DNA of 64,000 bases, taken from contig NZ_JACRTF010000001.1 in assembly GCF_014385165.1 (NCBI RefSeq), positions 1,922,001 through 1,986,000 of the forward strand, written 5' to 3'. The translations under genes and the position numbers were made by a program. Source of the stretch: Jilunia laotingensis. Its GTDB lineage: Bacteria; Bacteroidota; Bacteroidia; Bacteroidales; Bacteroidaceae. Below, in pieces: positions 1 through 64,000 of the stretch. A model generated the notes under the pieces. The model worked only from the letters and a program-made list of their open reading frames with translations, made no database searches and had not been told where the DNA came from. How positions within the stretch are numbered: the first letter of the stretch is position 1; each line of letters begins with the position of its first letter.

Positions 1-304
1 TCCGGCTCAGGTTGTTCCCGCATTTTTGTTGGGAATCCTGTTTGCATGGGTTTATTATAAGACAGCCAGTTTGGTTCCATGCATTCTGATGCATGTCCTG
101 AACAATGGTTTTTCGGTCTATATCAACATGAAATATCCCGATGCGGAAGATGTGAATACGATTGTAGGTATACCGGGGCAGTTGCTGATTGTCGCCATAA
201 GTACTGTGGTATTGGTGCTTTGCTACCAACTGATGAAACGGACAACGATAGCATATTCTTGGAAAAAAGGAGAGAATGTAGAAGTAGTAACTAATAATGA
301 TTGA
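1..304 (+). CDS. CPBP family intramembrane metalloprotease, 3' part only
   Basis: The open frame runs in from the left edge (codons in phase with base 2), so only the last ~100 residues are visible. They show the last conserved part of a CPBP (CAAX protease/bacteriocin-processing) protein: a membrane helix ending in FAWVYYKTASLVPCILMH, then an LNN motif, matching the family signature of a small-residue helix followed by a His in H-x3-N that helps bind the catalytic metal. A second hydrophobic segment (LLIVAISTVVLVLCYQLM) follows and the C-terminus is charged. The stop codon overlaps the start of the next gene, so the two are probably co-translated. Substrate is unknown. The catalytic Glu motif lies outside the window, so activity cannot be judged. 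Confidence 0.75.
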   Translation, partial: PAQVVPAFLLGILFAWVYYKTASLVPCILMHVLNNGFSVYINMKYPDAEDVNTIVGIPGQLLIVAISTVVLVLCYQLMKRTTIAYSWKKGENVEVVTNND

Positions 305-968
305 CCAATCCATGAAAAGAAGATTGAATATACTCTGTTTGCTAGTGATGTTAGTGTTTTGCTATTCAGTATTTGAATCTGCTTATTATTTTGGCAATGC
401 ATTTATGGCAGGATTTCAAGCTGGGATGAATTCGGTAAGCGATAAAGATAAAAAGGAATTAGCTTGGATAAGTAACATAAGATCTGTTGCCTTATTCCCT
501 GATGATTTTACCGAACGGACGGATTCAGTGTTCAATGAGAAGTCCGGTGAATACGTACCGGCTATCTATGGGAAAATGCTTGTAGGCGTAGAGACCCCTG
601 TTAACATTTGGTTGAAATTTCTCACCATGTTATTCAACACTATAGGTATCTTTTCGATGATTCTTTCGGTTATATTTTTCTTTTGGCTGATTGTTGCCAT
701 CAATAAGTCCGATATCTTCAATTGGAAGAATGTTCACCGGCTTCGCTGGCTGGGAGCTTTTTTAATCCTTAATTTCCTTTGTGAGGCTATACCTAATTAT
801 ATTTCTATCTATGAATTGTCCGGTGTTTTTTCGATTCCCGGTTATTCTCTGAACTTGTCTTGTCTTGTTTCTAAATTGACATTGGTACTGGGGCTTGTCT
901 CGTTGGTAGTCGGTGAGGTGTTCGCTATTGGGTTAAAGATGAAAGAAGAACAAGAGTTGACGATTTAA
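297..968 (+). CDS. DUF2975 family membrane protein (first paralogue)
   Basis: A 223-residue integral membrane protein with about four hydrophobic segments: one near the N-terminus (residues ~10-35), then a loop of ~75 residues outside the membrane, then three segments from ~105 onward. It ends in a charged tail, KMKEEQELTI. The shape and the terminal acidic-x-LTI motif match DUF2975. Members of this family are often found next to a small Cro/C1-type regulator, as here (1647-1859). It overlaps the CPBP gene by 8 bp. An internal Met at residue 6 (MKRR) is an alternative start. It is a divergent paralogue of the next gene, with the same topology and tail. Function is unknown; a membrane sensor or partner for the regulator is only an inference. 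Confidence 0.75.
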   Translation: MIDQSMKRRLNILCLLVMLVFCYSVFESAYYFGNAFMAGFQAGMNSVSDKDKKELAWISNIRSVALFPDDFTERTDSVFNEKSGEYVPAIYGKMLVGVETPVNIWLKFLTMLFNTIGIFSMILSVIFFFWLIVAINKSDIFNWKNVHRLRWLGAFLILNFLCEAIPNYISIYELSGVFSIPGYSLNLSCLVSKLTLVLGLVSLVVGEVFAIGLKMKEEQELTI

Positions 969-981
969 AGGAGATTTTTGA

Positions 982-1626
982 ATGAAAAAGATTAGTATTT
1001 TAGCTATTATAACATTATTGTTTATCGCGGTGGAGTTTGTATCTGCATTTGTGGATTTATGGGGCTATAAAAGTTTGAGCGGCATCGTAAAACAAAGTAC
1101 GGAGGTAGTCGGGAAATCGATTGATGGAGATCACCGGACATTTACTATTGTGCAATCACTGAATATGGTTCCAGTGGAAGACAAATTGGCATTGGATACC
1201 TTGGAGAATACGTATTTGGATACACAGATTCCTTATGGAGTAGGAAAGGTGGTCGTATGCGGTTGGCTGCCTATGTGGATGGCTTGGGTCAGTTTCCTTT
1301 TTTTAATCGCCCTGCCGCTTGCCATTTGGGGAATCGTTAACTTTATCAAATTACTGATCTCTGTATTTAAGCATGAAATATTTACCCGCAAGAATGCCCG
1401 CCGGTTGCGCATCTTCGTATACACTAATTACGGTATAATTGCAGTTAGCTCGATTTGTGATTGGGTATGCTATCGCTGTGTGGCGAGTCAGACGATAATG
1501 CCGGGATACGTGGTGGGCAATTATGAATTTGCCGTTAGTTGGAGTGACATGTTTCTGATGTGCCTTTTTGCTGAGATATTTGCATTAGGGGTGAAATTAC
1601 AGGAAGAACAGGAATTGACCATTTAA
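982..1626 (+). CDS. DUF2975 family membrane protein (second paralogue)
   Basis: A 214-residue membrane protein laid out like its upstream neighbour: N-terminal helix, extracytoplasmic loop of ~70 residues, three further helices and the tail KLQEEQELTI. A purine-rich AAAGGAGA sits about 10 bp before the ATG, a stronger ribosome-binding site than is usual in this window. The gap to the previous gene is 13 bp and to the HTH gene 20 bp, so all are probably one transcript. The family is DUF2975, of unknown function. The two copies differ throughout their loops, which points to an old duplication rather than a recent one. Confidence 0.75.
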   Translation: MKKISILAIITLLFIAVEFVSAFVDLWGYKSLSGIVKQSTEVVGKSIDGDHRTFTIVQSLNMVPVEDKLALDTLENTYLDTQIPYGVGKVVVCGWLPMWMAWVSFLFLIALPLAIWGIVNFIKLLISVFKHEIFTRKNARRLRIFVYTNYGIIAVSSICDWVCYRCVASQTIMPGYVVGNYEFAVSWSDMFLMCLFAEIFALGVKLQEEQELTI

Positions 1627-1646
1627 CCTAAAACCGAAATGAAATT

Positions 1647-1859
1647 ATGGCTATAATAGTAAACCTTGATATAATGATGGCTCGAAGGAAGATCTCTTTG
1701 AGCGAATTGGCTGAGAAGATTGATATCACCCCTGCCAATCTCTCTATCCTGAAAACGGGAAAGGCGAAAGCTATCCGGTTCTCTACACTGGAAGCTATTT
1801 GTAAGGAGCTGGACTGTCAGCCTGGTGATATTCTGGAATTCAGGGAAGGGGAGGGATAA
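1647..1859 (+). CDS. Small Cro/C1-type HTH transcriptional regulator
   Basis: A 70-residue protein that is almost entirely one helix-turn-helix domain: KISLSELAEKIDITPANLSILKTGK forms helices 2 and 3, followed by IRFSTLEAICKELDCQPGDILE. This is the YozG-like subgroup of the Xre/Cro family that partners DUF2975 membrane proteins. It lacks any effector domain, so a signal would have to come from a partner, plausibly one of the two DUF2975 proteins encoded just upstream. A hairpin at 1895-1931 ends the operon. Targets are unknown; autoregulation is common in such units but no operator is obvious here. Confidence 0.88.
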   Translation: MAIIVNLDIMMARRKISLSELAEKIDITPANLSILKTGKAKAIRFSTLEAICKELDCQPGDILEFREGEG

Positions 1860-1894
1860 TCTTTCAAGAGCTAGGTTAATGCCAATCCGTTGGC

Positions 1895-1931
1895 AAAAGA
1901 GATAGAAAACCGGATGCTTTCTATCTCTTTT
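1895..1931 (+). terminator. Hairpin terminator after the DUF2975/HTH operon
   Basis: AAAAGAGATAGAAA (1895-1908) pairs perfectly with TTTCTATCTCTTTT (1918-1931) around a 9-base loop, giving a 14-bp stem ending in T-rich sequence. It lies between converging genes (HTH stop at 1859, SufE stop at 1950) and may work in both directions. Confidence 0.75.
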
Positions 1932-1949
1932 CTTCTTTCGGGCAGTATC

Positions 1950-2378
1950 TTATTTCTTGTTGTCTTTTGCTTTGAATGCCAGCGCATAAAGCCTCATCTG
2001 CTTAACCATCGAAAGTAAACCGTTGCTCCGGGTGGGAGACAAGTGTTCTTTTAATCCGATCTTGTCGATGAAGTAAAGGTCTGCATTTAGAATTTCATCG
2101 GGAGTATGGCCGGAGAGTACCTTTATTAATAAGGAGATGATCCCTTTTACGATCAAGGCATCGCTTTCTGCCTTGAACACTAGTTTGCCGTCTTCCTCGT
2201 CTGCCTGCAACCAGACGCGGCTTTGGCAACCTTCAATTAGGTTCTGTTCTGTTTTATATTTCTCGTCAAGCGGTTCCTGCTCATTTCCTAAATCAATAAG
2301 CAACTGGTAACGATCCATCCAGTCATCGAAATCGCTGAATTCAGCAATCACTTCATCTTGTAATTCATTAATTGACAT
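1950..2378 (-). CDS. sufE: SufE-family cysteine desulfuration protein
   Basis: 142 residues, the normal SufE length. SufE accepts persulfide sulfur from the cysteine desulfurase SufS and passes it to the SufBC2D scaffold for Fe-S cluster building in the cytoplasm. The acceptor Cys is seen at residue 51 in the motif IEGCQSRVW, and the C-terminal half carries the expected ISLLIKVLSGHTPDEIL and LSPTRSNGL motifs. No suf genes are adjacent, so it is an orphan copy here. The next gene on the same strand (M28 peptidase) ends 50 bp upstream and could be read through. Family assignment is firm; the symbol follows the family. Confidence 0.9.
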   Translation of the reverse strand: MSINELQDEVIAEFSDFDDWMDRYQLLIDLGNEQEPLDEKYKTEQNLIEGCQSRVWLQADEEDGKLVFKAESDALIVKGIISLLIKVLSGHTPDEILNADLYFIDKIGLKEHLSPTRSNGLLSMVKQMRLYALAFKAKDNKK

Positions 2379-2428
2379 AGTGCTATATTTTTCTATTTAC
2401 TTTTTATACTTCAGCGTTGGAATAGGGG

Positions 2429-3430
2429 TCACTTCTCATTGTAAATAACCTCCATCACAGTTTGTCCCACTACCTTCAACGTATTTCGGTTGATATTGTC
2501 CATATCATCCTTCACCGTATGCCAGTGGGGGTCGAAGCTATATTCGGCTTCGGGGTCGCTAGGAACGATGTCGATGGTTTTGATACCTGCTATTCTGTTA
2601 ATAAACAGATGATCGTCAGTTGCACCGCCTTGCACTTCGTCGATGAAATATTTTCCGTAACCCAATTCTTTTGCTTTCTTCCACACTTTCCGGTTGATGT
2701 CTTTGGCATAACGTTCGGAGATGGACTCCCGGTAGAAGGTTGGTTCCAGTCCGCCTACCATATCGAGTAAGATTCCGAAACGTGCGTTGTAGTTCTGCAC
2801 GTGCGGATTGCGTGCCCAATATTGCGCTCCCAGACACCAGGATTCTTCAGAGTGTTCTCCGGTATAAGCTTGGTGAGTGCCATAATCTTCTGCGTCCAGA
2901 AAGATGATGTCTATCCCGAGTTCTGGTTGTTGCTGCTGTATTTGGCGTGCGATTTCGAGCAATACGCCTACACCGCTACCGCCATCGTTTGCTCCTAAGA
3001 TGGGTGTGTAGTGGTTCTTTTCGTCCGGATCATTGTCTGCCCACGGACGGCTGTCCCAGTGGGCGAAGAGGGCGATACGCTTTTTGTTTTCCGGATTGTA
3101 CGAGCCGATAATGTTGCGTGCTTTCAGAAGAGTACCGTCATAGGCTACGAGATCAGCGTATTGACTGGTGACTTTGGCACCGAATTTCTCTAATTGTCCG
3201 GCAAGGTAGTTGCCGCAATCTACATGCGCCTGAGTATTGGGTACACGGGGACCGAAATCCACTTGGTCTTTTACATATTGATAAGCACTGTCTGCATCGA
3301 ATGGAGGAACCTGAACGGTTATTACTTTTTCGGTCGCTTCGGTTGCTTTGCTTTTGTTCCCGCAAGAAATAGAAGAGAAGGAAGAGAATAGCAATATTCC
3401 GGTGAGCAACATTATATTATTCTTTTTCAT
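2429..3430 (-). CDS. M28 family zinc peptidase lipoprotein (glutaminyl cyclase-like)
   Basis: 333 residues from the ATG at 3430, chosen over an upstream start because it gives a clean lipoprotein signal (MKKNNIMLLTGILLFSSFSSISC) and leaves a -7 promoter box at 3457-3464 just ahead. The fold is the M28 aminopeptidase type. Likely Zn ligands and catalytic residues are in LFAHWDSRPWAD, GANDGGSGV, FLDAEDYG, and the late His of DPHWHTVKDDMDNI. The arrangement resembles bacterial glutaminyl-peptide cyclotransferases, which convert N-terminal Gln to pyroglutamate, but an aminopeptidase role cannot be excluded. It would sit in the periplasm or outer membrane, anchored by lipid. It stands between sufE and an LD-carboxypeptidase with its own promoter. 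Confidence 0.82.
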   Translation of the reverse strand: MKKNNIMLLTGILLFSSFSSISCGNKSKATEATEKVITVQVPPFDADSAYQYVKDQVDFGPRVPNTQAHVDCGNYLAGQLEKFGAKVTSQYADLVAYDGTLLKARNIIGSYNPENKKRIALFAHWDSRPWADNDPDEKNHYTPILGANDGGSGVGVLLEIARQIQQQQPELGIDIIFLDAEDYGTHQAYTGEHSEESWCLGAQYWARNPHVQNYNARFGILLDMVGGLEPTFYRESISERYAKDINRKVWKKAKELGYGKYFIDEVQGGATDDHLFINRIAGIKTIDIVPSDPEAEYSFDPHWHTVKDDMDNINRNTLKVVGQTVMEVIYNEK

Positions 3431-3456
3431 TTTGGATAACTGTTTTATTATAACGG

Positions 3457-3464
3457 CAAAAGTA
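3457..3464 (-). promoter_or_regulatory. Bacteroides-type -7 promoter box for the M28 peptidase
   Basis: On the minus strand this reads TACTTTTG, fitting TAnnTTTG. It lies about 27 bp upstream of the chosen ATG at 3430. No clear -33 element is seen. Confidence 0.55.
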
Positions 3465-3503
3465 ATGATTTTCACGGTAGTATATTATAGTCTACATGGT
3501 TTA

Positions 3504-4415
3504 TTAACAAATGAACCTTAAATCGACCTCTTTTTTACCTACGGTTAATTCCACTGTTGCTCCGTTGATTAAAGGGAGGTTGTTAGTGACGTGCCCCACC
3601 GGAAAATTAAAGCAAACCGGATAATCGTACTCTTTAACTAAATCTGCCAATGCACCGTATAACTCTTTACCCAGCGAACGGTCTTCTTCGTAATCGGTGA
3701 ACTGACCGATGATAAGTCCGGAAAGTTTTTCGAGTACACCGCCCAGTTTCAGATTGTACATCATGCGCTCTATGGCGTGAGGGCGTTCACTCACATCCTC
3801 GATAAAAAGAATCGTTCCTTCCGCCGGAATATCGTATGGAGTACCCCTCAGCCCGTAAAAGACTGCCATGTTCCCACCTCTTAAAATCCCCTGAGCCGTT
3901 CCCTGACGGTTCAATTTATGTTTTTCGCAGGTATATTCGGGAAGTGTCCCCGTGAGAATCTGCCTTAAATGCATCGAGCATGGATCATTTTCCGGTTCAA
4001 CGGTGATGTGGCGTGCCATAGGAGCATGGAGGGAAGCGATGCCATTATGCTGGATCAGATTATGCAAAGCGGTGATATCACTGAATCCTATTACCCATTT
4101 GGGATGCTCGCGGAAATGTGTGAAGTCTAACTTGTCGATCAGGTGTACGGCTCCATAGCCGCCCCGACTGCAAAGAATGGCTTTTACATCCGGATCATCC
4201 ATTGCCTCCTGCATGTCTTTCAGGCGTTGATGGATCGTCCCCGCATATCGTCCCGACTCTCCACCCGCATGTTTCCCCATGCTGACTTTAAATCCCCAGG
4301 ATTCCAATCTCTTTTTGGCTCCTTTGAGAAAAGACTTATCAATTTTGCCCGAAGGAGACACGATGGCTATTTTGTCTCCTGCGAGTAAATAAGAGGGAAA
4401 AATCAGACTGTCCAT
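3504..4415 (-). CDS. ldcA: LD-carboxypeptidase, S66 family
   Basis: 303 residues from the ATG at 4415, where the family's usual N-terminus begins (FPSYLLAGDKIAIVSPSG); a longer frame from 4451 would swallow the promoter box. S66 enzymes cut the L-Lys/DAP-D-Ala bond in tetrapeptides during cytoplasmic murein recycling. The catalytic Ser is in GFSDITALHN, the Glu in LFIEDVSE and the His in PVGHVTNNLPLINGA, so the Ser-Glu-His triad looks complete. The SRGGYG loop is also present. No signal peptide is seen, fitting a cytoplasmic recycling enzyme. It is likely transcribed alone from 4435-4442. Confidence 0.92.
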   Translation of the reverse strand: MDSLIFPSYLLAGDKIAIVSPSGKIDKSFLKGAKKRLESWGFKVSMGKHAGGESGRYAGTIHQRLKDMQEAMDDPDVKAILCSRGGYGAVHLIDKLDFTHFREHPKWVIGFSDITALHNLIQHNGIASLHAPMARHITVEPENDPCSMHLRQILTGTLPEYTCEKHKLNRQGTAQGILRGGNMAVFYGLRGTPYDIPAEGTILFIEDVSERPHAIERMMYNLKLGGVLEKLSGLIIGQFTDYEEDRSLGKELYGALADLVKEYDYPVCFNFPVGHVTNNLPLINGATVELTVGKKEVDLRFIC

Positions 4416-4434
4416 ATAGTGTTCTTGTTTTTTG

Positions 4435-4442
4435 CAAATGTA
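4435..4442 (-). promoter_or_regulatory. -7 promoter box for the LD-carboxypeptidase
   Basis: Minus-strand TACATTTG, fitting TAnnTTTG, ends 19 bp before the ATG at 4415. It supports that start over the longer frame. Confidence 0.55.
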
Positions 4443-4582
4443 CATATTCATGACATGGTAACATAAAAAATTACCGTTTTTTTGGCTCTAATGACAAAAT
4501 GTTACCGCCCAACGTTATTTTTCTTCTATACTATGCTGTATTTCTCAATCATTTTTCAGATATTTGCTAAAAATCTAACGTT

Positions 4583-5491
4583 ATGGAACCTATTAGAAAT
4601 TTTGATCAACTGACGTCACATCTGAAAACGTTGAATCAACGGAAGAAAATAGCCGTAGTGTGTGCTAACGATGCTAATACAGAATATGCTATCGCCCGTG
4701 CTTTGGAAGAAGGAATTGCAGAATTCCTGATGATCGGAGATTCGGCCATCCTCGACAAGTATCCTACTTTGAAGAAGTATCCGGAGTATGTGAAAACCAT
4801 CCATATTGAAGATTCGGATGAAGCGGCGCGTGAAGCTGTCCGCATCGTACGTGAAGGTGGAGCAGATATTCTGATGAAGGGTATCATCAATACGGATAAT
4901 CTCCTTCATGCCATTCTCGACAAAGAAAAAGGGTTGCTCCCCAAAGGGAAGGTGTTGACCCATCTGGCCGTAATGCAGATTCCTACTTATAATAAGTTAT
5001 TGTTCTTTTCCGATGCTGCCGTGATTCCCCGTCCTACTTTACAACAACGCATTGAAATGATCTGGTACGCCATTCACACCTGTCACTCTTTCGGCATAGA
5101 GCAACCGCGTATATCATTGATTCACTGCACAGAAAAGGTAAGTGCCAAATTCCCCCATTCATTGGATTATGTGAATATCGTAGAACTTGCCGAAGCCGGT
5201 GAATTCGGAGATGTAATCATTGATGGCCCGTTGGATGTGCGTACTTCTTGCGAACAGGCTAGCGGTAACATCAAAGGAATAGTTTCGCCCATCGAAGGAC
5301 AGGCTGACGTGCTGATTTTCCCGAACATCGAATCGGGGAATGCATTCTATAAATCCGTGGCACTCTTTGCCAATGCCGACATGGCAGGTTTGTTGCAAGG
5401 TCCTATTTGCCCGGTGGTATTGCCGTCACGAAGTGATACTGGTCTGTCGAAATATTATAGCATGGCGATGGCCTGCCTGACATGTCAATAG
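4583..5491 (+). CDS. ptb: Phosphate butyryltransferase (phosphate acyltransferase family)
   Basis: 302 residues, the normal length for Ptb, which swaps CoA for phosphate on butyryl-CoA or related short acyl-CoAs. The PTA/PTB fold is visible: IAVVCANDANTEYAIARALEEG near the N-terminus, GADILMKGIINTDNLLHAILDKEKGLL in the middle and VLIFPNIESGNAFYKSVALFANADMAGLLQGPICPVVLPSRSD near the end. It is followed 27 bp later by butyrate kinase, so the pair makes acyl-CoA to acyl-phosphate to acid plus ATP. As Bacteroides do not make much butyrate, the true substrates may be isobutyryl-, isovaleryl- or propionyl-type CoA esters; that is an inference. The upstream 130 bp holds a small GGTAA/TTACC inverted repeat near 4456-4474. 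Confidence 0.92.
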   Translation: MEPIRNFDQLTSHLKTLNQRKKIAVVCANDANTEYAIARALEEGIAEFLMIGDSAILDKYPTLKKYPEYVKTIHIEDSDEAAREAVRIVREGGADILMKGIINTDNLLHAILDKEKGLLPKGKVLTHLAVMQIPTYNKLLFFSDAAVIPRPTLQQRIEMIWYAIHTCHSFGIEQPRISLIHCTEKVSAKFPHSLDYVNIVELAEAGEFGDVIIDGPLDVRTSCEQASGNIKGIVSPIEGQADVLIFPNIESGNAFYKSVALFANADMAGLLQGPICPVVLPSRSDTGLSKYYSMAMACLTCQ

Positions 5492-5518
5492 AAATACCAA
5501 CCTGTAAATAGACATACT

Positions 5519-6580
5519 ATGAAGATTCTTGCAATCAATCCCGGTTCTACCTCAACGAAGATAGCCGTTTATGAAGATGAGAAACCATTGCTGGTACGCA
5601 ATATCAAGCATTCGGTAGAAGAATTGTCCGCATTTGCCGAAGTGACCGATCAGTTCGGGTTTCGTAAATCGCTTGTACTTAATGAATTGGAGAAGGAAGG
5701 GATTCCTTTTCAGTTTGATGCTATTGTTGGACGCGGTGGATTGGTGAAACCTATCCCCGGAGGAGTTTATGAAGTGAACGAAGCGATGCGGCTGGATACG
5801 CTCCATGCGATGCGTACCCATGCCTGTAACCTTGGCTGCCTCATTGCCGATGAACTGGCATCGATGCTTCCCGGTTGCCGTGCATTTATTGCCGATCCGG
5901 GTGTAGTGGACGAGATGGACGAAATTCCCCATATCACGGGATCTCCGTTAATGCCGCGTATTACCATCTGGCACGCGCTGAATCAACGTGCCATTGCCAG
6001 ACGGCATGCCCGCGAACATAATACGCGATACGAAGATTTGAATCTGGTGATTTGTCATCTGGGTGGCGGCATTTCCATCGGTGCCCACGATCATGGACGT
6101 GCTATTGATGTGAATAATGCGTTGGACGGTGAAGGTCCGTTTTCTCCCGAACGTGCGGGTACGCTTCCTGCCGGGCAGTTGATCGACCTTTGTTTCAGCG
6201 GCCGTTTTACCAAGGACGAATTGAAGAAGCGTATATCCGGTCGGGCCGGTCTTGCCGCCCATTTGGGAACGACGGATATGATCGCTATTGAGAATGCAAT
6301 CCTGGCCGGTGATAAAAAGGCGGAACTGGTGGTGGATGCCATGATCTATCAGGTGGCGAAGAGCATCGGTGCAGCCGCAGTCGCGCTTTATGGCAAAGTC
6401 GATGCCATCCTGTTGACAGGAGGTATTGCTCGCTCAGAGTATCTTATCCCACGCTTGGAAAAGTACATTTCTTTCTTGGCTCCGGTGTATGTATATCCGG
6501 GAGAGGATGAACTTGAAGCGCTTGCGTTGAATGCTTTGGGAGCTTTGCGCGGAGAATTGCCGGTTGCGGAATATAAGTGA
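5519..6580 (+). CDS. buk: Butyrate kinase (ASKHA fold)
   Basis: 353 residues. It converts acyl-phosphate plus ADP to the free acid plus ATP, the substrate-level phosphorylation step after Ptb. The N-terminal phosphate loop LAINPGSTSTKIAVYEDE, the HLGGGISIGAHDHGRAIDVNNALDGEGPFSPERAGTLP-type core (around residues 180-220) and the late ILLTGGIARSEYL adenosine loop are all present as in acetate/butyrate kinases. Gene order ptb-buk with a 27-bp gap is the classic operon. Cytoplasmic. A long-stem hairpin at 6636-6703 lies downstream. No damage to key motifs is seen. Confidence 0.94.
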   Translation: MKILAINPGSTSTKIAVYEDEKPLLVRNIKHSVEELSAFAEVTDQFGFRKSLVLNELEKEGIPFQFDAIVGRGGLVKPIPGGVYEVNEAMRLDTLHAMRTHACNLGCLIADELASMLPGCRAFIADPGVVDEMDEIPHITGSPLMPRITIWHALNQRAIARRHAREHNTRYEDLNLVICHLGGGISIGAHDHGRAIDVNNALDGEGPFSPERAGTLPAGQLIDLCFSGRFTKDELKKRISGRAGLAAHLGTTDMIAIENAILAGDKKAELVVDAMIYQVAKSIGAAAVALYGKVDAILLTGGIARSEYLIPRLEKYISFLAPVYVYPGEDELEALALNALGALRGELPVAEYK

Positions 6581-6635
6581 TAGGGTGAAGTCGGAGGAGA
6601 CTTCCGCTATACATGTATCTATCATTTTTTAAGAG

Positions 6636-6707
6636 GATGCCATCATGAGCGGATTCCCGGAAGTTGCAAGTGTGACTTTTGAGGATGGGTTCATGGTGGC
6701 ATCTTTT
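6636..6707 (+). terminator. Probable terminator after ptb-buk
   Basis: GATGCCATCATGA (6636-6648) pairs with TCATGGTGGCATC (6691-6703), 13 bp with one G-U pair, followed by TTTTC. The 42-base loop is unusually long, so it could also be a structured 3' end. Confidence 0.5.
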
Positions 6708-6782
6708 CTTGTTGTCGATGGGGTTGATTGGAGGATTTACATCTATTGTTTGTCTTTTACAGTATTTTTGCTTTACTTTTCT

Positions 6783-6790
6783 TACCTTTG
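6783..6790 (+). promoter_or_regulatory. -7 promoter box upstream of the GH43-like gene
   Basis: TACCTTTG fits TAnnTTTG. It lies ~110 bp before the ATG at 6900, which implies a long leader. T-rich sequence is upstream but no well-spaced -33 TTTG. Confidence 0.45.
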
Positions 6791-6899
6791 CCTAGGTCGT
6801 CTGAACGACTATTGAAGACAAAACGAGGAAGTATATAGAATAGAGATACGATTATGAAAGTATCTTTAGTTAGAAATCGAACACAAAAATAGATTGATT

Positions 6900-7862
6900 A
6901 TGAATTTTAGTAAATTGTTATTGTTGGTAATAACAGGGCTATTGCCTTGTAGTTTGGTAGGACAATCCATGCGGTTTGGCGACACGTCCAGAACGGGAGT
7001 ACCCTTCTCTAAAGATCCTCATGTAATATCTTTCCACGGGAAATACCTGATGTATTATTCAATTCCTCCTAAAGATAATTTAGGCTGGGGGATTGGTGTG
7101 GCAGAAAGTGAAAACCTGCATAAGTGGGAGCGGAAAGGTGAAGTATCACCGATGGCTGACTATGAAGCAAAGGGATTGTGTGCCCCTTGTGCCTTGGTAC
7201 GCAATGATACGGTTCATCTGTTTTATCAGACTTACGGGAATGGCAAGAAGGATGCTATTTGCCATGCCTGGTCAGTGGACGGTGTGAACTTTACTCGTAA
7301 CCGGACTAATCCTATATTTGCGCCCAAAGCAGATGAGTGGAATTGTGGGCGTGCCATAGATGCGGAAGTCGTATTCGCCAATGGAAAGTATTATTTGTAT
7401 TATGCCACTCGTACTCCGGATTATGTGAAGCAGATCATAGGCGTAGCAACTGCTTCAGAAGGGACTGATTTCAACCGGGAAGCGTGGACGGAAGCGTGTG
7501 ACAAAGCTATTCTCATACCGGAATACCCTTGGGAAGAAACCTGTGTGGAAGGGCCTTCGGTGGTACAGATGGATGGAGAACTCTATATGTTCTACGCAGG
7601 CGCATATAACAACCGCCCGCAACAAATCGGTGTGGCAAGGAGCAAAGACGGCATTCATTGGGAAAAAATCGGGAACAAGCCATTTCTTGCAAATGGAGAT
7701 GTGGGGGCATGGAATTATTGCGAGTCCGGACACCCGCATATCTTTAAAGACGTGGATGGGAAGACATTTTTGTTTTATCAGGGGAACAATGACTTTGGTA
7801 AAACGTGGCTGCTCTCCAATGTACGTGTGTTCTGGAAAAACTCGCTGCCTTATATGAAATAA
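6900..7862 (+). CDS. GH43-like five-bladed beta-propeller glycosidase, secreted
   Basis: 320 residues from the ATG at 6900 (an in-frame TTG at 6894 is less likely). Residues 1-22 form a signal peptide ending near VGQS. Five propeller-like repeats follow. The three acidic positions of GH43-type enzymes can be seen: Asp in PFSKDPHVISFHGKYLMYY (base), Asp in GRAIDAEVVFANGKYYLYY (pKa modulator) and Glu in CVEGPSVVQMDGELYMFY (acid). This supports an inverting glycosidase of clan GH-F or the related GH117/GH43 group, acting in the periplasm or at the surface on arabino-, xylo- or galacto-configured sugars; the exact family and substrate cannot be told. A GH2 gene follows 125 bp later with its own promoter. 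Confidence 0.75.
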   Translation: MNFSKLLLLVITGLLPCSLVGQSMRFGDTSRTGVPFSKDPHVISFHGKYLMYYSIPPKDNLGWGIGVAESENLHKWERKGEVSPMADYEAKGLCAPCALVRNDTVHLFYQTYGNGKKDAICHAWSVDGVNFTRNRTNPIFAPKADEWNCGRAIDAEVVFANGKYYLYYATRTPDYVKQIIGVATASEGTDFNREAWTEACDKAILIPEYPWEETCVEGPSVVQMDGELYMFYAGAYNNRPQQIGVARSKDGIHWEKIGNKPFLANGDVGAWNYCESGHPHIFKDVDGKTFLFYQGNNDFGKTWLLSNVRVFWKNSLPYMK

Positions 7863-7949
7863 AGCCTTTTTAGTTGTTTGACAGTTGAAAATGGTACAAT
7901 ATTACTGTTTAATGACAAAATTCTTGCATTCAAAGATGGAACTTAGCCT

Positions 7950-7957
7950 TATTTTTG
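7950..7957 (+). promoter_or_regulatory. -7 promoter box for the GH2 gene
   Basis: TATTTTTG fits TAnnTTTG and sits 30 bp before the ATG at 7988; TTG at 7924-7926 is a loose -33 candidate. Because a TTG start at 7955 would overlap this box, the ATG at 7988 is preferred for the gene. Confidence 0.5.
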
Positions 7958-7987
7958 CACAGACATAAAACCCAAAATTATCAAACC

Positions 7988-9808
7988 ATGAAGAAAAACT
8001 TTTATTTATCATTGCTATTAGCATTATGTGCGACAACTACTTTTGCGCAATGGAAGCCGGCCGGAGATCGTATTAAGACGAAATGGGCTGAAGAGATAGA
8101 TGTAAAAAATGTACTTCCCGAATATCCGCGTCCGATTATGGAACGTAGTGATTGGAAAAATCTGAACGGACTTTGGAACTATGCGATTACCGAAGTTGGT
8201 AAATCGGCAATGCCTGCCACTTTCGATGGACAGATTCTGGTGCCCTTTGCCGTAGAGTCTTCGCTTTCTGGAGTCGGTAAAACGGTAGGAGCTGAAAAAG
8301 AACTTTGGTATCAACGTACTTTCGATGTACCTCAGGCATGGAAAAATAAGAAAGTGTTGCTCCACTTTGGTGCGGTGGACTGGAAAACGGATGTATGGGT
8401 AAACGATGTGAAGGTCGGTAGCCATACGGGAGGCTTTACTCCGTTTGCTTTCGATGTGACTGCTGCGCTGAATAATAAGGGGGATAATAAACTCGTTGTG
8501 AAAGTTTGGGATCCAACTGACGATGGTTATCAACCTCGTGGAAAACAGGTGAAACGTCCGGAGGGTATCTGGTATACGCCCGTAACAGGTATCTGGCAGA
8601 CGGTTTGGTTGGAACCGGTGGCTAATCATTATATTACCGATCTGCGTATGACTCCGGATATCGACAAGAATACTTTGTCGGTCAAGGTTAGCACGGACAA
8701 TGTTCATCCTTCTGACATAGTTGAAGTGAAAGTGTTCGATGGAACTCAGTTGGTAGCTACAGGCAAGAGCATCAATGGAGAAACGGTTGAGGTTGCAATG
8801 CCGGAAAATGTAAAACTGTGGAGTCCGGATTCTCCTTTCCTATATACTTTGAAAGTGGCTCTGAAGAATGGCGGCAAGCTGGTGGATGAAGTGAACAGTT
8901 ACACTGCTATGCGTAAATATTCAACCAAGCGTGACGCCAACGGCATCGTACGTTTTGAATTGAACAACAAACCACAATTCCAATTCGGTCCGCTCGATCA
9001 AGGATGGTGGCCTGACGGTCTGTATACTGCTCCTACGGATGAAGCACTGTTGTATGATGTGCAGAAAACGAAAGATTTCGGTTATAATATGATTCGTAAG
9101 CACATCAAAGTGGAACCGGCCCGTTGGTATACACATTGTGACCAGGTAGGAATCATCGTATGGCAGGATATGCCGAGTGGTGACCGCAATCCTCAATGGC
9201 AGAACCGCCAGTACTTTAACGGAACGGAGATGAAGCGTTCGGCAGAGTCTGAAGCATGTTATCGTAAAGAGTGGAAAGAGATCATGGATTGTCTTTATTC
9301 TTATCCATGTATCGGTACATGGGTGCCGTTCAACGAGGCATGGGGACAATTTAAAACTCCGGAGATTGTGGAATGGACAAAACAATATGATCCCACACGT
9401 CTTGTGAATCCGGCCAGTGGGGGCAATCATTATACTTGCGGTGATATGCTCGACCTTCATAACTACCCTGCTCCCGACATGTATCTGTATGATGCACAAC
9501 GTGCCAATGTCTTGGGTGAATATGGTGGTATTGGTCTTGTTTTGAAGGATCATATCTGGGAACCGAACCGTAACTGGGGTTATGTTCAGTTCAATTCTTC
9601 AGATGAAGTAACCGATGAATATGTCAAATACGCCAATAAATTATACGATCTGATAGCACGCGGATTTACGGCTGCTGTTTATACGCAGACTACGGATGTC
9701 GAAGTAGAAGTGAACGGTTTGATGACTTATGATAGAAAAGTGATTAAATTGAATGAACAGAAGCTAAAGGCTATCAACAAAAAGATCGTCGATTCGTTGA
9801 ATAAATGA
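7988..9808 (+). CDS. Glycoside hydrolase family 2 enzyme, secreted
   Basis: 606 residues beginning with a signal peptide (MKKNFYLSLLLALCATTTFAQ). The order is that of GH2: a jelly-roll sugar-binding domain (RSDWKNLNGLWNYAI through WVNDVKVGSHTGGFTPFAFDVT), an Ig-like domain with LWSPDSPFLYTLKV, and a TIM barrel. The acid/base is Glu ~450 in TWVPFNEAWGQF and the nucleophile is probably Glu ~511 in NVLGEYGG. GH2 includes beta-galactosidases, glucuronidases and mannosidases; which one applies here cannot be read from the sequence. It lies beside a GH43-like gene on the same strand and is convergent with the GH144 locus. A strong terminator follows at 9862. Confidence 0.88.
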   Translation: MKKNFYLSLLLALCATTTFAQWKPAGDRIKTKWAEEIDVKNVLPEYPRPIMERSDWKNLNGLWNYAITEVGKSAMPATFDGQILVPFAVESSLSGVGKTVGAEKELWYQRTFDVPQAWKNKKVLLHFGAVDWKTDVWVNDVKVGSHTGGFTPFAFDVTAALNNKGDNKLVVKVWDPTDDGYQPRGKQVKRPEGIWYTPVTGIWQTVWLEPVANHYITDLRMTPDIDKNTLSVKVSTDNVHPSDIVEVKVFDGTQLVATGKSINGETVEVAMPENVKLWSPDSPFLYTLKVALKNGGKLVDEVNSYTAMRKYSTKRDANGIVRFELNNKPQFQFGPLDQGWWPDGLYTAPTDEALLYDVQKTKDFGYNMIRKHIKVEPARWYTHCDQVGIIVWQDMPSGDRNPQWQNRQYFNGTEMKRSAESEACYRKEWKEIMDCLYSYPCIGTWVPFNEAWGQFKTPEIVEWTKQYDPTRLVNPASGGNHYTCGDMLDLHNYPAPDMYLYDAQRANVLGEYGGIGLVLKDHIWEPNRNWGYVQFNSSDEVTDEYVKYANKLYDLIARGFTAAVYTQTTDVEVEVNGLMTYDRKVIKLNEQKLKAINKKIVDSLNK

Positions 9809-9861
9809 AATTAGTTTATCTGTGGTATATAAGTATTTATATTTAAGGAAAAAGATTGGTG

Positions 9862-9893
9862 AAGCTGTCCCGGATTACCGGGGCAGCTTTTTT
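9862..9893 (+). terminator. Rho-independent terminator after the GH2 gene
   Basis: AAGCTGTCCCGG (9862-9873) pairs with CCGGGGCAGCTT (9878-9889) with one G-U pair and a 4-base loop, followed by a run of T. Typical intrinsic terminator. Confidence 0.85.
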
Positions 9894-10037
9894 AAATGTA
9901 GGATGAACATGTGATACTGGTTTCGTTCTAAAAACTATTCCTGTCAGTCGCTATTTGCACCTGTTTAAGATACCATTTAATCTCATTAAATTTTCTGACA
10001 GACCTTTCTTCTCCCTTCTCGGTTTTCCTATCTCCCG

Positions 10038-11387
10038 TCATTTGAATCCTAATTTCTTTAGTCCTGCCTGCACATCGGGATGGCTCATGAAGAGCTTCCA
10101 CAGAAGACCGCTCCGATAATTTTCGATCATGACAGCGATGGGGCCTTGGTCTATAGCAAGATAACGTTGAGGATACCAATCGTCCGTTTCGCTGAAGGCA
10201 TCGTAGAATCCGTAGGGACCGAAAAGTTTGTCGCCCATGTTGTAAAGATGACGCATGACTTGCAAGGAATATTCGGGTGTATAAACAATGGAAGAGAGGG
10301 CAGCGGTGGGCGAGATCACTCCGGCATCTTCCCGTTCGTTCGGTGCGTGGGCTGCGTATCCGTTCACGGAATAACTGGCTGTCAACCCCCAGCAGTCCGG
10401 ACCGAATCCTTTGTAATGTTTCGGGTTGCGGATGCAGTAAGCGCGGTTGACGAGTGTAAGATTGCGCATCTCGTTAAAATAACTCGGGCAATATTCATCT
10501 TTTAATCCAACGGGATCGAGACCGAGGAATGAGTATTGTGCCCAAAACAACGGCCCGGCTTCAGTACCTTGATAACGAAGATGAAGTTCGATGCCTTCTA
10601 CTTTATGCGGAGATACGATGGCACCGTTCTGCGCCCAGCCATCATGATAAACGGTAGCAGGTACTCCATGCGTAGGGGAAGCTGCTGCGAGGATATACAT
10701 GATGAGACATTCATTATAGCCATGTACCGGGAAGTCCATGTCCCAGCCGTATTCAGGACTCCAATGCCAGTAAAGCACATTTTGATCCCCCCGGCGGTAC
10801 CAGTTCCAGTCTACTTCACGCCAGAGCTTGTCGATTCTTGCTGCCAGCACTTTTTCTTGATTACTACCGTTGACGTAATATTGATGGACGGCAAGTAACC
10901 CCTGCATGAGGAAAGCTGTTTCCACCAAATCTCCGCCATTGTCTTTCTTCCCGAAAGGTTTTACCTTGCCGGTTGCCCCATACCACCAGTGTGGGGATGC
11001 TCCCTTGAAGCGGTCGGCACGTTCGAGGAAAGATACTATCTTTTCCATCCGTGTCCGTCCTTCGTCACGGGATATGTAACCACGGTCGATTCCGGCAAGA
11101 ATAGCCATAATACCGAAGCCGCTCCCACCGGAAGTAACTACGTCCGGACCACCGGCAGGGTATATCCCGTCCATGTGGATACGTTCGGGCGCGAGTCCGC
11201 TGTTAGGTTCGGCACCGTCCCAGAAGTAACGGAAAGTTCTGCGTTGTACGGTGTCCAAAAGGGCATCCGTTGTGAGTGTATCGGCCGGTGAGGCTGACTC
11301 CTTCTGCCCGGCTTTCTTACTATTCCCGCAAGAGGAGATGCTAAGGAGCAGGAGGGCAGAGAGTATATAGATGTTTATTGACTTCAT
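10038..11387 (-). CDS. GH144/glucoamylase-like lipoprotein (probable beta-1,2-glucan hydrolase)
   Basis: 449 residues with a lipoprotein signal (LLLSISSCGNSKK). The (alpha/alpha)6-barrel 'glycoamylase' domain is visible in TFRYFWDGAEPNSGLAPER, GSGFGIMAILAGIDRGYI, LVETAFLMQGLLAVHQYY, WHWSPEYGWDM, GPLFWAQYSFLGLDP, FGPDCWGLTASYSVNGYAAHAP and GPIAVMIENYRSGLLWKLF. GH144 enzymes of this type cleave beta-1,2-glucan or release sophorose. It is the last gene of a SusC-SusD-GH3-GH144 set; a similar GH3/GH144 pair is known in Bacteroides for sophoro-oligosaccharides, so the substrate is likely but inferred. A 281-bp gap holding a hairpin and palindrome array separates it from GH3, so it may have its own transcript. 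Confidence 0.82.
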   Translation of the reverse strand: MKSINIYILSALLLLSISSCGNSKKAGQKESASPADTLTTDALLDTVQRRTFRYFWDGAEPNSGLAPERIHMDGIYPAGGPDVVTSGGSGFGIMAILAGIDRGYISRDEGRTRMEKIVSFLERADRFKGASPHWWYGATGKVKPFGKKDNGGDLVETAFLMQGLLAVHQYYVNGSNQEKVLAARIDKLWREVDWNWYRRGDQNVLYWHWSPEYGWDMDFPVHGYNECLIMYILAAASPTHGVPATVYHDGWAQNGAIVSPHKVEGIELHLRYQGTEAGPLFWAQYSFLGLDPVGLKDEYCPSYFNEMRNLTLVNRAYCIRNPKHYKGFGPDCWGLTASYSVNGYAAHAPNEREDAGVISPTAALSSIVYTPEYSLQVMRHLYNMGDKLFGPYGFYDAFSETDDWYPQRYLAIDQGPIAVMIENYRSGLLWKLFMSHPDVQAGLKKLGFK

Positions 11388-11458
11388 ATGGTTAGTCTTA
11401 AAGGATGAATACTTTGGTTTAAAGGTAAAGAGGCTTTGAGTAGAACCTTCCTATGTTA

Positions 11459-11518
11459 AACATGGGGGTGTCTCACTGCGAAACATGGGGATGTTTCACT
11501 GCGAAACATGGGGATGTC
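11459..11518. repeat. Palindrome array, three copies at 23-bp period
   Basis: Copies start at 11459 (AACATGGGGGTGTC), 11482 (AACATGGGGATGTT) and 11505 (AACATGGGGATGTC), exactly 23 bp apart. The consensus is AACATnnGGATGTT with 9-bp spacers; the spacers between copies 1-2 and 2-3 are both close to TCACTGCGA. It lies between the GH144 start (11387) and the GH3 stop (11669), beyond the 3' hairpin of GH3. The same motif at the same period recurs at 61867-61949. Function unknown. Confidence 0.85.
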
Positions 11519-11605
11519 TAACATGCTCTCCCTACGGGATAAATAGAGGAAGGTTGCGAGAAAGGCATCGAAGCACTACGATTAATACTATAGATGATTA
11601 CAAGA

Positions 11606-11657
11606 TCTTAAACAAAGCCGTTGCCTCTTTGCTTTCAGACACGGCTTTGTTCAAGAT
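11606..11657 (-). terminator. Hairpin downstream of the GH3 gene
   Basis: A 17-bp stem: ATCTTAAACAAAGCCGT (11606-11622 region) pairs with ACGGCTTTGTTCAAGAT (11641-11657). The single mismatch is a G-U pair only in the minus-strand transcript, which fits a 3' end for GH3, whose stop is 12 bp away. The T-tract is poor, so it may attenuate or protect rather than stop. Confidence 0.6.
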
Positions 11658-11668
11658 ACGCCACTTCT

Positions 11669-14059
11669 CTATTTGGTTAATGTGAACTGCGCCAACTTGA
11701 CATCCCGGCTGTTAGGTCCGATCATCACTTGGAAATCGCCCGGTTCGACTACGTATTTCAGGTCGTAGTTGTAGAACTTGAGCATCTCCGGGGAGATATT
11801 GAAGGTGACGGTCTGTGCTTCTCCGGGCTTCAGGAATATTTTCTGATAGCCTTTCAATTCTTTGACCGGACGGGTGACGCTTCCTACAAGGTCGCGGGTA
11901 TACAATTGTACGACTTCCGTTCCGGGATATTCACCTGTGTTGGTGACGTTGACGGAGGCGGTAATCAAGCCTGTCATCGGCAGTTGATTGCTACTTAACT
12001 GCACATCGCTGAAAGAGAAAGTAGTATAAGACAATCCGTAGCCGAAAGGATAAAGCGGATCGTTGTCCACATCCAGATAGTTGGAACGGAACTTCTCGAA
12101 CCATTTGCCGTCTTTCAGTGGACGTCCGGTGTTCTTGTGGGCATAATATAACGGTATCTGCCCAACGCTCTTCGGGAAAGTCATCGTCAGTTTGCCACCC
12201 GGAATGAAGCGTCCGAAAAGAACGTCACCGATGGCGTAAGCTGCTTCGCTTCCACCAAACCATACATTCAATATGGCAGGTACATTCGCTTGTTCCCAGT
12301 TCAAAATCAACGGTCGCCCGGTGAAAAGAACGAGAACGACAGGTTTGCCGGTAGCAACCAGGGCCTTTAACAGTGTCTGCTGCACATCCGGCAATTCCAG
12401 ATTGGTACGACTGCTGCTTTCACCGCTCATCTCGGATGATTCGCCCAAAGCGGCCACGATGATGTCCGCCTTCTTTGCCGTAGCGAGTGCTTCGTCAAGC
12501 AACTGCTGGTCGGTACGGTTGTCACGGTGCAATGAACGGCCGAACATGGTGGCACGTTCCTCATAAGCTGCATCGGAAACGAGATTGCTGCCTTTGGCAT
12601 AAAGCAGGTTGATGTTTGCTTCGGTTGTCATCAGCGGGAGGTACCAGGGTCCCCCTGGTTGGTTCAATGGCATCTCATCCATGCGGTTTACCATTTCGCG
12701 AAGACCTTCGATGAGTGAAGGAGACCGGTCGAGTACGGCAGTTACGCTCCAAGTTCCGGGCATGTTCGAACGTGTATCCGCCAACGGACCGATGACGGCA
12801 ATTGTCCCTTGAAGGGGCAACGGCAATACCGGGTGCGGGCTATTGGCAGGCGCATCGTTCTTAAGCAAGACAAAGCTTTCTGCGGCAATACGACGTGCCA
12901 CATCGCGATGTTCGCGGGTGAAGATGTCACGTGCGGGACGTTTCGGGTTGCAGTATTTATAAGGGTCTTGAAACAGCCCTAACTTGTATTTGGCTACCAA
13001 GATGCGGCGGCACGCCGTGTTGAGCGTCGTCATCGAGACTTTTCCTTCCTGAATGGATTTCTTTAAAGTGCTGACAAAGCCTTCGCTGACCATATCCATG
13101 TCTACACCGGCATTGATGGCGCGTGCGGTAACGGTTTGAAGATCACCGATACCATGATCCACCATTTCCATGGTGCCTGTATAGTCAGTAACGACAAAGC
13201 CGTTGAATCCCCATTGGTCGCGAAGCACGTCCGTCATCAACCATCTGCTGGCTGTGGCAGGAACACCGTCTACTTCATTGAAAGCTGCCATCACGCTGCC
13301 TACACCGGCTTCTATGGCTGCCTCGAAGGGAGGGAAATAATCGTTGTACATCCGTTGGCGACTCATATCCACGGTATTGTAATCACGTCCGCCTTCGGCA
13401 GCCCCGTAAAGAGCGAAATGCTTGACGCATGCCAGAATCTCGTCATCCCGTTTCAGTTGGTCGGAAAGTTTATTCCCTTGATAGCCTTTTACCATGGCTT
13501 GTGCGATGAGTGAGCCAAGGAAAGGATCCTCACCGGAACCTTCACTGACACGTCCCCACCGAGGGTCACGGCTGATATCCACCATCGGACTGAAAGTCCA
13601 GGAGATACCATCAGCACTGGCTTCGATGGCTGCAATGCGTGCGGACTCCTCGATTGACTTCATGTCCCAAGTGCAGGAGAGTCCCAATGGGATGGGGAAG
13701 ATGGTTTCGTAGCCATGAATCACATCCAACCCGAAGATGAGGGGAATGCCCAGACGGCTATTCTCTACTGCGAGTTTCTGTACGTCACGGATGCGCTCTA
13801 CCCCCGTCAGGTTGAGGATACCTCCTACTTCACCGCGTTTTATCTTTCCGGCGATGTCACTACTTTTGGCTTGTCCGGTTACTATTTCTCCGGTGACGGG
13901 AAGATTGAGCTGCCCGATCTTTTCATCTACAGTCATGCGCTTTAGTAGGGCATCGACAAAACGATCCATGTCCAGCGGTGCGTTTTGTGCCTGTAGAGCT
14001 GTCATTCCAAGGAAAGTGACAGTCAACAGGGAAGTAATTCGTTTGAATAATTTCTTCAT
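11669..14059 (-). CDS. GH3 beta-glucosidase, secreted (probable beta-1,2-glucooligosaccharide hydrolase)
   Basis: 796 residues: signal peptide (to ~LQAQ, residue 25), N-terminal TIM barrel, alpha/beta sandwich and a C-terminal fibronectin-III-like domain (TASVNVTNTGEYPGTEVVQLYTRD). The nucleophile is Asp ~292 in GFVVTDYTGTMEMV. The sandwich domain carries ALGESSEMSGESSSRTNLELP, where the acid/base Glu lies in this group. The barrel motifs KHFALYGAAEGGRDYN and PMVDISRDPRWGR are intact. It is a retaining exo-beta-glucosidase, probably periplasmic. Placed between SusD (30 bp upstream) and GH144, it would trim oligosaccharides imported by the SusCD pair to glucose. Beta-1,2 specificity is inferred from the neighbouring GH144. 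Confidence 0.9.
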   Translation of the reverse strand: MKKLFKRITSLLTVTFLGMTALQAQNAPLDMDRFVDALLKRMTVDEKIGQLNLPVTGEIVTGQAKSSDIAGKIKRGEVGGILNLTGVERIRDVQKLAVENSRLGIPLIFGLDVIHGYETIFPIPLGLSCTWDMKSIEESARIAAIEASADGISWTFSPMVDISRDPRWGRVSEGSGEDPFLGSLIAQAMVKGYQGNKLSDQLKRDDEILACVKHFALYGAAEGGRDYNTVDMSRQRMYNDYFPPFEAAIEAGVGSVMAAFNEVDGVPATASRWLMTDVLRDQWGFNGFVVTDYTGTMEMVDHGIGDLQTVTARAINAGVDMDMVSEGFVSTLKKSIQEGKVSMTTLNTACRRILVAKYKLGLFQDPYKYCNPKRPARDIFTREHRDVARRIAAESFVLLKNDAPANSPHPVLPLPLQGTIAVIGPLADTRSNMPGTWSVTAVLDRSPSLIEGLREMVNRMDEMPLNQPGGPWYLPLMTTEANINLLYAKGSNLVSDAAYEERATMFGRSLHRDNRTDQQLLDEALATAKKADIIVAALGESSEMSGESSSRTNLELPDVQQTLLKALVATGKPVVLVLFTGRPLILNWEQANVPAILNVWFGGSEAAYAIGDVLFGRFIPGGKLTMTFPKSVGQIPLYYAHKNTGRPLKDGKWFEKFRSNYLDVDNDPLYPFGYGLSYTTFSFSDVQLSSNQLPMTGLITASVNVTNTGEYPGTEVVQLYTRDLVGSVTRPVKELKGYQKIFLKPGEAQTVTFNISPEMLKFYNYDLKYVVEPGDFQVMIGPNSRDVKLAQFTLTK

Positions 14060-14089
14060 ATCGGTAATGGTTTAATTTGTTTTGGATGG

Positions 14090-15676
14090 TCAATAGTCGG
14101 GGTTCTGTACCAATACCCCTTTCGACTTATCGATTTCTGTCTGTGGCAATGGCAACAACGCATTCTTCGGTTGATAGTTGACCTTGCCTGCTGCGTGAAG
14201 AACTTCTTCGGCTATCCCCCATCGTACCAGATCATAGAAGCGGTCGAATTCCATGCCAAGCTCGACGCGGCGTTCATGCCGAATAGCATTCCGTAAGACG
14301 TTCTGATCCATCGATTCCACTTTCGGTAATATGTTCGGGTTATTACCACGTGCCCGTGCGCGTACCATCTCGAGGTCGGCATTTGCTTCACCCGTCTTAC
14401 CTAACTCATTGGCTGCTTCGGCTGCCATTAGGACAACGTCTGCATAGCGGATCAGGCGGATGTTTACCCAAAATCCTTTGTTGGTGAATTCGCGACGTAA
14501 AGCGGGGTCGGTATAGGCTTTCTTGTTGAAAGCATATCCCATTGCCTGCGAAACGGGTGATTCGCCATAAGGCGTGTTTGTATTTTCGGGAGTGATGGGA
14601 TCACTGTCGCTTTTACGGAAATAGAGTAGGGTGGCATCCCGCCGGGGATCTCCCGGTTCGTAAGCGTCATAGAGATTCTTGGTTGCCATGTTCCAACCCC
14701 AGCCCAAGTCCCATTGATCTGCTCCACGGACACCTTGTACTTCGGCAAACTGGCTTCCTATCTTGTCACTCTGTGGCATGGCGGCCGTTGCGGCACATTG
14801 AAGCTCGAAGATAGAACCACCGGAGTTTTCGCCTTCATCGGTGAATATCTTATCATACGAAGTGTTGAGGTTGTAAAGGCCGGAAGACATGACGTCATTT
14901 GCTGCTACGTAGAGGCTGTCCCAGTTGTTGCGCATCATAAATGTACGGGCATGTAGCGAACGGGCGGCTCCCCATGTGAGGCGGCCTAGGAATTCGCTGC
15001 TCCATTGTCTGGGAAGTGTTGATTCGGCACCGGAAAGGTCTTTGTCGATCTGTTCGTAAATCTTTTCGGCTTCCACCTTGGGCAGGTTGGCATCCGAAGC
15101 CTCGTTCACTTTAAAAGTAATCAACGGTACTTCACCAAATGCACGCACCAAGTTGAAATAACCGTAAGCGCGGAAGAACATGGCTTCGCCCCTGTTCCGA
15201 CGGTCGTCTTCGGTCAACTTTCCGGTAGCTTCTGTTTGTTCTATCGACTCCAGAATGTCATTGCACTGGAAGATGACGGCATAATTCTGGCTCCAATAAG
15301 CTCCGAGCAGGCCATTGGTGGGAGTATAGACGAAGTCGTCGTACATTTCGGCAACGTCCGATCCGTCACTGCTCGTGCTGCCTTTTTCGGCATCTTCCGA
15401 ACGGAAGCTTTGTATGGCGAAGGCGGGAGTGCCTGCGGTTATATTGAAGTTACGCATCATGGTATAAACGTTGTAGATTTTTCCGTTTACCAATGCATTT
15501 GGATTATCATCCTCCGTGAACTGTCCCTGCGGACTGCGGTCGAGGAAGTCGTTACAGGAGGTCAGGAATATAGAAAGCAGAAGGAAAAGTCCTGCTCCCG
15601 ACACCTTACTCATAGAGTGGGGAGAAGAGATGCTTCTCTTTATTATGGTTCTTAGTAATTGAATGGCTGTCTTCAT
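14090..15676 (-). CDS. SusD/RagB-family surface glycan-binding lipoprotein
   Basis: 528 residues from the first ATG; an internal Met at 15613 (MSKVSGAGLFLLLSIFLTSC) would give a lipoprotein signal of normal length and may be the true start, though the sequence before 15676 is the more typical AT-rich leader. The lipid-anchored Cys is followed by NDFLDRSPQGQF, the usual SusD beginning. TPR-type helical motifs follow (AMFFRAYGYFNLVRAFGEVPLIT, IYEQIDKDLSGAESTLP), and the end has RHERRVELGMEFDRFYDLVRWG and the family's closing NPDY. It would cap the SusC channel at the cell surface and bind the incoming oligosaccharide. It starts 50 bp after SusC. Confidence 0.93.
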   Translation of the reverse strand: MKTAIQLLRTIIKRSISSPHSMSKVSGAGLFLLLSIFLTSCNDFLDRSPQGQFTEDDNPNALVNGKIYNVYTMMRNFNITAGTPAFAIQSFRSEDAEKGSTSSDGSDVAEMYDDFVYTPTNGLLGAYWSQNYAVIFQCNDILESIEQTEATGKLTEDDRRNRGEAMFFRAYGYFNLVRAFGEVPLITFKVNEASDANLPKVEAEKIYEQIDKDLSGAESTLPRQWSSEFLGRLTWGAARSLHARTFMMRNNWDSLYVAANDVMSSGLYNLNTSYDKIFTDEGENSGGSIFELQCAATAAMPQSDKIGSQFAEVQGVRGADQWDLGWGWNMATKNLYDAYEPGDPRRDATLLYFRKSDSDPITPENTNTPYGESPVSQAMGYAFNKKAYTDPALRREFTNKGFWVNIRLIRYADVVLMAAEAANELGKTGEANADLEMVRARARGNNPNILPKVESMDQNVLRNAIRHERRVELGMEFDRFYDLVRWGIAEEVLHAAGKVNYQPKNALLPLPQTEIDKSKGVLVQNPDY

Positions 15677-15726
15677 AAAATCGAATTTTTAATAGTTATA
15701 TTAATTAAGGTGGACCCTTTATCCCC

Positions 15727-18700
15727 TTAGAACGTCACATTGATTCCGAATGTATATATTGCCGGTACGGGGTAAGTTCCATTATCCGAACCGAACGCAA
15801 TGGCCGATCCGCCGATTTCAGGTGTGTAGCCCGTGTTATGCTTCCACGTTTTCAGGTTCTGGGCATTGAAATAGACTCTCAAAGCCTGTAAGCGTATTTT
15901 GGCTATCAGGGTCTGATCGAACGTATAAGCCAGTTGCAGGTTACGGATACGGAAGAAACGTCCGCTTTCGATGTAATATTCCGAGTTTTCCCGGTTGATG
16001 GCATGCTTCGTATTCAACAACGGCTGGCTGTTTGAAGTTCCTTCACCGTGCCAGCGGTCGAGCCTTTGCTCCATGTAGTTGAATTGGGCGAAGTTGTAGT
16101 TGTCCCAAGTACGGTAAATCTGATTGCCGCCTTGTCCCATCATCTCGATACTCAGATCCCAGTTCTTGTAACTCACGCCCAAAGTCATTCCGTAGGTGAC
16201 GTCCGGTGTCGGATCGCCTATCATGGTACGGTCTTCCGGAGTGATCTTTCCGTCTCCGTTCACATCGGCAAATTTCAGGTCACCGGGGGTGACGGTTGCC
16301 AGTGTATTTTTCGGTGAAGCTTCGATGTCTGCCGGACTTTGGTAAACACCATCGACCTTGTATCCGTAGAAGTACCCGATGGGATAACCTGCCATTGTAT
16401 AACTTTGATTCTTATCACCGGCAATAATGGAATATCCCTCTTGTACGAGGCTTTTTACTTTATTGCTGATGGTTGTCAGGTTGGCACTGACGGAATATCC
16501 CCAATCACCGATCTGATCGCGCCATGTAGCTGCCAGTTCAACACCGCTGTTGCGAATCTCGCCCAAGTTTCCGATGCCGGGGATGGTACCGGATATTCCG
16601 GGTACTTTAGCCAGTAAGTCTTTGGTATTCTTCTTATAGAAGACACCTTCCAGGTGCAGGCGGTTACGGAACATGTTGGTTTCGAAGCCGGCTTCCCATG
16701 CCTCTACTTTTTCCCAACGCAGGTTCGGGTTCGGCAGGTAGGCCAGTTGGTAACCCGGGTAGATGATAGAGGGCTTGCCGAAGACGGCAGAGTACGCATT
16801 TTCAAGTAACGGTTCAGCCGGATAAGCTGTATCCAGATTCTGGTTTCCTAATGTTCCCCATGAACCTTTCAATTTTAACATGTCCAGCCAGCTGATATCT
16901 TTCATAAATTCTTCTTCCGTCATCAACCAACCCGCACCGATGGAGTAGAAGTTCTGCCACTGGTTGCCGGTATATGAGAATGCCGATGAACCGTCACGGC
17001 GGAAAGAACCGTTGAGCAGATATTTGCCTTTATAGTTGTAGATTACACGCGCCAGCATGGATACGGTAGTGCGTTCCCACTGGGTACTTCCGTTTGTGGC
17101 GGTTGCTGCATCGCCGATGCTGACAAACCACTTGTCGGAGTTGTCCGGTATAACCAGACCTACACCTTGTTTGCGCGCTCCGTCCAATCTGCTTAGGGAA
17201 TTATAATAGGTGGTGAAGCCGGCTGTCGCAGTCAGATTGTGTGCGCCCTCTCCGAAGCTGTTGCTATAAGTGACAACATAGTCACTTTGTACTTTCGTCT
17301 CATCTTGCTTGAACTGGCTGATTTCCGTCTTTCCGGTTCCCAGGGTGGCTACGTTACCCGATACGGTCGGGTCGTACACTTTAATGATCGGAGTATAAGT
17401 CCGGCCGTTGTTAGTTCCGTAATCCATAGAGAAGGTCGCACGGGCTGTGAAGTGTTTCAGGAAGTTCAGCTCACCGTACACGCTTCCCGAAGCACGATAG
17501 TTCTCAGCTTTGGTGGTATTGGCTTTCAATTCGACATCGACCATCGGGTTGTTCATCTGTGCCTTCTGGAATTCCGGCAATGCGGTGTATAAACCGTATT
17601 CATTATTATAGACCGGTGCTACCGGGGTGGTGCGGATAGCTCCCAATACCTGTTTGGCATCTGCCGGCAATGTTCTGGCACCATTGAATTGGAAGCCGAC
17701 TTTAAAGTTGTCCGTTACTTTGAATTCATTGCTGGCATTGATTGTCACTTTATTGAATTTCTCATGCTTTATATTTCCTTGTTCATAGGAATAACCTACG
17801 CCCAAATAGAAGCTATGTTTTTCCGAAGCTCCGGTGATGCTGATGTTATTGTTCGTGATAAAGCCTGTTTGGAAGATTTCGTCCTGCCAATCAGTATTTG
17901 CAGTCCACGGTGTGAAGTCAAAGAGGGGAGTCTCTTCATTGGTAAGTTGCTCGTTGTACAATTCTTTGAATTGTCCGGCATCTACCATGGCAATCTTATC
18001 CACCACCGATTTCCATCCGAAAGAAGTATTGATGTTTACTCTCGTCTGTCCTTCTTTTGCCTTTTTGGTGGTAATAATGATAACACCGTTTGCACCGCGT
18101 ACACCGAAAATTGCTAATGATGACGGGTCTTTCAGGATCTCCATTGATTCGATATCTTCCGGATTCAGGAAGTTGATGTTGTCGTTGAAAAGCCCGTCCA
18201 CTATGTACAAGGGCTTATATCCGTTGATAGAGTTAGTTCCGCGGATACGTATTTCCGGATCATCTCCGGCACGTCCGTTGTTGACGATTTGTACACCGGC
18301 AATCTTACCTTGTAAGGAAGAAAGTGGGTTGGTAGAGGGCTTGTTGGCTATCTCTTCCCCTTTGATATTGGTGATGGAGCCGGTTAAGTCGCGCTTTTTT
18401 GCGCTACCGTATCCGATGACAACTGTCTCTGCCAACATTTGCGAATTGTCTTGAAGCACTACATTGATGACAGTTTGTTGCCCCACGCGGATATTTTGTT
18501 TTTCCATACCTACATATGAGAACTCAAGTACATCCTCCGGTGTTGCCGAGATTGAATATTTACCGTCAAGATCAGTGATAGTGCCACTTGAAGTGCCTTG
18601 TATGAGAATCGAAGCTCCGATCAGAGGTTCGTTTTGCGAATCGGTCACCGTTCCCGTCACCGTCTTTGTTTGTGCCAATACGGATGAGGCAGTCAGTAAC

Positions 18701-18780
18701 AGACAGACTAGGGCAAGGATGCTCCTTAGCCGGAAAGATTTCTTCTCTTTCAGAAGAGATTGGATAGGTTTAGGTCTCAT
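15727..18780 (-). CDS. SusC/RagA-family TonB-linked outer-membrane transporter
   Basis: 1017 residues from the ATG at 18780 (the frame extends to 18822, but MRPKPIQ gives the better start). Signal peptide ends near SSVLAQ; a carboxypeptidase-regulatory-like domain follows (KTVTGTVTDSQNEPLIGASILIQG), then the TonB box/plug (ETVVIGYGSAKKRDLTGSI, LQGKIAGVQIVNNGRAGDDPEIRIRG, LYIVDGLF) and a 22-strand barrel ending in aromatic FGINVTF. It imports oligosaccharides with SusD using TonB energy. First gene of the susC-susD-GH3-GH144 locus. No HTCS, SusR or ECF regulator gene adjoins it in this window, so its control is not evident; no -7 box is clear upstream either. Confidence 0.95.
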   Translation of the reverse strand: MRPKPIQSLLKEKKSFRLRSILALVCLLLTASSVLAQTKTVTGTVTDSQNEPLIGASILIQGTSSGTITDLDGKYSISATPEDVLEFSYVGMEKQNIRVGQQTVINVVLQDNSQMLAETVVIGYGSAKKRDLTGSITNIKGEEIANKPSTNPLSSLQGKIAGVQIVNNGRAGDDPEIRIRGTNSINGYKPLYIVDGLFNDNINFLNPEDIESMEILKDPSSLAIFGVRGANGVIIITTKKAKEGQTRVNINTSFGWKSVVDKIAMVDAGQFKELYNEQLTNEETPLFDFTPWTANTDWQDEIFQTGFITNNNISITGASEKHSFYLGVGYSYEQGNIKHEKFNKVTINASNEFKVTDNFKVGFQFNGARTLPADAKQVLGAIRTTPVAPVYNNEYGLYTALPEFQKAQMNNPMVDVELKANTTKAENYRASGSVYGELNFLKHFTARATFSMDYGTNNGRTYTPIIKVYDPTVSGNVATLGTGKTEISQFKQDETKVQSDYVVTYSNSFGEGAHNLTATAGFTTYYNSLSRLDGARKQGVGLVIPDNSDKWFVSIGDAATATNGSTQWERTTVSMLARVIYNYKGKYLLNGSFRRDGSSAFSYTGNQWQNFYSIGAGWLMTEEEFMKDISWLDMLKLKGSWGTLGNQNLDTAYPAEPLLENAYSAVFGKPSIIYPGYQLAYLPNPNLRWEKVEAWEAGFETNMFRNRLHLEGVFYKKNTKDLLAKVPGISGTIPGIGNLGEIRNSGVELAATWRDQIGDWGYSVSANLTTISNKVKSLVQEGYSIIAGDKNQSYTMAGYPIGYFYGYKVDGVYQSPADIEASPKNTLATVTPGDLKFADVNGDGKITPEDRTMIGDPTPDVTYGMTLGVSYKNWDLSIEMMGQGGNQIYRTWDNYNFAQFNYMEQRLDRWHGEGTSNSQPLLNTKHAINRENSEYYIESGRFFRIRNLQLAYTFDQTLIAKIRLQALRVYFNAQNLKTWKHNTGYTPEIGGSAIAFGSDNGTYPVPAIYTFGINVTF

Positions 18781-19065
18781 TGCATTAAATTTTATTATTA
18801 CATGAACTATTATTGAATACATCTATATGCCGGCAACGGTATCTGATGTCGGTCAAATTATTAAAAGGAACAAATGAGTAGTAAAAAAGATTAGAATGAG
18901 TGTGTTAATACCGGAATTTAACATTTGCTTTCGGGAAAGTGATTCGTGGGTACAACGAATTAGATAAGATGCTCAATCGTACCTTAATATGATAATGCAA
19001 TTCCGTGGATGGAAACTCACCCGGATTAGGTAAGCGCGAGTTTAAAGTAATGTAAGAAAAGAGAA
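18781..19065. other. Intergenic region upstream of susC
   Basis: About 285 bp between the susC start and the pfkB stop (both minus strand). It must hold the susC promoter, but I see no good TAnnTTTG. Two weak inverted repeats are present: ATTCGT/ACGAAT with a 7-base spacer near 18950-18968, and AAACTC/GAGTTT at 19013-19043, the latter possibly the pfkB 3' hairpin. An ORF at 18905-19111 overlaps the pfkB end and is not credible. Confidence 0.4.
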
Positions 19066-19971
19066 TTATTCCATGTAGCAAGGCAGTACCTTTTGGGCTG
19101 TTTTCATGCAATGCAACACTTCCTTTTTAGTTCCGTTGAAAGGACCTGATTTTTCTATTTTCAGTGTAGACATGGCTGCGGCAAACTTTCCGGCTTCTTC
19201 AATGCTTGCCCCTGCTGCCCGTTGATACAGATAGCCGATGGTATAGGTGTCTCCGCACCCTGTTGCATCTGTCACCACGCTCGGCTTATATGCCGGTATC
19301 TGATAGAATTTCTTACCATCGAAGATGACTGAGCCCATGCTGCCGAGGGTCAGCAGGACTTCCTTTACACCCCATTCATGAAGTTTGTGAGCAGCGTCTG
19401 TTACGTTGTTGTGACCTGTCAATACCTCCATCTCATGTTCGTTGACTTTTAGGAAGTGGATGTATTTCAGTGCTTCTTTTTTCTCTTCCCAGTCCACGGG
19501 ATAGACATGGGTATTCCGGACTTTACGTAGATATCCTTGTGAATCGACAGCTACAAGGCCTTTGCCGGATAGGTGTTTTATGACATCTGTTGCAAAATCG
19601 TCTGCCAATAGAGATCCCAAATGAAAGATATCTGCTTCTATGTCGGTTAATTGTTGGGCAGAGAAAGGGTTGGCTTTTGCCAGCACTCTCTGTTTACGGT
19701 CATCGGGGTTATCACCGTATATGTTTTCAAAATAAACAGAGTGTTCGCTAGGCAGAGCCATTACATCAATCCCCTTGCTACGCATTTTCTCGACTACGTG
19801 CATTTCACTCTCTCCTAAAGCTGTAACGAGTCCATAATCGGCATCTTCAAATCGATGGATAGCGTACGAACAATAAAAAGCCGTTCCCCCCGGCATATAT
19901 ACCGTTGTTTGGGGAGTAACTACTTTATCCAAGGTGATGTGGCCAATACAGCAAAGGGCATGTCTCTTCAT
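19066..19971 (-). CDS. PfkB-family sugar/nucleoside kinase
   Basis: 301 residues. The PfkB (ribokinase) fold shows the N-terminal CCIGHITLDKV and MPGGTAFYCSYAIHRF, the mid-region HFLKVNEHEMEVLTG and the C-terminal signature VVTDATGCGDTYTIGYLYQ with the anion hole GCGD and catalytic Asp. It phosphorylates a sugar or related alcohol with ATP in the cytoplasm; the substrate is not evident. It follows tRNA-Leu on the same strand but a hairpin at 19994-20030 separates them. It ends 285 bp before susC and is not clearly part of that locus. Confidence 0.88.
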   Translation of the reverse strand: MKRHALCCIGHITLDKVVTPQTTVYMPGGTAFYCSYAIHRFEDADYGLVTALGESEMHVVEKMRSKGIDVMALPSEHSVYFENIYGDNPDDRKQRVLAKANPFSAQQLTDIEADIFHLGSLLADDFATDVIKHLSGKGLVAVDSQGYLRKVRNTHVYPVDWEEKKEALKYIHFLKVNEHEMEVLTGHNNVTDAAHKLHEWGVKEVLLTLGSMGSVIFDGKKFYQIPAYKPSVVTDATGCGDTYTIGYLYQRAAGASIEEAGKFAAAMSTLKIEKSGPFNGTKKEVLHCMKTAQKVLPCYME

Positions 19972-19993
19972 CTTACTATTTTTTGTTTACAAT

Positions 19994-20030
19994 GAAAAAG
20001 CCTCCAAGATAGTTTTCTTGAAGGCTTTTA
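19994..20030 (-). terminator. Terminator between tRNA-Leu and the PfkB gene
   Basis: GAAAAAGCCTCCAAGA (19994-20009) pairs with TCTTGAAGGCTTTT (20016-20029) around a short loop. In the minus-strand transcript the stem is followed by TTTTTC. It lies 8-44 bp past the 3' end of the tRNA. Confidence 0.8.
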
Positions 20031-20037
20031 TGTTTTG

Positions 20038-20119
20038 TGCGGCTGATAGGACTCGAACCTACACGTCGCGAGACACCAGATCCTAAGTCTGGCGCGGCTA
20101 CCAATTACGCCACAGCCGC
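20038..20119 (-). tRNA. tRNA-Leu (anticodon UAG)
   Basis: On the minus strand the acceptor GCGGCTG pairs with CAGCCGC, with discriminator A. The anticodon stem CCAGA/TCTGG encloses CTTAGGA, giving anticodon TAG (leucine, CUA). A long variable arm and a T arm with GGTTCGAGTCC are present, as expected for the class II tRNA-Leu. CCA is not encoded. It is followed by a strong hairpin. Confidence 0.96.
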
Positions 20120-20202
20120 AAAACATAGTGGCTAATTTTTCTTTAGCGGTGCAAAGATATAGATAATTTTTATTCTGCCAAAAGAATGTGTGACAAAAGT
20201 GA

Positions 20203-21237
20203 TTATTTCAATAATTTGCGTGCTTTTTCTATGATGCTATCCAGCCCGTTACTTTCGTCCCATTGGCTTATGTCGACCTTAATGTCTGGATCGATGCCCC
20301 ATTCGATATGGTTCATGTCGCGGTCGAAATGTGGGCTGGCGGAGAAACGAACTGTCCATCCGTTGGGGAGTTCCGAGGAAAACGGCATCCCGGAACCACC
20401 TCCGGTTGTATCACCTATGATTAGTACATTTGGCAGGCAACGCATATGGTTCACAAAATCATTTGTTGCACTGTAAGAATGCCGGTTGGTAAGTACAGCT
20501 ACTTTTTTTTGCCAGCGTATGTTTGGAGAGGGTTCCAGATAAATCGCATATGGCTCTGAAAAGTCATTATGGCCGGGGCCTGTTTTATGTTGAATGTATC
20601 CTGTCAGTACTTTTTCATTGGTAAATCTGGATGCTATTTTAGCCGAATTTGTAGCAGTGCCCCCAGTGTTCTGTCGGACATCGATGATCAGTCCGTCACA
20701 ACCGGAAAAATAGGTGAGTATTTCGTCCAGTTCCAAGTTGGTGACGGTGCTTGAAAACTTTTCATAATAAATGTAGCCGATGTTGTCATCCAGTATTTTG
20801 TATTTAAATCCTGCTTTTTCCAAATAATCGTTGCCAAGGTAGTGCCTGTTGGTTAATAAAGATTGGGTAAAGTTCAAGGGATATTCCGTCCAATAATCAA
20901 AGTTGGATTGATTACTTTCCGAAGTAAGGTTTACATGTCCGTCCCTAAGTTCATATAACATATTATTAAGGACATAAAATAGATCTTCATCATCCATCTC
21001 GCGAGAAATGTATTTGCGATAGTCTGCTCCGATTCTTTCCCAATCTATTCCCTTATATTCTAGAAAACAATATTTTTCATCAATCAGCTTCCATAGTTGA
21101 TTGAAGTTGCCTTCCGGATCGTCAGTAAACTTTTCCTCTCTGATACATCCGTTAAATCCTATCAGAATACTCAAAAGTATACCCCACAGGGTCGCCCTGT
21201 ATATGATAAACTTCTTTCTTATGCCTTTTTCTTTCAT
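20203..21237 (-). CDS. S41-family peptidase lipoprotein
   Basis: 344 residues with a lipoprotein signal (LSILIGFNGC). The C-terminal half has the S41/tail-specific protease core: IGYIYYEKFSS, DGLIIDVRQNTGGT and VLTNRHSYSATNDFVNHM, with the likely catalytic Ser in HSYSATN, then IIGDTTGGGSGMPFSSELPNGW. No PDZ domain is apparent, so it resembles the tricorn/IRBP-like periplasmic S41 group of Bacteroidota. Substrate unknown. It starts 22 bp after the beta-barrel gene and is the last of a possible parC-barrel-S41 transcript. Confidence 0.85.
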   Translation of the reverse strand: MKEKGIRKKFIIYRATLWGILLSILIGFNGCIREEKFTDDPEGNFNQLWKLIDEKYCFLEYKGIDWERIGADYRKYISREMDDEDLFYVLNNMLYELRDGHVNLTSESNQSNFDYWTEYPLNFTQSLLTNRHYLGNDYLEKAGFKYKILDDNIGYIYYEKFSSTVTNLELDEILTYFSGCDGLIIDVRQNTGGTATNSAKIASRFTNEKVLTGYIQHKTGPGHNDFSEPYAIYLEPSPNIRWQKKVAVLTNRHSYSATNDFVNHMRCLPNVLIIGDTTGGGSGMPFSSELPNGWTVRFSASPHFDRDMNHIEWGIDPDIKVDISQWDESNGLDSIIEKARKLLK

Positions 21238-21259
21238 AATTCTTCCTTCTCTCTTCTTT

Positions 21260-22129
21260 TCAGTATGCTCTGATTGCCGCTGGTAGTGGCGTTCCCTGCT
21301 TATTGAAAATTCTGTAAAGGTCTTTAACGAATCCTACCATAAATACGTGAGAATAGGTATGTGTCTTAATTCCATTCACATCAGACTGTTGCAAATCTGC
21401 TACATAACTTATTCGCATCTTTGTATAACGGATTGGGAAATCGATGGATAACCATTGTCTTACCGAAGGCTGATTGTGGAGTGATGTAAAGCGGACAACT
21501 CCGCTTGAATTTCCCAAAGTGAATATTTCGTAATAGGACTGCCCATAGTGCGGAGAAAACATGATGCCCAGTACTGGTAGATTGACCTGATAACGTAAAG
21601 TTAGCGGGTATTTATTGATTTTCGTATGCCAGATAGCCATGCCCGAAGCATCCAGATTGATAAATGCCCGGGCAGAAGCAGGATTATTCGTATTGCGGAG
21701 GTTGTATACAAAGCCACCGTTTATATCTGCCAAGGCTCCGGCAAGTAACTTAAAGTTTTCCGTGATGCGAAACTGATAATGTAAACCATAATTCCAATTT
21801 ACCAATCCTGCGAAAGTATTGTTGTTGTCGGCTCTATTATGTGTGTATCCGATGTTTGCCTGGAAAAGATTTTGTACAGACACGTTACCGTCAAAGAACT
21901 TTGTCATTCGCATGCTCTCATGGGAAATCCGAAAATCGATACCTTTGTATTCCTGTGGAGATAAATAGGTATCGAACAAATTCGTATATCCGATTCCATA
22001 CATCGTGGTCCGAGTTATGTAACGGTTAGCTTGCAGCGAATCCGATTGGGCTGTTACTTGGTTGCAGATGTACATCAGACAATATGCGAACCATCCTATT
22101 TTTAGTACTACTCTTCTTTTCATCGGCAT
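21260..22129 (-). CDS. DUF3316-like outer-membrane beta-barrel protein
   Basis: 289 residues with a signal peptide ending near VTAQ. The body alternates aromatic and polar residues in short strands (MYGIGYTNLFDTYLSPQEYKG, FAGLVNWNYGLHYQFRI, PLTLRYQVNLPVLGIMFSPHYGQSYYE, MRISYVADLQQSDVNGIKTHTYSHVFMVGF), as in a 10- to 12-stranded outer-membrane barrel. The motif set resembles DUF3316, found only in Bacteroidota; function unknown. It lies between parC (33 bp gap) and the S41 protease (22 bp gap), so co-transcription is likely. Met 3 (MKRRVV) is an equally good start. Confidence 0.7.
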   Translation of the reverse strand: MPMKRRVVLKIGWFAYCLMYICNQVTAQSDSLQANRYITRTTMYGIGYTNLFDTYLSPQEYKGIDFRISHESMRMTKFFDGNVSVQNLFQANIGYTHNRADNNNTFAGLVNWNYGLHYQFRITENFKLLAGALADINGGFVYNLRNTNNPASARAFINLDASGMAIWHTKINKYPLTLRYQVNLPVLGIMFSPHYGQSYYEIFTLGNSSGVVRFTSLHNQPSVRQWLSIDFPIRYTKMRISYVADLQQSDVNGIKTHTYSHVFMVGFVKDLYRIFNKQGTPLPAAIRAY

Positions 22130-22162
22130 GATGGCATATTGTCGTATGTACTCGTTTGATTT

Positions 22163-24844
22163 TTAGAATAACTTCATCTGTCCGGTGAGTTCGTCTAAAA
22201 TATCTCCTTCACTTTTTCCATGATCCGGATCAAGAATTTCTGACTCTTCTTCCCTTTCTTCTTCCTCTTTAGTTTCGGCAGGTTCCGGGAAGCGGGTCGG
22301 CTCCAGTTCGTTGACCGTCTCTATAGTATACGTTGTGATGCGTTTCCCCTTGGCTTTATAACCTTTGACGGCAATAAACTCTTCAGCATCTATTATCATT
22401 GTTTCACGGAAACTGTCATGACCACCGAAGATAATTTCAAACCTAGGATAATATTCGTCTGTAAGCAGGATCAGCCGGGTTGCTTTATTGTCCCCTAGGT
22501 AATTCTGTTTGCGAGACGTGTTTTCAAAACAGAAACGTTTCAAGTAAGGGTAATTTTGCTGGTCTGCATCGTACAGCACAGCTGTCCATACCTTATTCGG
22601 ATCGAACTTCTCGACGATGCTTACATTGCTTTCATAATGGTTGCTCACATCGAAGCTTGTGGTGTAGAATTCGCCCGTATTAAGTACAACCAGAATAGTG
22701 TCGTCGCTTTGGAACTCTCCCAAATATTCACCACGACCGTCATAATTGAGTCGTAATACATCCCTGTCAAACCAGACCTTTCGTCCTCCCAATGTAGATC
22801 CGCCTCTCTGCTTAAGGGCGATTTTGTGTACAGGCAGCCGGGTGAGGATCACTCCTTGTGCCTGCCGTCCTTTGATGCTGATTTCACTGAAATCGCGTTC
22901 AAAGATGATGCGTCTTACACGTGGATTAGGTTTCAGCGTTACTTTGATGATTTCAGCTTCACCGTTCGGATTGGCACTAAAATAGCTGATTCTGGATTCG
23001 AGTGTACCCAGTGTTACATCATATTCGCGATCGCGGACAATGGAAGTAACTGCAAAACGTTTAATATAGGTCGTACCCTCTAATCCGTCCCGATAAGTTA
23101 CATTATAAATCGTTCGTTTATCATTCTTCTTGAAAACGTTGACATACAATACGTTTTTGCCGATAAACTTTTTCTCGGCAACAGGAGTGATTATGTATTT
23201 CCCATCTCGATAGAAGATGATTACATCGTCCAAATCCGAGCAACAAGCTACAAACTCGTCTTTCTTTAAGGAAGTCCCGATGAATCCTTCCTCCCGGTTG
23301 ATGTAAAGCTTTTCGTTGGCTTCTACAACTTTAGTTACTTCGATGGTGTCGAAATTACGTAACTCGGTGCGTCTCGGGAAGTTCTTTCCGTATTTTTCTT
23401 TCAGCATCCGGTACCATTCGATGGTATAATCCACAATATTAGCCAGATGATTATCTATTTCGGTTACTTCACCTTTGGTTTTAGCTATAAATTCATCTGC
23501 TTTATCTGAGTTGAATCGAAGGATACGTCCCATTTTGATTTCCATCAGTTTAAGGATATCCTCTTTGGTCACTTCTCTTATAAATTGTGGATAGAAAGGT
23601 GTCAGGCGGTCGTCAATATATTCGCAGGCTGCATCCATATCTTTGGACTCTTCAAATTCGATATCCTTATAGATGCGTTCTTCAATAAATATCTTTTCGA
23701 GTGAAGCGAAATGCAGGTTTTCCAGCAATTCGCTTTTACGTATCTGAAGTTCCTGACGTAATAAATGCAAGGTGTTGTCTGCTGATTTCTTTAACACATC
23801 GCTGATGGTTAAGAAATGTGGTTTGCGGTCGTCAATCACGCAACAATTGGGAGATATGCTCACTTCGCAATCTGTGAAAGCATAGAGCGCATCGATCGTT
23901 TTGTCCGATGAAGTTCCTGGCGCCAGATGGATTAGAATCTCAACATTGGCAGAGGTGTTATCATCTACTTTGCGTACCTTGATCTTTCCTTTGTCAACTG
24001 CTTTTAATATCGAATCGATTACCGATGAGGTTGTTTTGCCATAAGGTATTTCGGTGATAGCCAGAGTCTTGTTATCTATCTTATTGATTTTAGATCGTAT
24101 CTTTACCGATCCGCCACGTTCTCCGTCATTATATTTGGATACATCGATGGATCCTCCGGTAGGAAAGTCCGGATAAAGTTTGAAAGATTCTCCTTGAAGA
24201 TATTGTACGGAAGCATCACACAATTCATTGAAGTTATGCGGCAGTATTTTGGAAGAAAGTCCTACGGCGATACCTTCCACTCCTTGTGCAAGCAATAGAG
24301 GGAATTTTACTGGCAAGGTGACCGGCTCTTTGTTTCGCCCGTCGTAAGAGAGTTTCCATTCCGTCGTTTTCGGATTGAAGACAACATCCAGAGCAAATTT
24401 GGAAAGACGTGCTTCGATGTAACGTGGGGCGGCTGCACCATCTCCGGTAAGAATATTACCCCAGTTGCCTTGACAGTCAATTAATAAGTCTTTCTGCCCC
24501 AATTGTACCAATGCATCCCCGATCGATTGGTCACCGTGCGGGTGGAATTGCATGGTATGTCCCACGATGTTGGCCACCTTGTTGTAACGTCCGTCATCCA
24601 ATCTCCTCATAGAGTGAAGGATGCGGCGTTGTACAGGTTTCAAACCATCGTTTATATGGGGTACGGCACGTTCCAGAATCACGTACGAAGCATAATCCAG
24701 AAACCAGTTCTGGTACATACCTGTGAGTTGATGTTTTACGCTTTCGTTATGTGAGTCTGCCGGTTTATAGTCAGAATGTCCTTCGTTCCCTTCCGGGAGT
24801 TCTTTATCCAAATCGTCTTTTGGTGCTTCAAAATCTTCACTCAT
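22163..24844 (-). CDS. parC: DNA topoisomerase IV subunit A
   Basis: 893 residues. The type IIA topoisomerase A subunit makes the double-strand break used to decatenate daughter chromosomes, working with ParE (not in the window). After an acidic N-terminal extension of ~35 residues come YASYVILERAVPHINDGLKPVQRRIL, VGHTMQFHPHGDQSIGDALVQL and the active-site Tyr ~142 in AAPRYIEARLSKF. A coiled-coil gate region and a C-terminal domain with weak beta-pinwheel repeats (GRKVWFDRDVLRLNYDGRGEYLGEF) follow, ending in a Glu-rich tail. The long acidic N- and C-terminal extensions are usual in Bacteroidota ParC and argue against GyrA. Its promoter is at 24896-24930. Confidence 0.92.
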   Translation of the reverse strand: MSEDFEAPKDDLDKELPEGNEGHSDYKPADSHNESVKHQLTGMYQNWFLDYASYVILERAVPHINDGLKPVQRRILHSMRRLDDGRYNKVANIVGHTMQFHPHGDQSIGDALVQLGQKDLLIDCQGNWGNILTGDGAAAPRYIEARLSKFALDVVFNPKTTEWKLSYDGRNKEPVTLPVKFPLLLAQGVEGIAVGLSSKILPHNFNELCDASVQYLQGESFKLYPDFPTGGSIDVSKYNDGERGGSVKIRSKINKIDNKTLAITEIPYGKTTSSVIDSILKAVDKGKIKVRKVDDNTSANVEILIHLAPGTSSDKTIDALYAFTDCEVSISPNCCVIDDRKPHFLTISDVLKKSADNTLHLLRQELQIRKSELLENLHFASLEKIFIEERIYKDIEFEESKDMDAACEYIDDRLTPFYPQFIREVTKEDILKLMEIKMGRILRFNSDKADEFIAKTKGEVTEIDNHLANIVDYTIEWYRMLKEKYGKNFPRRTELRNFDTIEVTKVVEANEKLYINREEGFIGTSLKKDEFVACCSDLDDVIIFYRDGKYIITPVAEKKFIGKNVLYVNVFKKNDKRTIYNVTYRDGLEGTTYIKRFAVTSIVRDREYDVTLGTLESRISYFSANPNGEAEIIKVTLKPNPRVRRIIFERDFSEISIKGRQAQGVILTRLPVHKIALKQRGGSTLGGRKVWFDRDVLRLNYDGRGEYLGEFQSDDTILVVLNTGEFYTTSFDVSNHYESNVSIVEKFDPNKVWTAVLYDADQQNYPYLKRFCFENTSRKQNYLGDNKATRLILLTDEYYPRFEIIFGGHDSFRETMIIDAEEFIAVKGYKAKGKRITTYTIETVNELEPTRFPEPAETKEEEEREEESEILDPDHGKSEGDILDELTGQMKLF

Positions 24845-24895
24845 ATTTGTTCGGGAATTGTCTGTTCAAGATTGACCGATTTTCTCAGTTGCAGG

Positions 24896-24930
24896 CAAAA
24901 ATACGAATTTTCTCGGGAAAAAGATGCAAA
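24896..24930 (-). promoter_or_regulatory. parC promoter
   Basis: Minus-strand TATTTTTG (24896-24903) fits the -7 box; TTTG (24927-24930) lies 23 bp upstream as a -33 candidate, slightly wider than the usual 19-21 bp. Leader to the ATG at 24844 is about 45 bases. Confidence 0.6.
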
Positions 24931-25129
24931 TGATTCTAAAAAACAAGTGCTATCATGAATTCGACCGGCAGTTTAATCTGTAAAGGGTATAGGCTCAATT
25001 AAAGAAATTTATGTATTCTGTGTAACGTAAAAAGCGTAAAGTAAAAAAGATAGGGTCTTGACTTCTATCCGGAAGTGGTAAATAAGATAAATTAATATCC
25101 CCATTACTCTACTTAATAAGATAAATGGC

Positions 25130-25137
25130 TATCTTTG
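25130..25137 (+). promoter_or_regulatory. glyS promoter -7 box
   Basis: TATCTTTG, the commonest form in this window, 52 bp before the ATG. No clear -33 TTTG at the expected distance; instead a copy of AATAAGATAAAT lies immediately upstream. Confidence 0.6.
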
Positions 25138-25189
25138 TGGCACTTTTTAGCTAAATAATGATTTCAATTTAATTAAGATACAACAAAAA

Positions 25190-26731
25190 ATGGCACAAGA
25201 AGACGTTTTTAAGAAACTCGTATCGCATTGCAAAGAATATGGTTTTGTGTTTCCTTCAAGTGATATCTATGACGGATTAGGAGCTGTATACGATTACGGG
25301 CAGATGGGTGTTGAACTCAAAAATAATATTAAGAAATACTGGTGGGACAGCATGGTGTTGCTGCACGAGAATATTGTCGGTATCGATTCTGCTATCTTTA
25401 TGCATCCTACTATTTGGAAGGCTTCTGGTCATGTCGATGCTTTCAACGACCCGTTGATTGACAATAAAGATTCTAAAAAACGCTACCGTGCAGATGTGTT
25501 GATCGAAGATCAGCTTGCTAAATACGACGATAAAATAAATAAAGAAGTAGCCAAGGCTGCCAAGCGGTTCGGTGATGCTTTTGATGAGGCGCAATTCCGT
25601 AGTACTAACGGTCGTGTTTTGGAGCATAAGGCTAAAAGAGATGCCCTTCACGAACGTTTTGCAAAAGCTTTGAATGACAATAATCTTGAGGAACTTCGCC
25701 AGATAATTGTTGATGAAGAAATCGTGTGTCCTATTTCCGGCACCAAGAATTGGACGGAAGTACGTCAGTTCAACTTGATGTTCTCTACTGAAATGGGTTC
25801 TACTGCCGATGGCTCTATGAAGATTTACCTTCGTCCGGAGACGGCTCAGGGTATCTTTGTAAACTATCTTAATGTTCAGAAAACTGGTCGTATGAAAGTT
25901 CCTTTCGGAATTGCACAGATCGGTAAAGCTTTCCGTAATGAGATTGTTGCTCGTCAGTTCATCTTCCGTATGCGTGAGTTTGAACAGATGGAAATGCAGT
26001 TCTTCGTTAAACCGGGCACTGAACTCGAATGGTTCAAGCTGTGGAAAGAAACCCGTTTGAAATGGCACAAAGCGCTTGGTTTTGGAGATGACCATTACCG
26101 TTATCACGATCATGATAAATTGGCTCATTATGCCAATGCTGCTACCGATATTGAATTCTTGATGCCATTTGGTTTTAAAGAAGTGGAAGGAATTCATTCG
26201 CGTACAAACTTCGACCTTAGCCAACATGAGAAATTCTCAGGCAAAAGTATCAAGTACTTCGATCCGGAATTGAACGAATCCTATACTCCGTATGTTATTG
26301 AAACCTCTATTGGCGTAGACCGTATGTTTCTTAGCATCATGAGTGCAGCATATTGTGAAGAGCAGTTGGAGAATGGCGAAAGCCGGGTTATTCTGAAACT
26401 ACCGGCAGCACTTGCTCCTGTGAAATTGGCTGTAATGCCATTGGTTAAGAAAGATGGACTACCCGAAAAGGCTCGTGAGATAATTGATGATCTTAAATTC
26501 CACTTCCATTGCCAGTATGATGAAAAAGACAGCATCGGCAAGCGTTATCGCCGTCAGGATGCTATTGGTACTCCTTATTGTGTGACTGTCGATCACCAGA
26601 CGCTGGAAGATAATTGTGTGACATTGCGTAACCGCGATACCATGCAGCAGGAGCGTGTGGCTATCTCTGAACTGAATAATATTATTGCTGACAGAGTAAG
26701 TATAACTTCGCTTTTGAAAACTTTACAATAA
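25190..26731 (+). CDS. glyS: Glycyl-tRNA synthetase, single-chain class II
   Basis: 513 residues, the homodimeric bacterial/eukaryal-type GlyRS rather than the alpha2-beta2 form. It charges tRNA-Gly. The start MAQEDVFKKLVSHCKEYGFVFPSSDIYDGLGAVYDYGQMGVELKNN is typical. Class II motif 2 is in PFGIAQIGKAFRNEIVARQFIFRMREFEQMEMQFF and motif 3 in PYVIETSIGVDRMFLSIM; the C-terminal anticodon domain includes LAVMPLVKKD and the last helix. A helical insertion with LHERFAKALNDNNLEEL is seen at ~150-180. The FKBP gene follows 11 bp later and probably shares the transcript. Essential housekeeping gene; no anomalies. Confidence 0.96.
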   Translation: MAQEDVFKKLVSHCKEYGFVFPSSDIYDGLGAVYDYGQMGVELKNNIKKYWWDSMVLLHENIVGIDSAIFMHPTIWKASGHVDAFNDPLIDNKDSKKRYRADVLIEDQLAKYDDKINKEVAKAAKRFGDAFDEAQFRSTNGRVLEHKAKRDALHERFAKALNDNNLEELRQIIVDEEIVCPISGTKNWTEVRQFNLMFSTEMGSTADGSMKIYLRPETAQGIFVNYLNVQKTGRMKVPFGIAQIGKAFRNEIVARQFIFRMREFEQMEMQFFVKPGTELEWFKLWKETRLKWHKALGFGDDHYRYHDHDKLAHYANAATDIEFLMPFGFKEVEGIHSRTNFDLSQHEKFSGKSIKYFDPELNESYTPYVIETSIGVDRMFLSIMSAAYCEEQLENGESRVILKLPAALAPVKLAVMPLVKKDGLPEKAREIIDDLKFHFHCQYDEKDSIGKRYRRQDAIGTPYCVTVDHQTLEDNCVTLRNRDTMQQERVAISELNNIIADRVSITSLLKTLQ

Positions 26732-26742
26732 AACCTTGACGA

Positions 26743-27408
26743 ATGAATAAAAAAATCTATTTATTACCCATCTTATTGTTCGTGTTAGCACTGACTTCTT
26801 GTGAAGAAACGAAGGAAGTGAGTAAGTACGATAACTGGCAGTCGCGAAATGATGCGTTTATAGACTCTTTGAGAAGTGTATATGATCAAGGGACAGTAGA
26901 CAAAGATGGACGAAAACTGGAACGCTTTGCTCTTCTTACCGCTCCTGATAATTATATTTATTATAAGGTTTTGGATCCGGTAACAGGGACTCCCACTGAA
27001 AATAATCCTTATGAATATATCGAAGGATATGAGAAGTCTGATATTCGTCCATTGTATACGGATACTGTGAATGTATATTACAGAGGAACGCTCATTAATG
27101 GTGAATACTTTGATGGTTTCAAAGGACCTAATCCTACGGTTTTTGATCGCCCGATCCGTGTTGGGGTTAGTGGACTTCTTGGAGGATCGACAGGAGTTGT
27201 GGTCGGTTGGACTGAAGTATTGCAACGGATGACAGTGGGGGCCCGATGGAAAGTATTTATTCCTTGGGAATATGCTTATGGTTCCAGTAGTCAGACCGGA
27301 TCTGGTGATGGCGTGGATATTCCTGCTTATTCTGCATTGATTTTCGATATGCAATTGTATAATATAGATAACGCGAGTTCAAATAGCTTGGAAGTGGAAG
27401 AAGAATAG
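26743..27408 (+). CDS. FKBP-type peptidyl-prolyl isomerase lipoprotein
   Basis: 221 residues. A lipoprotein signal (LLFVLALTSCEETKE) places it at the periplasmic side of the envelope. The C-terminal two-thirds is an FKBP domain: VNVYYRGTLINGEYFDGF, a widened insert with PIRVGVSGLLGGSTGVVVGWTEVLQRMTVGARWKVFIPWEYAYGSS, and the closing IPAYSALIFDMQLYNI, with most binding-pocket aromatics kept. It would speed Xaa-Pro isomerisation in exported proteins. It sits 11 bp downstream of glyS, an arrangement without an obvious functional link. A terminator at 27430 follows. Confidence 0.9.
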   Translation: MNKKIYLLPILLFVLALTSCEETKEVSKYDNWQSRNDAFIDSLRSVYDQGTVDKDGRKLERFALLTAPDNYIYYKVLDPVTGTPTENNPYEYIEGYEKSDIRPLYTDTVNVYYRGTLINGEYFDGFKGPNPTVFDRPIRVGVSGLLGGSTGVVVGWTEVLQRMTVGARWKVFIPWEYAYGSSSQTGSGDGVDIPAYSALIFDMQLYNIDNASSNSLEVEEE

Positions 27409-27429
27409 ATTTATTATTTATACGATTTT

Positions 27430-27473
27430 ACAGCCTGTCCCTTTTTTCCATAAAAGGAACAGGCTGTATTTTA
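27430..27473 (+). terminator. Bidirectional terminator between glyS-FKBP and the NUDIX gene
   Basis: ACAGCCTGTCCCTTTT (27430-27445) pairs with AAAAGGAACAGGCTGT (27452-27467), one bulge, followed by ATTTT on the plus strand and AAAATCG on the other. It lies between converging genes. Confidence 0.8.
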
Positions 27474-27505
27474 ATATGGCAGTTATGTAAAGGATGACGT
27501 TATGG

Positions 27506-28132
27506 TCAATCAAAAGGTGCCTGCCAATTCTCGTCTTGATAGGCATCAAAGCACATTTTAATTTGTTTCTTATTATTCTTTTCTTCTGCCAATGGCGGAA
27601 TCTCATCCAAAGAGAAATATCTGCTTTCTATGGTTTCTATATTGGGCTGGAAACTTCCGCCTTCTATTTCACAAAGCACAAACACTTTGCAGACATTATA
27701 AGCATAAGCTGGTTGATTGTGGAGATTCCTGTCTTGCAAGGCAATGATTCGTATGGCTTTTACATCCAGTCCTGCTTCTTCCTTCACTTCCTTTTCCGTG
27801 TTTGTCTTGATAGTCTGGTTCACATCAACCCAGCCACCGGGTAAAGACCAGAACCCCGATTTCTCTTTAACTAACAATATCTTTCCTCCTTTGAAGATTG
27901 CTGCTCGTGTGTCCAGCTTAGGAGTCTGAAACCCCGTTTCATTACAGAATAAAGTTTTTACTTTATCCAATGGTAGTCCACTTTGTCTGCTGATGATTTC
28001 AGCAGCTATTTCACGGATTCGTTCAAACCGTTCTAGGTCGAAAGGGTCTTTAGAGTAAGTCACCCCTGCCTGTCCGATAAATTGTAATTCTTTGGCCCAA
28101 TCCAGCCAGATTAATTGGTTTGCGTTATTCAT
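27506..28132 (-). CDS. NUDIX hydrolase with N-terminal NUDIX-associated domain
   Basis: 208 residues in two parts: an N-terminal helical domain of ~65 residues (LDWAKELQFIGQAGVTYSKDPFDLERFERIREIAAEII), as in the ADP-ribose pyrophosphatase-like NUDIX subgroup, and a NUDIX domain. The NUDIX box is GWVDVNQTIKTNTEKEVKEEAGLDV; the usual Arg of REUxEE is Lys here, while the metal-binding Glu residues are kept. It would hydrolyse a nucleoside diphosphate linked to another group, perhaps ADP-ribose or an oxidised nucleotide. Cytoplasmic, monocistronic, with a -7 box at 28152-28159. Confidence 0.88.
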   Translation of the reverse strand: MNNANQLIWLDWAKELQFIGQAGVTYSKDPFDLERFERIREIAAEIISRQSGLPLDKVKTLFCNETGFQTPKLDTRAAIFKGGKILLVKEKSGFWSLPGGWVDVNQTIKTNTEKEVKEEAGLDVKAIRIIALQDRNLHNQPAYAYNVCKVFVLCEIEGGSFQPNIETIESRYFSLDEIPPLAEEKNNKKQIKMCFDAYQDENWQAPFD

Positions 28133-28151
28133 ATGTTAATGTTTTACTTCT

Positions 28152-28159
28152 CAAATATA
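28152..28159 (-). promoter_or_regulatory. -7 promoter box for the NUDIX gene
   Basis: Minus-strand TATATTTG, ending 19 bp upstream of the ATG at 28132. Confidence 0.5.
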
Positions 28160-28222
28160 GGGATAAAATGATGTCAATGTAATTATTTGCTTGATTTTCT
28201 TTCATATTAAATTCTTTCATCT

Positions 28223-28230
28223 TATTTTTG
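28223..28230 (+). promoter_or_regulatory. -7 promoter box for the beta-flower lipoprotein
   Basis: TATTTTTG fits TAnnTTTG and lies 73 bp before the ATG at 28304. Confidence 0.5.
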
Positions 28231-28303
28231 TATGCATTCCTTTGCGATGAACTCGATGAAGCTCTTAGCTAAAGATCATGAAGCACAATAAATACATTAT
28301 GAT

Positions 28304-29146
28304 ATGGAAAAACTATTTTTGATTCTGTTCGCCATTTCCGGATTGCTTTTCGGATGTAATGGAAGTGATGAAGAACCTATTCCTCCTCGGGATACGGATG
28401 TTTCTTTGTTTAACAAGGAAGCAAAAGCTGTGGTTTACATGGACTATCTTGATAATAATTTGACAATTTATATGTGGGACGGTACTCCGGTTGCTTACGT
28501 TGACAATAAAGAAGATATCTACCTCTTTAATGGTCATTTTTTTGGATGGTATGCAAACGGGATAGTTTATGATAAAGAAGGTTATGCCGTTTTTGCCCGA
28601 GAAGGGGTTGTTAGAGGGGAGATTAAGATGGATAATCCATCTACTGAAAGCACGGCTAAGGGAGCTAAGAAGGATAAACCTGCCCCAAAGGAAAAGTCAT
28701 CTAAACCGGATACTCCAAAATTGAAGGATGAATGGAAGGTAATCGTGCCCCCATTTGACGAACTTTTCCAAATTGAAGTTACTTTGTATGATCAAGGAAG
28801 AGATGCCATCGCTTATATAGATTACGGTGATAACATGACAATTTATATGTGGGATGGTACTCCCGTAGCTTATTTGGAAGAGAATGAAGGTGTTTATCGT
28901 TTCGATGGTCGTTTCCTCGGATGGTATGAAGATGGCATCGTTTATGATAAGGAAGGGTATGCTGTAGCAGCACGAGAAGGAACCTTGAAAGGTGAAATTT
29001 CTATGGTAACTCCGTTGCCGGCTTCTCCCAAAGAGGAGAAAAAGGGTAAGCCGGATAAAGGAGTAAAGGAGTCTAAACCGGTACTTCCTCAATTTGAAAA
29101 TAGCTGGAGTAAGACCTCGCTTACTGATTTTTTTCTGTCTGAATAA
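28304..29146 (+). CDS. Lipoprotein with two tandem 4-fold beta-flower domains
   Basis: 280 residues with a lipoprotein signal (LFAISGLLFGCNGSDEE, Cys 18). Two copies of a ~78-residue unit lie at ~33-110 and ~156-236. Each reads DG/N-rich beta hairpins: TIYMWDGTPVAY, then Y-x-F-[ND]-G-[HR]-F-[FL]-GWY, GIVYDKEGYAV and AREG. This matches the '4-fold beta flower' domain of small Bacteroidota proteins. The linker (~111-145) and the tail after ~236 are Lys/Pro/Glu-rich and low in complexity. The units are close enough in DNA to suggest a fairly recent internal duplication. No known function; probably a surface or periplasmic protein. A hairpin follows at 29192. Confidence 0.8.
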   Translation: MEKLFLILFAISGLLFGCNGSDEEPIPPRDTDVSLFNKEAKAVVYMDYLDNNLTIYMWDGTPVAYVDNKEDIYLFNGHFFGWYANGIVYDKEGYAVFAREGVVRGEIKMDNPSTESTAKGAKKDKPAPKEKSSKPDTPKLKDEWKVIVPPFDELFQIEVTLYDQGRDAIAYIDYGDNMTIYMWDGTPVAYLEENEGVYRFDGRFLGWYEDGIVYDKEGYAVAAREGTLKGEISMVTPLPASPKEEKKGKPDKGVKESKPVLPQFENSWSKTSLTDFFLSE

Positions 29147-29451
29147 GCGTAAGCGAAAAGCTGAATAAAAAGTTTACTTGACTAAAAATGGCGTTGGGCA
29201 ACGTATTAACGAATGCGTGTCCAACGTTTGTATTGGAAGTTATCCAAGAAGTCAATGATCCTGTCTTTTTCAACCGATGCGCCAACATGTTCTCTTTGAA
29301 TATTTCTAGGCTTACATCTTTCTGCTATTGTAATACACTTGATTACCGCTTTCATCCATATTACCCTTTAAGATGGGAGGAGAAAAAAAGGATATTTGAA
29401 AGCGAGAATGAAAAATAGCTAGTGGAGAGTGCCCCTATATCTTGAAAACTT
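29147..29451. other. Intergenic region after the beta-flower lipoprotein
   Basis: 305 bp between converging genes. It contains a hairpin (29192-29226). A plus-strand ORF of 76 codons (29188-29418) begins inside that hairpin and has no recognisable features; I do not call it. Confidence 0.4.
29192..29230 (+). terminator. Possible terminator after the beta-flower lipoprotein
   Basis: CGTTGG-gca-ACG (29192-29203) pairs with CGT-gt-CCAACG (29216-29226), an interrupted 9-bp stem followed by TTTG. Confidence 0.45.
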
Positions 29452-30348
29452 CTAGTTCTGTACAAGCCTGTATCTATTGGGAACAATGCCTGTAAGTTTT
29501 TTGAACCAATGACTGAAATATTGTACACTTGGGTATCCCAGCTTTTCTGTAATCATGCTAACAGTGTTATCTGAATTGAGTAACATCTTTTTAGCCTTGT
29601 CCAACCGTTTCAACTGGTAATATTCATAAATGTCTTTTTCGCTTTCAAATTTTAGTAAGTCATTGAAGTAATGAGGGGATAATTGGAGGATATCAGCACA
29701 ATATTCAGCTGATGGAGTGTGGTTGTTTTTTGATTTACCAGAAAGAATATATTGATCAAGTAGTATGTCTGTTTGCTTAATTATTTCTTTACTGGCTTCA
29801 CTGCGTGTAATAAACTGGCGCTCATAGAAACGTGTACAATAATCTAAAAGCAGCTCGATGTACCGTGAAATCAGTGTTTTACTATGGCAATCTATTGCAT
29901 GGCGAAGCTCTTCCTCAATGCTTAGTAGGCATTCTATGACTTTTTTCTTTTCCCGTTGGGAAATGTGGAGTGCTTCATCTATCTTGTAAAAAAAGAATGA
30001 GTAATTATTTATATGTTCTCCTAACGAAGTTTGAGTAAGCAAATCCGGGTGGAATGCCAGTAACCAGCCTTTTGTGGGAAATGCTTTACTCTTGCCTATT
30101 TTGATAGACTCTCCCGGCATGAGAAAGACCAATGATGCGTTGGAGTAATCATAATACTTTCGTCCAAACAAGAACTCTTCAACTTCACCTTCTATTATAA
30201 GAACAGTATAAAAGTCAAATTTAATGGTCTGCTGTTCCAAGCTGGCTTTTGACAGGTCGATAGCACTTGCTAATGGATGAAGCGTTTTACAGCCGAGGCA
30301 ACAATTACATTGATGGACGGTTTCTATGTTCAATATTTTTTCTTTCAT
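29452..30348 (-). CDS. AraC-family transcriptional regulator (downstream paralogue)
   Basis: 298 residues. The C-terminal ~100 residues hold two HTH motifs of the AraC type (YCADILQLSPHYFNDLLKFESEKDIYEYYQLKRLDKAKKMLLNSDNTVSMITEKLGYPSVQYFSHWFKKLTGIVPNRYR). The N-terminal ~190 residues form a sensing/dimerisation domain shared with the next gene upstream (CHSKTLISRYIELLLDYCTRFYERQF). The protein has a Cys-rich start (HQCNCCLGC), odd for the family and absent from its paralogue. It is tandem with, and 117 bp from, the second AraC gene, so it may be co-transcribed. Ligand and targets are unknown. Confidence 0.9.
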   Translation of the reverse strand: MKEKILNIETVHQCNCCLGCKTLHPLASAIDLSKASLEQQTIKFDFYTVLIIEGEVEEFLFGRKYYDYSNASLVFLMPGESIKIGKSKAFPTKGWLLAFHPDLLTQTSLGEHINNYSFFFYKIDEALHISQREKKKVIECLLSIEEELRHAIDCHSKTLISRYIELLLDYCTRFYERQFITRSEASKEIIKQTDILLDQYILSGKSKNNHTPSAEYCADILQLSPHYFNDLLKFESEKDIYEYYQLKRLDKAKKMLLNSDNTVSMITEKLGYPSVQYFSHWFKKLTGIVPNRYRLVQN

Positions 30349-30434
30349 AAGAATATCTTACTTTCTATGAAGATAAGTTGTTCTAATCAAATTGATACTC
30401 CTTTTCTTATATTGGTAATCAAGGGTATAATAAC

Positions 30435-30453
30435 TGTAAATTTGTGATTTACA
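30435..30453 (-). other. Small inverted repeat between the two AraC genes
   Basis: TGTAAAT (30435-30441) and ATTTACA (30447-30453) form a perfect 7-bp palindrome with a 5-base centre, 12 bp past the stop of the upstream AraC gene. It may be a weak 3' hairpin, or an operator for the downstream AraC gene; part of it (TGTAAATTTGTG) resembles the direct repeats at 31446. Confidence 0.35.
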
Positions 30454-30465
30454 AGTCTTAATGCG

Positions 30466-31368
30466 TCATACATTATTTAGCATCCTATATTCATTGGGTG
30501 AACAGCCTACATTCTTTTTAAATAGTCGTGAAAAATGTTGGGCGTACTGGAACCCCAATCCATAAGCAATTTGGGATACAGGTAACTGGGTGTTAAGTAT
30601 TCTTTCCTTAGCCATATCTATCAGCTTGGATATAATGTATTGTTGAGCATTTTTTCCTGTTTCCTTTTTTATTAAATCACCGAAATAATTGGGAGACAAA
30701 CAAACTTTATCTGCAAAATATCTCACAGTCGGGAAGCCGTTTACTTCGGCATTACTTCCTGTAAAATAATCGTTCAATAGATTTTCGAATTGAACGACAA
30801 CGTCTTTGTTGACTTTAGCACGGGTATTGAATTGCCGTTCATAGAAGCGCATGCAATAGTCGAGCAGTAATTCGATATTTTTGGCAATTAATGTCTTGGT
30901 ATGTTTGTCTACGGCATGTCCTAATTCAATACGGATTTTATCAAGGCAATCAATGATTATTTGCCTTTCTTCATCGGACACATGTAGTGCTTCGCTCACT
31001 TCATAAGAGAAAAAAGAATATTGTTTGATGTTTTGCCCCAGTGAAGTGCCTCGTATTAAGTCCGGGTGGAAAACAAGACCTAAAGAAGAAGGCTTGACGC
31101 CTTCTTTCAATTCAATGCCGATGACTTGGTTAGGAGCCATACATACCACTGTGCCTTCCTGATAATCATATTGTTTTTTCCCATATTTGAGGTCGCCACA
31201 TTTGGTATGTTTTAAAAATAAAGAATACACTCCCATGTTAATTCGAACATGGTTGGGATGTTGGGTTGCTTTGGTTAAATCTACCACTGCAACCAAGGGA
31301 TGCAGGGTTTCCAATCCATAAAATTTATTGTATTGATCTACGGTATCAATTTTTATAATCTCATCCAT
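30466..31368 (-). CDS. AraC-family transcriptional regulator (upstream paralogue)
   Basis: 300 residues, collinear with the previous AraC protein across its whole length (shared GLETLHPLVAVVDLTKA start, LVFHPDLIRGTSLGQNIKQYSFFSYEVSEALHVS middle, LLLDYCMRFYERQFNTRA). The C-terminal AraC domain is intact: RYFADKVCLSPNYFGDLIKKETGKNAQQYI and LPVSQIAYGLGFQYAQHFSRLFKKNVGCSPNEYR. It faces away from the TonB-dependent receptor gene at 31740, with 371 bp between that contain a 21-bp-spaced direct repeat. It therefore is the best candidate regulator of the receptor and of itself. The promoter box is 31400-31407. Confidence 0.92.
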   Translation of the reverse strand: MDEIIKIDTVDQYNKFYGLETLHPLVAVVDLTKATQHPNHVRINMGVYSLFLKHTKCGDLKYGKKQYDYQEGTVVCMAPNQVIGIELKEGVKPSSLGLVFHPDLIRGTSLGQNIKQYSFFSYEVSEALHVSDEERQIIIDCLDKIRIELGHAVDKHTKTLIAKNIELLLDYCMRFYERQFNTRAKVNKDVVVQFENLLNDYFTGSNAEVNGFPTVRYFADKVCLSPNYFGDLIKKETGKNAQQYIISKLIDMAKERILNTQLPVSQIAYGLGFQYAQHFSRLFKKNVGCSPNEYRMLNNV

Positions 31369-31399
31369 CTTATATTATGTCTAAGTTGTTGAACTGTAG

Positions 31400-31407
31400 C
31401 AAAGATA
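31400..31407 (-). promoter_or_regulatory. -7 promoter box for the upstream AraC gene
   Basis: Minus-strand TATCTTTG, 31 bp before the ATG at 31368; the implied start of transcription is near 31393. Confidence 0.6.
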
Positions 31408-31445
31408 TAAATAAAAATCATACTTGTTTCATATGGTATGCCGAA

Positions 31446-31483
31446 TCTGTAATTGTGGTAGTACTATCCGTAATTGTGGTACT
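31446..31483. promoter_or_regulatory. Direct repeat, probable AraC operator
   Basis: TCTGTAATTGTGGTAGT (31446-31462) and TCCGTAATTGTGGTACT (31467-31483) share GTAATTGTGGTA and are exactly 21 bp apart, two helical turns. AraC-type proteins typically bind direct half-sites with this phasing. Centred about -61 and -82 from the likely AraC start site, and ~165 bp upstream of the receptor's -7 box. Confidence 0.6.
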
Positions 31484-31620
31484 GTTTCGGGAATTTTCCT
31501 TCCGGTAAACATTGCTTTTTCTTTTACTTTAATTGCATTGTGGAAATGATAATGGAATAAAAAAGTAATCAGGGTATAAATAGATGTAATTTGTATACAA
31601 CCGTATTGGGTTAAGAACAG

Positions 31621-31628
31621 TATATTTG
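31621..31628 (+). promoter_or_regulatory. -7 promoter box for the TonB-dependent receptor
   Basis: TATATTTG fits TAnnTTTG; the leader to the ATG at 31740 would be ~105 bases. No well-spaced -33 box, in keeping with an activator-dependent promoter. Confidence 0.5.
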
Positions 31629-31739
31629 CAAAAAAATATAGATGGCATAATGAGTGTGCCCCAGATGAGATATACGGTGTCACAGTGGCATGAGTTCGGT
31701 GCCTGATTCTCTCTATTTTGATAACAACAAAAATAAAAT

Positions 31740-33635
31740 ATGAAAAGACAATTTGTAATTATGTTCCTAGTGGGCAGTCTTATGTCTACGGGGATATTAA
31801 CAGCCCAAAATGATAGTGCAAGAATAGCCCGGAATTATTCGATAGATGAAGTGGTGGTCACCGGTACCCGCAATGAGACAGATATCCGCCACTTACCGAT
31901 GACGGTTTCGGTCATCAACCGCAAGCAGATAGAACAGGCATTCCAGCCGTCTTTGTTGCCGATACTTACCGAACAAGTGCCGGGACTGTTCACGACAGCC
32001 CGTGGTGTAATGGGCTTTGGTGTTTCGGGTGGTGCCGCAGGGAGCATTTCGTTGCGCGGATTGAATGGAGGATCGGGAAGGTTGATGGTGTTGATTGACG
32101 GACATCCACAATATATGGGAATCATGGGGCACCCCATAGCTGATGCTTATCAATCGCTCATGGCAGATCGTATAGAAGTGTTGAGGGGACCTGCTTCGGT
32201 ACTTTATGGTTCGAATGCCATGGGCGGTGTGGTGAACATAGTAACCCGTAAGATGCGTGAAGATGGTGTAAATACGAGTGCCAATATCGGTTACGGTTCT
32301 TATAACACCTTACAGACCGAAGTAACCAATCGTGTGCGGAAAGGGCGTTTCACGAGTATTGTAAGCGGATCTTACAATCGTACGGACGGGCATCGTTCAA
32401 ACATGGAATTTGAACAATATGGCGGTTATGCCAAGTTAGGATATGGACTCTCAAAAACCTGGAATGTTTGGGGGGACATAAACATTACTCATTTCAATGC
32501 TTCAAATCCGGGAAGCATATTCAATCCCTTATTGGATGCCGATCAGCACATCACCCGTGGTATGACTTCCTATGCGTTGGAAAACCATTATGAAAGGACA
32601 TCAGGAGCTTTGAGTTTCTTTTATAATTGGGGACGTCATAAGATTAACGATGGCTACAATCCGGCAGAAGGGAAAGGCCCGTTAGCATATCGTTTTAATT
32701 CGCGGGATAACATGATGGGACTGTCTTGGTATCAATCTGTGCAGCTTTTTAGAGGAAACCGTTTTACAGCCGGTGTAGATTGGTACCGTTTCGGAGGCGA
32801 AGCGTGGAATAAATTCGTTGAAGGTACGAGAACAGGTGAACGTGTGGATATTGTGGATGAGATACAGGATGAGGTGGCCGGTTACATTGATTTCCGGCAA
32901 GATATAGGACAGTGGTTGACCTTCGATGCGGGATTGCGTTTTGACCATCATTCACATGTGGGTGCTGAATGGGTACCGCAGGTGGGTCTATCATTTCATC
33001 TTCCGGCATCTGCGGAAATAAAACTTTCGGCAAGTAAGGGGTTCCGTTATCCTTTAATCAAGGAGATGTTCATGTGGGGGATGGCAAATGCTGAACTGAA
33101 GCCTGAACGTATGTGGAATTACGAACTTTCATTTTCTCGGAAATTTCTTCAAGAGAGATTGTCATTTGGGATAAATCTCTTTTATATTGATGCGGATAAT
33201 CTGATTGTGCCGGCAATGGTTGGTGACCGCCAGATGAATACCAATACGGGAAAGGCCGAAAACACTGGCTTTGAAATACAGGCAGCCTACCGTATATCGC
33301 AGCTTTGGTCAGTAGATGCTAATTATAGTTACTTGCATATGGAAAATCCTATTGTTGCTGCTCCCGAACAGAAACTTTATGCAGGCGCCATATTTAATAA
33401 AGGACGCTGGAACGTATCTACAGGCGTTCAGTACATTGCCGGACTTTACAAGTCGACTGTTCCTGTTGAAAAAGAAGATTTTGTACTTTGGAATATACGT
33501 GGCTCATATCGTGCCTCAGGATGGTTGAGCATTTGGTTACGTGGAGAGAATCTTTTGGCACAACGTTATGAAATCAATACAGGATTCCCTATGCCGAAAA
33601 CAACCTTTATGGGAGGAGTAAACGTTAACTTTTGA
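31740..33635 (+). CDS. TonB-dependent outer-membrane receptor (BtuB/Cir-like)
   Basis: 631 residues: signal peptide to ~ILTAQ, TonB box in YSIDEVVVTGTRNETD, plug domain (LPMTVSVINRKQIEQAF, GMGFGV-like GFGVSGGAAGSISLRGLNGGSGRLMVLIDG, ADRIEVLRGPASVLYGSNAMGGVVNIVT) and a 22-strand barrel ending in VNVNF. There is no SusC-type N-terminal extension and no SusD partner, so it resembles siderophore, haem or cobalamin receptors rather than glycan transporters. The substrate is unknown; the nearby cobalamin adenosyltransferase (37674) is a weak hint only. Likely controlled by the AraC protein encoded upstream. A TonB gene lies 1.5 kb downstream. Confidence 0.92.
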   Translation: MKRQFVIMFLVGSLMSTGILTAQNDSARIARNYSIDEVVVTGTRNETDIRHLPMTVSVINRKQIEQAFQPSLLPILTEQVPGLFTTARGVMGFGVSGGAAGSISLRGLNGGSGRLMVLIDGHPQYMGIMGHPIADAYQSLMADRIEVLRGPASVLYGSNAMGGVVNIVTRKMREDGVNTSANIGYGSYNTLQTEVTNRVRKGRFTSIVSGSYNRTDGHRSNMEFEQYGGYAKLGYGLSKTWNVWGDINITHFNASNPGSIFNPLLDADQHITRGMTSYALENHYERTSGALSFFYNWGRHKINDGYNPAEGKGPLAYRFNSRDNMMGLSWYQSVQLFRGNRFTAGVDWYRFGGEAWNKFVEGTRTGERVDIVDEIQDEVAGYIDFRQDIGQWLTFDAGLRFDHHSHVGAEWVPQVGLSFHLPASAEIKLSASKGFRYPLIKEMFMWGMANAELKPERMWNYELSFSRKFLQERLSFGINLFYIDADNLIVPAMVGDRQMNTNTGKAENTGFEIQAAYRISQLWSVDANYSYLHMENPIVAAPEQKLYAGAIFNKGRWNVSTGVQYIAGLYKSTVPVEKEDFVLWNIRGSYRASGWLSIWLRGENLLAQRYEINTGFPMPKTTFMGGVNVNF

Positions 33636-33701
33636 TGTAGTTCGATTCTCTTCAAGTTGTTTTTTCTCTTCAATTAATTACTAAGAGGGTGTTAATTCAT
33701 T

Positions 33702-33740
33702 GGCACTCTCGCGACATTTAATTGGCGCAGGAGTGTCTTT
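33702..33740 (+). terminator. Probable terminator after the TonB-dependent receptor
   Basis: GGCACTC-tc-GCG (33702-33713) pairs with CGC-ag-GAGTGTC (33726-33737), followed by TTTC. Interrupted 10-bp stem, lying between converging genes. Confidence 0.5.
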
Positions 33741-33865
33741 CTATTAGCAGTGATATGTCAATTATATGGTACAATTGTGAGTATAATGTTATTGAGTGTA
33801 AGCAAAGGTCGTTGGTAAAACTTGAAAATAAGTTATTGTGCCGTTATTTTTATCTCATCATTTTG

Positions 33866-34879
33866 TTAACGCAAATTAGGCTTTGGACGGAAAGGGATAT
33901 AAAGTACATAATTACAGTCTACCGGTACTCCTCCGGACATACCGGGAACAAATTGAGGCAGGCTATTAACAATTCTCAGAGCTTCTTCTCCAAACTCCCG
34001 GTAAGAGCATTTCAGGATGTGTGGATTTACAACTTTCCCTTCTCTGTTGACAGTGAATTCACAAAGTGCATAACCTTTGGCCGCTTTTGCGAGTAACTTC
34101 GGTGGATATATTAGGTTGGACATGGCATAATCTTCCAGTGTACTATCAGGAAGTTCCGGTTGAATTTCCAGTTCTTTTCCCGGTTCACAACTTTTCCACA
34201 CGCCAGTCTGGAAGTTACCGGCATATCTCGGCTTTTTATATTGATCCGGATGGGCTTTGGATCGATCTTCTAAGCTTTTTATCAATCGTCGTGCATTGTT
34301 TATAATATCTTCTTCGGAAAGTCCTTTCTTTAAAGACAATGAATACGCTGATTCGAAAATTGCGACCAAACGTCCCATTAAGGTATTTCTATCAGGGGAC
34401 CATTTCTTCCCGGTCATTATCTCGCCTTTATTATTTGTCGTCGTGAAATAATAGGTGATACCATCTAGCCCGCTGGTGGAACCGTCCATGTCTTGGATTT
34501 GTCCGGTGGTTAAGCTCAGCAATTCTCCTAACAGCGTATATAGAGTTTTTCCTATCTCTGTTGAGCTTGTCTTCACTTTGATACTGTTTCTTTCCACTTG
34601 CCAACTGTTTTGTGACAAAGTATTCGATAGTAAGAAATATTTTCCTTCCCTACTTTCTACCGATAATGCATATTCGGGTGAAAATGAGGGGAGAGCTGCA
34701 TAATATGCATAAGGCTTATGACTGATTCCGAAATTTAAAAGGGAGAATACATTATTATAATAGCCATTAATCTCGTTTGTATGTTTTGTATAATCTTTGA
34801 CCGGTTCAAGATAATCAATCTGTCCCATCATTCTGAAAGACAGGAGGAGTAACAGGAGTGTTGTAATTGCCTTTTTCAT
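33866..34879 (-). CDS. Secreted protein with C-terminal TonB domain
   Basis: 337 residues from the ATG at 34879, which begins a clear signal peptide (MKKAITTLLLLLLSFRMMGQ); the longer frame to 34927 would overlap the promoter box. The body is unlike known families. The last ~95 residues form a TonB C-terminal domain: AKAAKGYALCEFTVNREGKVVNPHILKCSYREFGEEALRIVNSLPQFVPGMSGGVPVDCNYVLYIPFRP. The usual inner-membrane anchor and Pro-rich spanning region of TonB are missing, so it cannot transmit energy in the usual way; it may be a free periplasmic modulator, as is seen in several Bacteroidota proteins. It is divergent from the true TonB at 35119. Confidence 0.75.
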   Translation of the reverse strand: MKKAITTLLLLLLSFRMMGQIDYLEPVKDYTKHTNEINGYYNNVFSLLNFGISHKPYAYYAALPSFSPEYALSVESREGKYFLLSNTLSQNSWQVERNSIKVKTSSTEIGKTLYTLLGELLSLTTGQIQDMDGSTSGLDGITYYFTTTNNKGEIMTGKKWSPDRNTLMGRLVAIFESAYSLSLKKGLSEEDIINNARRLIKSLEDRSKAHPDQYKKPRYAGNFQTGVWKSCEPGKELEIQPELPDSTLEDYAMSNLIYPPKLLAKAAKGYALCEFTVNREGKVVNPHILKCSYREFGEEALRIVNSLPQFVPGMSGGVPVDCNYVLYIPFRPKPNLR

Positions 34880-34924
34880 ATTTGCTTTGATTAAGAAAAT
34901 GGAGACTCTATGTTTGGTTTGGGA

Positions 34925-34932
34925 CAAAGGTA
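34925..34932 (-). promoter_or_regulatory. -7 promoter box for the secreted TonB-domain protein
   Basis: Minus-strand TACCTTTG, 45 bp upstream of the ATG at 34879; it lies inside the longer frame and argues for the shorter start. Confidence 0.5.
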
Positions 34933-35041
34933 ATGAATTTAGCTTAATTTTAAAGAAATAACGCGCTTATTTCTTAAATAAATATTTGATTATGAACACC
35001 CTATTGATAAAAAGACTATATTCACGGTACGTAAGAATGGT

Positions 35042-35080
35042 AGATTAAGTAATCTGGACACGAAATAGTATATATACTAT
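35042..35080. promoter_or_regulatory. Two palindromes upstream of tonB
   Basis: AGATTA-ag-TAATCT (35042-35055) and the perfect 16-bp ATAGTATATATACTAT (35065-35080) lie 39-77 bp before the TonB start. Candidate operators, or simply AT-rich chance symmetry in the second case. Confidence 0.35.
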
Positions 35081-35118
35081 ATATATTTTCTATTATTAAT
35101 TACTTAAATTCATTTTTT

Positions 35119-35802
35119 ATGGAAGTAAAGAAATCCAAAAGAGCAGCGATTGAGAGCCTGAGAGGTACTTGGTTGCTTATGGGATTCGTAGTAGTGCTTG
35201 CTTTCATGTTTGTTTCGTTCGAATGGACACAGCATGACATCAATGTCGCTTCCGGCTCGCTCGCCGATGAACCCCTGTTTGTAGAGACACTTCTACCGAT
35301 TACGTTTCAGGAAAAGAAACTGGAGCCGCCTCCTGCCCCCGTGCTAAAAGCAGCAGAATTGTTGTCGATTGTGGACGATGAGGATGTGGAAGCAAATACC
35401 GTAATCAATTCCTCTGAAGATCTGAATACACCGGTTGATATCATTTATACACCGGTAAATATAAAGACTGAAGAGCCGGTGGAAGAAGATATTTTTGTTC
35501 TTGTAGAGAATATGCCGGAGTTCCCGGGAGGGAATGGGGCGCTATTCCAATATCTGAGCAAAAATATTAAGTATCCTGCCATTCCCCAGGAAGAGGGGAT
35601 TCAAGGACGAGTAATAATTCAATTTGTGGTAGACAAAGATGGGACGATTACAGATCCTGTGGTAGTTCGCAGTGTAGATCCATATTTGGATAAAGAAGCA
35701 CTTCGTGTAATAAAAGCGATGCCGAAATGGAAACCTGGTTTGCAGCGTAACAAGGCGGTTAGAGTGAAATACACGGTGCCCGTAGCTTTCAGATTACAAT
35801 AG
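35119..35802 (+). CDS. tonB: Energy-transducing TonB protein
   Basis: 227 residues. A short cytoplasmic start (MEVKKSKRAAIESLRGTW) leads to a single inner-membrane helix (LLMGFVVVLAFMFVSF). A Pro/Glu-rich spacer (residues ~75-125: PPPAPVLKAAELLS, TPVDIIYTPVNIKTEEPVEED) spans the periplasm, and a TonB C-terminal domain follows (FPGGNGALFQYLSKNIKYPAIPQEEGIQGRVIIQFVVDKDGTITDPVVVRSVDPYLDKEALRVIKAMPKWKPG). It would carry proton-motive energy to receptors such as that at 31740 or the SusC at 15727. ExbB/ExbD genes are not in the window. A strong terminator follows. Confidence 0.92.
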   Translation: MEVKKSKRAAIESLRGTWLLMGFVVVLAFMFVSFEWTQHDINVASGSLADEPLFVETLLPITFQEKKLEPPPAPVLKAAELLSIVDDEDVEANTVINSSEDLNTPVDIIYTPVNIKTEEPVEEDIFVLVENMPEFPGGNGALFQYLSKNIKYPAIPQEEGIQGRVIIQFVVDKDGTITDPVVVRSVDPYLDKEALRVIKAMPKWKPGLQRNKAVRVKYTVPVAFRLQ

Positions 35803-35827
35803 ATCTAAAGTTTAATTGATTAAAATG

Positions 35828-35867
35828 AATGAGTCGGCCCGGATGAAAACGAGCCGGCTCATTTTTT
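35828..35867 (+). terminator. Rho-independent terminator after tonB
   Basis: ATGAGTCGGC (35828-35837) pairs with GCCGGCTCAT (35853-35862) with one G-U pair, extended by GGC-type pairs, then TTTTTT. It abuts the stop of the convergent FimB-like gene at 35866. Confidence 0.82.
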
Positions 35868-36837
35868 AATCGAGCGTTGGAATATCGATCGTTTGCGTTT
35901 CTTCCTGCCAGTTGTCAAGGGTGAAACTTCCGGAGCCTCCCTCCGAAAAAATATCACCCAAAACCAGTGTCAGCGTGAGTTTGGTATTCGCTTTCAATGA
36001 CGAAGTAAGATTCTGTTTATACGTTTTGACTTCCCCTGTTTTTAGTGTGATGAAGAGTTGGAATAAAGGAGCTGCGGAAGAAGGGAAAACCATGACTGTG
36101 GCATTGCTCATTTGTGTGCCGTCCGTAGACAAAACTAACGGGAAGGTGACTGTTTTAGTCTGATTCACCGGTTCTGCCGTAAAGAAGTTTATTTTTTCGG
36201 CAATCCCTCCGATATGAACTTTCATGCTTGCTATACTCGAACTGAGTATTCCGTTATTTTTATTTTTAACGATTACTTTAATGCCGGCTACTTCACGAGA
36301 TAAAGCGGCATTTAGTTCTTCACTTCCGATTTTAGTGGATTTAACAGCAAATACAAGGTCGAATACAGGGCGATAGGTTGTATCACCTACGCTCGGGAAC
36401 AGACCAAAATATTGTTGTGACATGTCTTCACCGATGATGATTTGCGGTTCTTTGATGGCAGGTTCGGCAAAGATAGGCTCTTCATACTTGGGTGTTCCCC
36501 AATAAATCATGTTATATGTGCCTACGGGAAGGAAAATCGGGCGTGTAGAAGTGCCGAAAATTTCACCGTCCTGAATGGTATACCGTCCGTTGAACGGAGT
36601 GAGAGAACCGTTTATGTAGTTGCCGTAATAGGTAGATGTTCCCGGTAAGCAGGGATATACCTCCAATATGCCTGTCATCGGACTTTGCTCTACTCCGTTG
36701 TTGATGGAAGCACGAAGATTGGGACTTATAAGTTTCTCACTGGTTCCTCCACCGTCTTCCGGGCATATTGAGTCATCTTTGACGCAACCGGTCAATAGAA
36801 CCGTTGTCAGTAAAATCAAAAATACGGATTTATTCAT
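35866..36837 (-). CDS. FimB/Mfa2-like lipoprotein
   Basis: 323 residues with a lipoprotein signal (LLTTVLLTGCVKDDSICPE). The two-domain beta-sandwich layout typical of FimB/Mfa2 anchor or tip-like subunits of type V pili fits the sequence: a first domain with LPVGTYNMIYWGTPKYEEP and a second with EVAGIKVIVKNKNN and a closing LKANTKLTLTLVLGDIFSEGGSGSFTLDNWQEETQTIDIP. Other pilus genes (FimA/Mfa1 stalk, FimC-E) are absent nearby, so it may be an orphan surface lipoprotein of the same fold. The C-terminal Trp-containing strand is typical of these proteins. Confidence in the fold is moderate; function is inferred. Confidence 0.62.
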   Translation of the reverse strand: MNKSVFLILLTTVLLTGCVKDDSICPEDGGGTSEKLISPNLRASINNGVEQSPMTGILEVYPCLPGTSTYYGNYINGSLTPFNGRYTIQDGEIFGTSTRPIFLPVGTYNMIYWGTPKYEEPIFAEPAIKEPQIIIGEDMSQQYFGLFPSVGDTTYRPVFDLVFAVKSTKIGSEELNAALSREVAGIKVIVKNKNNGILSSSIASMKVHIGGIAEKINFFTAEPVNQTKTVTFPLVLSTDGTQMSNATVMVFPSSAAPLFQLFITLKTGEVKTYKQNLTSSLKANTKLTLTLVLGDIFSEGGSGSFTLDNWQEETQTIDIPTLD

Positions 36838-36909
36838 AATTTTAATTGTTTAGGTTAGTTATTTCAGAATAACATTAAAAATCACAATTGGTTCTATTGA
36901 CTAATGATA

Positions 36910-36917
36910 TATCTTTG
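36910..36917 (+). promoter_or_regulatory. -7 promoter box upstream of the gene at 36997
   Basis: TATCTTTG, 80 bp before the ATG. The leader contains several ACATG/CATGT units that could fold on themselves. Confidence 0.5.
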
Positions 36918-36996
36918 CATGCGAATACATGAACATGTAAATATGTAAAAATATGATTATATGTACATGTGAATTATAGATATAGTAATTGGAACC

Positions 36997-37626
36997 ATGA
37001 ATAAATTATCCTTTTTGAAGCGTCCATTGATCTGGCTTTCACGTATTTGTCACAGATGCGGTTACGGGGTGCATTCTCCTTTCGCTTTTGAACTGATAAC
37101 CTGTCTTATTTATGAAAAGACCCCTTATTATGCTTATGAACAACTGAAAGCCGAAGAAAAAAAACAGAGGAGGAACCATGCTAAAGGTTGGAAATGTGAA
37201 CCGTTGAAAGTCAAAAGGTTATTATTCCGCTTGGTGAACAGGGTACAGCCTGAAACGATTGTAGATGCGGGAGTACCCTCTTCTTCCTCTCTTTATTTAC
37301 AATCCGGAAAGGTTGGCGCGAACTATGTTTTTGCCTCCGATCTTTCAGAATTATTTTTGGAATCGGATATGCCGGTGGACTTTCTTTATTTACACAATGC
37401 TAAAAATCTGGCTTTCACGGAAGAGGTATTTCGCATTTGTGCTGCACGTACTACACAAAAAAGTGTATTTGTTATTGGGGAAATCCATGTGTCAAAGGCG
37501 ATGAGAGAGCTTTGGAAGAAAATGCAATCGGATGAAAAAGTCGGTATAACATTTGATCTTTACGACGTGGGAATACTTTTCTTTGATAAAACTAAGATAA
37601 AACAGCATTATATAGTCAACTTCTGA
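36997..37626 (+). CDS. Conserved protein, degenerate SAM-methyltransferase-like fold
   Basis: 209 residues, cytoplasmic. An N-terminal RICHRCGYGVHSPFAFELITCLIYEKTPYYAYEQL motif is characteristic of a small Bacteroidota family. After it comes a Rossmann-like pattern: VQPETIVDAGVPSSSSLYLQ in the place of the glycine-rich SAM loop (usually xLELGTGTG), then VDFLYLHNA, KSVFVIGEIHVSKAMRELWKKM and the closing GITFDLYDVGILFFDKTKIKQHYIVNF typical of class I O-methyltransferases. The glycine loop is degraded, so it may not bind SAM. It is followed 47 bp later by the adenosyltransferase gene, which has its own promoter. Function unknown. Confidence 0.6.
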   Translation: MNKLSFLKRPLIWLSRICHRCGYGVHSPFAFELITCLIYEKTPYYAYEQLKAEEKKQRRNHAKGWKCEPLKVKRLLFRLVNRVQPETIVDAGVPSSSSLYLQSGKVGANYVFASDLSELFLESDMPVDFLYLHNAKNLAFTEEVFRICAARTTQKSVFVIGEIHVSKAMRELWKKMQSDEKVGITFDLYDVGILFFDKTKIKQHYIVNF

Positions 37627-37627
37627 T

Positions 37628-37635
37628 TATCTTTG
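37628..37635 (+). promoter_or_regulatory. -7 promoter box for the cobalamin adenosyltransferase
   Basis: TATCTTTG beginning 2 bp after the previous stop codon and 39 bp before the ATG at 37674. Confidence 0.6.
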
Positions 37636-37673
37636 TGTGTTAACCATATAAATTATTTTATTAATTAACGATT

Positions 37674-38237
37674 ATGAAAAAGAGCCTTGTATATACCAAA
37701 ACTGGCGATCGTGGAACAACCGGACTAATCGGTGGTACACGTGTCCCGAAAACACACATCCGTCTTGAAGCTTATGGTACGGTGGATGAATTGAATTCCA
37801 ACCTTGGACTGTTGATTACCTATCTGAATGATGAACATGACAGTGAATTTCTCCGGAGCGTGCAAGATAAGTTGTTTGCAGTTGGTTCCCATTTGGCAAC
37901 AGATCAGGAAAAAGTACAACTGTATAATGCAAGTATTATTACTTCCGAGGATGTGGAGCAGATAGAACATGAAATTGATGCTGCAGATGAAGTTGTTCCT
38001 CCGTTGAACTCTTTTATTCTTCCCGGCGGAGTCCGAGGGGCAGCCGTTTGTCATATCTGCCGTACGGTGTGCCGTCGTGCGGAACGCCGGATTTTGGCAC
38101 TCTCCGAAAACTATACAATATCTCCCGAACTATTAGCATATGTGAACAGATTATCAGATTATTTATTCGTATTGTCGCGAAAAATCAATTTTAACGAAGG
38201 AAAAGAAGAAATAATTTGGAATAATAGTGGGAAGTGA
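37674..38237 (+). CDS. ATP:cob(I)alamin adenosyltransferase, PduO type
   Basis: 187 residues, a typical single-domain PduO-type enzyme that adds the adenosyl group of ATP to cob(I)alamin, giving the coenzyme B12 used for example by methylmalonyl-CoA mutase in propionate formation. The ATP site is seen in [39 protein letters not shown], and the helix-bundle motifs [26 protein letters not shown] and [17 protein letters not shown] are intact. Cytoplasmic trimer in known members. It has its own -7 box; the DUF2795 gene follows 70 bp later with another. Confidence 0.94.
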
Positions 38238-38249
38238 AATATTTTATTA

Positions 38250-38257
38250 TACTTTTG
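38250..38257 (+). promoter_or_regulatory. -7 promoter box for the DUF2795 gene
   Basis: TACTTTTG fits TAnnTTTG, 49 bp before the ATG. Confidence 0.5.
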
Positions 38258-38306
38258 CCGAAAAATAGAAACATAGATATATTCACAATTTAAATACTGA
38301 AAGCTT

Positions 38307-38528
38307 ATGTATTGGACATTGGAATTAGCATCGAAACTTGAAGATGCTCCTTGGCCGGCAACTAAGGACGAGTTGATTGATTATGCCATGCGTTCGGGTG
38401 CTCCTCTTGAGGTTATTGAGAATTTGCAAGAGATGGAAGATGAAGGCGAAATCTATGAAAGTATAGAAGATATTTGGCCGGATTATCCAAGTAAAGAAGA
38501 TTTCTTCTTCAACGAAGAAGAGTATTAA
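38307..38528 (+). CDS. Small acidic DUF2795 protein
   Basis: 73 residues, strongly acidic. The sequence WTLELASKLEDAPWPATKDELIDYAMRSGAPLEVIENLQEMEDEGEIYESIEDIWPDYPSKEDFFFNEEEY matches the DUF2795 pattern, in which a short helical unit (L..L.G..WP..K.ELI..A...GAP..V...L) is followed by an acidic tail. It is widespread in Bacteroidales, with no known role. No signal peptide or membrane segment. It has its own promoter and ends at a strong terminator. Confidence 0.85.
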   Translation: MYWTLELASKLEDAPWPATKDELIDYAMRSGAPLEVIENLQEMEDEGEIYESIEDIWPDYPSKEDFFFNEEEY

Positions 38529-38553
38529 TTCGAACAAAGTTACACAGATAAAC

Positions 38554-38589
38554 AAATGCCCGGGAAGTGTGAAAACTACCGGGCATTTT
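38554..38589 (+). terminator. Bidirectional terminator after the DUF2795 gene
   Basis: AAATGCCCGG (38554-38563) pairs with CCGGGCATTT (38579-38588), 10 bp, flanked by T on one side and A on the other; between converging genes. Confidence 0.82.
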
Positions 38590-38600
38590 GTTTATCAAGC

Positions 38601-39788
38601 TTAGAATACGGGCATCTGCCAGATGAATCCTACTGATATGCGATTGGTACTGTAATTATTCTGTCCCAGTACCTTGGCACGTGAAGTAAAATCATAGGAA
38701 CGTCCTACATAGGTTAAGAAGAAATGTAGATTGGTTTCCATCGGGTAGAACTCTATTCCGGCTAAGTATCCCCATGAGGTACGATAGTTTCCTTTGGCAA
38801 TGCCTTCGGTGCTTTTGGTGACAGATGCCGTCTCGTACATCCCTTTGACGAATGCATTCCATTTCGGCTGGAAGCGATAATTCAGTTTAGTCACGACCGA
38901 TAAATAACCTGCATCAAAAGCATTATGTCCTCCGGCACGCCCAACGATACTCGTGATGGTTCCATTCCGGTCGATGCCTTCATGTGAATACATGACATCG
39001 ACAAACATGTTGAATTTGTCCAGATTCAGTTCGTTGCCAAAAGCGTAATAATACATGTTTTTACTTTTGGCTTCGTTCAGAACGGAGGCAGACCAGCGGG
39101 TTTTGATCAAATCATTGAAGTTACCGTTCCAGTTCAAAGTGTAAACCAAAGGAAGTTTCCCGGAGCGTAAGTCAGGCAATTTGCCCTCTTCATTTTCGGT
39201 GATGCCATAGGTGCTGTCGAAAGAACCGTTCCGGCTGTTTAATACCTGTAGATTGAGTTGTTGGTCGGCAGTAATGTTATAGCCGACGTTGAGACCTGTC
39301 ATAAAGTTGCTCATGTTTTCAATCATATCGCAGTATTCGTAAACGTCGATCGGGTTCAGATCGAATTCAAAACCGCCATAAGCCGCACATTGTTTTCCTG
39401 CAAAAAGGTTGAATTGATCATTCAGTTTGATACCGATACCAGCGTAGTCAATGGAGGTAGGGACATTGTCGATCATACCTCCTCCTTCGTTGGAACGGTT
39501 GAGGCGCTGGCGGTAACGGTATGAAAGCCAATTGTTGATATTTCCCTTCATTTCGATGCGGAGCTGGCGCATCTTAAAAGCTCCTTGTTCAAATCCGTCT
39601 CTGAAATTGGCATCGAAACTACCCTGCATATTAAGGTAAAGATTGAATTTGTCCGATTTCTTTTTGACATCTGTCAATTCCTCAAAGAGGGTCTTGTCGA
39701 CCATAAATTTCTTACTCTTCTCTGTGTTTTGGGCGTATAACCCTTGGATACTACCCACTAAGAGCAGTATAAACATTATTTTTTTCAT
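38601..39788 (-). CDS. Outer-membrane porin, OprO/P-like
   Basis: 395 residues with a signal peptide (MKKIMFILLLVGSIQGLYAQ). The rest is a 16-strand-type porin: FNLYLNMQGSFDANFRDGFEQGAFKMRQLRIEMKGNINNWLSYRYRQRLNRS resembles the N-terminus of phosphate-selective porin O/P proteins, and it ends in FIWQMPVF with the aromatic terminus needed for barrel insertion. It lies just upstream, on the same strand, of asparaginase and a C4-dicarboxylate exchanger. It could therefore admit asparagine or C4-acids to the periplasm; that role is inferred from position only. The 192 bp to asparaginase suggests separate or overlapping transcripts. Confidence 0.8.
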   Translation of the reverse strand: MKKIMFILLLVGSIQGLYAQNTEKSKKFMVDKTLFEELTDVKKKSDKFNLYLNMQGSFDANFRDGFEQGAFKMRQLRIEMKGNINNWLSYRYRQRLNRSNEGGGMIDNVPTSIDYAGIGIKLNDQFNLFAGKQCAAYGGFEFDLNPIDVYEYCDMIENMSNFMTGLNVGYNITADQQLNLQVLNSRNGSFDSTYGITENEEGKLPDLRSGKLPLVYTLNWNGNFNDLIKTRWSASVLNEAKSKNMYYYAFGNELNLDKFNMFVDVMYSHEGIDRNGTITSIVGRAGGHNAFDAGYLSVVTKLNYRFQPKWNAFVKGMYETASVTKSTEGIAKGNYRTSWGYLAGIEFYPMETNLHFFLTYVGRSYDFTSRAKVLGQNNYSTNRISVGFIWQMPVF

Positions 39789-39980
39789 TGCTAAGTATAG
39801 GTTTAGGTGGGGGCAAACTAATAAGATAAAAACCTTTTTATTGGGTACTCTTTTCTACAGAAAGTACGAATCAAGGGTAATAATATATTTGGTGAACTTT
39901 ATAGTCAGCCCCTACATATATAAATAGATTAATAAAACCATTTCTTATCTTTCCTTGGAAGGAAGAAGTTGCAAAAGGCT

Positions 39981-41042
39981 TTAATATTCATTGAAATATT
40001 GCTGTATCAGTTTCCAATCATTCGTCTTTGTTAATGCAAGTATTAACAGAACGCGGGCTTTCTGAGGATTCAGTTCCTGTGAAGCGATGAATTGATACTT
40101 GGCGTCATCCACTTCTGCATCGAGAGTGGTGGGGCCTGTCGGTACTCTGGAAGAGCGAACTACCAGGATTCCTTTATTTCGAGCCTCAGTCAACACGGGG
40201 AAGATGTTCTTATGGATGTTACCGTTGCCTACACCGGCGTGGATAATTCCTTTGTAACCATTGCTTAAAAGAGGAGTCACCATGTCGGCTTCAATGTTGG
40301 AGTAACTATATACGATACCGACTTTAGGAAGGGAATTCAGATTGTTAACATCGAAAACGGATTGTGTAGTATGTTTTTTCAGCGGAGATTGGTTGTAAAA
40401 CACTTTACCATTGAAAATGTAACCCAATGCACCCGAATTAGGAGCTTGGAAAGTCTGTACATCGATTGTATTCATTTTCTGTACGCTTTCGGCCCCGAGA
40501 ACCAATCCGTTCATGGCTACTAATACCCCTTTTCCTTTCGATTCTTTCGCTCCTGCCGTTACTACTGCATTATAGATATTCAGCGGGCCATCTGCACTCA
40601 GAGCGGTAGAAGGACGCATAGCCCCTGTCAGTACCACTGGTTTGTCACTTTTCACTGTCAGATTCAGGAAATAAGCCGTTTCCTCCATCGTATCGGTTCC
40701 GTGAGTGATGACGATGCCATCGATATCGGAACGCTTCAATAATTCATTGATCTTTTTGGCCAGCGTCAGCCATACAGCATCGTTCATGTCCTGTGAACCG
40801 ATCTTTACGATCTGCTCGCCCGTCACATTGGCGATGTCATTCAAACCGGGAACTGCATCAAGTAGGGTGCTGATGGCAACCTGTCCTGCCGTATAGTTGG
40901 TTGAGGTGGCCGAAGTTCCGGTTCCGGCAATTGTTCCGCCTGTTGCAAGAATGTGAATGTTAGGTTTCCCTGCAGCGAAAGCTAAAGTTACGGAGAGTAG
41001 TAAAACGACTACTGTCAGACTGGTTTTTTTAAATTCTTTCAT
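39981..41042 (-). CDS. ansB: Type II (periplasmic) L-asparaginase
   Basis: 353 residues. Signal peptide to ~LAFAAG, then the two active-site regions: HILATGGTIAGTG with the nucleophilic Thr and, further on, DGIVITHGTDTMEETAYFLNLT with the Thr-Asp pair and TGAMRPSTALSADGPLNI. It hydrolyses asparagine to aspartate and ammonia in the periplasm. It starts 35 bp after the dcu gene and very likely shares its transcript. With the exchanger and the divergently encoded aspartase it forms a complete asparagine-to-fumarate route. No truncation or missing motif is seen. Confidence 0.95.
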   Translation of the reverse strand: MKEFKKTSLTVVVLLLSVTLAFAAGKPNIHILATGGTIAGTGTSATSTNYTAGQVAISTLLDAVPGLNDIANVTGEQIVKIGSQDMNDAVWLTLAKKINELLKRSDIDGIVITHGTDTMEETAYFLNLTVKSDKPVVLTGAMRPSTALSADGPLNIYNAVVTAGAKESKGKGVLVAMNGLVLGAESVQKMNTIDVQTFQAPNSGALGYIFNGKVFYNQSPLKKHTTQSVFDVNNLNSLPKVGIVYSYSNIEADMVTPLLSNGYKGIIHAGVGNGNIHKNIFPVLTEARNKGILVVRSSRVPTGPTTLDAEVDDAKYQFIASQELNPQKARVLLILALTKTNDWKLIQQYFNEY

Positions 41043-41077
41043 GACTAAATGGTTGTTTAGGTTAATATATCGATTGT

Positions 41078-42388
41078 TTAATAGATTTGTATAAACAGTA
41101 ATCCCAAAGCGATCGCCACTACGGTGGCAACAAGTCCCGGCATCATAAAGGAATGATTCAACACATATCGCCCGATTTTTGTTGTGCCGGTACGGTCAAA
41201 ATTGATAGCCGCCACTACTGTCGGGTAATTCGGGATAAAGAAATAGCCGTTTACAGCCGGGTACATGGCAATGAGCATATAAGGGGAAATCCCTAATGCG
41301 ATGCCCAACGGCATTAATGCCCGGACAGTTGCGGCTTGGCTATATAGAAGAATGGACATGATAAAAAGTGCGATACCGAATAACCACGGCATCTGTCTTA
41401 CCAGTCCCTCAATAGATTGCGTCAGCTCTCCCATATTCCCCTGAAGGAATGTGTCACCCATCCATGCGATACCGAAAATGGCAATAACGGCTTGCATTCC
41501 TGCTGGAAATACAGAACCTTGCGTAGCTTTCATCCCATCGGTCTTGGTAAACAGCAGAATCAATGCTGCGGCACTCAACATCACAATTTCTATAATGGAG
41601 GACATACCTAGAGTGACAGTTTCTCCATCGATATAAAATGAAGGACGCATTCCTTCGATTGACCCGAAACATACGATGAATACAGTTGCTAGTATAAAGA
41701 TAAGGACTGAAATCAGTGCGTGGCGTTTGTTCTGAACATCATTGATCTTTATTTTCTGGTCTTTGATAAGCCCTTCCGCTACACGCTTTTGGTATTCCGG
41801 ATCGTCCACCAGCTCTTTGCCGACCCGCATGGAGAAGAAAGCACCTACCAATACCCCGATGATGGTGGCAGGAATGGTAATTTTCAGGATGTCGAACAAT
41901 GTGATGTCGAATCCAGCCAGTAATCCTAACAATGCAACTGTGGCTGCAGAAATCGGGCTGGCCGTAATCGCTTGTTGTGAAGCGATGACAGCGATACCGA
42001 GCGGTCTTTCCGGACGGATTTTTGTTTCGGTGGCTACTTCAGCGATGACGGGAAGTACAGAATAGGCCACGTGCCCCGTTCCCGCTATGAACGTGAAAAG
42101 ATAAGTGACAATCGGGCTTAGAATGGTGACATGTGAAGGATTTTTGCGTAATAGCCTTTCAGCGAGTTTCACCATGTAATCCAGTCCTCCGGCTGCTTGC
42201 ATGCATGAAGCTGCCGATATGACAGCGGCAATCATCAACATTACGTCGATAGGAGGGGCGGTAGGCTGCAATCCGAATCCGAAAGTAAGTATTGCTAATC
42301 CTACGCCTCCCATTACTCCCAATCCGATGCCTCCTAAACGGGCACCGATAATAATTGCTGTCAGTACAAATGCTAATTGTAGTATCAT
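41078..42388 (-). CDS. Anaerobic C4-dicarboxylate exchanger, DcuA/DcuB family
   Basis: 436 residues from the ATG at 42388 (MILQLAFVLTAIIIGARLGGIG), chosen because it matches the family's start; the frame runs on to 42412. About ten to eleven membrane helices. Family motifs PVIAEVATETKIRPERPLGIAVIASQQAITASPISAATVALLG and YPTVVAAINFDRTGTTKIGRYVLNHSFMMPGLV are intact. It exchanges aspartate or fumarate for succinate during anaerobic fumarate respiration. Gene order dcu-ansB, divergent from aspA, suggests uptake of aspartate released by the periplasmic asparaginase. DcuA and DcuB cannot be told apart by eye. Confidence 0.94.
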   Translation of the reverse strand: MILQLAFVLTAIIIGARLGGIGLGVMGGVGLAILTFGFGLQPTAPPIDVMLMIAAVISAASCMQAAGGLDYMVKLAERLLRKNPSHVTILSPIVTYLFTFIAGTGHVAYSVLPVIAEVATETKIRPERPLGIAVIASQQAITASPISAATVALLGLLAGFDITLFDILKITIPATIIGVLVGAFFSMRVGKELVDDPEYQKRVAEGLIKDQKIKINDVQNKRHALISVLIFILATVFIVCFGSIEGMRPSFYIDGETVTLGMSSIIEIVMLSAAALILLFTKTDGMKATQGSVFPAGMQAVIAIFGIAWMGDTFLQGNMGELTQSIEGLVRQMPWLFGIALFIMSILLYSQAATVRALMPLGIALGISPYMLIAMYPAVNGYFFIPNYPTVVAAINFDRTGTTKIGRYVLNHSFMMPGLVATVVAIALGLLFIQIY

Positions 42389-42525
42389 ATGTTTCCTTAT
42401 TAAAATGGACAAAGATAATGTAATTCAACCGATTGCTAAAACAACAAAAAAGAAGTTGAATAGTTTTTGCATATTTATTAAAACAATAACTCTTTTCTTA
42501 CGTTATACTTGTAACTGAAAACTTA

Positions 42526-42533
42526 TAATTTTG
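42526..42533 (+). promoter_or_regulatory. Possible aspA promoter -7 box
   Basis: TAATTTTG fits TAnnTTTG and ends 14 bp before the ATG at 42548, which would give a leader of only ~8 bases. Confidence 0.4.
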
Positions 42534-42547
42534 TTAAAACGAATATT

Positions 42548-43981
42548 ATGGAAAAGAACTTGTCACAAGAAACTCGCATTGAAAGCGATCTTATTGGAAG
42601 TCGTGAAGTGCCTGAGAGCGCTTTATATGGTGTACAAACTCTCAGGGGAATAGAAAATTTTAGTATCAGTAAGTTCCATCTGAATGAGTACCCCTTATTC
42701 ATCAATGCGCTTGCCATTACCAAAATGGGGGCTGCCATTGCCAATTTTGACTTGGGCCTGTTGACGGAAGAGCAAGCCGATGCTATTCTAAAAGCTTGTA
42801 AAGAGATTATTGACGGCCAGCACCACGAACAATTTCCTGTAGATATGATTCAGGGAGGTGCAGGCACCACTACAAATATGAATGCGAACGAGGTTATTGC
42901 CAACCGTGCCCTTGAATTGATGGGACACAAACGGGGAGAATATCAGTATTGTTCGCCCAACGATCATGTGAATCGTTCTCAATCTACCAATGATGCCTAT
43001 CCGACGGCTATACATATCGGCCTGTATTATACTCATCTTAAATTGAAGAAACATTACGATGAACTGATTGCTGCTTTCCGCAAGAAAGCGGAAGAATTTG
43101 CACATGTCATCAAGATGGGACGTACGCAACTTGAAGATGCCGTACCTATGACATTGGGACAAACGTTCAATGGCTTTGCAAGTATTTTGCAGGATGAAGT
43201 CAGGAATCTAGATTTTGCCGCACAAGATTTCTTGACGGTCAATATGGGAGCTACGGCTATCGGAACGGGAATTACTGCCGAACCCGAATATGCCGAAAAA
43301 TGTATTGCAGCACTGAAGAAGATAACCGGATTGGATATCAAATTGGCTGAGGATCTGGTAGGAGCTACTTCAGATACTTCCAGCATGGTGGGATATTCTT
43401 CGGCAATGCGTCGTATAGCGGTAAAGATGAATAAGATATGTAACGATTTGCGTTTATTGGCTTCCGGTCCGCGTTGCGGATTGGGTGAGATTAACCTTCC
43501 TGCCATGCAGCCCGGTTCTTCCATTATGCCCGGTAAGGTGAATCCAGTTATTCCGGAGGTGATGAACCAGATTGATTACAAGGTGATCGGTAACGACCTT
43601 TGTGTAGCTATGAGTGGTGAGGCTGCGCAAATGGAGCTTAATGCTATGGAGCCTGTGATGGCTCAGTGTTGTTTCGAATCGGCAGACTTATTGATGAATG
43701 GCTTCGATACGCTTCGTACTTTGTGTATTGACGGCATTACTGCCAATGAAGAAACTTGCCGCCGCCATGTGCATGATAGTATTGGCGTGGTTACCGCATT
43801 GAATCCGGTGATCGGTTACAAGAATTCTACGAAGATAGCCAAAGAAGCTCTTGAGACGGGCAAGGGAGTATACGAACTGGTATTGGAACATGATATACTT
43901 TCCAAAAAAGATTTGGATACTATCTTGAAACCGGAGAATATGATTCGTCCGGTGAAACTGGATATTAAACCGAACAAGTAG
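42548..43981 (+). CDS. aspA: Aspartate ammonia-lyase (aspartase)
   Basis: 477 residues. It splits aspartate to fumarate and ammonia in the cytoplasm. The start IESDLIGSREVPESALYGVQTLRGIENF is typical of aspartase. The signature GSSIMPGKVNPVIPEVMNQ (catalytic Ser loop, residues ~318-336) and the substrate-binding QGGAGTTTNMNANEVIANRA and SPNDHVNRSQSTNDAYPTA are intact. The C-terminus ends in the small third domain. It diverges from the dcu-ansB genes across 159 bp. A strong terminator lies at 44005. Fumarase class II is the alternative but the start and loop favour aspartase. Confidence 0.95.
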   Translation: MEKNLSQETRIESDLIGSREVPESALYGVQTLRGIENFSISKFHLNEYPLFINALAITKMGAAIANFDLGLLTEEQADAILKACKEIIDGQHHEQFPVDMIQGGAGTTTNMNANEVIANRALELMGHKRGEYQYCSPNDHVNRSQSTNDAYPTAIHIGLYYTHLKLKKHYDELIAAFRKKAEEFAHVIKMGRTQLEDAVPMTLGQTFNGFASILQDEVRNLDFAAQDFLTVNMGATAIGTGITAEPEYAEKCIAALKKITGLDIKLAEDLVGATSDTSSMVGYSSAMRRIAVKMNKICNDLRLLASGPRCGLGEINLPAMQPGSSIMPGKVNPVIPEVMNQIDYKVIGNDLCVAMSGEAAQMELNAMEPVMAQCCFESADLLMNGFDTLRTLCIDGITANEETCRRHVHDSIGVVTALNPVIGYKNSTKIAKEALETGKGVYELVLEHDILSKKDLDTILKPENMIRPVKLDIKPNK

Positions 43982-44004
43982 TACTTGTCGATAAAGAAAT
44001 AGGT

Positions 44005-44062
44005 AAACGAGCGTAACTTTACGGGAACTAGATTCCTTTTCGTGAAGTTACGCTCGTTTTTT
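44005..44062 (+). terminator. Terminator after aspA
   Basis: AAACGAGCGTAACTTTACG (44005-44023) pairs with CGTGAAGTTACGCTCGTTT (44041-44059) with one mismatch, followed by TTT. Very strong stem. Confidence 0.85.
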
Positions 44063-44243
44063 GTATTCAAAAGTAGTATGTTTACCCATGCATAGTATGG
44101 CATGATTTGTATCCGTTATGTTGAATTATTTCTTATGTCTTGATTACAACGAATCACGTGCTTATTCGTGAATATACAGCGGGAATGTCGAAAAATGTAT
44201 AGTGTAAATGCTTGATTACCAGTGTGTATTTGAAGCGTTTAGA

Positions 44244-44353
44244 CCTCGGTGATGAAGGGCTCCTTCCTCGGTGATGAAGACCCTCTTCATCGGTGGCCAA
44301 GGCACCCTTCCTCGGTGATCTCCGAGTGGTTCCTCGGTGACTAGGAAAACGAG
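44244..44353. repeat. Tandem array, five copies at 22-bp period
   Basis: Units start at 44244, 44266, 44288, 44310 and 44332, exactly 22 bp apart. Cores are CCTCGGTGA, CCTCGGTGA, CATCGGTGG, CCTCGGTGA and CCTCGGTGA. Units 1-4 end in TT, so each core reads TTCCTCGGTGATGAA in its best form, an imperfect palindrome (TTC[CA]TC-GGT-GATGAA); the remaining ~8 bp vary between copies. No cas genes and too short for a CRISPR. Same architecture as the 23-bp arrays at 11459 and 61867, with a different core. Confidence 0.85.
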
Positions 44354-44563
44354 CAGTGCCGAGAACTGATTTATGTAAAACATTATTTAATGAATCTTTC
44401 ACCGATAATTAGCCGAAAGAACTTCTTTTCGACACAAAACGAAAGGTTGCTTCGGGTAATCTGTTTTCACAGACTTATAATCTACCCCCCGGAGCAGTGA
44501 CGGGAGATTCAATTTATCTTTTTAGGACACAATTTTTTCCCGGTTTTTCAGTTCTTTATATTG

Positions 44564-45532
44564 ATGAATCGGTTCTGTCTTATATTTATTCTCTTCTCTC
44601 TGGCTTTACTCTCTCCTCTGAAAGTCAAGGCGCAGTATGATGTACACTTCAATCAGTACTGGGGGTTGAAGGGCTTTTATAATCCCGCTTGGGCAGGACA
44701 AACTGACAAACTCAATATTAGTGGAACTTATTCCATGCAGATGATGGGGTTCACCCGCGCTCCCCGGACAATGTTCTTCGGGGCGGATATGCCTTTCTCT
44801 CTTTTCAATAAAAAACATGGAGCCGGTGCAGGCTTTTTCAGCGATGCTGTCGGACTGTTTCGCAATCAGCGCACCTGGCTGCAATATTCTTATAAACATC
44901 AGTTCCGTAAAAGTAAAAGCAGGCTAGGTATTGGGATACAGGTCGGAATAATCAATGTTGCTTTTGATCCCACGGATATAAATCTTGGTGAAGTGGACGA
45001 TGATCCGGCTTTTCCAAAGCAAGAGGAGAGCGGTACGTCGTTGGATTTTGGGGTAGGTGCGTTTTACTCCCATCCCAAGTTTTATGTGGGGTTTTCGGGC
45101 CAACATCTCACTATGCCCACATTGGAACTGGGAACCACAGAGGCTGGAACAACCAGTAAAATAAAGATTGATCCAATGGTTTATTTCACTGGCGGATACA
45201 ATATTCAGACACGTAATCCGTTAGTTTCCATACAACCATCGATGTTATTGCAGAGTGATTTTTCCTCCATGAGGCTCGATATGACGGGGCGCGTAATGTA
45301 TACTTTTAGTGAAAGAGTATTTGTAGGCGGGTTGACTTATTCTCCGGGAATATCTTTTACATTTAGTTTGGGAGCCACTATTCGAGGAATAACCGTTGGA
45401 TATGCTTACGAGCTTTATACTTCTAAAATCGGGGTGGCAAGTGGTAGTCATGATCTGATGGTCAGTTATGCAATGGATATCAATTTGTTTAAGAAAAGTA
45501 AGAATAAACATAAGAGTGTACGAATCTTATAA
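44564..45532 (+). CDS. porP: PorP/SprF-family type IX secretion membrane protein
   Basis: 322 residues from the ATG at 44564 (a TTG precedes it). Signal peptide ends near KVKAQ; the mature start YDVHFNQYWGLKGFYNPAWAGQTDKLNISGTY carries the family hallmark 'F-Y-NPAWAG'. The rest is an outer-membrane barrel of ~14 strands. PorP/SprF proteins help secrete or anchor type IX cargo at the outer membrane. The gene is followed directly by gldK, gldL, gldM and gldN, the order seen for por genes in Porphyromonas and other Bacteroidales. The operon promoter is not obvious in the upstream region. Confidence 0.93.
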   Translation: MNRFCLIFILFSLALLSPLKVKAQYDVHFNQYWGLKGFYNPAWAGQTDKLNISGTYSMQMMGFTRAPRTMFFGADMPFSLFNKKHGAGAGFFSDAVGLFRNQRTWLQYSYKHQFRKSKSRLGIGIQVGIINVAFDPTDINLGEVDDDPAFPKQEESGTSLDFGVGAFYSHPKFYVGFSGQHLTMPTLELGTTEAGTTSKIKIDPMVYFTGGYNIQTRNPLVSIQPSMLLQSDFSSMRLDMTGRVMYTFSERVFVGGLTYSPGISFTFSLGATIRGITVGYAYELYTSKIGVASGSHDLMVSYAMDINLFKKSKNKHKSVRIL

Positions 45533-45546
45533 TTGTGAAGAAAAGA

Positions 45547-46983
45547 ATGAAGAGTAAAAACTGTATAGTAGTGACGTTGCTGGTCGCATTGCTTTCTTCT
45601 TGTATGGGACGCATGGCAGGAGGTGGTTCCGGTGCGCCCGGTGGGGAGGTGATAGGGGCCAGTGCTACGGCATGGAATGAACCTGCACCTTACGGTATGG
45701 TGCTGATAAAACGAGGCTCTCTTAAAATGGGACCGGAAACGCAGGATTCACTTTGGGGAGCGCCTGTTCCGACGAAAGAGATCTCTGTGGAGTCATTCTG
45801 GATGGATGAGACTGAAGTTACGGTGGCCGAATACAAGCAGTTTATTTATTGGGTTCGCGATTCTATCATACGTGAGCGTCTCGCAGATCCTGCCTACGGA
45901 GGCAACGAGCTATTTAAAATAGAAGAAGACAAGGAAGGTAATCCCATTAAGCCACATCTTAACTGGTCGAAGCCTATTCCTTGGAAGAAGCCTACTGAAG
46001 ACGAACAGATGGCTATCCAGAGCGTATACAGGAAACATCCGATTGATGGAACTACGATGCTGGATGCTTCTCAAATGAACTATTATTATGAGATTTTTGA
46101 CTATGTGGAAGCTGCAAAACGTCGGAATCGCCTGAATGCCGCTGATCGTAATAAGAATACGGATATCAGCGTGAATCCGGAAGAAGTGATTATGATCTCC
46201 AAAGATACGGCCTATATCGATGATGACGGACGTATTATTAACCGTACGATAACTCGTCCGCTATCCAGCGAGTGGGATTTTCTCAATAGTTATATAATTA
46301 ACATTTATCCTGATACGACTTGTTGGGTAAACGATTTTCCGAATGCTAACAATGAATCGTACATGCGCCTTTATTTCAATCACCCGAGCTATAATGAAAA
46401 TCCGGTAGTCGGTGTAAGTTGGGAGCAAGCCAATGCATTCTGTGCATGGCGTACCAATTACCTGCTTGCCGGGCTGAAAGGACAAGCCCGCTTTATCCAG
46501 CGTTATCGTTTGCCTTCCGAGGCTGAATGGGAATTTGCGGCAAGGGGACGTGACGGGAACAAGTATCCGTGGGCGGATGAAGAGACGAAAGATGAAAAAG
46601 GATGTTACAAAGCCAACTATAAACCCGGTAAGGGGGATTACACAAAAGACGGTAATCTGATAACGACCCGCGTCGGTGCTTATTCTGCGAATTCAAACGG
46701 ATTGTATGATATGGCTGGTAATGTCTCGGAATGGACTTCGACAGTTTATACCGAATCGGGTATTTTATCAATGAGTGATTTCAACCCCGACCTGCAATAC
46801 AATGCTGCTATTGAAGACCCGTACAGGATGAAAAAGAAGGTGGTTCGCGGTGGATCGTGGAAAGATGTGAATGCATTTATCCGTTCCGATGCCCGAACAC
46901 CCGAATATCAGAATGAACAACGGTCTTATATCGGTTTCAGGTGCGTACGTACACAGGTTGGTTATAATAGAAAAGGAAGATAA
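45547..46983 (+). CDS. gldK: GldK/PorK type IX secretion lipoprotein
   Basis: 478 residues from the ATG at 45547; a GTG at 45535, 3 bp after the porP stop, is an alternative. The lipoprotein signal ends at LSSCMGRMAGG. An FGE-sulfatase-like domain follows: YGMVLIKRGSLKMGPETQDSLWG, SFWMDETEVTVAEYKQFIYW, PVVGVSWEQANAFCAWR, YRLPSEAEWEFAARGRDGNKYPWA, NGLYDMAGNVSEW, VVRGGSWKDV and RSYIGFRCVR. In the type IX machine this lipoprotein forms a large periplasmic ring with GldN under the outer membrane. It serves as structure, not as a sulfatase-activating enzyme. The 2-bp gap to gldL implies coupled translation. Confidence 0.95.
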   Translation: MKSKNCIVVTLLVALLSSCMGRMAGGGSGAPGGEVIGASATAWNEPAPYGMVLIKRGSLKMGPETQDSLWGAPVPTKEISVESFWMDETEVTVAEYKQFIYWVRDSIIRERLADPAYGGNELFKIEEDKEGNPIKPHLNWSKPIPWKKPTEDEQMAIQSVYRKHPIDGTTMLDASQMNYYYEIFDYVEAAKRRNRLNAADRNKNTDISVNPEEVIMISKDTAYIDDDGRIINRTITRPLSSEWDFLNSYIINIYPDTTCWVNDFPNANNESYMRLYFNHPSYNENPVVGVSWEQANAFCAWRTNYLLAGLKGQARFIQRYRLPSEAEWEFAARGRDGNKYPWADEETKDEKGCYKANYKPGKGDYTKDGNLITTRVGAYSANSNGLYDMAGNVSEWTSTVYTESGILSMSDFNPDLQYNAAIEDPYRMKKKVVRGGSWKDVNAFIRSDARTPEYQNEQRSYIGFRCVRTQVGYNRKGR

Positions 46984-46985
46984 CA

Positions 46986-47816
46986 ATGGGATACAGGGAT
47001 AATAAAAGAAGCCTGCGTCAGAAAATGCAGGATTTAATGTCGACTCCTAAGGGGCAGACAGTCATGAACTATGCATACAACTGGGGAGCATCTATCGTAA
47101 TCATGGGTACGCTTTTCAAACTGACACATCTACCGGGGGCGAATTTCATGTTGTTCGCCGGGATGGGTACGGAAGTCCTGATCTTCTTTATTTCAGCTTT
47201 CGACCTTTCAGGGGTGAAAAGAGAGCCAAGTAACGAAGGGGTATCGGTTCCTATGGGAGGCGGTGTGATGTCTGCTGTCGGTACGGTAGTTGCAAGCAAT
47301 GATCAAGTGGCACAAACGTCGGAGGGAAATATCCCATCCGGTAATGTAGTTGCCGGTGGTGGTGGGCCTTCTATCGTTGTTGTTCAGGGAGGTAGCCCTG
47401 TACAAAGCGGAGGCACGGTTTCCGCAGGTACACCCATGCAAACAAATGTTGCTGCCGGAACGATGGCTCAACCGGGTGGAGTGGTGATGACCGGACAACC
47501 TGGTGGCGCACCCATTACGCCGGAAATGGAAGAAGCTACGACGGCTTATCTGGAGCAACTGAAAGCAATGACTGAAATGTTGTCCCGCTGTACCGAACAG
47601 GCACAGAGCGTTTCACAGGATACTGAGCAGATGAATAACCTGAGCAAGAACCTTGCCGGCATTAATGCTATTTATGAAATGCAGTTGCGCAGTGTCAGCA
47701 CGCAAATAGGTACTATTGACCAGGTACACGAACAGACGCGCAGAATGGCTCGTCAGATTGAAGAATTAAACGAAGTATATGCCCGCATGTTGCAGGCCAT
47801 GACTTCTAATAAATAA
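46986..47816 (+). CDS. gldL: GldL/PorL type IX secretion motor protein
   Basis: 276 residues. Two inner-membrane helices near the N-terminus (NWGASIVIMGTLFKLTH and MLFAGMGTEVLIFFISAF) are the proton-driven stator part, with the conserved Glu in the second helix. Then comes an unusual Gly/Val/Gln/Pro-rich low-complexity stretch (~88-177), and a C-terminal cytoplasmic coiled coil (MEEATTAYLEQLKAMTEMLSRCTEQAQ to MARQIEELNEVYARML). It pairs with GldM to form the rotary motor that powers type IX secretion and gliding. The gap to gldM is 9 bp. The low-complexity insert is the one odd feature. Confidence 0.94.
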   Translation: MGYRDNKRSLRQKMQDLMSTPKGQTVMNYAYNWGASIVIMGTLFKLTHLPGANFMLFAGMGTEVLIFFISAFDLSGVKREPSNEGVSVPMGGGVMSAVGTVVASNDQVAQTSEGNIPSGNVVAGGGGPSIVVVQGGSPVQSGGTVSAGTPMQTNVAAGTMAQPGGVVMTGQPGGAPITPEMEEATTAYLEQLKAMTEMLSRCTEQAQSVSQDTEQMNNLSKNLAGINAIYEMQLRSVSTQIGTIDQVHEQTRRMARQIEELNEVYARMLQAMTSNK

Positions 47817-47825
47817 AAAGCAGTT

Positions 47826-49322
47826 ATGAGTTTTGGAACACAGACACCGCGCCAGAAGATGATCAACCTTATGTATATCGTCTTGATGGCATTGCTGGCA
47901 CTCAACGTCTCATCGGATGTGTTGCGTGGCTTCACCCTCGTGGATGAAAGTCTGACACGTTCTACCTCCAATTCTGCCGAGCAGAACCAGTCTTTGTACA
48001 AGGCACTTGCAGAATATATGGAGAAGAATCCTGAAAAGGTAGGTCCGTGGTATGAGAAGGCAATGCATGTTCGGCGGATGTCTGATTCACTGTATGTTTT
48101 TGTAGGAGACCTGAAAGCTAAGATAAACGAATCAAGCCAGGAAGATTTGGAAGCTGCTTCTCATGTGATGTTTGCACCTAGTACAGGAAAGGGCAAAGAA
48201 CTTGCCAAGAGCATTAGTACATATAAAAGTGAGATTTTGGCACAGATTGAAGATCCGGTGCAGAAAAAGATTATCACTGATAATTTTACGCTGAATATTC
48301 CTCGCCTTTTTGAGGGGACTCCTGTTGCTGCTGCGGTTACTTTACTTACCAAGTTGCAGAGCGACATACGTTATGCCGAAGGTGAAGTGCTTCACACTTT
48401 GACTAAGGATATAGATGTGCGTGACGTACGTGTCAATCAGGTTAATGCCTATGTCATTCCAAGTTCGCAGAACATAGTACGCGGTGGAAAATTGAGTGCC
48501 CAGATTATTCTTGCAGCGGTAGATACCACTCAGCGTCCTGCCGTATTTATAGGAGAAAAGCAACTGCCGGAAGAAGCGCACGGATGGTACGAAACGGTTT
48601 GTAACAGTACCGGTGAGTTTAATCTGACTGGTTATTTGGAATTGAATCAAGGCAATGGTGAAATATTACGCCGTGATTTCTCGCAAAAGTATACGGTGGT
48701 CGAGCCTTCTGCGACGGTTTCTGCTACATTGATGAATGTTCTGTATGCCGGATACGATAACCCGATCAGCATTTCCGTTCCGGGTGTACCCAATGGTCAG
48801 GTACAAGCGACCATCGCCAATGGAAACGGAACCTTGAAGCGGGTGGGCAATGGGTATGTAGCCCATCCTACGGCAATAGGTAAGGAGGCAGTGATACGTG
48901 TCACGGCTACGATGGATGGAAGAACACAAGTGATGGGAGATTATTCTTATCGTGTGCGTCAACTTCCCGACCCTTCTCCATTTATAGAATATAAGGATGC
49001 CAACGGGAGTTTGAAAAGATATCGTGGAGGCAGTGGTTTATCGAAAGCGGTGTTGATGAATACGGATGGAATCGTTGCCGCTATCGATGATGGTCTGTTG
49101 AATATCGATTTTCAGGTTCTTGGTTTTGAAACGACTTTCTTTGATAATATGGGAAATGCGGTGCCGGAAGTTTCTTCAAGTGCCAATTTTTCTTCCCGGC
49201 AGAAAGATATGTTCCGCCGTTTGTCACGCGGAAAACGTTTCTATATTTCAAGGGTGCGTGCCAAAGGACCGGATGGGGTAGAACGTTTGCTGCCTACTAC
49301 GTTGGAAGTGATAGTAAATTAA
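47826..49322 (+). CDS. gldM: GldM/PorM type IX secretion motor protein
   Basis: 498 residues. One N-terminal inner-membrane helix (INLMYIVLMALLALNVSSDVL, after the typical TPRQKMINLMYIVLMALLALN start), then a long periplasmic part of four domains: a helical D1 (ALAEYMEKNPEKVGPWYEKAMHVRRMSD) and beta-rich D2-D4, with a conserved VIPSSQNIVRGGKLSAQIILAAVD segment. With GldL it forms the motor, the periplasmic rod rotating to drive the GldKN ring. Gene order and spacing are as expected. No anomalies. Confidence 0.95.
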   Translation: MSFGTQTPRQKMINLMYIVLMALLALNVSSDVLRGFTLVDESLTRSTSNSAEQNQSLYKALAEYMEKNPEKVGPWYEKAMHVRRMSDSLYVFVGDLKAKINESSQEDLEAASHVMFAPSTGKGKELAKSISTYKSEILAQIEDPVQKKIITDNFTLNIPRLFEGTPVAAAVTLLTKLQSDIRYAEGEVLHTLTKDIDVRDVRVNQVNAYVIPSSQNIVRGGKLSAQIILAAVDTTQRPAVFIGEKQLPEEAHGWYETVCNSTGEFNLTGYLELNQGNGEILRRDFSQKYTVVEPSATVSATLMNVLYAGYDNPISISVPGVPNGQVQATIANGNGTLKRVGNGYVAHPTAIGKEAVIRVTATMDGRTQVMGDYSYRVRQLPDPSPFIEYKDANGSLKRYRGGSGLSKAVLMNTDGIVAAIDDGLLNIDFQVLGFETTFFDNMGNAVPEVSSSANFSSRQKDMFRRLSRGKRFYISRVRAKGPDGVERLLPTTLEVIVN

Positions 49323-49349
49323 TTAGGAACTACAAATTACGAGTTACGA

Positions 49350-50462
49350 ATGATGAAACGTAAGATTAGTATAGCTGTGGGTGTGGTCATGTTACTGGGG
49401 ATACTCCCTGCATGGGCGCAACCGAAGGCCCGCGCAGCCAAAGAAGAGGCAAAGAACCCGAAGCAGGAAATGTCTGTTCGGGCTCAGAGCCGGTATCCTC
49501 ATGCCAAAGCACTTCCGCAGGATCTGATTTGGACACGTGAGGTGTATCGTATATTGGATATGAAGAAAGAAGAAAATGGTGCCCTCTATTATCCTGTAGA
49601 ACCCATTGGTGACCGGATGAATCTTTTCTCTCTTATCTTTAAGTTGCTGGCTCAAAAGAAAATTCCTGCATATGAATATCTTTTGGATGGAACTGAGCGG
49701 CTAACTTCCGATAATGAGATCAAGTTCAAGGATGTACTCGACCGTTTCAGCATCTATTATGAGCAAAAGAAGCTGAAGGAGCGTAAGGACAGCGTTCTCG
49801 TCATCGATAACAGTGATGTTCCTTCGGCTTATGTCCTGAGCTATTTCGTTAAGGAGGTGTGGTATTTCGATCAACGGACTTCCACTTACAATTCCATGAT
49901 AACGGCTTTATGTCCGGTCTACCATCGTCAGGATGATTTTAGTATGGAGCCTGTCAAGTTGCCTATGTTCTGGATTGATTATCAGGATTTGGCTCCTCAT
50001 CTGACTAGTGCCATGATAATGGCGAGCAATTTTAACAATGTAGCCAATCGTAGTATGGATGATTTCTTTGTAAGTCATCAATATAGTGGTGATATCTACA
50101 AAACAACCAATCTTCAAAACCGTCCGTTGGCTGAATATTGCAAGACGGATAGTGCAATGATAAAGGAACAAAAGAAGATCGAAGCAGAATTAGTGAGTTT
50201 CGAAAAGAGCCTTTATGGTTCGGATACACTGTCTGTTGCAAAAGAAAAAGTGGTTGTGAAGGAAAAAGCATCTTCTAAAAAAGCTGCGAAAGAAGCCACA
50301 GAAGAAACGTCCGCAAATGAGGAAGTTGCTACACCGGTGGAAGTAAAAACTAACTCAAAGAAGAAAGGACGTGAAAAATCGACCTCGACTGTTCGTAAGA
50401 GTGGTGGCTCCAAACGTGAGTCGGCTGCACCAAAAGCGTCCGTTCGCAGGCAAAGAAGGTAA
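49350..50462 (+). CDS. gldN: GldN/PorN type IX secretion ring protein
   Basis: 370 residues. Signal peptide to ~PAWAQP. The conserved GldN domain covers ~50-290: DLIWTREVYRILDMKKEENGALYYPVEPIGDRMNLFSLIFKLL, KFKDVLDRFSIYYEQKK, VPSAYVLSYFVKEVWYFDQRTSTYNSMITALCPVYHRQDD, MFWIDYQDLAPHLTSAMIM. The last ~75 residues form a Lys/Ala/Ser-rich basic tail without structure. GldN joins GldK in the periplasmic ring and contacts GldM. Starts 27 bp after gldM; an adjacent second ATG (49353) is possible. It closes the operon; the next gene has its own promoter. Confidence 0.94.
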   Translation: MMKRKISIAVGVVMLLGILPAWAQPKARAAKEEAKNPKQEMSVRAQSRYPHAKALPQDLIWTREVYRILDMKKEENGALYYPVEPIGDRMNLFSLIFKLLAQKKIPAYEYLLDGTERLTSDNEIKFKDVLDRFSIYYEQKKLKERKDSVLVIDNSDVPSAYVLSYFVKEVWYFDQRTSTYNSMITALCPVYHRQDDFSMEPVKLPMFWIDYQDLAPHLTSAMIMASNFNNVANRSMDDFFVSHQYSGDIYKTTNLQNRPLAEYCKTDSAMIKEQKKIEAELVSFEKSLYGSDTLSVAKEKVVVKEKASSKKAAKEATEETSANEEVATPVEVKTNSKKKGREKSTSTVRKSGGSKRESAAPKASVRRQRR

Positions 50463-50502
50463 ACAAAATAGTCATATTGTGTGTTATTTAATTTTAATTA
50501 CA

Positions 50503-50510
50503 TATCTTTG
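50503..50510 (+). promoter_or_regulatory. Promoter for the PorT-like gene
   Basis: TATCTTTG (followed by TCCC) 26 bp before the ATG at 50537; TTG at 50477-50479 is a loose -33 candidate at 23 bp. Confidence 0.65.
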
Positions 50511-50536
50511 TCCCGAATTTTAAACACATTTTGATT

Positions 50537-51121
50537 ATGAAAAAGATTATTAGTGTATTGCTTTTAGCCGTATGTTTAGGTATGGCTATGCCTGCTCAGG
50601 CACAACTTAAGTGGGGTGTTAAAGGTGGTGTAAACTTGGCTAAAGTGACAGGTGACGATACGGATTGGAAGGATAAAATGGGTGGCTTCTTCATCGGCCC
50701 GATGGCGGAATTTACGATTCCTGTCGTTGGATTGGGCGTAGACGGTGCTTTGCTGTTTTCTCAGAAAGGAATTAAGTCCGATGCGGATGGACTGAAACAG
50801 GTAGGTCTCGACATTCCTGTCAATTTGAAATATAACATCGGTTTAGGTAGTCTGTTAGGTGTTTATGTGGCTGCCGGTCCTGACTTCTTCTTTGACTTTA
50901 AGAGCAAAGAACCGGGCTTTGATAAAAAACGTGCAATGGTCGGTATAAACGTAGGTGCCGGTGTGAAACTGATCAAACATCTGCAAGTAGGCTTCAACTA
51001 CAACATTCCATTGGGTAAATCCGGTGATGTGACTTTTGCTGACGGAGTAGGTGCTGTTTTCTCTAAATCAGAAGGTTATAAGACTAAAACTTGGCAGATT
51101 TCCGCTGCTTATATTTTCTAA
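50537..51121 (+). CDS. PorT-family outer-membrane beta-barrel protein
   Basis: 194 residues from the ATG at 50537. Signal peptide MKKIISVLLLAVCLGMAMPAQA ends before QLKWGVKGGVNLAKVTGDD, the usual start of small PorT/OMP_b-brl_2 barrels. Eight or so strands follow (FFIGPMAEFTIPVVGLGVDGALLFSQKG, VGLDIPVNLKYNIGLGSLLGVYVAAGPDFFF, IKHLQVGFNYNIPLG) and the protein ends WQISAAYIF with a C-terminal Phe, needed for insertion by the BAM complex. Although some PorT proteins serve type IX secretion, this short version is of a widespread generic kind, and it is transcribed separately from the gld operon. Confidence 0.82.
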   Translation: MKKIISVLLLAVCLGMAMPAQAQLKWGVKGGVNLAKVTGDDTDWKDKMGGFFIGPMAEFTIPVVGLGVDGALLFSQKGIKSDADGLKQVGLDIPVNLKYNIGLGSLLGVYVAAGPDFFFDFKSKEPGFDKKRAMVGINVGAGVKLIKHLQVGFNYNIPLGKSGDVTFADGVGAVFSKSEGYKTKTWQISAAYIF

Positions 51122-51147
51122 AGATACTTTCTTTAACGACTAAAGAT

Positions 51148-51181
51148 GGAGGCTCCTTTCAAACAGGAGCCTCTTTTTTTG
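51148..51181 (+). terminator. Rho-independent terminator after the PorT-like gene
   Basis: GAGGCTCCT (51149-51157) and AGGAGCCTC (51165-51173) form a perfect 9-bp stem followed by seven T. The T-run merges with the priA promoter. Confidence 0.9.
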
Positions 51182-51189
51182 TATCTTTG
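51182..51189 (+). promoter_or_regulatory. priA promoter -7 box, implying an almost leaderless mRNA
   Basis: TATCTTTG followed by TCCCC; only 8 bp separate it from the ATG at 51198. With a start of transcription ~7 bp past the box the leader would be 0-3 bases. The box begins directly after the T-tract of the previous terminator. Confidence 0.6.
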
Positions 51190-51197
51190 TCCCCGCA

Positions 51198-53654
51198 ATG
51201 AAGAAATACGTTGATGTCATATTGCCTTTACCGCTTCCCCGCAGCTTTACCTATTCTCTTCCGGAGGATGGAATGGAAGACATTCAGCCGGGATGTCGCG
51301 TTGTGGTTCCTTTCGGGCGGAAGAAATATTATACGGCTATTGTATGTAATGTGCATTATTGCCCTCCTGAAGGATATGAGGTTAAAGAGATAACGACCGT
51401 ACTCGATACTTCTCCTGTTCTGCTTCCTTTCCAATTTAAGTTTTGGGAATGGCTGGCAGATTATTACCTGTGTACACAAGGTGATGTTTATAAAGCAGCT
51501 TTACCATCGGGGTTGAAGTTGGAAAGTGAAACAATTGTTGAATATAATCCCGATTATGAAGCAGAGGGGAGCTTGCCTGAGAAAGAACAGAAAATACTCG
51601 ATCTGCTTTCACAGGAACCGGAGCAAAGCGTTACGCGGTTGGAGAAGGAGAGTGGCATAAAGAATATTCTGACTGTCATTAAATCCTTGCTCGATAAAGA
51701 GGCTCTTTTTATAAAGGAAGAGTTGCGTCGTACGTATAAACCTAAGACTGAGGCTCGTGTCCGTTTGGTGGGTGTGGCCGATGAAAGGCAACTCCATATC
51801 TTGTTTGATATTCTTTCCCGCGCCCCGAAGCAGCTTTCTCTCTTGATGATGTATGTCGAGTTGTCCGGTGTGTTGGGTAAGTCTCCGATAAGGGAAGTTT
51901 CCAAAAAGGAATTGTTGCAGCGTGCCGGTGTCTCCCCCGCTGTATTAAGCGGGCTGGTAGATAAGAAGATATTCGAGATCTACTTTCAGGAAATCGGGCG
52001 TCTGAATAAAGTAGTTCATGAAACCGTAGCTCTCAATCCTTTGAATGAACATCAACTTCGTGCTTTTACTGAAATCAACAACATTTTTCAGAATAAGAAT
52101 GTCTGTTTGTTGCATGGCGTCACTTCCAGTGGTAAAACGGAAATCTACATTCATCTTATAGACGAGATGTTGCGGCAGGGGAAGCAAGTGCTTTATCTGC
52201 TTCCGGAGATAGCACTCACCATGCAGATCACTGAAAGGTTGAAGCGTGTGTTCGGTTCACGCCTCGGTATCTATCATTCCAAGTTTCCGGATGCCGAACG
52301 GGTTGAAATCTGGCAGAAGCAGTTAAGCAGTCAAGGATATGATATAATCCTGGGAGTCCGTTCGTCCGTATTTCTTCCGTTCCGTAATCTTGGGTTGGTG
52401 ATAGTGGATGAAGAACATGAAAATACATATAAGCAGCAAGACCCTGCTCCGCGCTATCACGCGCGTAATGCATCCATTGTTTTGGCATCGATGTACGGTG
52501 CGAAAGTACTCTTGGGTACTGCTACCCCTTCGGTTGAAACTTGGTACAATGCTACTACAGGTAAATATGGGCTTGTAGAACTGAAAGAACGCTACAAAGA
52601 GATTCGGTTGCCCGAAATTATCCCTGTCGATATAAAGGAACTGCACCGTAAGAAACGGATGTCCGGACAGTTCTCCCCACTGCTTTTGCAATATATCCGG
52701 GAAGCGTTGGAGCAGAAAGAACAAGTCATTCTGTTCCAGAACCGCCGGGGCTTTGCACCGATGATTGAATGCCGTACCTGCGGGTGGGTGCCGAAATGTA
52801 AGAATTGTGATGTCAGCCTGACCTATCATAAAGGCATCAATCAACTGACCTGCCATTATTGTGGCTATACCTATCAGTTGCCCCGTTCCTGTCCGGCATG
52901 TGAGGGCGTTGAACTGATAAACCGGGGATTCGGTACCGAAAAGATAGAAGACGATATAAAGGTTGTTTTCCCGGAGGCTTCGGTGGCCCGCATGGATCTG
53001 GATACTACCCGTACCCGGTCGGCTTATGAGAAGATCATTGCCGATTTCGAACAAGGCAAGACGGATATCTTGATCGGAACACAGATGGTGTCCAAGGGAT
53101 TGGACTTTGATCATGTGAGTGTGGTAGGCATCCTCAATGCCGACACGATGCTGAATTATCCGGACTTCCGTTCGTACGAACGTGCTTTCCAGTTGATGGC
53201 ACAGGTAGCCGGGCGTGCCGGACGGAAAAACAAGCAGGGGCGTGTTGTCTTGCAGACAAAGAGTATAGATCATCCCATTATTGTACAAGTGATGAACAAT
53301 GATTATGAGCAGATGGTCGATGGTCAGCTTGCCGAGCGGCAGATGTTCCGCTATCCGCCTTATTACCGTTTGGTGTATGTCTATCTGAAGCATAAAAATG
53401 AGGCTACGCTGGAACAGATGGCGGACGTGATGGCGGGCAAGCTGCGTTCCGTGTTTGGTTCCCGCGTACTGGGCCCGGACAAACCGCCTGTCGGTCGCAT
53501 TCAGACTCTGTTTATAAAAAAGATAGTTTTGAAGATCGAGTATAATGCTCCGATGAGTCGTGCCCGTGAATTGCTGCTACAGGTTCAGCGGGAGATGATT
53601 GAAGACGAAAGATTTAAATCGCTGATTGTGTATTATGATGTCGATCCGATGTAA
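51198..53654 (+). CDS. priA: Primosomal replication-restart helicase PriA
   Basis: 818 residues. PriA recognises stalled forks and reloads the replicative helicase. The N-terminal fork-binding domain starts MKKYVDVILPLPLPRSFTYSLP; the helicase core has Walker A GVTSSGKT (307-314), DEEH (404-407) and motif VI-like QVAGRAGR. Eight zinc-binding Cys are present at ~525, 528, 534, 537, 552, 555, 565 and 568 (CRTC, CKNC, CHYC, CPAC). Length exceeds the Escherichia coli protein by ~85 residues, largely from a winged-helix-like insert (~120-260), common in Bacteroidota. The start matches the family and lies only 8 bp from the promoter box. DUF4091/GH123 gene follows after 25 bp. Confidence 0.95.
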   Translation: MKKYVDVILPLPLPRSFTYSLPEDGMEDIQPGCRVVVPFGRKKYYTAIVCNVHYCPPEGYEVKEITTVLDTSPVLLPFQFKFWEWLADYYLCTQGDVYKAALPSGLKLESETIVEYNPDYEAEGSLPEKEQKILDLLSQEPEQSVTRLEKESGIKNILTVIKSLLDKEALFIKEELRRTYKPKTEARVRLVGVADERQLHILFDILSRAPKQLSLLMMYVELSGVLGKSPIREVSKKELLQRAGVSPAVLSGLVDKKIFEIYFQEIGRLNKVVHETVALNPLNEHQLRAFTEINNIFQNKNVCLLHGVTSSGKTEIYIHLIDEMLRQGKQVLYLLPEIALTMQITERLKRVFGSRLGIYHSKFPDAERVEIWQKQLSSQGYDIILGVRSSVFLPFRNLGLVIVDEEHENTYKQQDPAPRYHARNASIVLASMYGAKVLLGTATPSVETWYNATTGKYGLVELKERYKEIRLPEIIPVDIKELHRKKRMSGQFSPLLLQYIREALEQKEQVILFQNRRGFAPMIECRTCGWVPKCKNCDVSLTYHKGINQLTCHYCGYTYQLPRSCPACEGVELINRGFGTEKIEDDIKVVFPEASVARMDLDTTRTRSAYEKIIADFEQGKTDILIGTQMVSKGLDFDHVSVVGILNADTMLNYPDFRSYERAFQLMAQVAGRAGRKNKQGRVVLQTKSIDHPIIVQVMNNDYEQMVDGQLAERQMFRYPPYYRLVYVYLKHKNEATLEQMADVMAGKLRSVFGSRVLGPDKPPVGRIQTLFIKKIVLKIEYNAPMSRARELLLQVQREMIEDERFKSLIVYYDVDPM

Positions 53655-53679
53655 TTTTTATCCTTAATAATTTAAAACC

Positions 53680-55479
53680 ATGAAACGTTTCATTTCTTAT
53701 TTCTTTTTAAATCTGTTGATTGGAATTTCGCTTTTTGCCCAACAAGGAGTCACACAATGTGGAACTCCGACCGGACAAACTCCGTTCCCACTTCAATCCT
53801 ATATCGAACTTGCCGATCCTGCATCCCCCTCTGCCAAGGACTGGGCTAGCGTCAAAGGCGTGCAGGTGTCTTGGGGAAGCACTGATGTGCGTTATCCCAA
53901 ACATGCAGTACCTGCTGTGAAAGAACAAAAAACGCTCCGTCTGAAGGCTTGGCGCGGTGAAAGGGTAAATGCACAGGCATTGGTATGGACGACTGAACCT
54001 GTGGAAAATCTCAGTTGCGAACTCACGAATCTCAAAGATGCCAAAGGCAATCTGTTACCGGATCATGTCTGGGACAGCCGTTTTGTACGTTATGTAATGA
54101 CGGACGAATTGAACAAAGATGGGAAAGGGGCTTGCGGGTACCGTCCCGATCATTCTCTGTTTGATTCCTTGCTGGTAGCCGATCCGATAGATCATTTGCT
54201 CAAAGATATAACTGTACCGGAGAATACGGTGCAGCCCGTATGGATACAATGCCGTATTCCTCAGGCGACTGTTCCCGGAGTATACAAAGGAGAAGTATTG
54301 TTAAAAGAAGGCACCCGGTTGCTCGGCAAACTGAATTTGGAAATTCGGGTATCCGACCGTGTATTGCCCGAACCTTCCGATTGGAACTATCACCTCGATC
54401 TCTGGCAGAATCCTTTTGCCGTAGCACGTTATTATCAAGTTCCCGTCTGGAGTGATGCGCATCTCGAAGCTATGCGCCCATTGATGAAGATGCTTGCCGA
54501 TGCCGGACAGAAAGTGATCACCGCAAGCATCATGCATAAACCTTGGAACGGTCAGACCGAAGATTACTTTGAGACGATGGTCACTTGGCTGAAGAAGGCC
54601 GATGGCTCCTGGAGTTTTGATTATACGGTGTTCGACCGTTGGATTGAATTTATGATGACGCAGGGCATCGACCGAGAGATTAATTGTTATTCAATGATCC
54701 CGTGGGAACTATCCTTCCAATATTTCGATCAGGCTACAAATTCATTGAAGTCACTGCGGACAGCCCCCGGTGAGAAAGAATATGAAGAGATGTGGGTGGC
54801 TATGTTAACCTCTTTTTCTTCCCATTTGCGTGAGAAAGGTTGGTTCGATATCTGTACGATTGCCATGGACGAACGCCCGATGGATGTCATGCAAAAAACA
54901 CTGGAAGTGATTCGGAAAGCCGATCCTGAGTTTAAAGTTTCTCTTGCAGGGAATTATCATGATGCTATCGAAAAAGACATGTACGATTACTGCATTTGCA
55001 TCGGTCAGGAATTTCCCGAAGAAGTACGGGTGCGTCGTGCTTCGGAAGGCAAGCGGACCACCTATTATACTTCCTGTGCCGAGGCATATCCGAATACGTT
55101 TACCTTTTCTGACCCTGCGGAAGCAGCATGGATGAGTTTTTATTCCGCAAAGAAGCATTTGGACGGGTATTTGCGTTGGGCATATAATAGCTGGCCCCTG
55201 GAACCTTTGCTCGATTCCCGTTTCCGTACATGGGCAGGAGGCGATACATACCTGGTTTATCCCGGTGCCCGGAGTTCCATCCGGTTTGAGAAATTGATTG
55301 AAGGCATTCAGGCGCATGAAAAGATTACGCTGTTACGTAGAGAGTTCCAGCAGAACGGCAATAAATCAGGGTTGAAGAAATTAGAAAAGATGTTGTCGGC
55401 CTTCCGTTTGGATGATTTTCCGGAAGTACCTGCTGCTGGAACGGTTCAAAAGGCAAATGCGTTGTTGAATTCATTCTGA
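53680..55479 (+). CDS. GH123-like glycoside hydrolase (DUF4091), secreted
   Basis: 599 residues. Signal peptide ends near SLFAQQ. An N-terminal beta-sandwich (~50-225: SYIELADPASPSAKDWASVKGVQVSWGSTDVRYPKH, LRLKAWRGERVNAQALVW) is followed by a TIM barrel (FAVARYYQVPVWSDAHLEAMRPLMKMLADAGQK). The adjacent Asp-Glu pair at ~397-398 in CTIAMDERPMDVM is the pattern of GH123, in which Glu is the acid and Asp aids the substrate N-acetyl group. GH123 enzymes release N-acetylgalactosamine from glycosphingolipid-type glycans. No SusCD or other glycan genes adjoin; it sits between priA and a phosphatase gene. The family call is good, the substrate inferred. Confidence 0.78.
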   Translation: MKRFISYFFLNLLIGISLFAQQGVTQCGTPTGQTPFPLQSYIELADPASPSAKDWASVKGVQVSWGSTDVRYPKHAVPAVKEQKTLRLKAWRGERVNAQALVWTTEPVENLSCELTNLKDAKGNLLPDHVWDSRFVRYVMTDELNKDGKGACGYRPDHSLFDSLLVADPIDHLLKDITVPENTVQPVWIQCRIPQATVPGVYKGEVLLKEGTRLLGKLNLEIRVSDRVLPEPSDWNYHLDLWQNPFAVARYYQVPVWSDAHLEAMRPLMKMLADAGQKVITASIMHKPWNGQTEDYFETMVTWLKKADGSWSFDYTVFDRWIEFMMTQGIDREINCYSMIPWELSFQYFDQATNSLKSLRTAPGEKEYEEMWVAMLTSFSSHLREKGWFDICTIAMDERPMDVMQKTLEVIRKADPEFKVSLAGNYHDAIEKDMYDYCICIGQEFPEEVRVRRASEGKRTTYYTSCAEAYPNTFTFSDPAEAAWMSFYSAKKHLDGYLRWAYNSWPLEPLLDSRFRTWAGGDTYLVYPGARSSIRFEKLIEGIQAHEKITLLRREFQQNGNKSGLKKLEKMLSAFRLDDFPEVPAAGTVQKANALLNSF

Positions 55480-55551
55480 TTGAGTGGGTTGTAAAATTCC
55501 CCAAGCGTTCATTCGCTCTCTTGTTCGGAATAAAATTAAATGAATTTGAAT

Positions 55552-56013
55552 ATGAAGAAAATATTATTTGTTTGCCTCGGTAATATATGCCGTTCTTCCA
55601 CGGCGGAGGGTGTAATGCTGCATCTTCTCAAAGAAGCCGGGCGTGAAAAGGAGTTCGTGATCGATTCTGCCGGTATTCTTTCTTATCATCAGGGAGAACT
55701 ACCGGACAGCCGGATGCGTGCGCACGCCATCCGGCGCGGATATGACCTGGTGCATCGCTCCCGGCCCGTACGAACGGAAGATTTTTATAATTTCGATTTA
55801 ATCATCGGCATGGACGACCGGAACATCGATGATCTCAATGAACGTGCCCCCGGTCCGGAAGAACAGAAGAAAATCCACCGCATGACGGACTACTGTACCC
55901 GTATTCCCGCTGATCATGTTCCTGATCCCTATTATGGGGGAGCCGAGGGCTTTGAATATGTACTCGATGTACTTGAAGATGCGTGTGCAGGATTGCTGAA
56001 AGAGCTTTCCTGA
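55552..56013 (+). CDS. Low-molecular-weight protein-tyrosine phosphatase
   Basis: 153 residues from the ATG at 55552, which gives the standard family start MKKILFVCLGNICRSSTAEGV; four codons upstream are open to 55540. The C-x5-R active-site loop is Cys 8 to Arg 14, and the general acid Asp is in DHVPDPYYGG. Cytoplasmic phosphatase acting on phosphotyrosine or small phosphate esters; in many bacteria it opposes a BY-kinase that controls capsule export, but no such kinase is nearby. It ends 12 bp before the stop of the convergent membrane protein gene. Confidence 0.94.
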   Translation: MKKILFVCLGNICRSSTAEGVMLHLLKEAGREKEFVIDSAGILSYHQGELPDSRMRAHAIRRGYDLVHRSRPVRTEDFYNFDLIIGMDDRNIDDLNERAPGPEEQKKIHRMTDYCTRIPADHVPDPYYGGAEGFEYVLDVLEDACAGLLKELS

Positions 56014-56025
56014 TCCAAGCACCTT

Positions 56026-56802
56026 TTAGTGTTTGTGGTAATAATCGTTATAATACCGGCTGTCGTTGTCTACTTTGCAAGTAGCATCTATGCCGGCTTC
56101 TTTCAGGTATTTCGTGATCTCTTTCATTTTTGTACGGGGCACTCTTCCGATGTAGTACAGGTGATAATCGAAATTTTTATCCAGTACTTCCATATTATAA
56201 GTGAAGTTCTTTTCCCTTGCATAGTCGAAATTTACTTTTCTCAGGTCGGAGTATAAGTAGCGCACTGTGCGTCCAAGGCTGTGAACCGTAATGCTTTCAT
56301 TGTCCAGCGTCAGGTAGCCGAACCGGGTAAGCAAGGCATAGAGCATGAATAAACTTATACTGATGGAAAGGATACCCAGCAGGATGCCCCACAGCAGACC
56401 GGATGCAATGGCGTTGACTCCCATGATGGCAAATACCAGAAACAGAGAGACAAAATAGAGCATATACAGGGAAGCCCGGCAGTACTTCTTTTGGGGTATT
56501 GTGATTCCGGCTTCTCTTTCTCTCGGTTTGTAATTGTCAAAAGGTATGCCCCTGGCAAGCAAGTAGTGGATCACTGCCGATGGATGTTTGCACGGACGGA
56601 GGTAAATTGCCTTTTCCCGGTCCTCTTTCAGATGGAGCGTCAGTACACCGGCACCGTATTTTTCTTTCGGAACCTGGTTGCCTTTATGCGGTTTCGGATA
56701 GTAACGCTTCATAAAACTAAAACGTTCAATGTCATGGAGCCGTATGCCGTTGCTTTGCAACAGTCGCTCGGCCTGTTTTTGTTCCTGATCTGTTTCTTTC
56801 AT
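56026..56802 (-). CDS. Two-helix membrane protein coupled to the 7TM-HD gene
   Basis: 258 residues from the ATG at 56802. This start forms an ATGA overlap with the stop of the upstream 7TM-HD gene (56799-56801), strong evidence for translational coupling and against the longer frame to 56904. The N-terminal ~100 residues are soluble and basic (LQSNGIRLHDIERFSFMKRYYPKPHKGNQVPKEKYGAG). Two close membrane helices follow (ASLYMLYFVSLFLVFAIMGVNAIASG and GILLGILSISISLFMLYALL), then a cytoplasmic PH-like segment (YLTLDNESITVHSLGRTVRYLYSDLRKVNFDYARE) and a His/Tyr-rich end. I do not recognise a family. Its coupling suggests a role with c-di-AMP turnover. Confidence 0.75.
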   Translation of the reverse strand: MKETDQEQKQAERLLQSNGIRLHDIERFSFMKRYYPKPHKGNQVPKEKYGAGVLTLHLKEDREKAIYLRPCKHPSAVIHYLLARGIPFDNYKPREREAGITIPQKKYCRASLYMLYFVSLFLVFAIMGVNAIASGLLWGILLGILSISISLFMLYALLTRFGYLTLDNESITVHSLGRTVRYLYSDLRKVNFDYAREKNFTYNMEVLDKNFDYHLYYIGRVPRTKMKEITKYLKEAGIDATCKVDNDSRYYNDYYHKH

Positions 56803-58859
56803 TTCTTTAATTCCGGATAGCTGATACGTGTATGATACATGATTTTCAATTTCTCTTTGAACACAGCCTTTACGGTGGCAATGTCCTTGAAGGTGATCGG
56901 GCACTCTTTGAAATACCCGTCTTCCATTTGCGAATCGATTATTTTATCCACCAGATTGCTGATACTCTCCTCCGTATATTCGGGGAGGCTTCGTGAAGCG
57001 GCTTCTACGGCATCCGCCATCATCAGGATAGCCGTCTCCTTCGAGAAGGGATTCGGTCCGGGATAAGTAAATTCCTCTTCATTCGGTTCTTCGCCCGGAT
57101 GTTCGTTTTTCCAGGAAATGTAGAAGAACTTGGTTTTTCCCCGTCCGTGATGGGTGGTGATAAAGTCTTTGATCACTTTGGGCAGATTATGTTTCTCGGC
57201 CAGCTTCAGTCCGTCCGTCACATGATCGATGACCACCTGCGCACTTTGTTCGTAATTCAGGTTCTTATGCGGATTGACGCCACCGGACTGATTTTCGGTG
57301 AAGAATGCCGGGTTTTCCATCTTTCCGATATCATGGTAGAGCGCACCGGTACGTACAAGCTGGCTCTTTGCACCGATACGTATCGCTGCTTCAGCTGCCA
57401 GATTGGCCACCTGCATGGAGTGCTGGAAGGTTCCCGGAACGGTTTCCGACATCCGGCGCAGCAGGTCGTTGTTGATGTTCGACAGTTCCACCAGCGTCAC
57501 GTTGGAAGTGAATCCGAAAGTCTTTTCCAGCAAGAATAGCAAGGGGTAAGTGAATAGCAACAGGATACCGTTAATGACGAAGTAGGTGTACATCCGTACA
57601 TTCAGCTTCGACAAATCGTTTTCCGTGATAAGCTCAAAAGCAAAATAGACTGCCGCATAGGTCAGTATCACGAGGATTGCCGTCTTGAACAGTTGCGACC
57701 GTTGGGAAAGTTCGCGCAAGCTGAAGATCGCCACCAAGCCTGCTGCCAGTTGGGTAAGTATGAACTCATGTGGAAAGCGCAGGGTGATGGAACAGATCAA
57801 TATGGTGATGACAAGCGTCAGGAATGCCGTGCGCGAGTCGAGGAAGACCCGTATGATGATGGGAAGCATCGCATAGGGCAGGATGTATACGTTGAACAGA
57901 CTGTGCTTCATCATCAATGCCGTGACGACACTGTAGAACACAATCAGTATGAAAAGCAACGACAGACTCCCTTTGCGTTCATAATAGTCTTTCCGGAAGA
58001 GGTCGAGGTAGAGCATGAAGCAAAGAATAAAGATGGAGACAAACAAGATCTGTCCCCCCAGCATCAACCGTTCTTTCCCCAGGGAGTCGCTTCGCTTGAT
58101 AGACTCTTTCCGCAATGATTCCAGTATCCGGTACGTCTCAGCGCTGACGATCTCTCCGCGGTCGATGATCTTCTGCCCGCTCACAACCGCACCGTTCGAC
58201 CAGGAATAATTATTCAGGATGTCTTCCTTGGCAGCTTGCGTGCGAGCCTCGTCATAAGTCAGGTTGGGCGATATGTATTCGTTGAGTGCGCATTGGCGCA
58301 ATACATCCCGGTCAAAGTGGACGGTATCTCCTGACAGCAATTGTTCATACGCCTCTTTTACGGTGAAGATGTCTGATATCGGTTGTGATTTCGCCTCCTT
58401 ATCCGCTATCTTTTTGATGGCCTCCGTACTGTCCTTGTGCAACTTCTGGTCGTCTTCCGTCGAAATGATGCCGGCACCATAGATCTCTTTCAGTTTCCGT
58501 TCGATGTAGCGGACATAATCGGTCGAGGGCAATATGCTTCTCAGGTCACTTTGGTAATTATCTTTCAACCGGGTGAGAGCCTCCTTCTCCACCTCCTTGT
58601 TCAATTGGAAATAAGGTTGGAAGGAAGCCAGCAAACTATCTTGCTCCCGTTTGACAAGGGCATCGTCCTTATAAATCGGGAAGTCAAAGGTGGCAATGAG
58701 CTGTCCGTATTTCCAAGGCTTGTCAATATCAAACTGATAGTTGAATTTGCTGTCACGTGGCAGAAAGTATACAATAACTGTCACCGTGGCTACAAATATC
58801 AATGCTTTGAATAGCAAATCTCTGTAGGGAAAGCTGTTTTTTTTCTTGAGATGATTCAT
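56799..58859 (-). CDS. 7TM-HD family phosphodiesterase (PgpH-like), probable c-di-AMP hydrolase
   Basis: 686 residues from the ATG at 58859 (MNHLKKKNSFPYRDLLFKALIFVATV), better than the longer frame to 58898. One N-terminal helix, a large extracytoplasmic 7TMR-HDED domain (~50-270), seven membrane helices (~275-465), and a cytoplasmic HD domain with HSMQVANLAAEAAIRIGAKSQLVRTGALYHDIGKMENPAFF, HKNLNYEQSAQVVIDHV, FITTHHGRGKTKFFY and ILMMADAVEAASRSL. PgpH of Listeria, with this layout, cleaves cyclic di-AMP. It diverges from gltX. The next gene overlaps its stop by 4 bases. Confidence 0.93.
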   Translation of the reverse strand: MNHLKKKNSFPYRDLLFKALIFVATVTVIVYFLPRDSKFNYQFDIDKPWKYGQLIATFDFPIYKDDALVKREQDSLLASFQPYFQLNKEVEKEALTRLKDNYQSDLRSILPSTDYVRYIERKLKEIYGAGIISTEDDQKLHKDSTEAIKKIADKEAKSQPISDIFTVKEAYEQLLSGDTVHFDRDVLRQCALNEYISPNLTYDEARTQAAKEDILNNYSWSNGAVVSGQKIIDRGEIVSAETYRILESLRKESIKRSDSLGKERLMLGGQILFVSIFILCFMLYLDLFRKDYYERKGSLSLLFILIVFYSVVTALMMKHSLFNVYILPYAMLPIIIRVFLDSRTAFLTLVITILICSITLRFPHEFILTQLAAGLVAIFSLRELSQRSQLFKTAILVILTYAAVYFAFELITENDLSKLNVRMYTYFVINGILLLFTYPLLFLLEKTFGFTSNVTLVELSNINNDLLRRMSETVPGTFQHSMQVANLAAEAAIRIGAKSQLVRTGALYHDIGKMENPAFFTENQSGGVNPHKNLNYEQSAQVVIDHVTDGLKLAEKHNLPKVIKDFITTHHGRGKTKFFYISWKNEHPGEEPNEEEFTYPGPNPFSKETAILMMADAVEAASRSLPEYTEESISNLVDKIIDSQMEDGYFKECPITFKDIATVKAVFKEKLKIMYHTRISYPELKK

Positions 58860-58917
58860 ATCCTTTGAATTTTTTGCGAAAAGTACAAAAAAAAACAATC
58901 GTGTGGAAAAAAAAGTT

Positions 58918-58925
58918 TAATTTTG
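58918..58925 (+). promoter_or_regulatory. gltX promoter -7 box
   Basis: TAATTTTG fits TAnnTTTG, 28 bp before the ATG at 58954. Confidence 0.5.
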
Positions 58926-58953
58926 CCACGATTTACCTATACTAACCCAAATT

Positions 58954-60471
58954 ATGGCAGAAAGAAAAGTAAGAGTTCGTTTTGCTCCGAGTCCGACCGG
59001 AGCATTGCACATTGGTGGTGTGCGTACAGCTTTGTATAATTATCTATTTGCTCGTCAGCACGGGGGAGACATGATTTTCCGTATTGAAGATACGGATTCC
59101 AACCGGTTTGTGCCGAGAGCTGAAGAGTATATCCTTGAATCTTTCAAATGGCTGGGAGTGCATTTTGACGAAGGCGTTAGCTTTGGTGGCGAACACGGCC
59201 CTTACCGCCAGTCCGAAAGGCGTGAAATATACAAGAAGTATGTGAAACTGTTGCTCGATAACGATAAGGCTTATATTGCTTTCGATACTCCCGAAGAATT
59301 GGATGCCAAACGGGCGGAGATTCCCAACTTCCAATACGATGCTTCCACACGAGGCATGATGCGTAACTCGCTGACACTTCCGAAAGAAGAAGTGGATGCG
59401 CTGATCGCAGCGGGTAAACAATATGTGGTTCGTTTCAAGATAGAACCCAACGAGGATGTACATGTCAACGATCTCATCCGTGGGGAAGTGATTATCAATT
59501 CGTCTATCTTGGATGATAAAGTTCTTTATAAATCAGCGGATGAATTGCCGACCTATCACCTTGCAAACATTGTGGACGACCATTTGATGGAGGTGTCCCA
59601 TGTCATCCGTGGGGAGGAATGGTTGCCCTCGGCTCCGTTGCACGTCTTACTATACCGTGCTTTTGGCTGGGAAGATACCATGCCTGCATTTGCCCATCTC
59701 CCGTTGTTGCTAAAACCGGAAGGGAACGGCAAGCTGAGCAAGCGTGACGGTGACCGTCTCGGTTTCCCCGTATTCCCCCTCGAATGGCACGATCCGAAGA
59801 CGAACGAAGTTTCTTCCGGATACCGTGAATCGGGTTACCTGCCGGAGGCGGTAATCAATTTCCTTGCCCTGTTGGGATGGAATCCCGGTAACGATCAGGA
59901 GGTAATGTCGATGGATGAACTGATTCGACTGTTCGACCTGCACCGTTGCAGCAAGTCGGGTGCCAAGTTCGATTATAAGAAAGGAATCTGGTTCAATCAC
60001 CAGTATATCCAGTTGAAATCGAATGAAGAGATAGCCGGGCTTTTCCTGCCCATCCTTAAAGAACACGGTGTAGAGGCTCCTCTCGAAACGGTGGTGACGG
60101 TAGTCGGCATGATGAAAGACCGCGTCAGCTTCGTCCGTGAATTGTGGGATGTTTGCAGTTTCTTCTTTATCGCTCCGGTGGAGTATGATGAAAAGACGGT
60201 GAAGAAACGTTGGAAGGAAGATTCCGCCCAACATATGACCGAGCTTGCCGAAGTGATAGCAGGAATCGAAGATTTCAGCATTGAAGGACAGGAAAAGGTA
60301 GTGATGGACTGGATTGCCGAGAAAGGCTACCACACCGGGAACATCATGAATGCTTTCCGTCTGGCTTTGGTCGGTGAAGGCAAAGGCCCGCACATGTTTG
60401 ATATTTCCTGGGTATTGGGTAAAGAAGAGACATTGGCTCGCATCAAACGTGCCGTTGAAGTCTTGAAGTAA
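58954..60471 (+). CDS. gltX: Glutamyl-tRNA synthetase
   Basis: 505 residues, class I synthetase that charges tRNA-Glu (and in organisms without GlnRS also tRNA-Gln). The HIGH motif is HIGG at residues 19-22 in [19 protein letters not shown]; the KMSKS loop is [15 protein letters not shown]. The helical anticodon-binding C-terminal half carries [18 protein letters not shown]. It begins a two-gene transcript with waaA, 12 bp away. No anomalies. Confidence 0.96.
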
Positions 60472-60483
60472 AACAAAGACGAT

Positions 60484-61704
60484 ATGTTCTACGACCTGGC
60501 AATTGCCATTTACGACATTTTAGTTCACCTGGCCGCACCGTTCAGCCGGAAACCCCGGAAGATGATGAAAGGACATTGGGTAGTGTACGAACTTCTCCGC
60601 CAACAGGTGGAGAAGGATGCCCGGTATATCTGGTTCCATGCTGCCTCTTTGGGAGAGTTCGAACAAGGTCGTCCCCTGATAGAGAAGATCCGGGCGAAAT
60701 ATCCGGAATATAAGATATTATTGACCTTCTTTTCTCCTTCCGGTTACGAGGTTCGTAAGAACTACCGGGGAGCGGATATCGTATGCTACCTTCCGTTCGA
60801 CAAACCCCGTAATGTGAAGAAGTTCCTCGATATCGTGAATCCCTGCATGGCATTCTTTATTAAATACGAGTTCTGGAAGAATTATCTGGACGAGTTGCAT
60901 AAACGCCGTATCCCGGTATATAGTGTCTCTTCCATTTTCCGCCGCGACCAGATATTCTTTAAATGGTACGGAGGCACTTATCGCAGTGTACTGAAAGATT
61001 TCGACCATCTGTTTGTGCAGAACGAGGCTTCCAAACGCTTCCTCTCTAAAATCGGTATTACCCGTGTCACCGTGGTAGGCGATACCCGTTTCGATCGTGT
61101 ACTGCAGATTCGGGAAGAGGCGAAGGACTTGCCTTTGGTCGAGAAGTTCAAAGGCGATTCGCTGGTTTTTGTAGCCGGGAGTTCGTGGGGGCCGGATGAA
61201 GACCTCTTCCTCGAATATTTCAACAACCATCCGGAAATGAAGCTTATCATCGCTCCGCATGTCATCGATGAAAATCATTTGGTAGAGATCATCAGCAAAC
61301 TGAAACGTCCGTATGTACGTTACACCCGTGCCGATGAAAAGAATGTGCTGAAAGCCGACTGCCTGATTATAGATTGCTTCGGTTTGCTCTCGTCCATCTA
61401 TCGTTATGGTGAGATAGCCTATGTCGGTGGCGGCTTCGGAGTAGGCATTCACAACACTTTGGAGGCAGCCGTTTACGGCATTCCGGTCATCTTCGGACCG
61501 AAATACCAGAAGTTCATGGAAGCGGTACAATTGCTCGAATCGAAAGGTGCCTATTCTATCAAGGATTATGAGGAGTTGAAGACTCTGTTGGATAAGATGC
61601 TTACCGATCCTGCTTTCTTGCAGGAGACGGGAAAAAATGCCGGGTATTACGTGACAAGTAATGCAGGTGCTACGGACAAAGTATTGCACATGATAAATTT
61701 CTAA
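60484..61704 (+). CDS. waaA: 3-deoxy-D-manno-octulosonic acid (Kdo) transferase
   Basis: 406 residues. It attaches Kdo to the lipid A precursor at the inner face of the inner membrane, starting the LPS core. An N-terminal membrane-associated helix (AIAIYDILVHLAAPF) comes first; then the GT30 motif WFHAASLGEFEQGRPLIEKIR with the catalytic Glu, and later LVFVAGSSWGPDEDLFLEYFN, HVIDENHL and the nucleotide-sugar loop YVGGGFGVGIHNTLEAAVYGIPVIFGP. All are intact. Operon with gltX. Past it lies a 337-bp gap with a palindrome array. Confidence 0.95.
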   Translation: MFYDLAIAIYDILVHLAAPFSRKPRKMMKGHWVVYELLRQQVEKDARYIWFHAASLGEFEQGRPLIEKIRAKYPEYKILLTFFSPSGYEVRKNYRGADIVCYLPFDKPRNVKKFLDIVNPCMAFFIKYEFWKNYLDELHKRRIPVYSVSSIFRRDQIFFKWYGGTYRSVLKDFDHLFVQNEASKRFLSKIGITRVTVVGDTRFDRVLQIREEAKDLPLVEKFKGDSLVFVAGSSWGPDEDLFLEYFNNHPEMKLIIAPHVIDENHLVEIISKLKRPYVRYTRADEKNVLKADCLIIDCFGLLSSIYRYGEIAYVGGGFGVGIHNTLEAAVYGIPVIFGPKYQKFMEAVQLLESKGAYSIKDYEELKTLLDKMLTDPAFLQETGKNAGYYVTSNAGATDKVLHMINF

Positions 61705-61866
61705 AGATTCTTCCGTTTCAGGTGGATCGTCTCTTGCATTCGTATTCGTAGCTTTTGCTTATCATTCCTTTCCTGACAGGTGTTCTTTTGAAAAGAATGA
61801 AATAGGGCTGTTCAACGCATTGAACTTTAGTTTGTTGTATACGTAAAAGCTAAATCGTATTATAAA

Positions 61867-61949
61867 AACATCCGGATGTTGTGATATAAAACATCCGGAT
61901 GTTTTTGTATAGAACATGGGGATGTTTTGTATGATAACATACGGATGTT
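61867..61949. repeat. Palindrome array, four copies at 23-bp period
   Basis: AACATCCGGATGTT at 61867 and 61890 (perfect 14-bp palindromes), AACATGGGGATGTT at 61913 and AACATACGGATGTT at 61936. All start exactly 23 bp apart; spacers are 9 bp, A/T/G-rich and differ. The third core is identical to the middle copy of the array at 11459-11518. Confidence 0.9.
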
Positions 61950-61960
61950 TATGGATATGA

Positions 61961-62003
61961 TAACGGAAGGTGAATTCTGTAATCATTAATTCACCTTCCG
62001 TTA
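61961..62003 (-). terminator. Hairpin at the 3' end of the LTD-protein gene
   Basis: TAACGGAAGGTGAATT (61961-61976) pairs perfectly with AATTCACCTTCCGTTA (61988-62003), 16 bp with an 11-base loop, 38 bp past the stop at 62042. No good T-tract on either side, so it may stabilise rather than terminate. Confidence 0.65.
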
Positions 62004-62041
62004 GATGTTTGAAGTTTCGCTGTTAAAATGCCCTTCTGGTC

Positions 62042-63925
62042 TTAATAAACGATCTTAACCGTTTGCTTTTCACCACGAATCAGGTAAATACCGTGTTTTG
62101 GCAAGGTATACGAACCTTGAGAAGCTTTTAGTTGTAAGCCGGTTGCATCGTACACAGAAACGTTGTCTGCATCTACCTGTAACCGGTTTCCTTCCAAACG
62201 ATAAGAAGGAGCATCCGCTTCCATTTCTTCTATGCCGCTTTCTCCTGTTGTTTTTGCTTCGATCTCAGAAGAATAATGAGTCTTTAAATTGTTGGAGAAA
62301 CCTTGGATGGCATAGAAATAAGTAGTCCCTGAGTTCAATCCGTCAGCAACAACGCTTGTAGCCGTGCCGTCCGCTTCTTTTTTAGCAATGATGTTGCGTA
62401 CAAGACCTGTAGCATCCATGGTGTGGGTACCGTAAGATTCTGCATAATCCATTTCATGGATATCCCATTCTTCCAGATAGAATTTATCGCTGGGAGCATA
62501 AACGTTTGATTTACGGTAATAGCTCTTATCCTGTCCCCAGTTAGCATCTACGGTAGAGTTTATGTCCGGATTCTCATAACCGATGATGTCGATCAGTTTG
62601 TCTTCGGGATTGAACAGACCGATGGCATCATCTCCCGTAAAGGTTACAATATTGCTGTAACCACCGCTTTGAAAACCGATTAAGGAATCGGCCACTTCGC
62701 GTACGGCAGTGTATTGTGCATTGGCTATCGTATAAGTCTTTCCGTTTTCCAGCTTAACGTCCGGGAACTTAAATTCACTGGAAGTCAAGCCTCCCGCACC
62801 GTTGGTTTCCATACGAAGAGCGTATCCGTTCAGGTCGACGCTCTTTCCTGTTCCGTTGAAAATTTCCAATGCACGGTTATTCGATTTTCCTTCTATGTAT
62901 TTACTGATGAATAGATCAGTGGCCTGAAGCGGCTTTTCGGATTTAGTGTAGATGGTAGCAACGAATTTGTCGATACCTGCCACCGGATTCCATGCACAAG
63001 TGATGGAATTGTCGCTTACTGCGGTCGGCTGAATGGCTACCGGAGCAAATACTTTAGCTTTTCCGGTAAGGATGATTCTTTGTGTCAGATCACCGGACTT
63101 GATATTGAAAACCTCTTCTTTATCGCCTGCATTGACCGGTACGAAGTGGATAGAGAGATCACCACCGCTACGTGCATTCCAAGTGGCAGCTTTGGTGATG
63201 GTGAAACTCGGACGATCCGATTCGGCTTCTATGGTGATGTCTTCTGACAGGTTCTCACCGGAAATGCTAATCGTATTCTCTTCGCTTTGATCGCCTGCCA
63301 TCAGGTTTTCGAAATGGTGGTAATAAGCGGAGGTGGAAAGAATTTTTTCCGTGTTGCCCTCTCTCTTTTCGCTTACGATGACTTCAGTAAGGAAAAAGCG
63401 GGAAATGCCGTTCGGTTTTTCAGCAGTGAATCTGAGTTTGGCACCCGACGGAACATTTTTGAATGTTAACTGGTAAGGAGCTAAATTGCGGTCTACCACG
63501 TTGTTTGATTCCAGAATGTCCATCTTCTGGGCGCTTCCTTCCATGCCATCTACGGATACTACGATGTTTGTCGTATCTTTTGTCGTGCCTGTAAACCATA
63601 ACTGTGCGCGGAATTGCACTCTTATTTCGCTGGCTGTCTCTTGAGAGAATTTAAGTTGCGGAGAAGTGATATACCCCGTTTTCACCTTAGTGCCGAGTTT
63701 CACTGCTTTTTCACTGGGATAGGTGTTTTGGCTGTACCATCCTTCATTGTCTCCGTGTTCGTCAGGTTCAAAATAGGTGGATTCACTGAAATATCCTCCC
63801 TGGATGGTGGTACTGCTACACTTTGAGAATGTTTCTTGTAATACGGGTACATACTGTTGAGCATTTAAGCTAAGAAAACAGCTGTAGATGACAGCTAAGG
63901 AAAAGGTAAGTAGAAATCTTTTCAT
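62042..63925 (-). CDS. Large secreted protein: lamin-tail domain within FnIII, T9SS-like C-terminal tail
   Basis: 627 residues. Signal peptide ends near SLNAQQ. Residues ~30-190 form a jelly-roll-like domain (VLQETFSKCSS, YITSPQLKFSQETASEIRVQFRAQLWFTGT); ~195-292 an Ig-like domain. At ~296-332 the first half of a fibronectin-III domain appears (TAVSDNSITCAWNPVAGIDKFVATIYTK), at ~338-500 a lamin-tail domain (LFISKYIEGKSNNRALEIFNGTGKSVDLNGYALRM), then FnIII-like strands (ADGLNSGTTYFYAIQGFSN). The last ~50 residues (VSVYDATGLQLKAS, LPKHGIYLIRGEKQTVKIVY) look like a short type A type IX sorting signal. No enzyme motif seen. Function unknown; probably surface-exposed or released. Confidence 0.75.
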   Translation of the reverse strand: MKRFLLTFSLAVIYSCFLSLNAQQYVPVLQETFSKCSSTTIQGGYFSESTYFEPDEHGDNEGWYSQNTYPSEKAVKLGTKVKTGYITSPQLKFSQETASEIRVQFRAQLWFTGTTKDTTNIVVSVDGMEGSAQKMDILESNNVVDRNLAPYQLTFKNVPSGAKLRFTAEKPNGISRFFLTEVIVSEKREGNTEKILSTSAYYHHFENLMAGDQSEENTISISGENLSEDITIEAESDRPSFTITKAATWNARSGGDLSIHFVPVNAGDKEEVFNIKSGDLTQRIILTGKAKVFAPVAIQPTAVSDNSITCAWNPVAGIDKFVATIYTKSEKPLQATDLFISKYIEGKSNNRALEIFNGTGKSVDLNGYALRMETNGAGGLTSSEFKFPDVKLENGKTYTIANAQYTAVREVADSLIGFQSGGYSNIVTFTGDDAIGLFNPEDKLIDIIGYENPDINSTVDANWGQDKSYYRKSNVYAPSDKFYLEEWDIHEMDYAESYGTHTMDATGLVRNIIAKKEADGTATSVVADGLNSGTTYFYAIQGFSNNLKTHYSSEIEAKTTGESGIEEMEADAPSYRLEGNRLQVDADNVSVYDATGLQLKASQGSYTLPKHGIYLIRGEKQTVKIVY

Positions 63926-63955
63926 AATTTATTTTTTTTTGTGTTATTAACAGCG

Positions 63956-63963
63956 CAAAGATA
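63956..63963 (-). promoter_or_regulatory. -7 promoter box for the LTD-protein gene
   Basis: Minus-strand TATCTTTG, 30 bp upstream of the ATG at 63925. The -33 region is near the window edge and shows no TTTG. Confidence 0.55.
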
Positions 63964-64000
63964 GGGATGTTATTGGAATGTAAGCTTACATTTTAATTAC

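Follow-up and report, generated by a model that had tools for sequence, protein, structure and literature searches.

The 64,000-nucleotide stretch of DNA analysed here (the window) carries, between two converging genes, an array of four palindromes of a word that we call W1 (Table 1). The left neighbour is named from its annotated relatives and is presumably KdtA/WaaA-like; the neighbouring gene has its nearest relatives in Bacteroides, where protein identity reaches 93%, with a DNA identity of about 78% over the region. The four palindromes lie exactly where the original prediction had placed them, at a 23-bp period, and all four match AACATNNGGATGTT. As it had also described, they are separated by unrelated 9-bp spacers, which are three different sequences (GTGATATAA, TTTGTATAG and TTGTATGAT), and are situated between the converging genes beyond a hairpin with a 16-bp stem. 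Its account of the units themselves stood for the invariant arms (4/4 exact), whereas the supposedly variable NN centre is not free, with few centre types dominating. The hairpin adjoins the array but lies outside the array proper, and it is probably the terminator of both convergent genes. At the gathering score, the sole Rfam match in the whole window is a tRNA at 20038-20119, and the array matches no known RNA family. With up to two mismatches, the W1 word has 23 matches in the window, compared with a mean of 8.34 (maximum 15) in 100 dinucleotide-preserving shuffles. A second array, about 50 kb from the first and overlooked by the original prediction, has one exact unit out of three; with its identical spacers it is atypical and perhaps a young duplication.

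Table 1. Coordinates of the palindrome arrays and adjoining features in the window.
Feature	Position	Strand	Remark
Four-unit palindrome array, word W1 (AACATSSSSATGTT), period 23	61867..61949		Same geometry in other genomes
W1 unit 1, AACATCCGGATGTT	61867..61880		
W1 unit 2, AACATCCGGATGTT	61890..61903		
W1 unit 3, AACATGGGGATGTT	61913..61926		
W1 unit 4, AACATACGGATGTT	61936..61949		
Second W1 array, three units (AACATGGGGGTGTC, AACATGGGGATGTT, AACATGGGGATGTC), period 23, both spacers identical (TCACTGCGA)	11459..11518		
Hairpin with 16-bp stem, adjoining the array	61961..62003		Read from sequence
Left neighbour, glycosyltransferase N-terminal domain protein, 406 aa	60484..61704	+	Name from annotated relatives
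Right neighbour, 627 aa, lamin-tail domain PF00932	62042..63925	-	

A search of other genomes for the word at 23-bp spacing, which the original prediction had suggested as a check, showed that the array is not confined to the window. With gaps of N{0,30} allowed between units, W1 forms 258 pairs in 30 of the 158 genomes of the genus, and 23 is the preferred spacing; among the matches listed, the period is 23 except in G011 (21) and G026 (22, another word). Two other, unrelated words behave similarly under the same gap setting: W2 (AGTACGTACT) forms 35 pairs in three of 27 genomes, 32 of them at period 23 and three at 22, and W3 (GASACCCGGGTSTC) forms 44 pairs in 15 of 158 genomes, all at period 23. 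Reversed-pattern controls yielded no pairs for W2 or W3, and 13 pairs in two genomes for W1 (12 in G027, one in G077); these reversed-W1 matches (TTGTA..TACAA) are probably yet another word rather than chance. In B. neonati, the intergene 3' of the kdtA-like gene that matches the window's holds three AGTACGTACT sites, 23 bp apart. This 3' intergene carries an array in four species (the window, L003, L064 and L029), with three different words among them, and in further species other hairpin elements stand in its place.

Arrays were also found de novo, without a given word. In 800 kb, half from B. fragilis G005 and half from B. xylanisolvens G004, a scan whose four-unit requirement biases it towards four returned 19 four-fold palindrome repeats with periods of 21-23 and seven matches at other periods within 16-33, whereas ten shuffled 400-kb sequences (4 Mb) contained four such repeats of period 21-23, all of them at 22-23. 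Most of the de novo arrays have a word of their own; a few matches are AT-rich or resemble coding repeats, and not all are convincing. At a looser threshold, seven of 29 matches with periods of 21-23 fell in coding sequence, in contrast to 16 of 24 at other periods. The scan found none in the 50 kb sampled from E. coli. Judged from these sequence matches, the window array is one copy of a widespread class of DNA element in Bacteroides.

W1 arrays mostly have four units. Across 55 of them, which are distinct in sequence and in some cases mutually orthologous, 38 have four units, nine have three, five have five, two have two and one has six, in counts unbiased towards four beyond a two-unit requirement. 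Isolated copies of AACATNNNNATGTT outside arrays numbered two in 1.78 Mb of loci, many of which had been chosen for holding the word. The extended site reads A-N-AACATSSSSATGTT-N-T. At the 164 exact-armed sites of these arrays, the centre is GGGG in 57, CCCC in 45, CCGG in 41 and another sequence in 21; GGCC occurs at none of the 164, with about 17 expected if the halves were independent. No consistent pattern was found for a half-type pairing code between W1 units. In three orthologous array pairs of B. fragilis and its relative G036, with orthology judged from the flanking genes, 117 of 120 arm positions and 48 of 48 centre positions are identical, compared with 49 of 81 for the spacers and 110 of 180 for the adjoining flanks. 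Comparison of these three pairs thus shows sites and centres conserved while the spacers drift.

Several arrays have neighbours or duplicates of their own. In the group comprising G012, G054, G127, G153 and G156, five or six units make up each array seen, and several of these arrays (in L106, L107, L112, L125, L126 and L167) are flanked, in phase at about 23 bp, by another motif (GGACTGAG / CAGTCCCGGACTG), as though a further protein bound in register. In G006, L128 and L131 have 717 bp in common at 95%, in inverted orientation and with the array included, while L127 and L128 have 118 bp in common (the array plus 34 bp) at 88%, with the arrays at the edges of the duplications.

Two ideas about the function of the array had been put forward in the original prediction, namely a protein-bound, phased array and a transcribed string of tiny hairpins. 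The second would make the array a hairpin string or one long RNA hairpin, acting as a terminator, 3' UTR or sRNA. Many arrays do lie near gene ends, and an entire array can be folded into a long hairpin (z about -0.7 to -9.7 for 19 arrays on both strands), as it will because the palindrome is repeated. Some period-22 arrays additionally have complementary spacers (s2-s3 0.50 vs 0.28) and the look of a long inverted repeat; these may be a mixed class. For W1, in contrast, spacer complementarity equals the control (0.44 within vs 0.41 between arrays) and GGCC centres, permissible if hairpins paired, are absent. Among the centre types, one half pair that a long hairpin would join correlates positively (L1-R4, r 0.27), in favour of such a hairpin, whereas the inner halves expected to pair (R2-L3) are anticorrelated (r -0.48), against it. 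On spacer complementarity and centre-type correlation we rejected the hairpin string for W1, and consider an RNA hairpin of either kind very unlikely as an explanation of the arrays. The phased protein-bound array is the better supported of the two ideas, since the sites are kept while the spacers drift and since W1 goes along with a DNA-binding protein, as described below. Its specification of one face of the DNA is not exact: 23 bp corresponds to about 2.2 turns, and some arrays have a period of 21 or 22 bp instead.

The position of the arrays relative to genes does not single out one kind of site. The 37 W1 arrays examined are mostly intergenic (two overlap short ORFs, taken as spurious) and lie between 14 tandem, 14 convergent and nine divergent gene pairs, whereas comparison intergenes of at least 200 bp comprise 33 tandem, 15 convergent and 23 divergent; with orientations so mixed, a location restricted to promoters was rejected. 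The excess of convergent positions seen for W1 does not extend to arrays at large, because those in the unselected 800 kb lie in 15 tandem, four convergent and three divergent intergenes against a background of 113, 37 and 44.

A phage or plasmid mobile element was likewise rejected as the source, with one pair in viral contigs and weak plasmid matches only. The pair, in viral contig L081 (14951-14987, near the stored end), consists of two AACATACCTATGTT units at period 23, separated and preceded by TAAAATCTG. The one strong match among phage entries, MT838576.1 (L167), is filed as 'Bacteriophage sp.' and contains a five-unit W1 array; it is taken for Bacteroides chromosome because it is unannotated and its long ORFs resemble, by eye, glycoside hydrolases. 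Three W3 pairs of G041 (1193549, 3513478 and 5315142) have the same spacer, also seen in G048 and G004, and belong to a stretch that is duplicated or mobile. Three related arrays of G004 (2305810, 2366699 and 2284463) have common spacers (gcgatagt, ttttcgt) and inverted flanks; they form a MITE-like family, of which one member precedes an HU-HIG gene.

Dispersed intergenic palindromes with lineage-specific words also recall REP/BIME elements, and the arrays might accordingly be palindromes spread by a RAYT (Y1 transposase). A Y1_Tnp search over the 158 genomes found the domain in 35, yet in none of the 12 genomes with at least eight W1 pairs, nor in B. fragilis with its six pairs. Unlike REP/BIME, moreover, the arrays have spacers that mostly differ between copies and a fixed period of 21-23 bp. 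Following this search the RAYT/REP explanation was rejected, and we regard it as exceedingly improbable.

A candidate partner emerged from the genes beside the arrays. Among 71 of the 74 genes flanking W1 arrays (three small doubtful ORFs were omitted), the top Pfam family is HU-HIG (PF18291), reportedly named by Burroughs and others in 2017, with four members. These four genes are orthologues, in G003, G006, G015 and G036, with a W1 array 62-86 bp upstream. The 166-aa B. fragilis orthologue (G005), which has a B. hominis relative (P0026), has one 84 bp upstream, with a degenerate fifth unit in between, and the orthologues of G025, G057, G131, G145, G148 and G149 have one at 76-86 bp, which brings to eleven the genomes where W1 precedes the orthologous HU-HIG gene by 62-86 bp. 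Four partner proteins tested score 77.4, 70.9, 80.3 and 71.0 bits with PF18291 (cut-off 26.2) and match PF00216 too. The PF18291 model also matches ordinary HU in nine of 14 control genomes, E. coli included; B. fragilis has 16 matches, B. xylanisolvens 34, G036 13 and B. neonati 14, some of them ordinary HU, and such numbers make one paralogue per word plausible for many words. An AlphaFold2 model of the partner (pLDDT 76.8) predicts HU-like helices and beta strands that make up a body resembling HU, to which an additional N-terminal beta hairpin and, in our reading of the model, a short arm are joined. The best PDB fold matches of this model are HU/IHF, although weak (E 0.055, probability 0.98), and a sequence search of the PDB with the partner protein gave no HU match. 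A profile of seven W1/W3-type proteins detected no HU-HIG gene in L001-L081 or in the window itself; we assume that the W1-type protein of the window species is encoded elsewhere in its genome.

Before HU-HIG emerged, the geometry alone had led us to entertain an Lrp octamer, which was then dropped. An octamer would suit four dimer sites about two turns apart, and the arrays could be sites of an octameric Lrp/AsnC-type protein or, as chromosome-organising sites, of the SlmA/Noc type. The five W1 arrays of B. fragilis (two further 3-mismatch matches were taken as chance and omitted) leave a gap of 2.8 Mb in the chromosome. With five arrays, however, this gap is unremarkable by a hand estimate, in which a chromosome-arm bias was not significant, and dnaA (3.64 Mb) lies at the gap edge; moreover, the Pfam survey of flanking genes brought up HU-HIG and no gene of these types. 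We give these readings hardly any credence.

The link between W1 and the HU-HIG protein was examined across genomes. A W1-type orthologue (best match of at least 146 bits) is present in 23 of the 158 genomes, and 21 of these 23 have exact W1 pairs, compared with exact W1-pattern pairs in nine of the 135 genomes without the orthologue. Fisher's test for this contrast gives 4e-17, a nominal value because the genomes are related and the cut was chosen post hoc: it was set after inspection of the list, and 138 bits would add G022 and G089, both without W1. Judged from a single locus per genome, five of these nine have the word CATGTACATG, one has AACATTATAATGTT, one has an odd pair and two have real W1. 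The two real cases, G130 and G133 (best E about 1e-8, no clear orthologue; both 3.1 Mb), may be incomplete genomes. The AACATTATAATGTT locus, four units in G139 caught accidentally by the W1 pattern, lies just upstream of an ORF matching the HU-HIG profile (E 1e-8). Conversely, G018 and G059 have the orthologue and no exact W1 pair, though both carry W1 in degenerate array form upstream of the gene. For W3, an HU-HIG domain starts 43-95 bp away from the word in at least eight of the 15 W3 genomes.

The association extends beyond the orthologues first recognised. Of 40 further W1-type relatives, picked down the match list among unexamined places and not exhaustively, 33 have an array of period 21-23 (score at least 26) within 500 bp upstream and one has an array at another period, compared with 21 and 13, respectively, of 211 control genes cleared of HU-HIG genes. 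Since the 40 include many orthologues, the Fisher value of 2e-20 is nominal; one of the 40 (L323) repeats a gene of the 59-gene test described next, and another (L288) is cut by a contig end. Among 59 HU-HIG matches of four genomes, 19 have an upstream array (score at least 27, within 300 bp), compared with 12 of 214 control genes that had not been cleared (Fisher 3e-7). These 59 were drawn from 77 PF18291 matches, omitting 17 short HU-like proteins and one HU-HIG gene of G005 (244737, no array near). The remaining 40 fall below score 27, and the array-less HU-HIG genes mostly encode 150-176 aa. Where the original prediction knew of no feature type that explains the array, the class can now be said to go with HU-HIG genes.

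The word itself appears to change, loosely, with the protein. Relatives at least 54% identical to the W1 type have W1 or a degenerate W1 upstream, the exceptions being G059a (no array) and G001 (contig end). Near 45-52% identity the words are mostly GACACCC, TACACCC or TACATCC, with unrelated words too at 47-51% (L309, L311 and L312), and at lower identity TAGACCC, GAGATGC, AAGATGC and others appear; the W3 protein of B. xylanisolvens shares only 36% identity with the W1 type. Very probably, on these comparisons, different HU-HIG relatives use different address words. The same words recur at a distance from the genes. Of 20 dispersed arrays (all seven intergenic arrays of G005, and 12 of 15 plus one more from G004, with degenerate units dropped in a few), nine have a word in common with an HU-HIG promoter of the same genome at a permutation p of at most 0.05, where about one in 20 is expected by chance; these are three of seven in B. 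fragilis and six of 13 in B. xylanisolvens. Of the G004 arrays, two were left out as weak and a third because it is an HU-HIG promoter itself. In one case, the array at G005:358474 and the HU-HIG gene at 911574 have in common both the word and the unusual period of 21 (TCTTAGCTGCTAAGA).

These data could also arise if the arrays were operators of another regulator family that also controls HU-HIG genes, making HU-HIG the target and not the reader, and the 11 of 20 dispersed arrays that match no HU-HIG promoter word found would fit such a scheme. Against it stands the specificity just described, in which different paralogues have different words while close orthologues keep W1 or its degenerate form; the alternative therefore needs a second, similarly sized family evolving in step, and we consider it unlikely. 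With high confidence, we instead interpret the array as a compound site at which one HU-HIG protein binds DNA, HU-HIG being a branch of the HU/IHF superfamily that is expanded in Bacteroides.

Based on this interpretation, we propose a hypothetical scheme in which (i) each palindrome would bind one HU-HIG dimer; (ii) four adjacent dimers would bend or wrap about 85-90 bp of DNA; (iii) the promoter copy of the word would give self-regulation of the HU-HIG gene; and (iv) the dispersed copies would be additional sites of action, either in regulation or in the local structure of the chromosome. In three of the four W3 promoters shown, TTTG and a TAATTTTG element, which we take to be Bacteroides promoter consensus elements, precede the array, and this placement suggests that the W3 array may lie just downstream of the transcription start, in the style of a roadblock operator. 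Between convergent genes, where 14 of the 37 W1 arrays lie, control of a promoter would not be expected, which counts against the scheme; for the window array it is accordingly unlikely, and a role in chromosome structuring or at 3' ends is possible. Extending the scheme, we tentatively put forward, as an idea with somewhat less than an even chance of being correct, an addressing code in which many HU-HIG paralogues would have a palindrome word of their own to read, set out as about four sites spaced 21-23 bp apart. Each paralogue would regulate itself and nucleate a defined, wrapped nucleoprotein structure at its own scattered intergenic loci, and the organisation of the nucleoid would thereby be divided among these proteins, with specificity evolving fast.

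Such sites would differ from those of the systems they most resemble. HU is a nearly non-specific, textbook DNA packer, and IHF reads a non-palindromic site. The partners here match the profiles of this DNABII family and have a predicted HU-like fold with weak PDB matches; unlike for HU and IHF, the associated words are paralogue-specific palindromes of 14-15 bp, repeated about four times. Judged by symmetry, the palindromic units do not conform to an IHF site, the consensus of which is non-palindromic. Tandem operator arrays of autoregulated repressors are known from lambda OR and hipBA, and as in these systems several palindromic operators lie upstream of the candidate regulator's own gene. 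In contrast to them, number and period are similar across many paralogues and words, and many copies lie far away, also between convergent genes. Noc, SlmA, MatP and ParB are dedicated DNA-binding proteins with chromosome sites; the present elements are likewise short palindromes scattered over the chromosome with a candidate dedicated protein, but they form arrays and not single sites, comprise many paralogue-specific words per genome, and involve a protein modelled with an HU fold. In CRISPR loci, acquired spacers alternate with identical repeats of about 25-40 bp, whereas the units here measure 14-15 bp, the spacers 6-9 bp, and about four units make an array.

In the open-licence literature searched, we found no report of these arrays or of an HU-HIG binding site. 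Operator arrays and HU proteins as such are already known; what appears to be new, from comparative sequence evidence, is a set of paralogue-specific, mostly four-site, fixed-period words for HU relatives. If true, this would represent, in dominant gut bacteria, a way of recognising sequence that is new for the HU fold, and would add a new layer to how chromosomes are organised or regulated. Many genes annotated only as 'HU family DNA-binding protein' would then become regulators with predictable targets, and the many word-protein pairs would offer a natural data set on how protein specificity changes.
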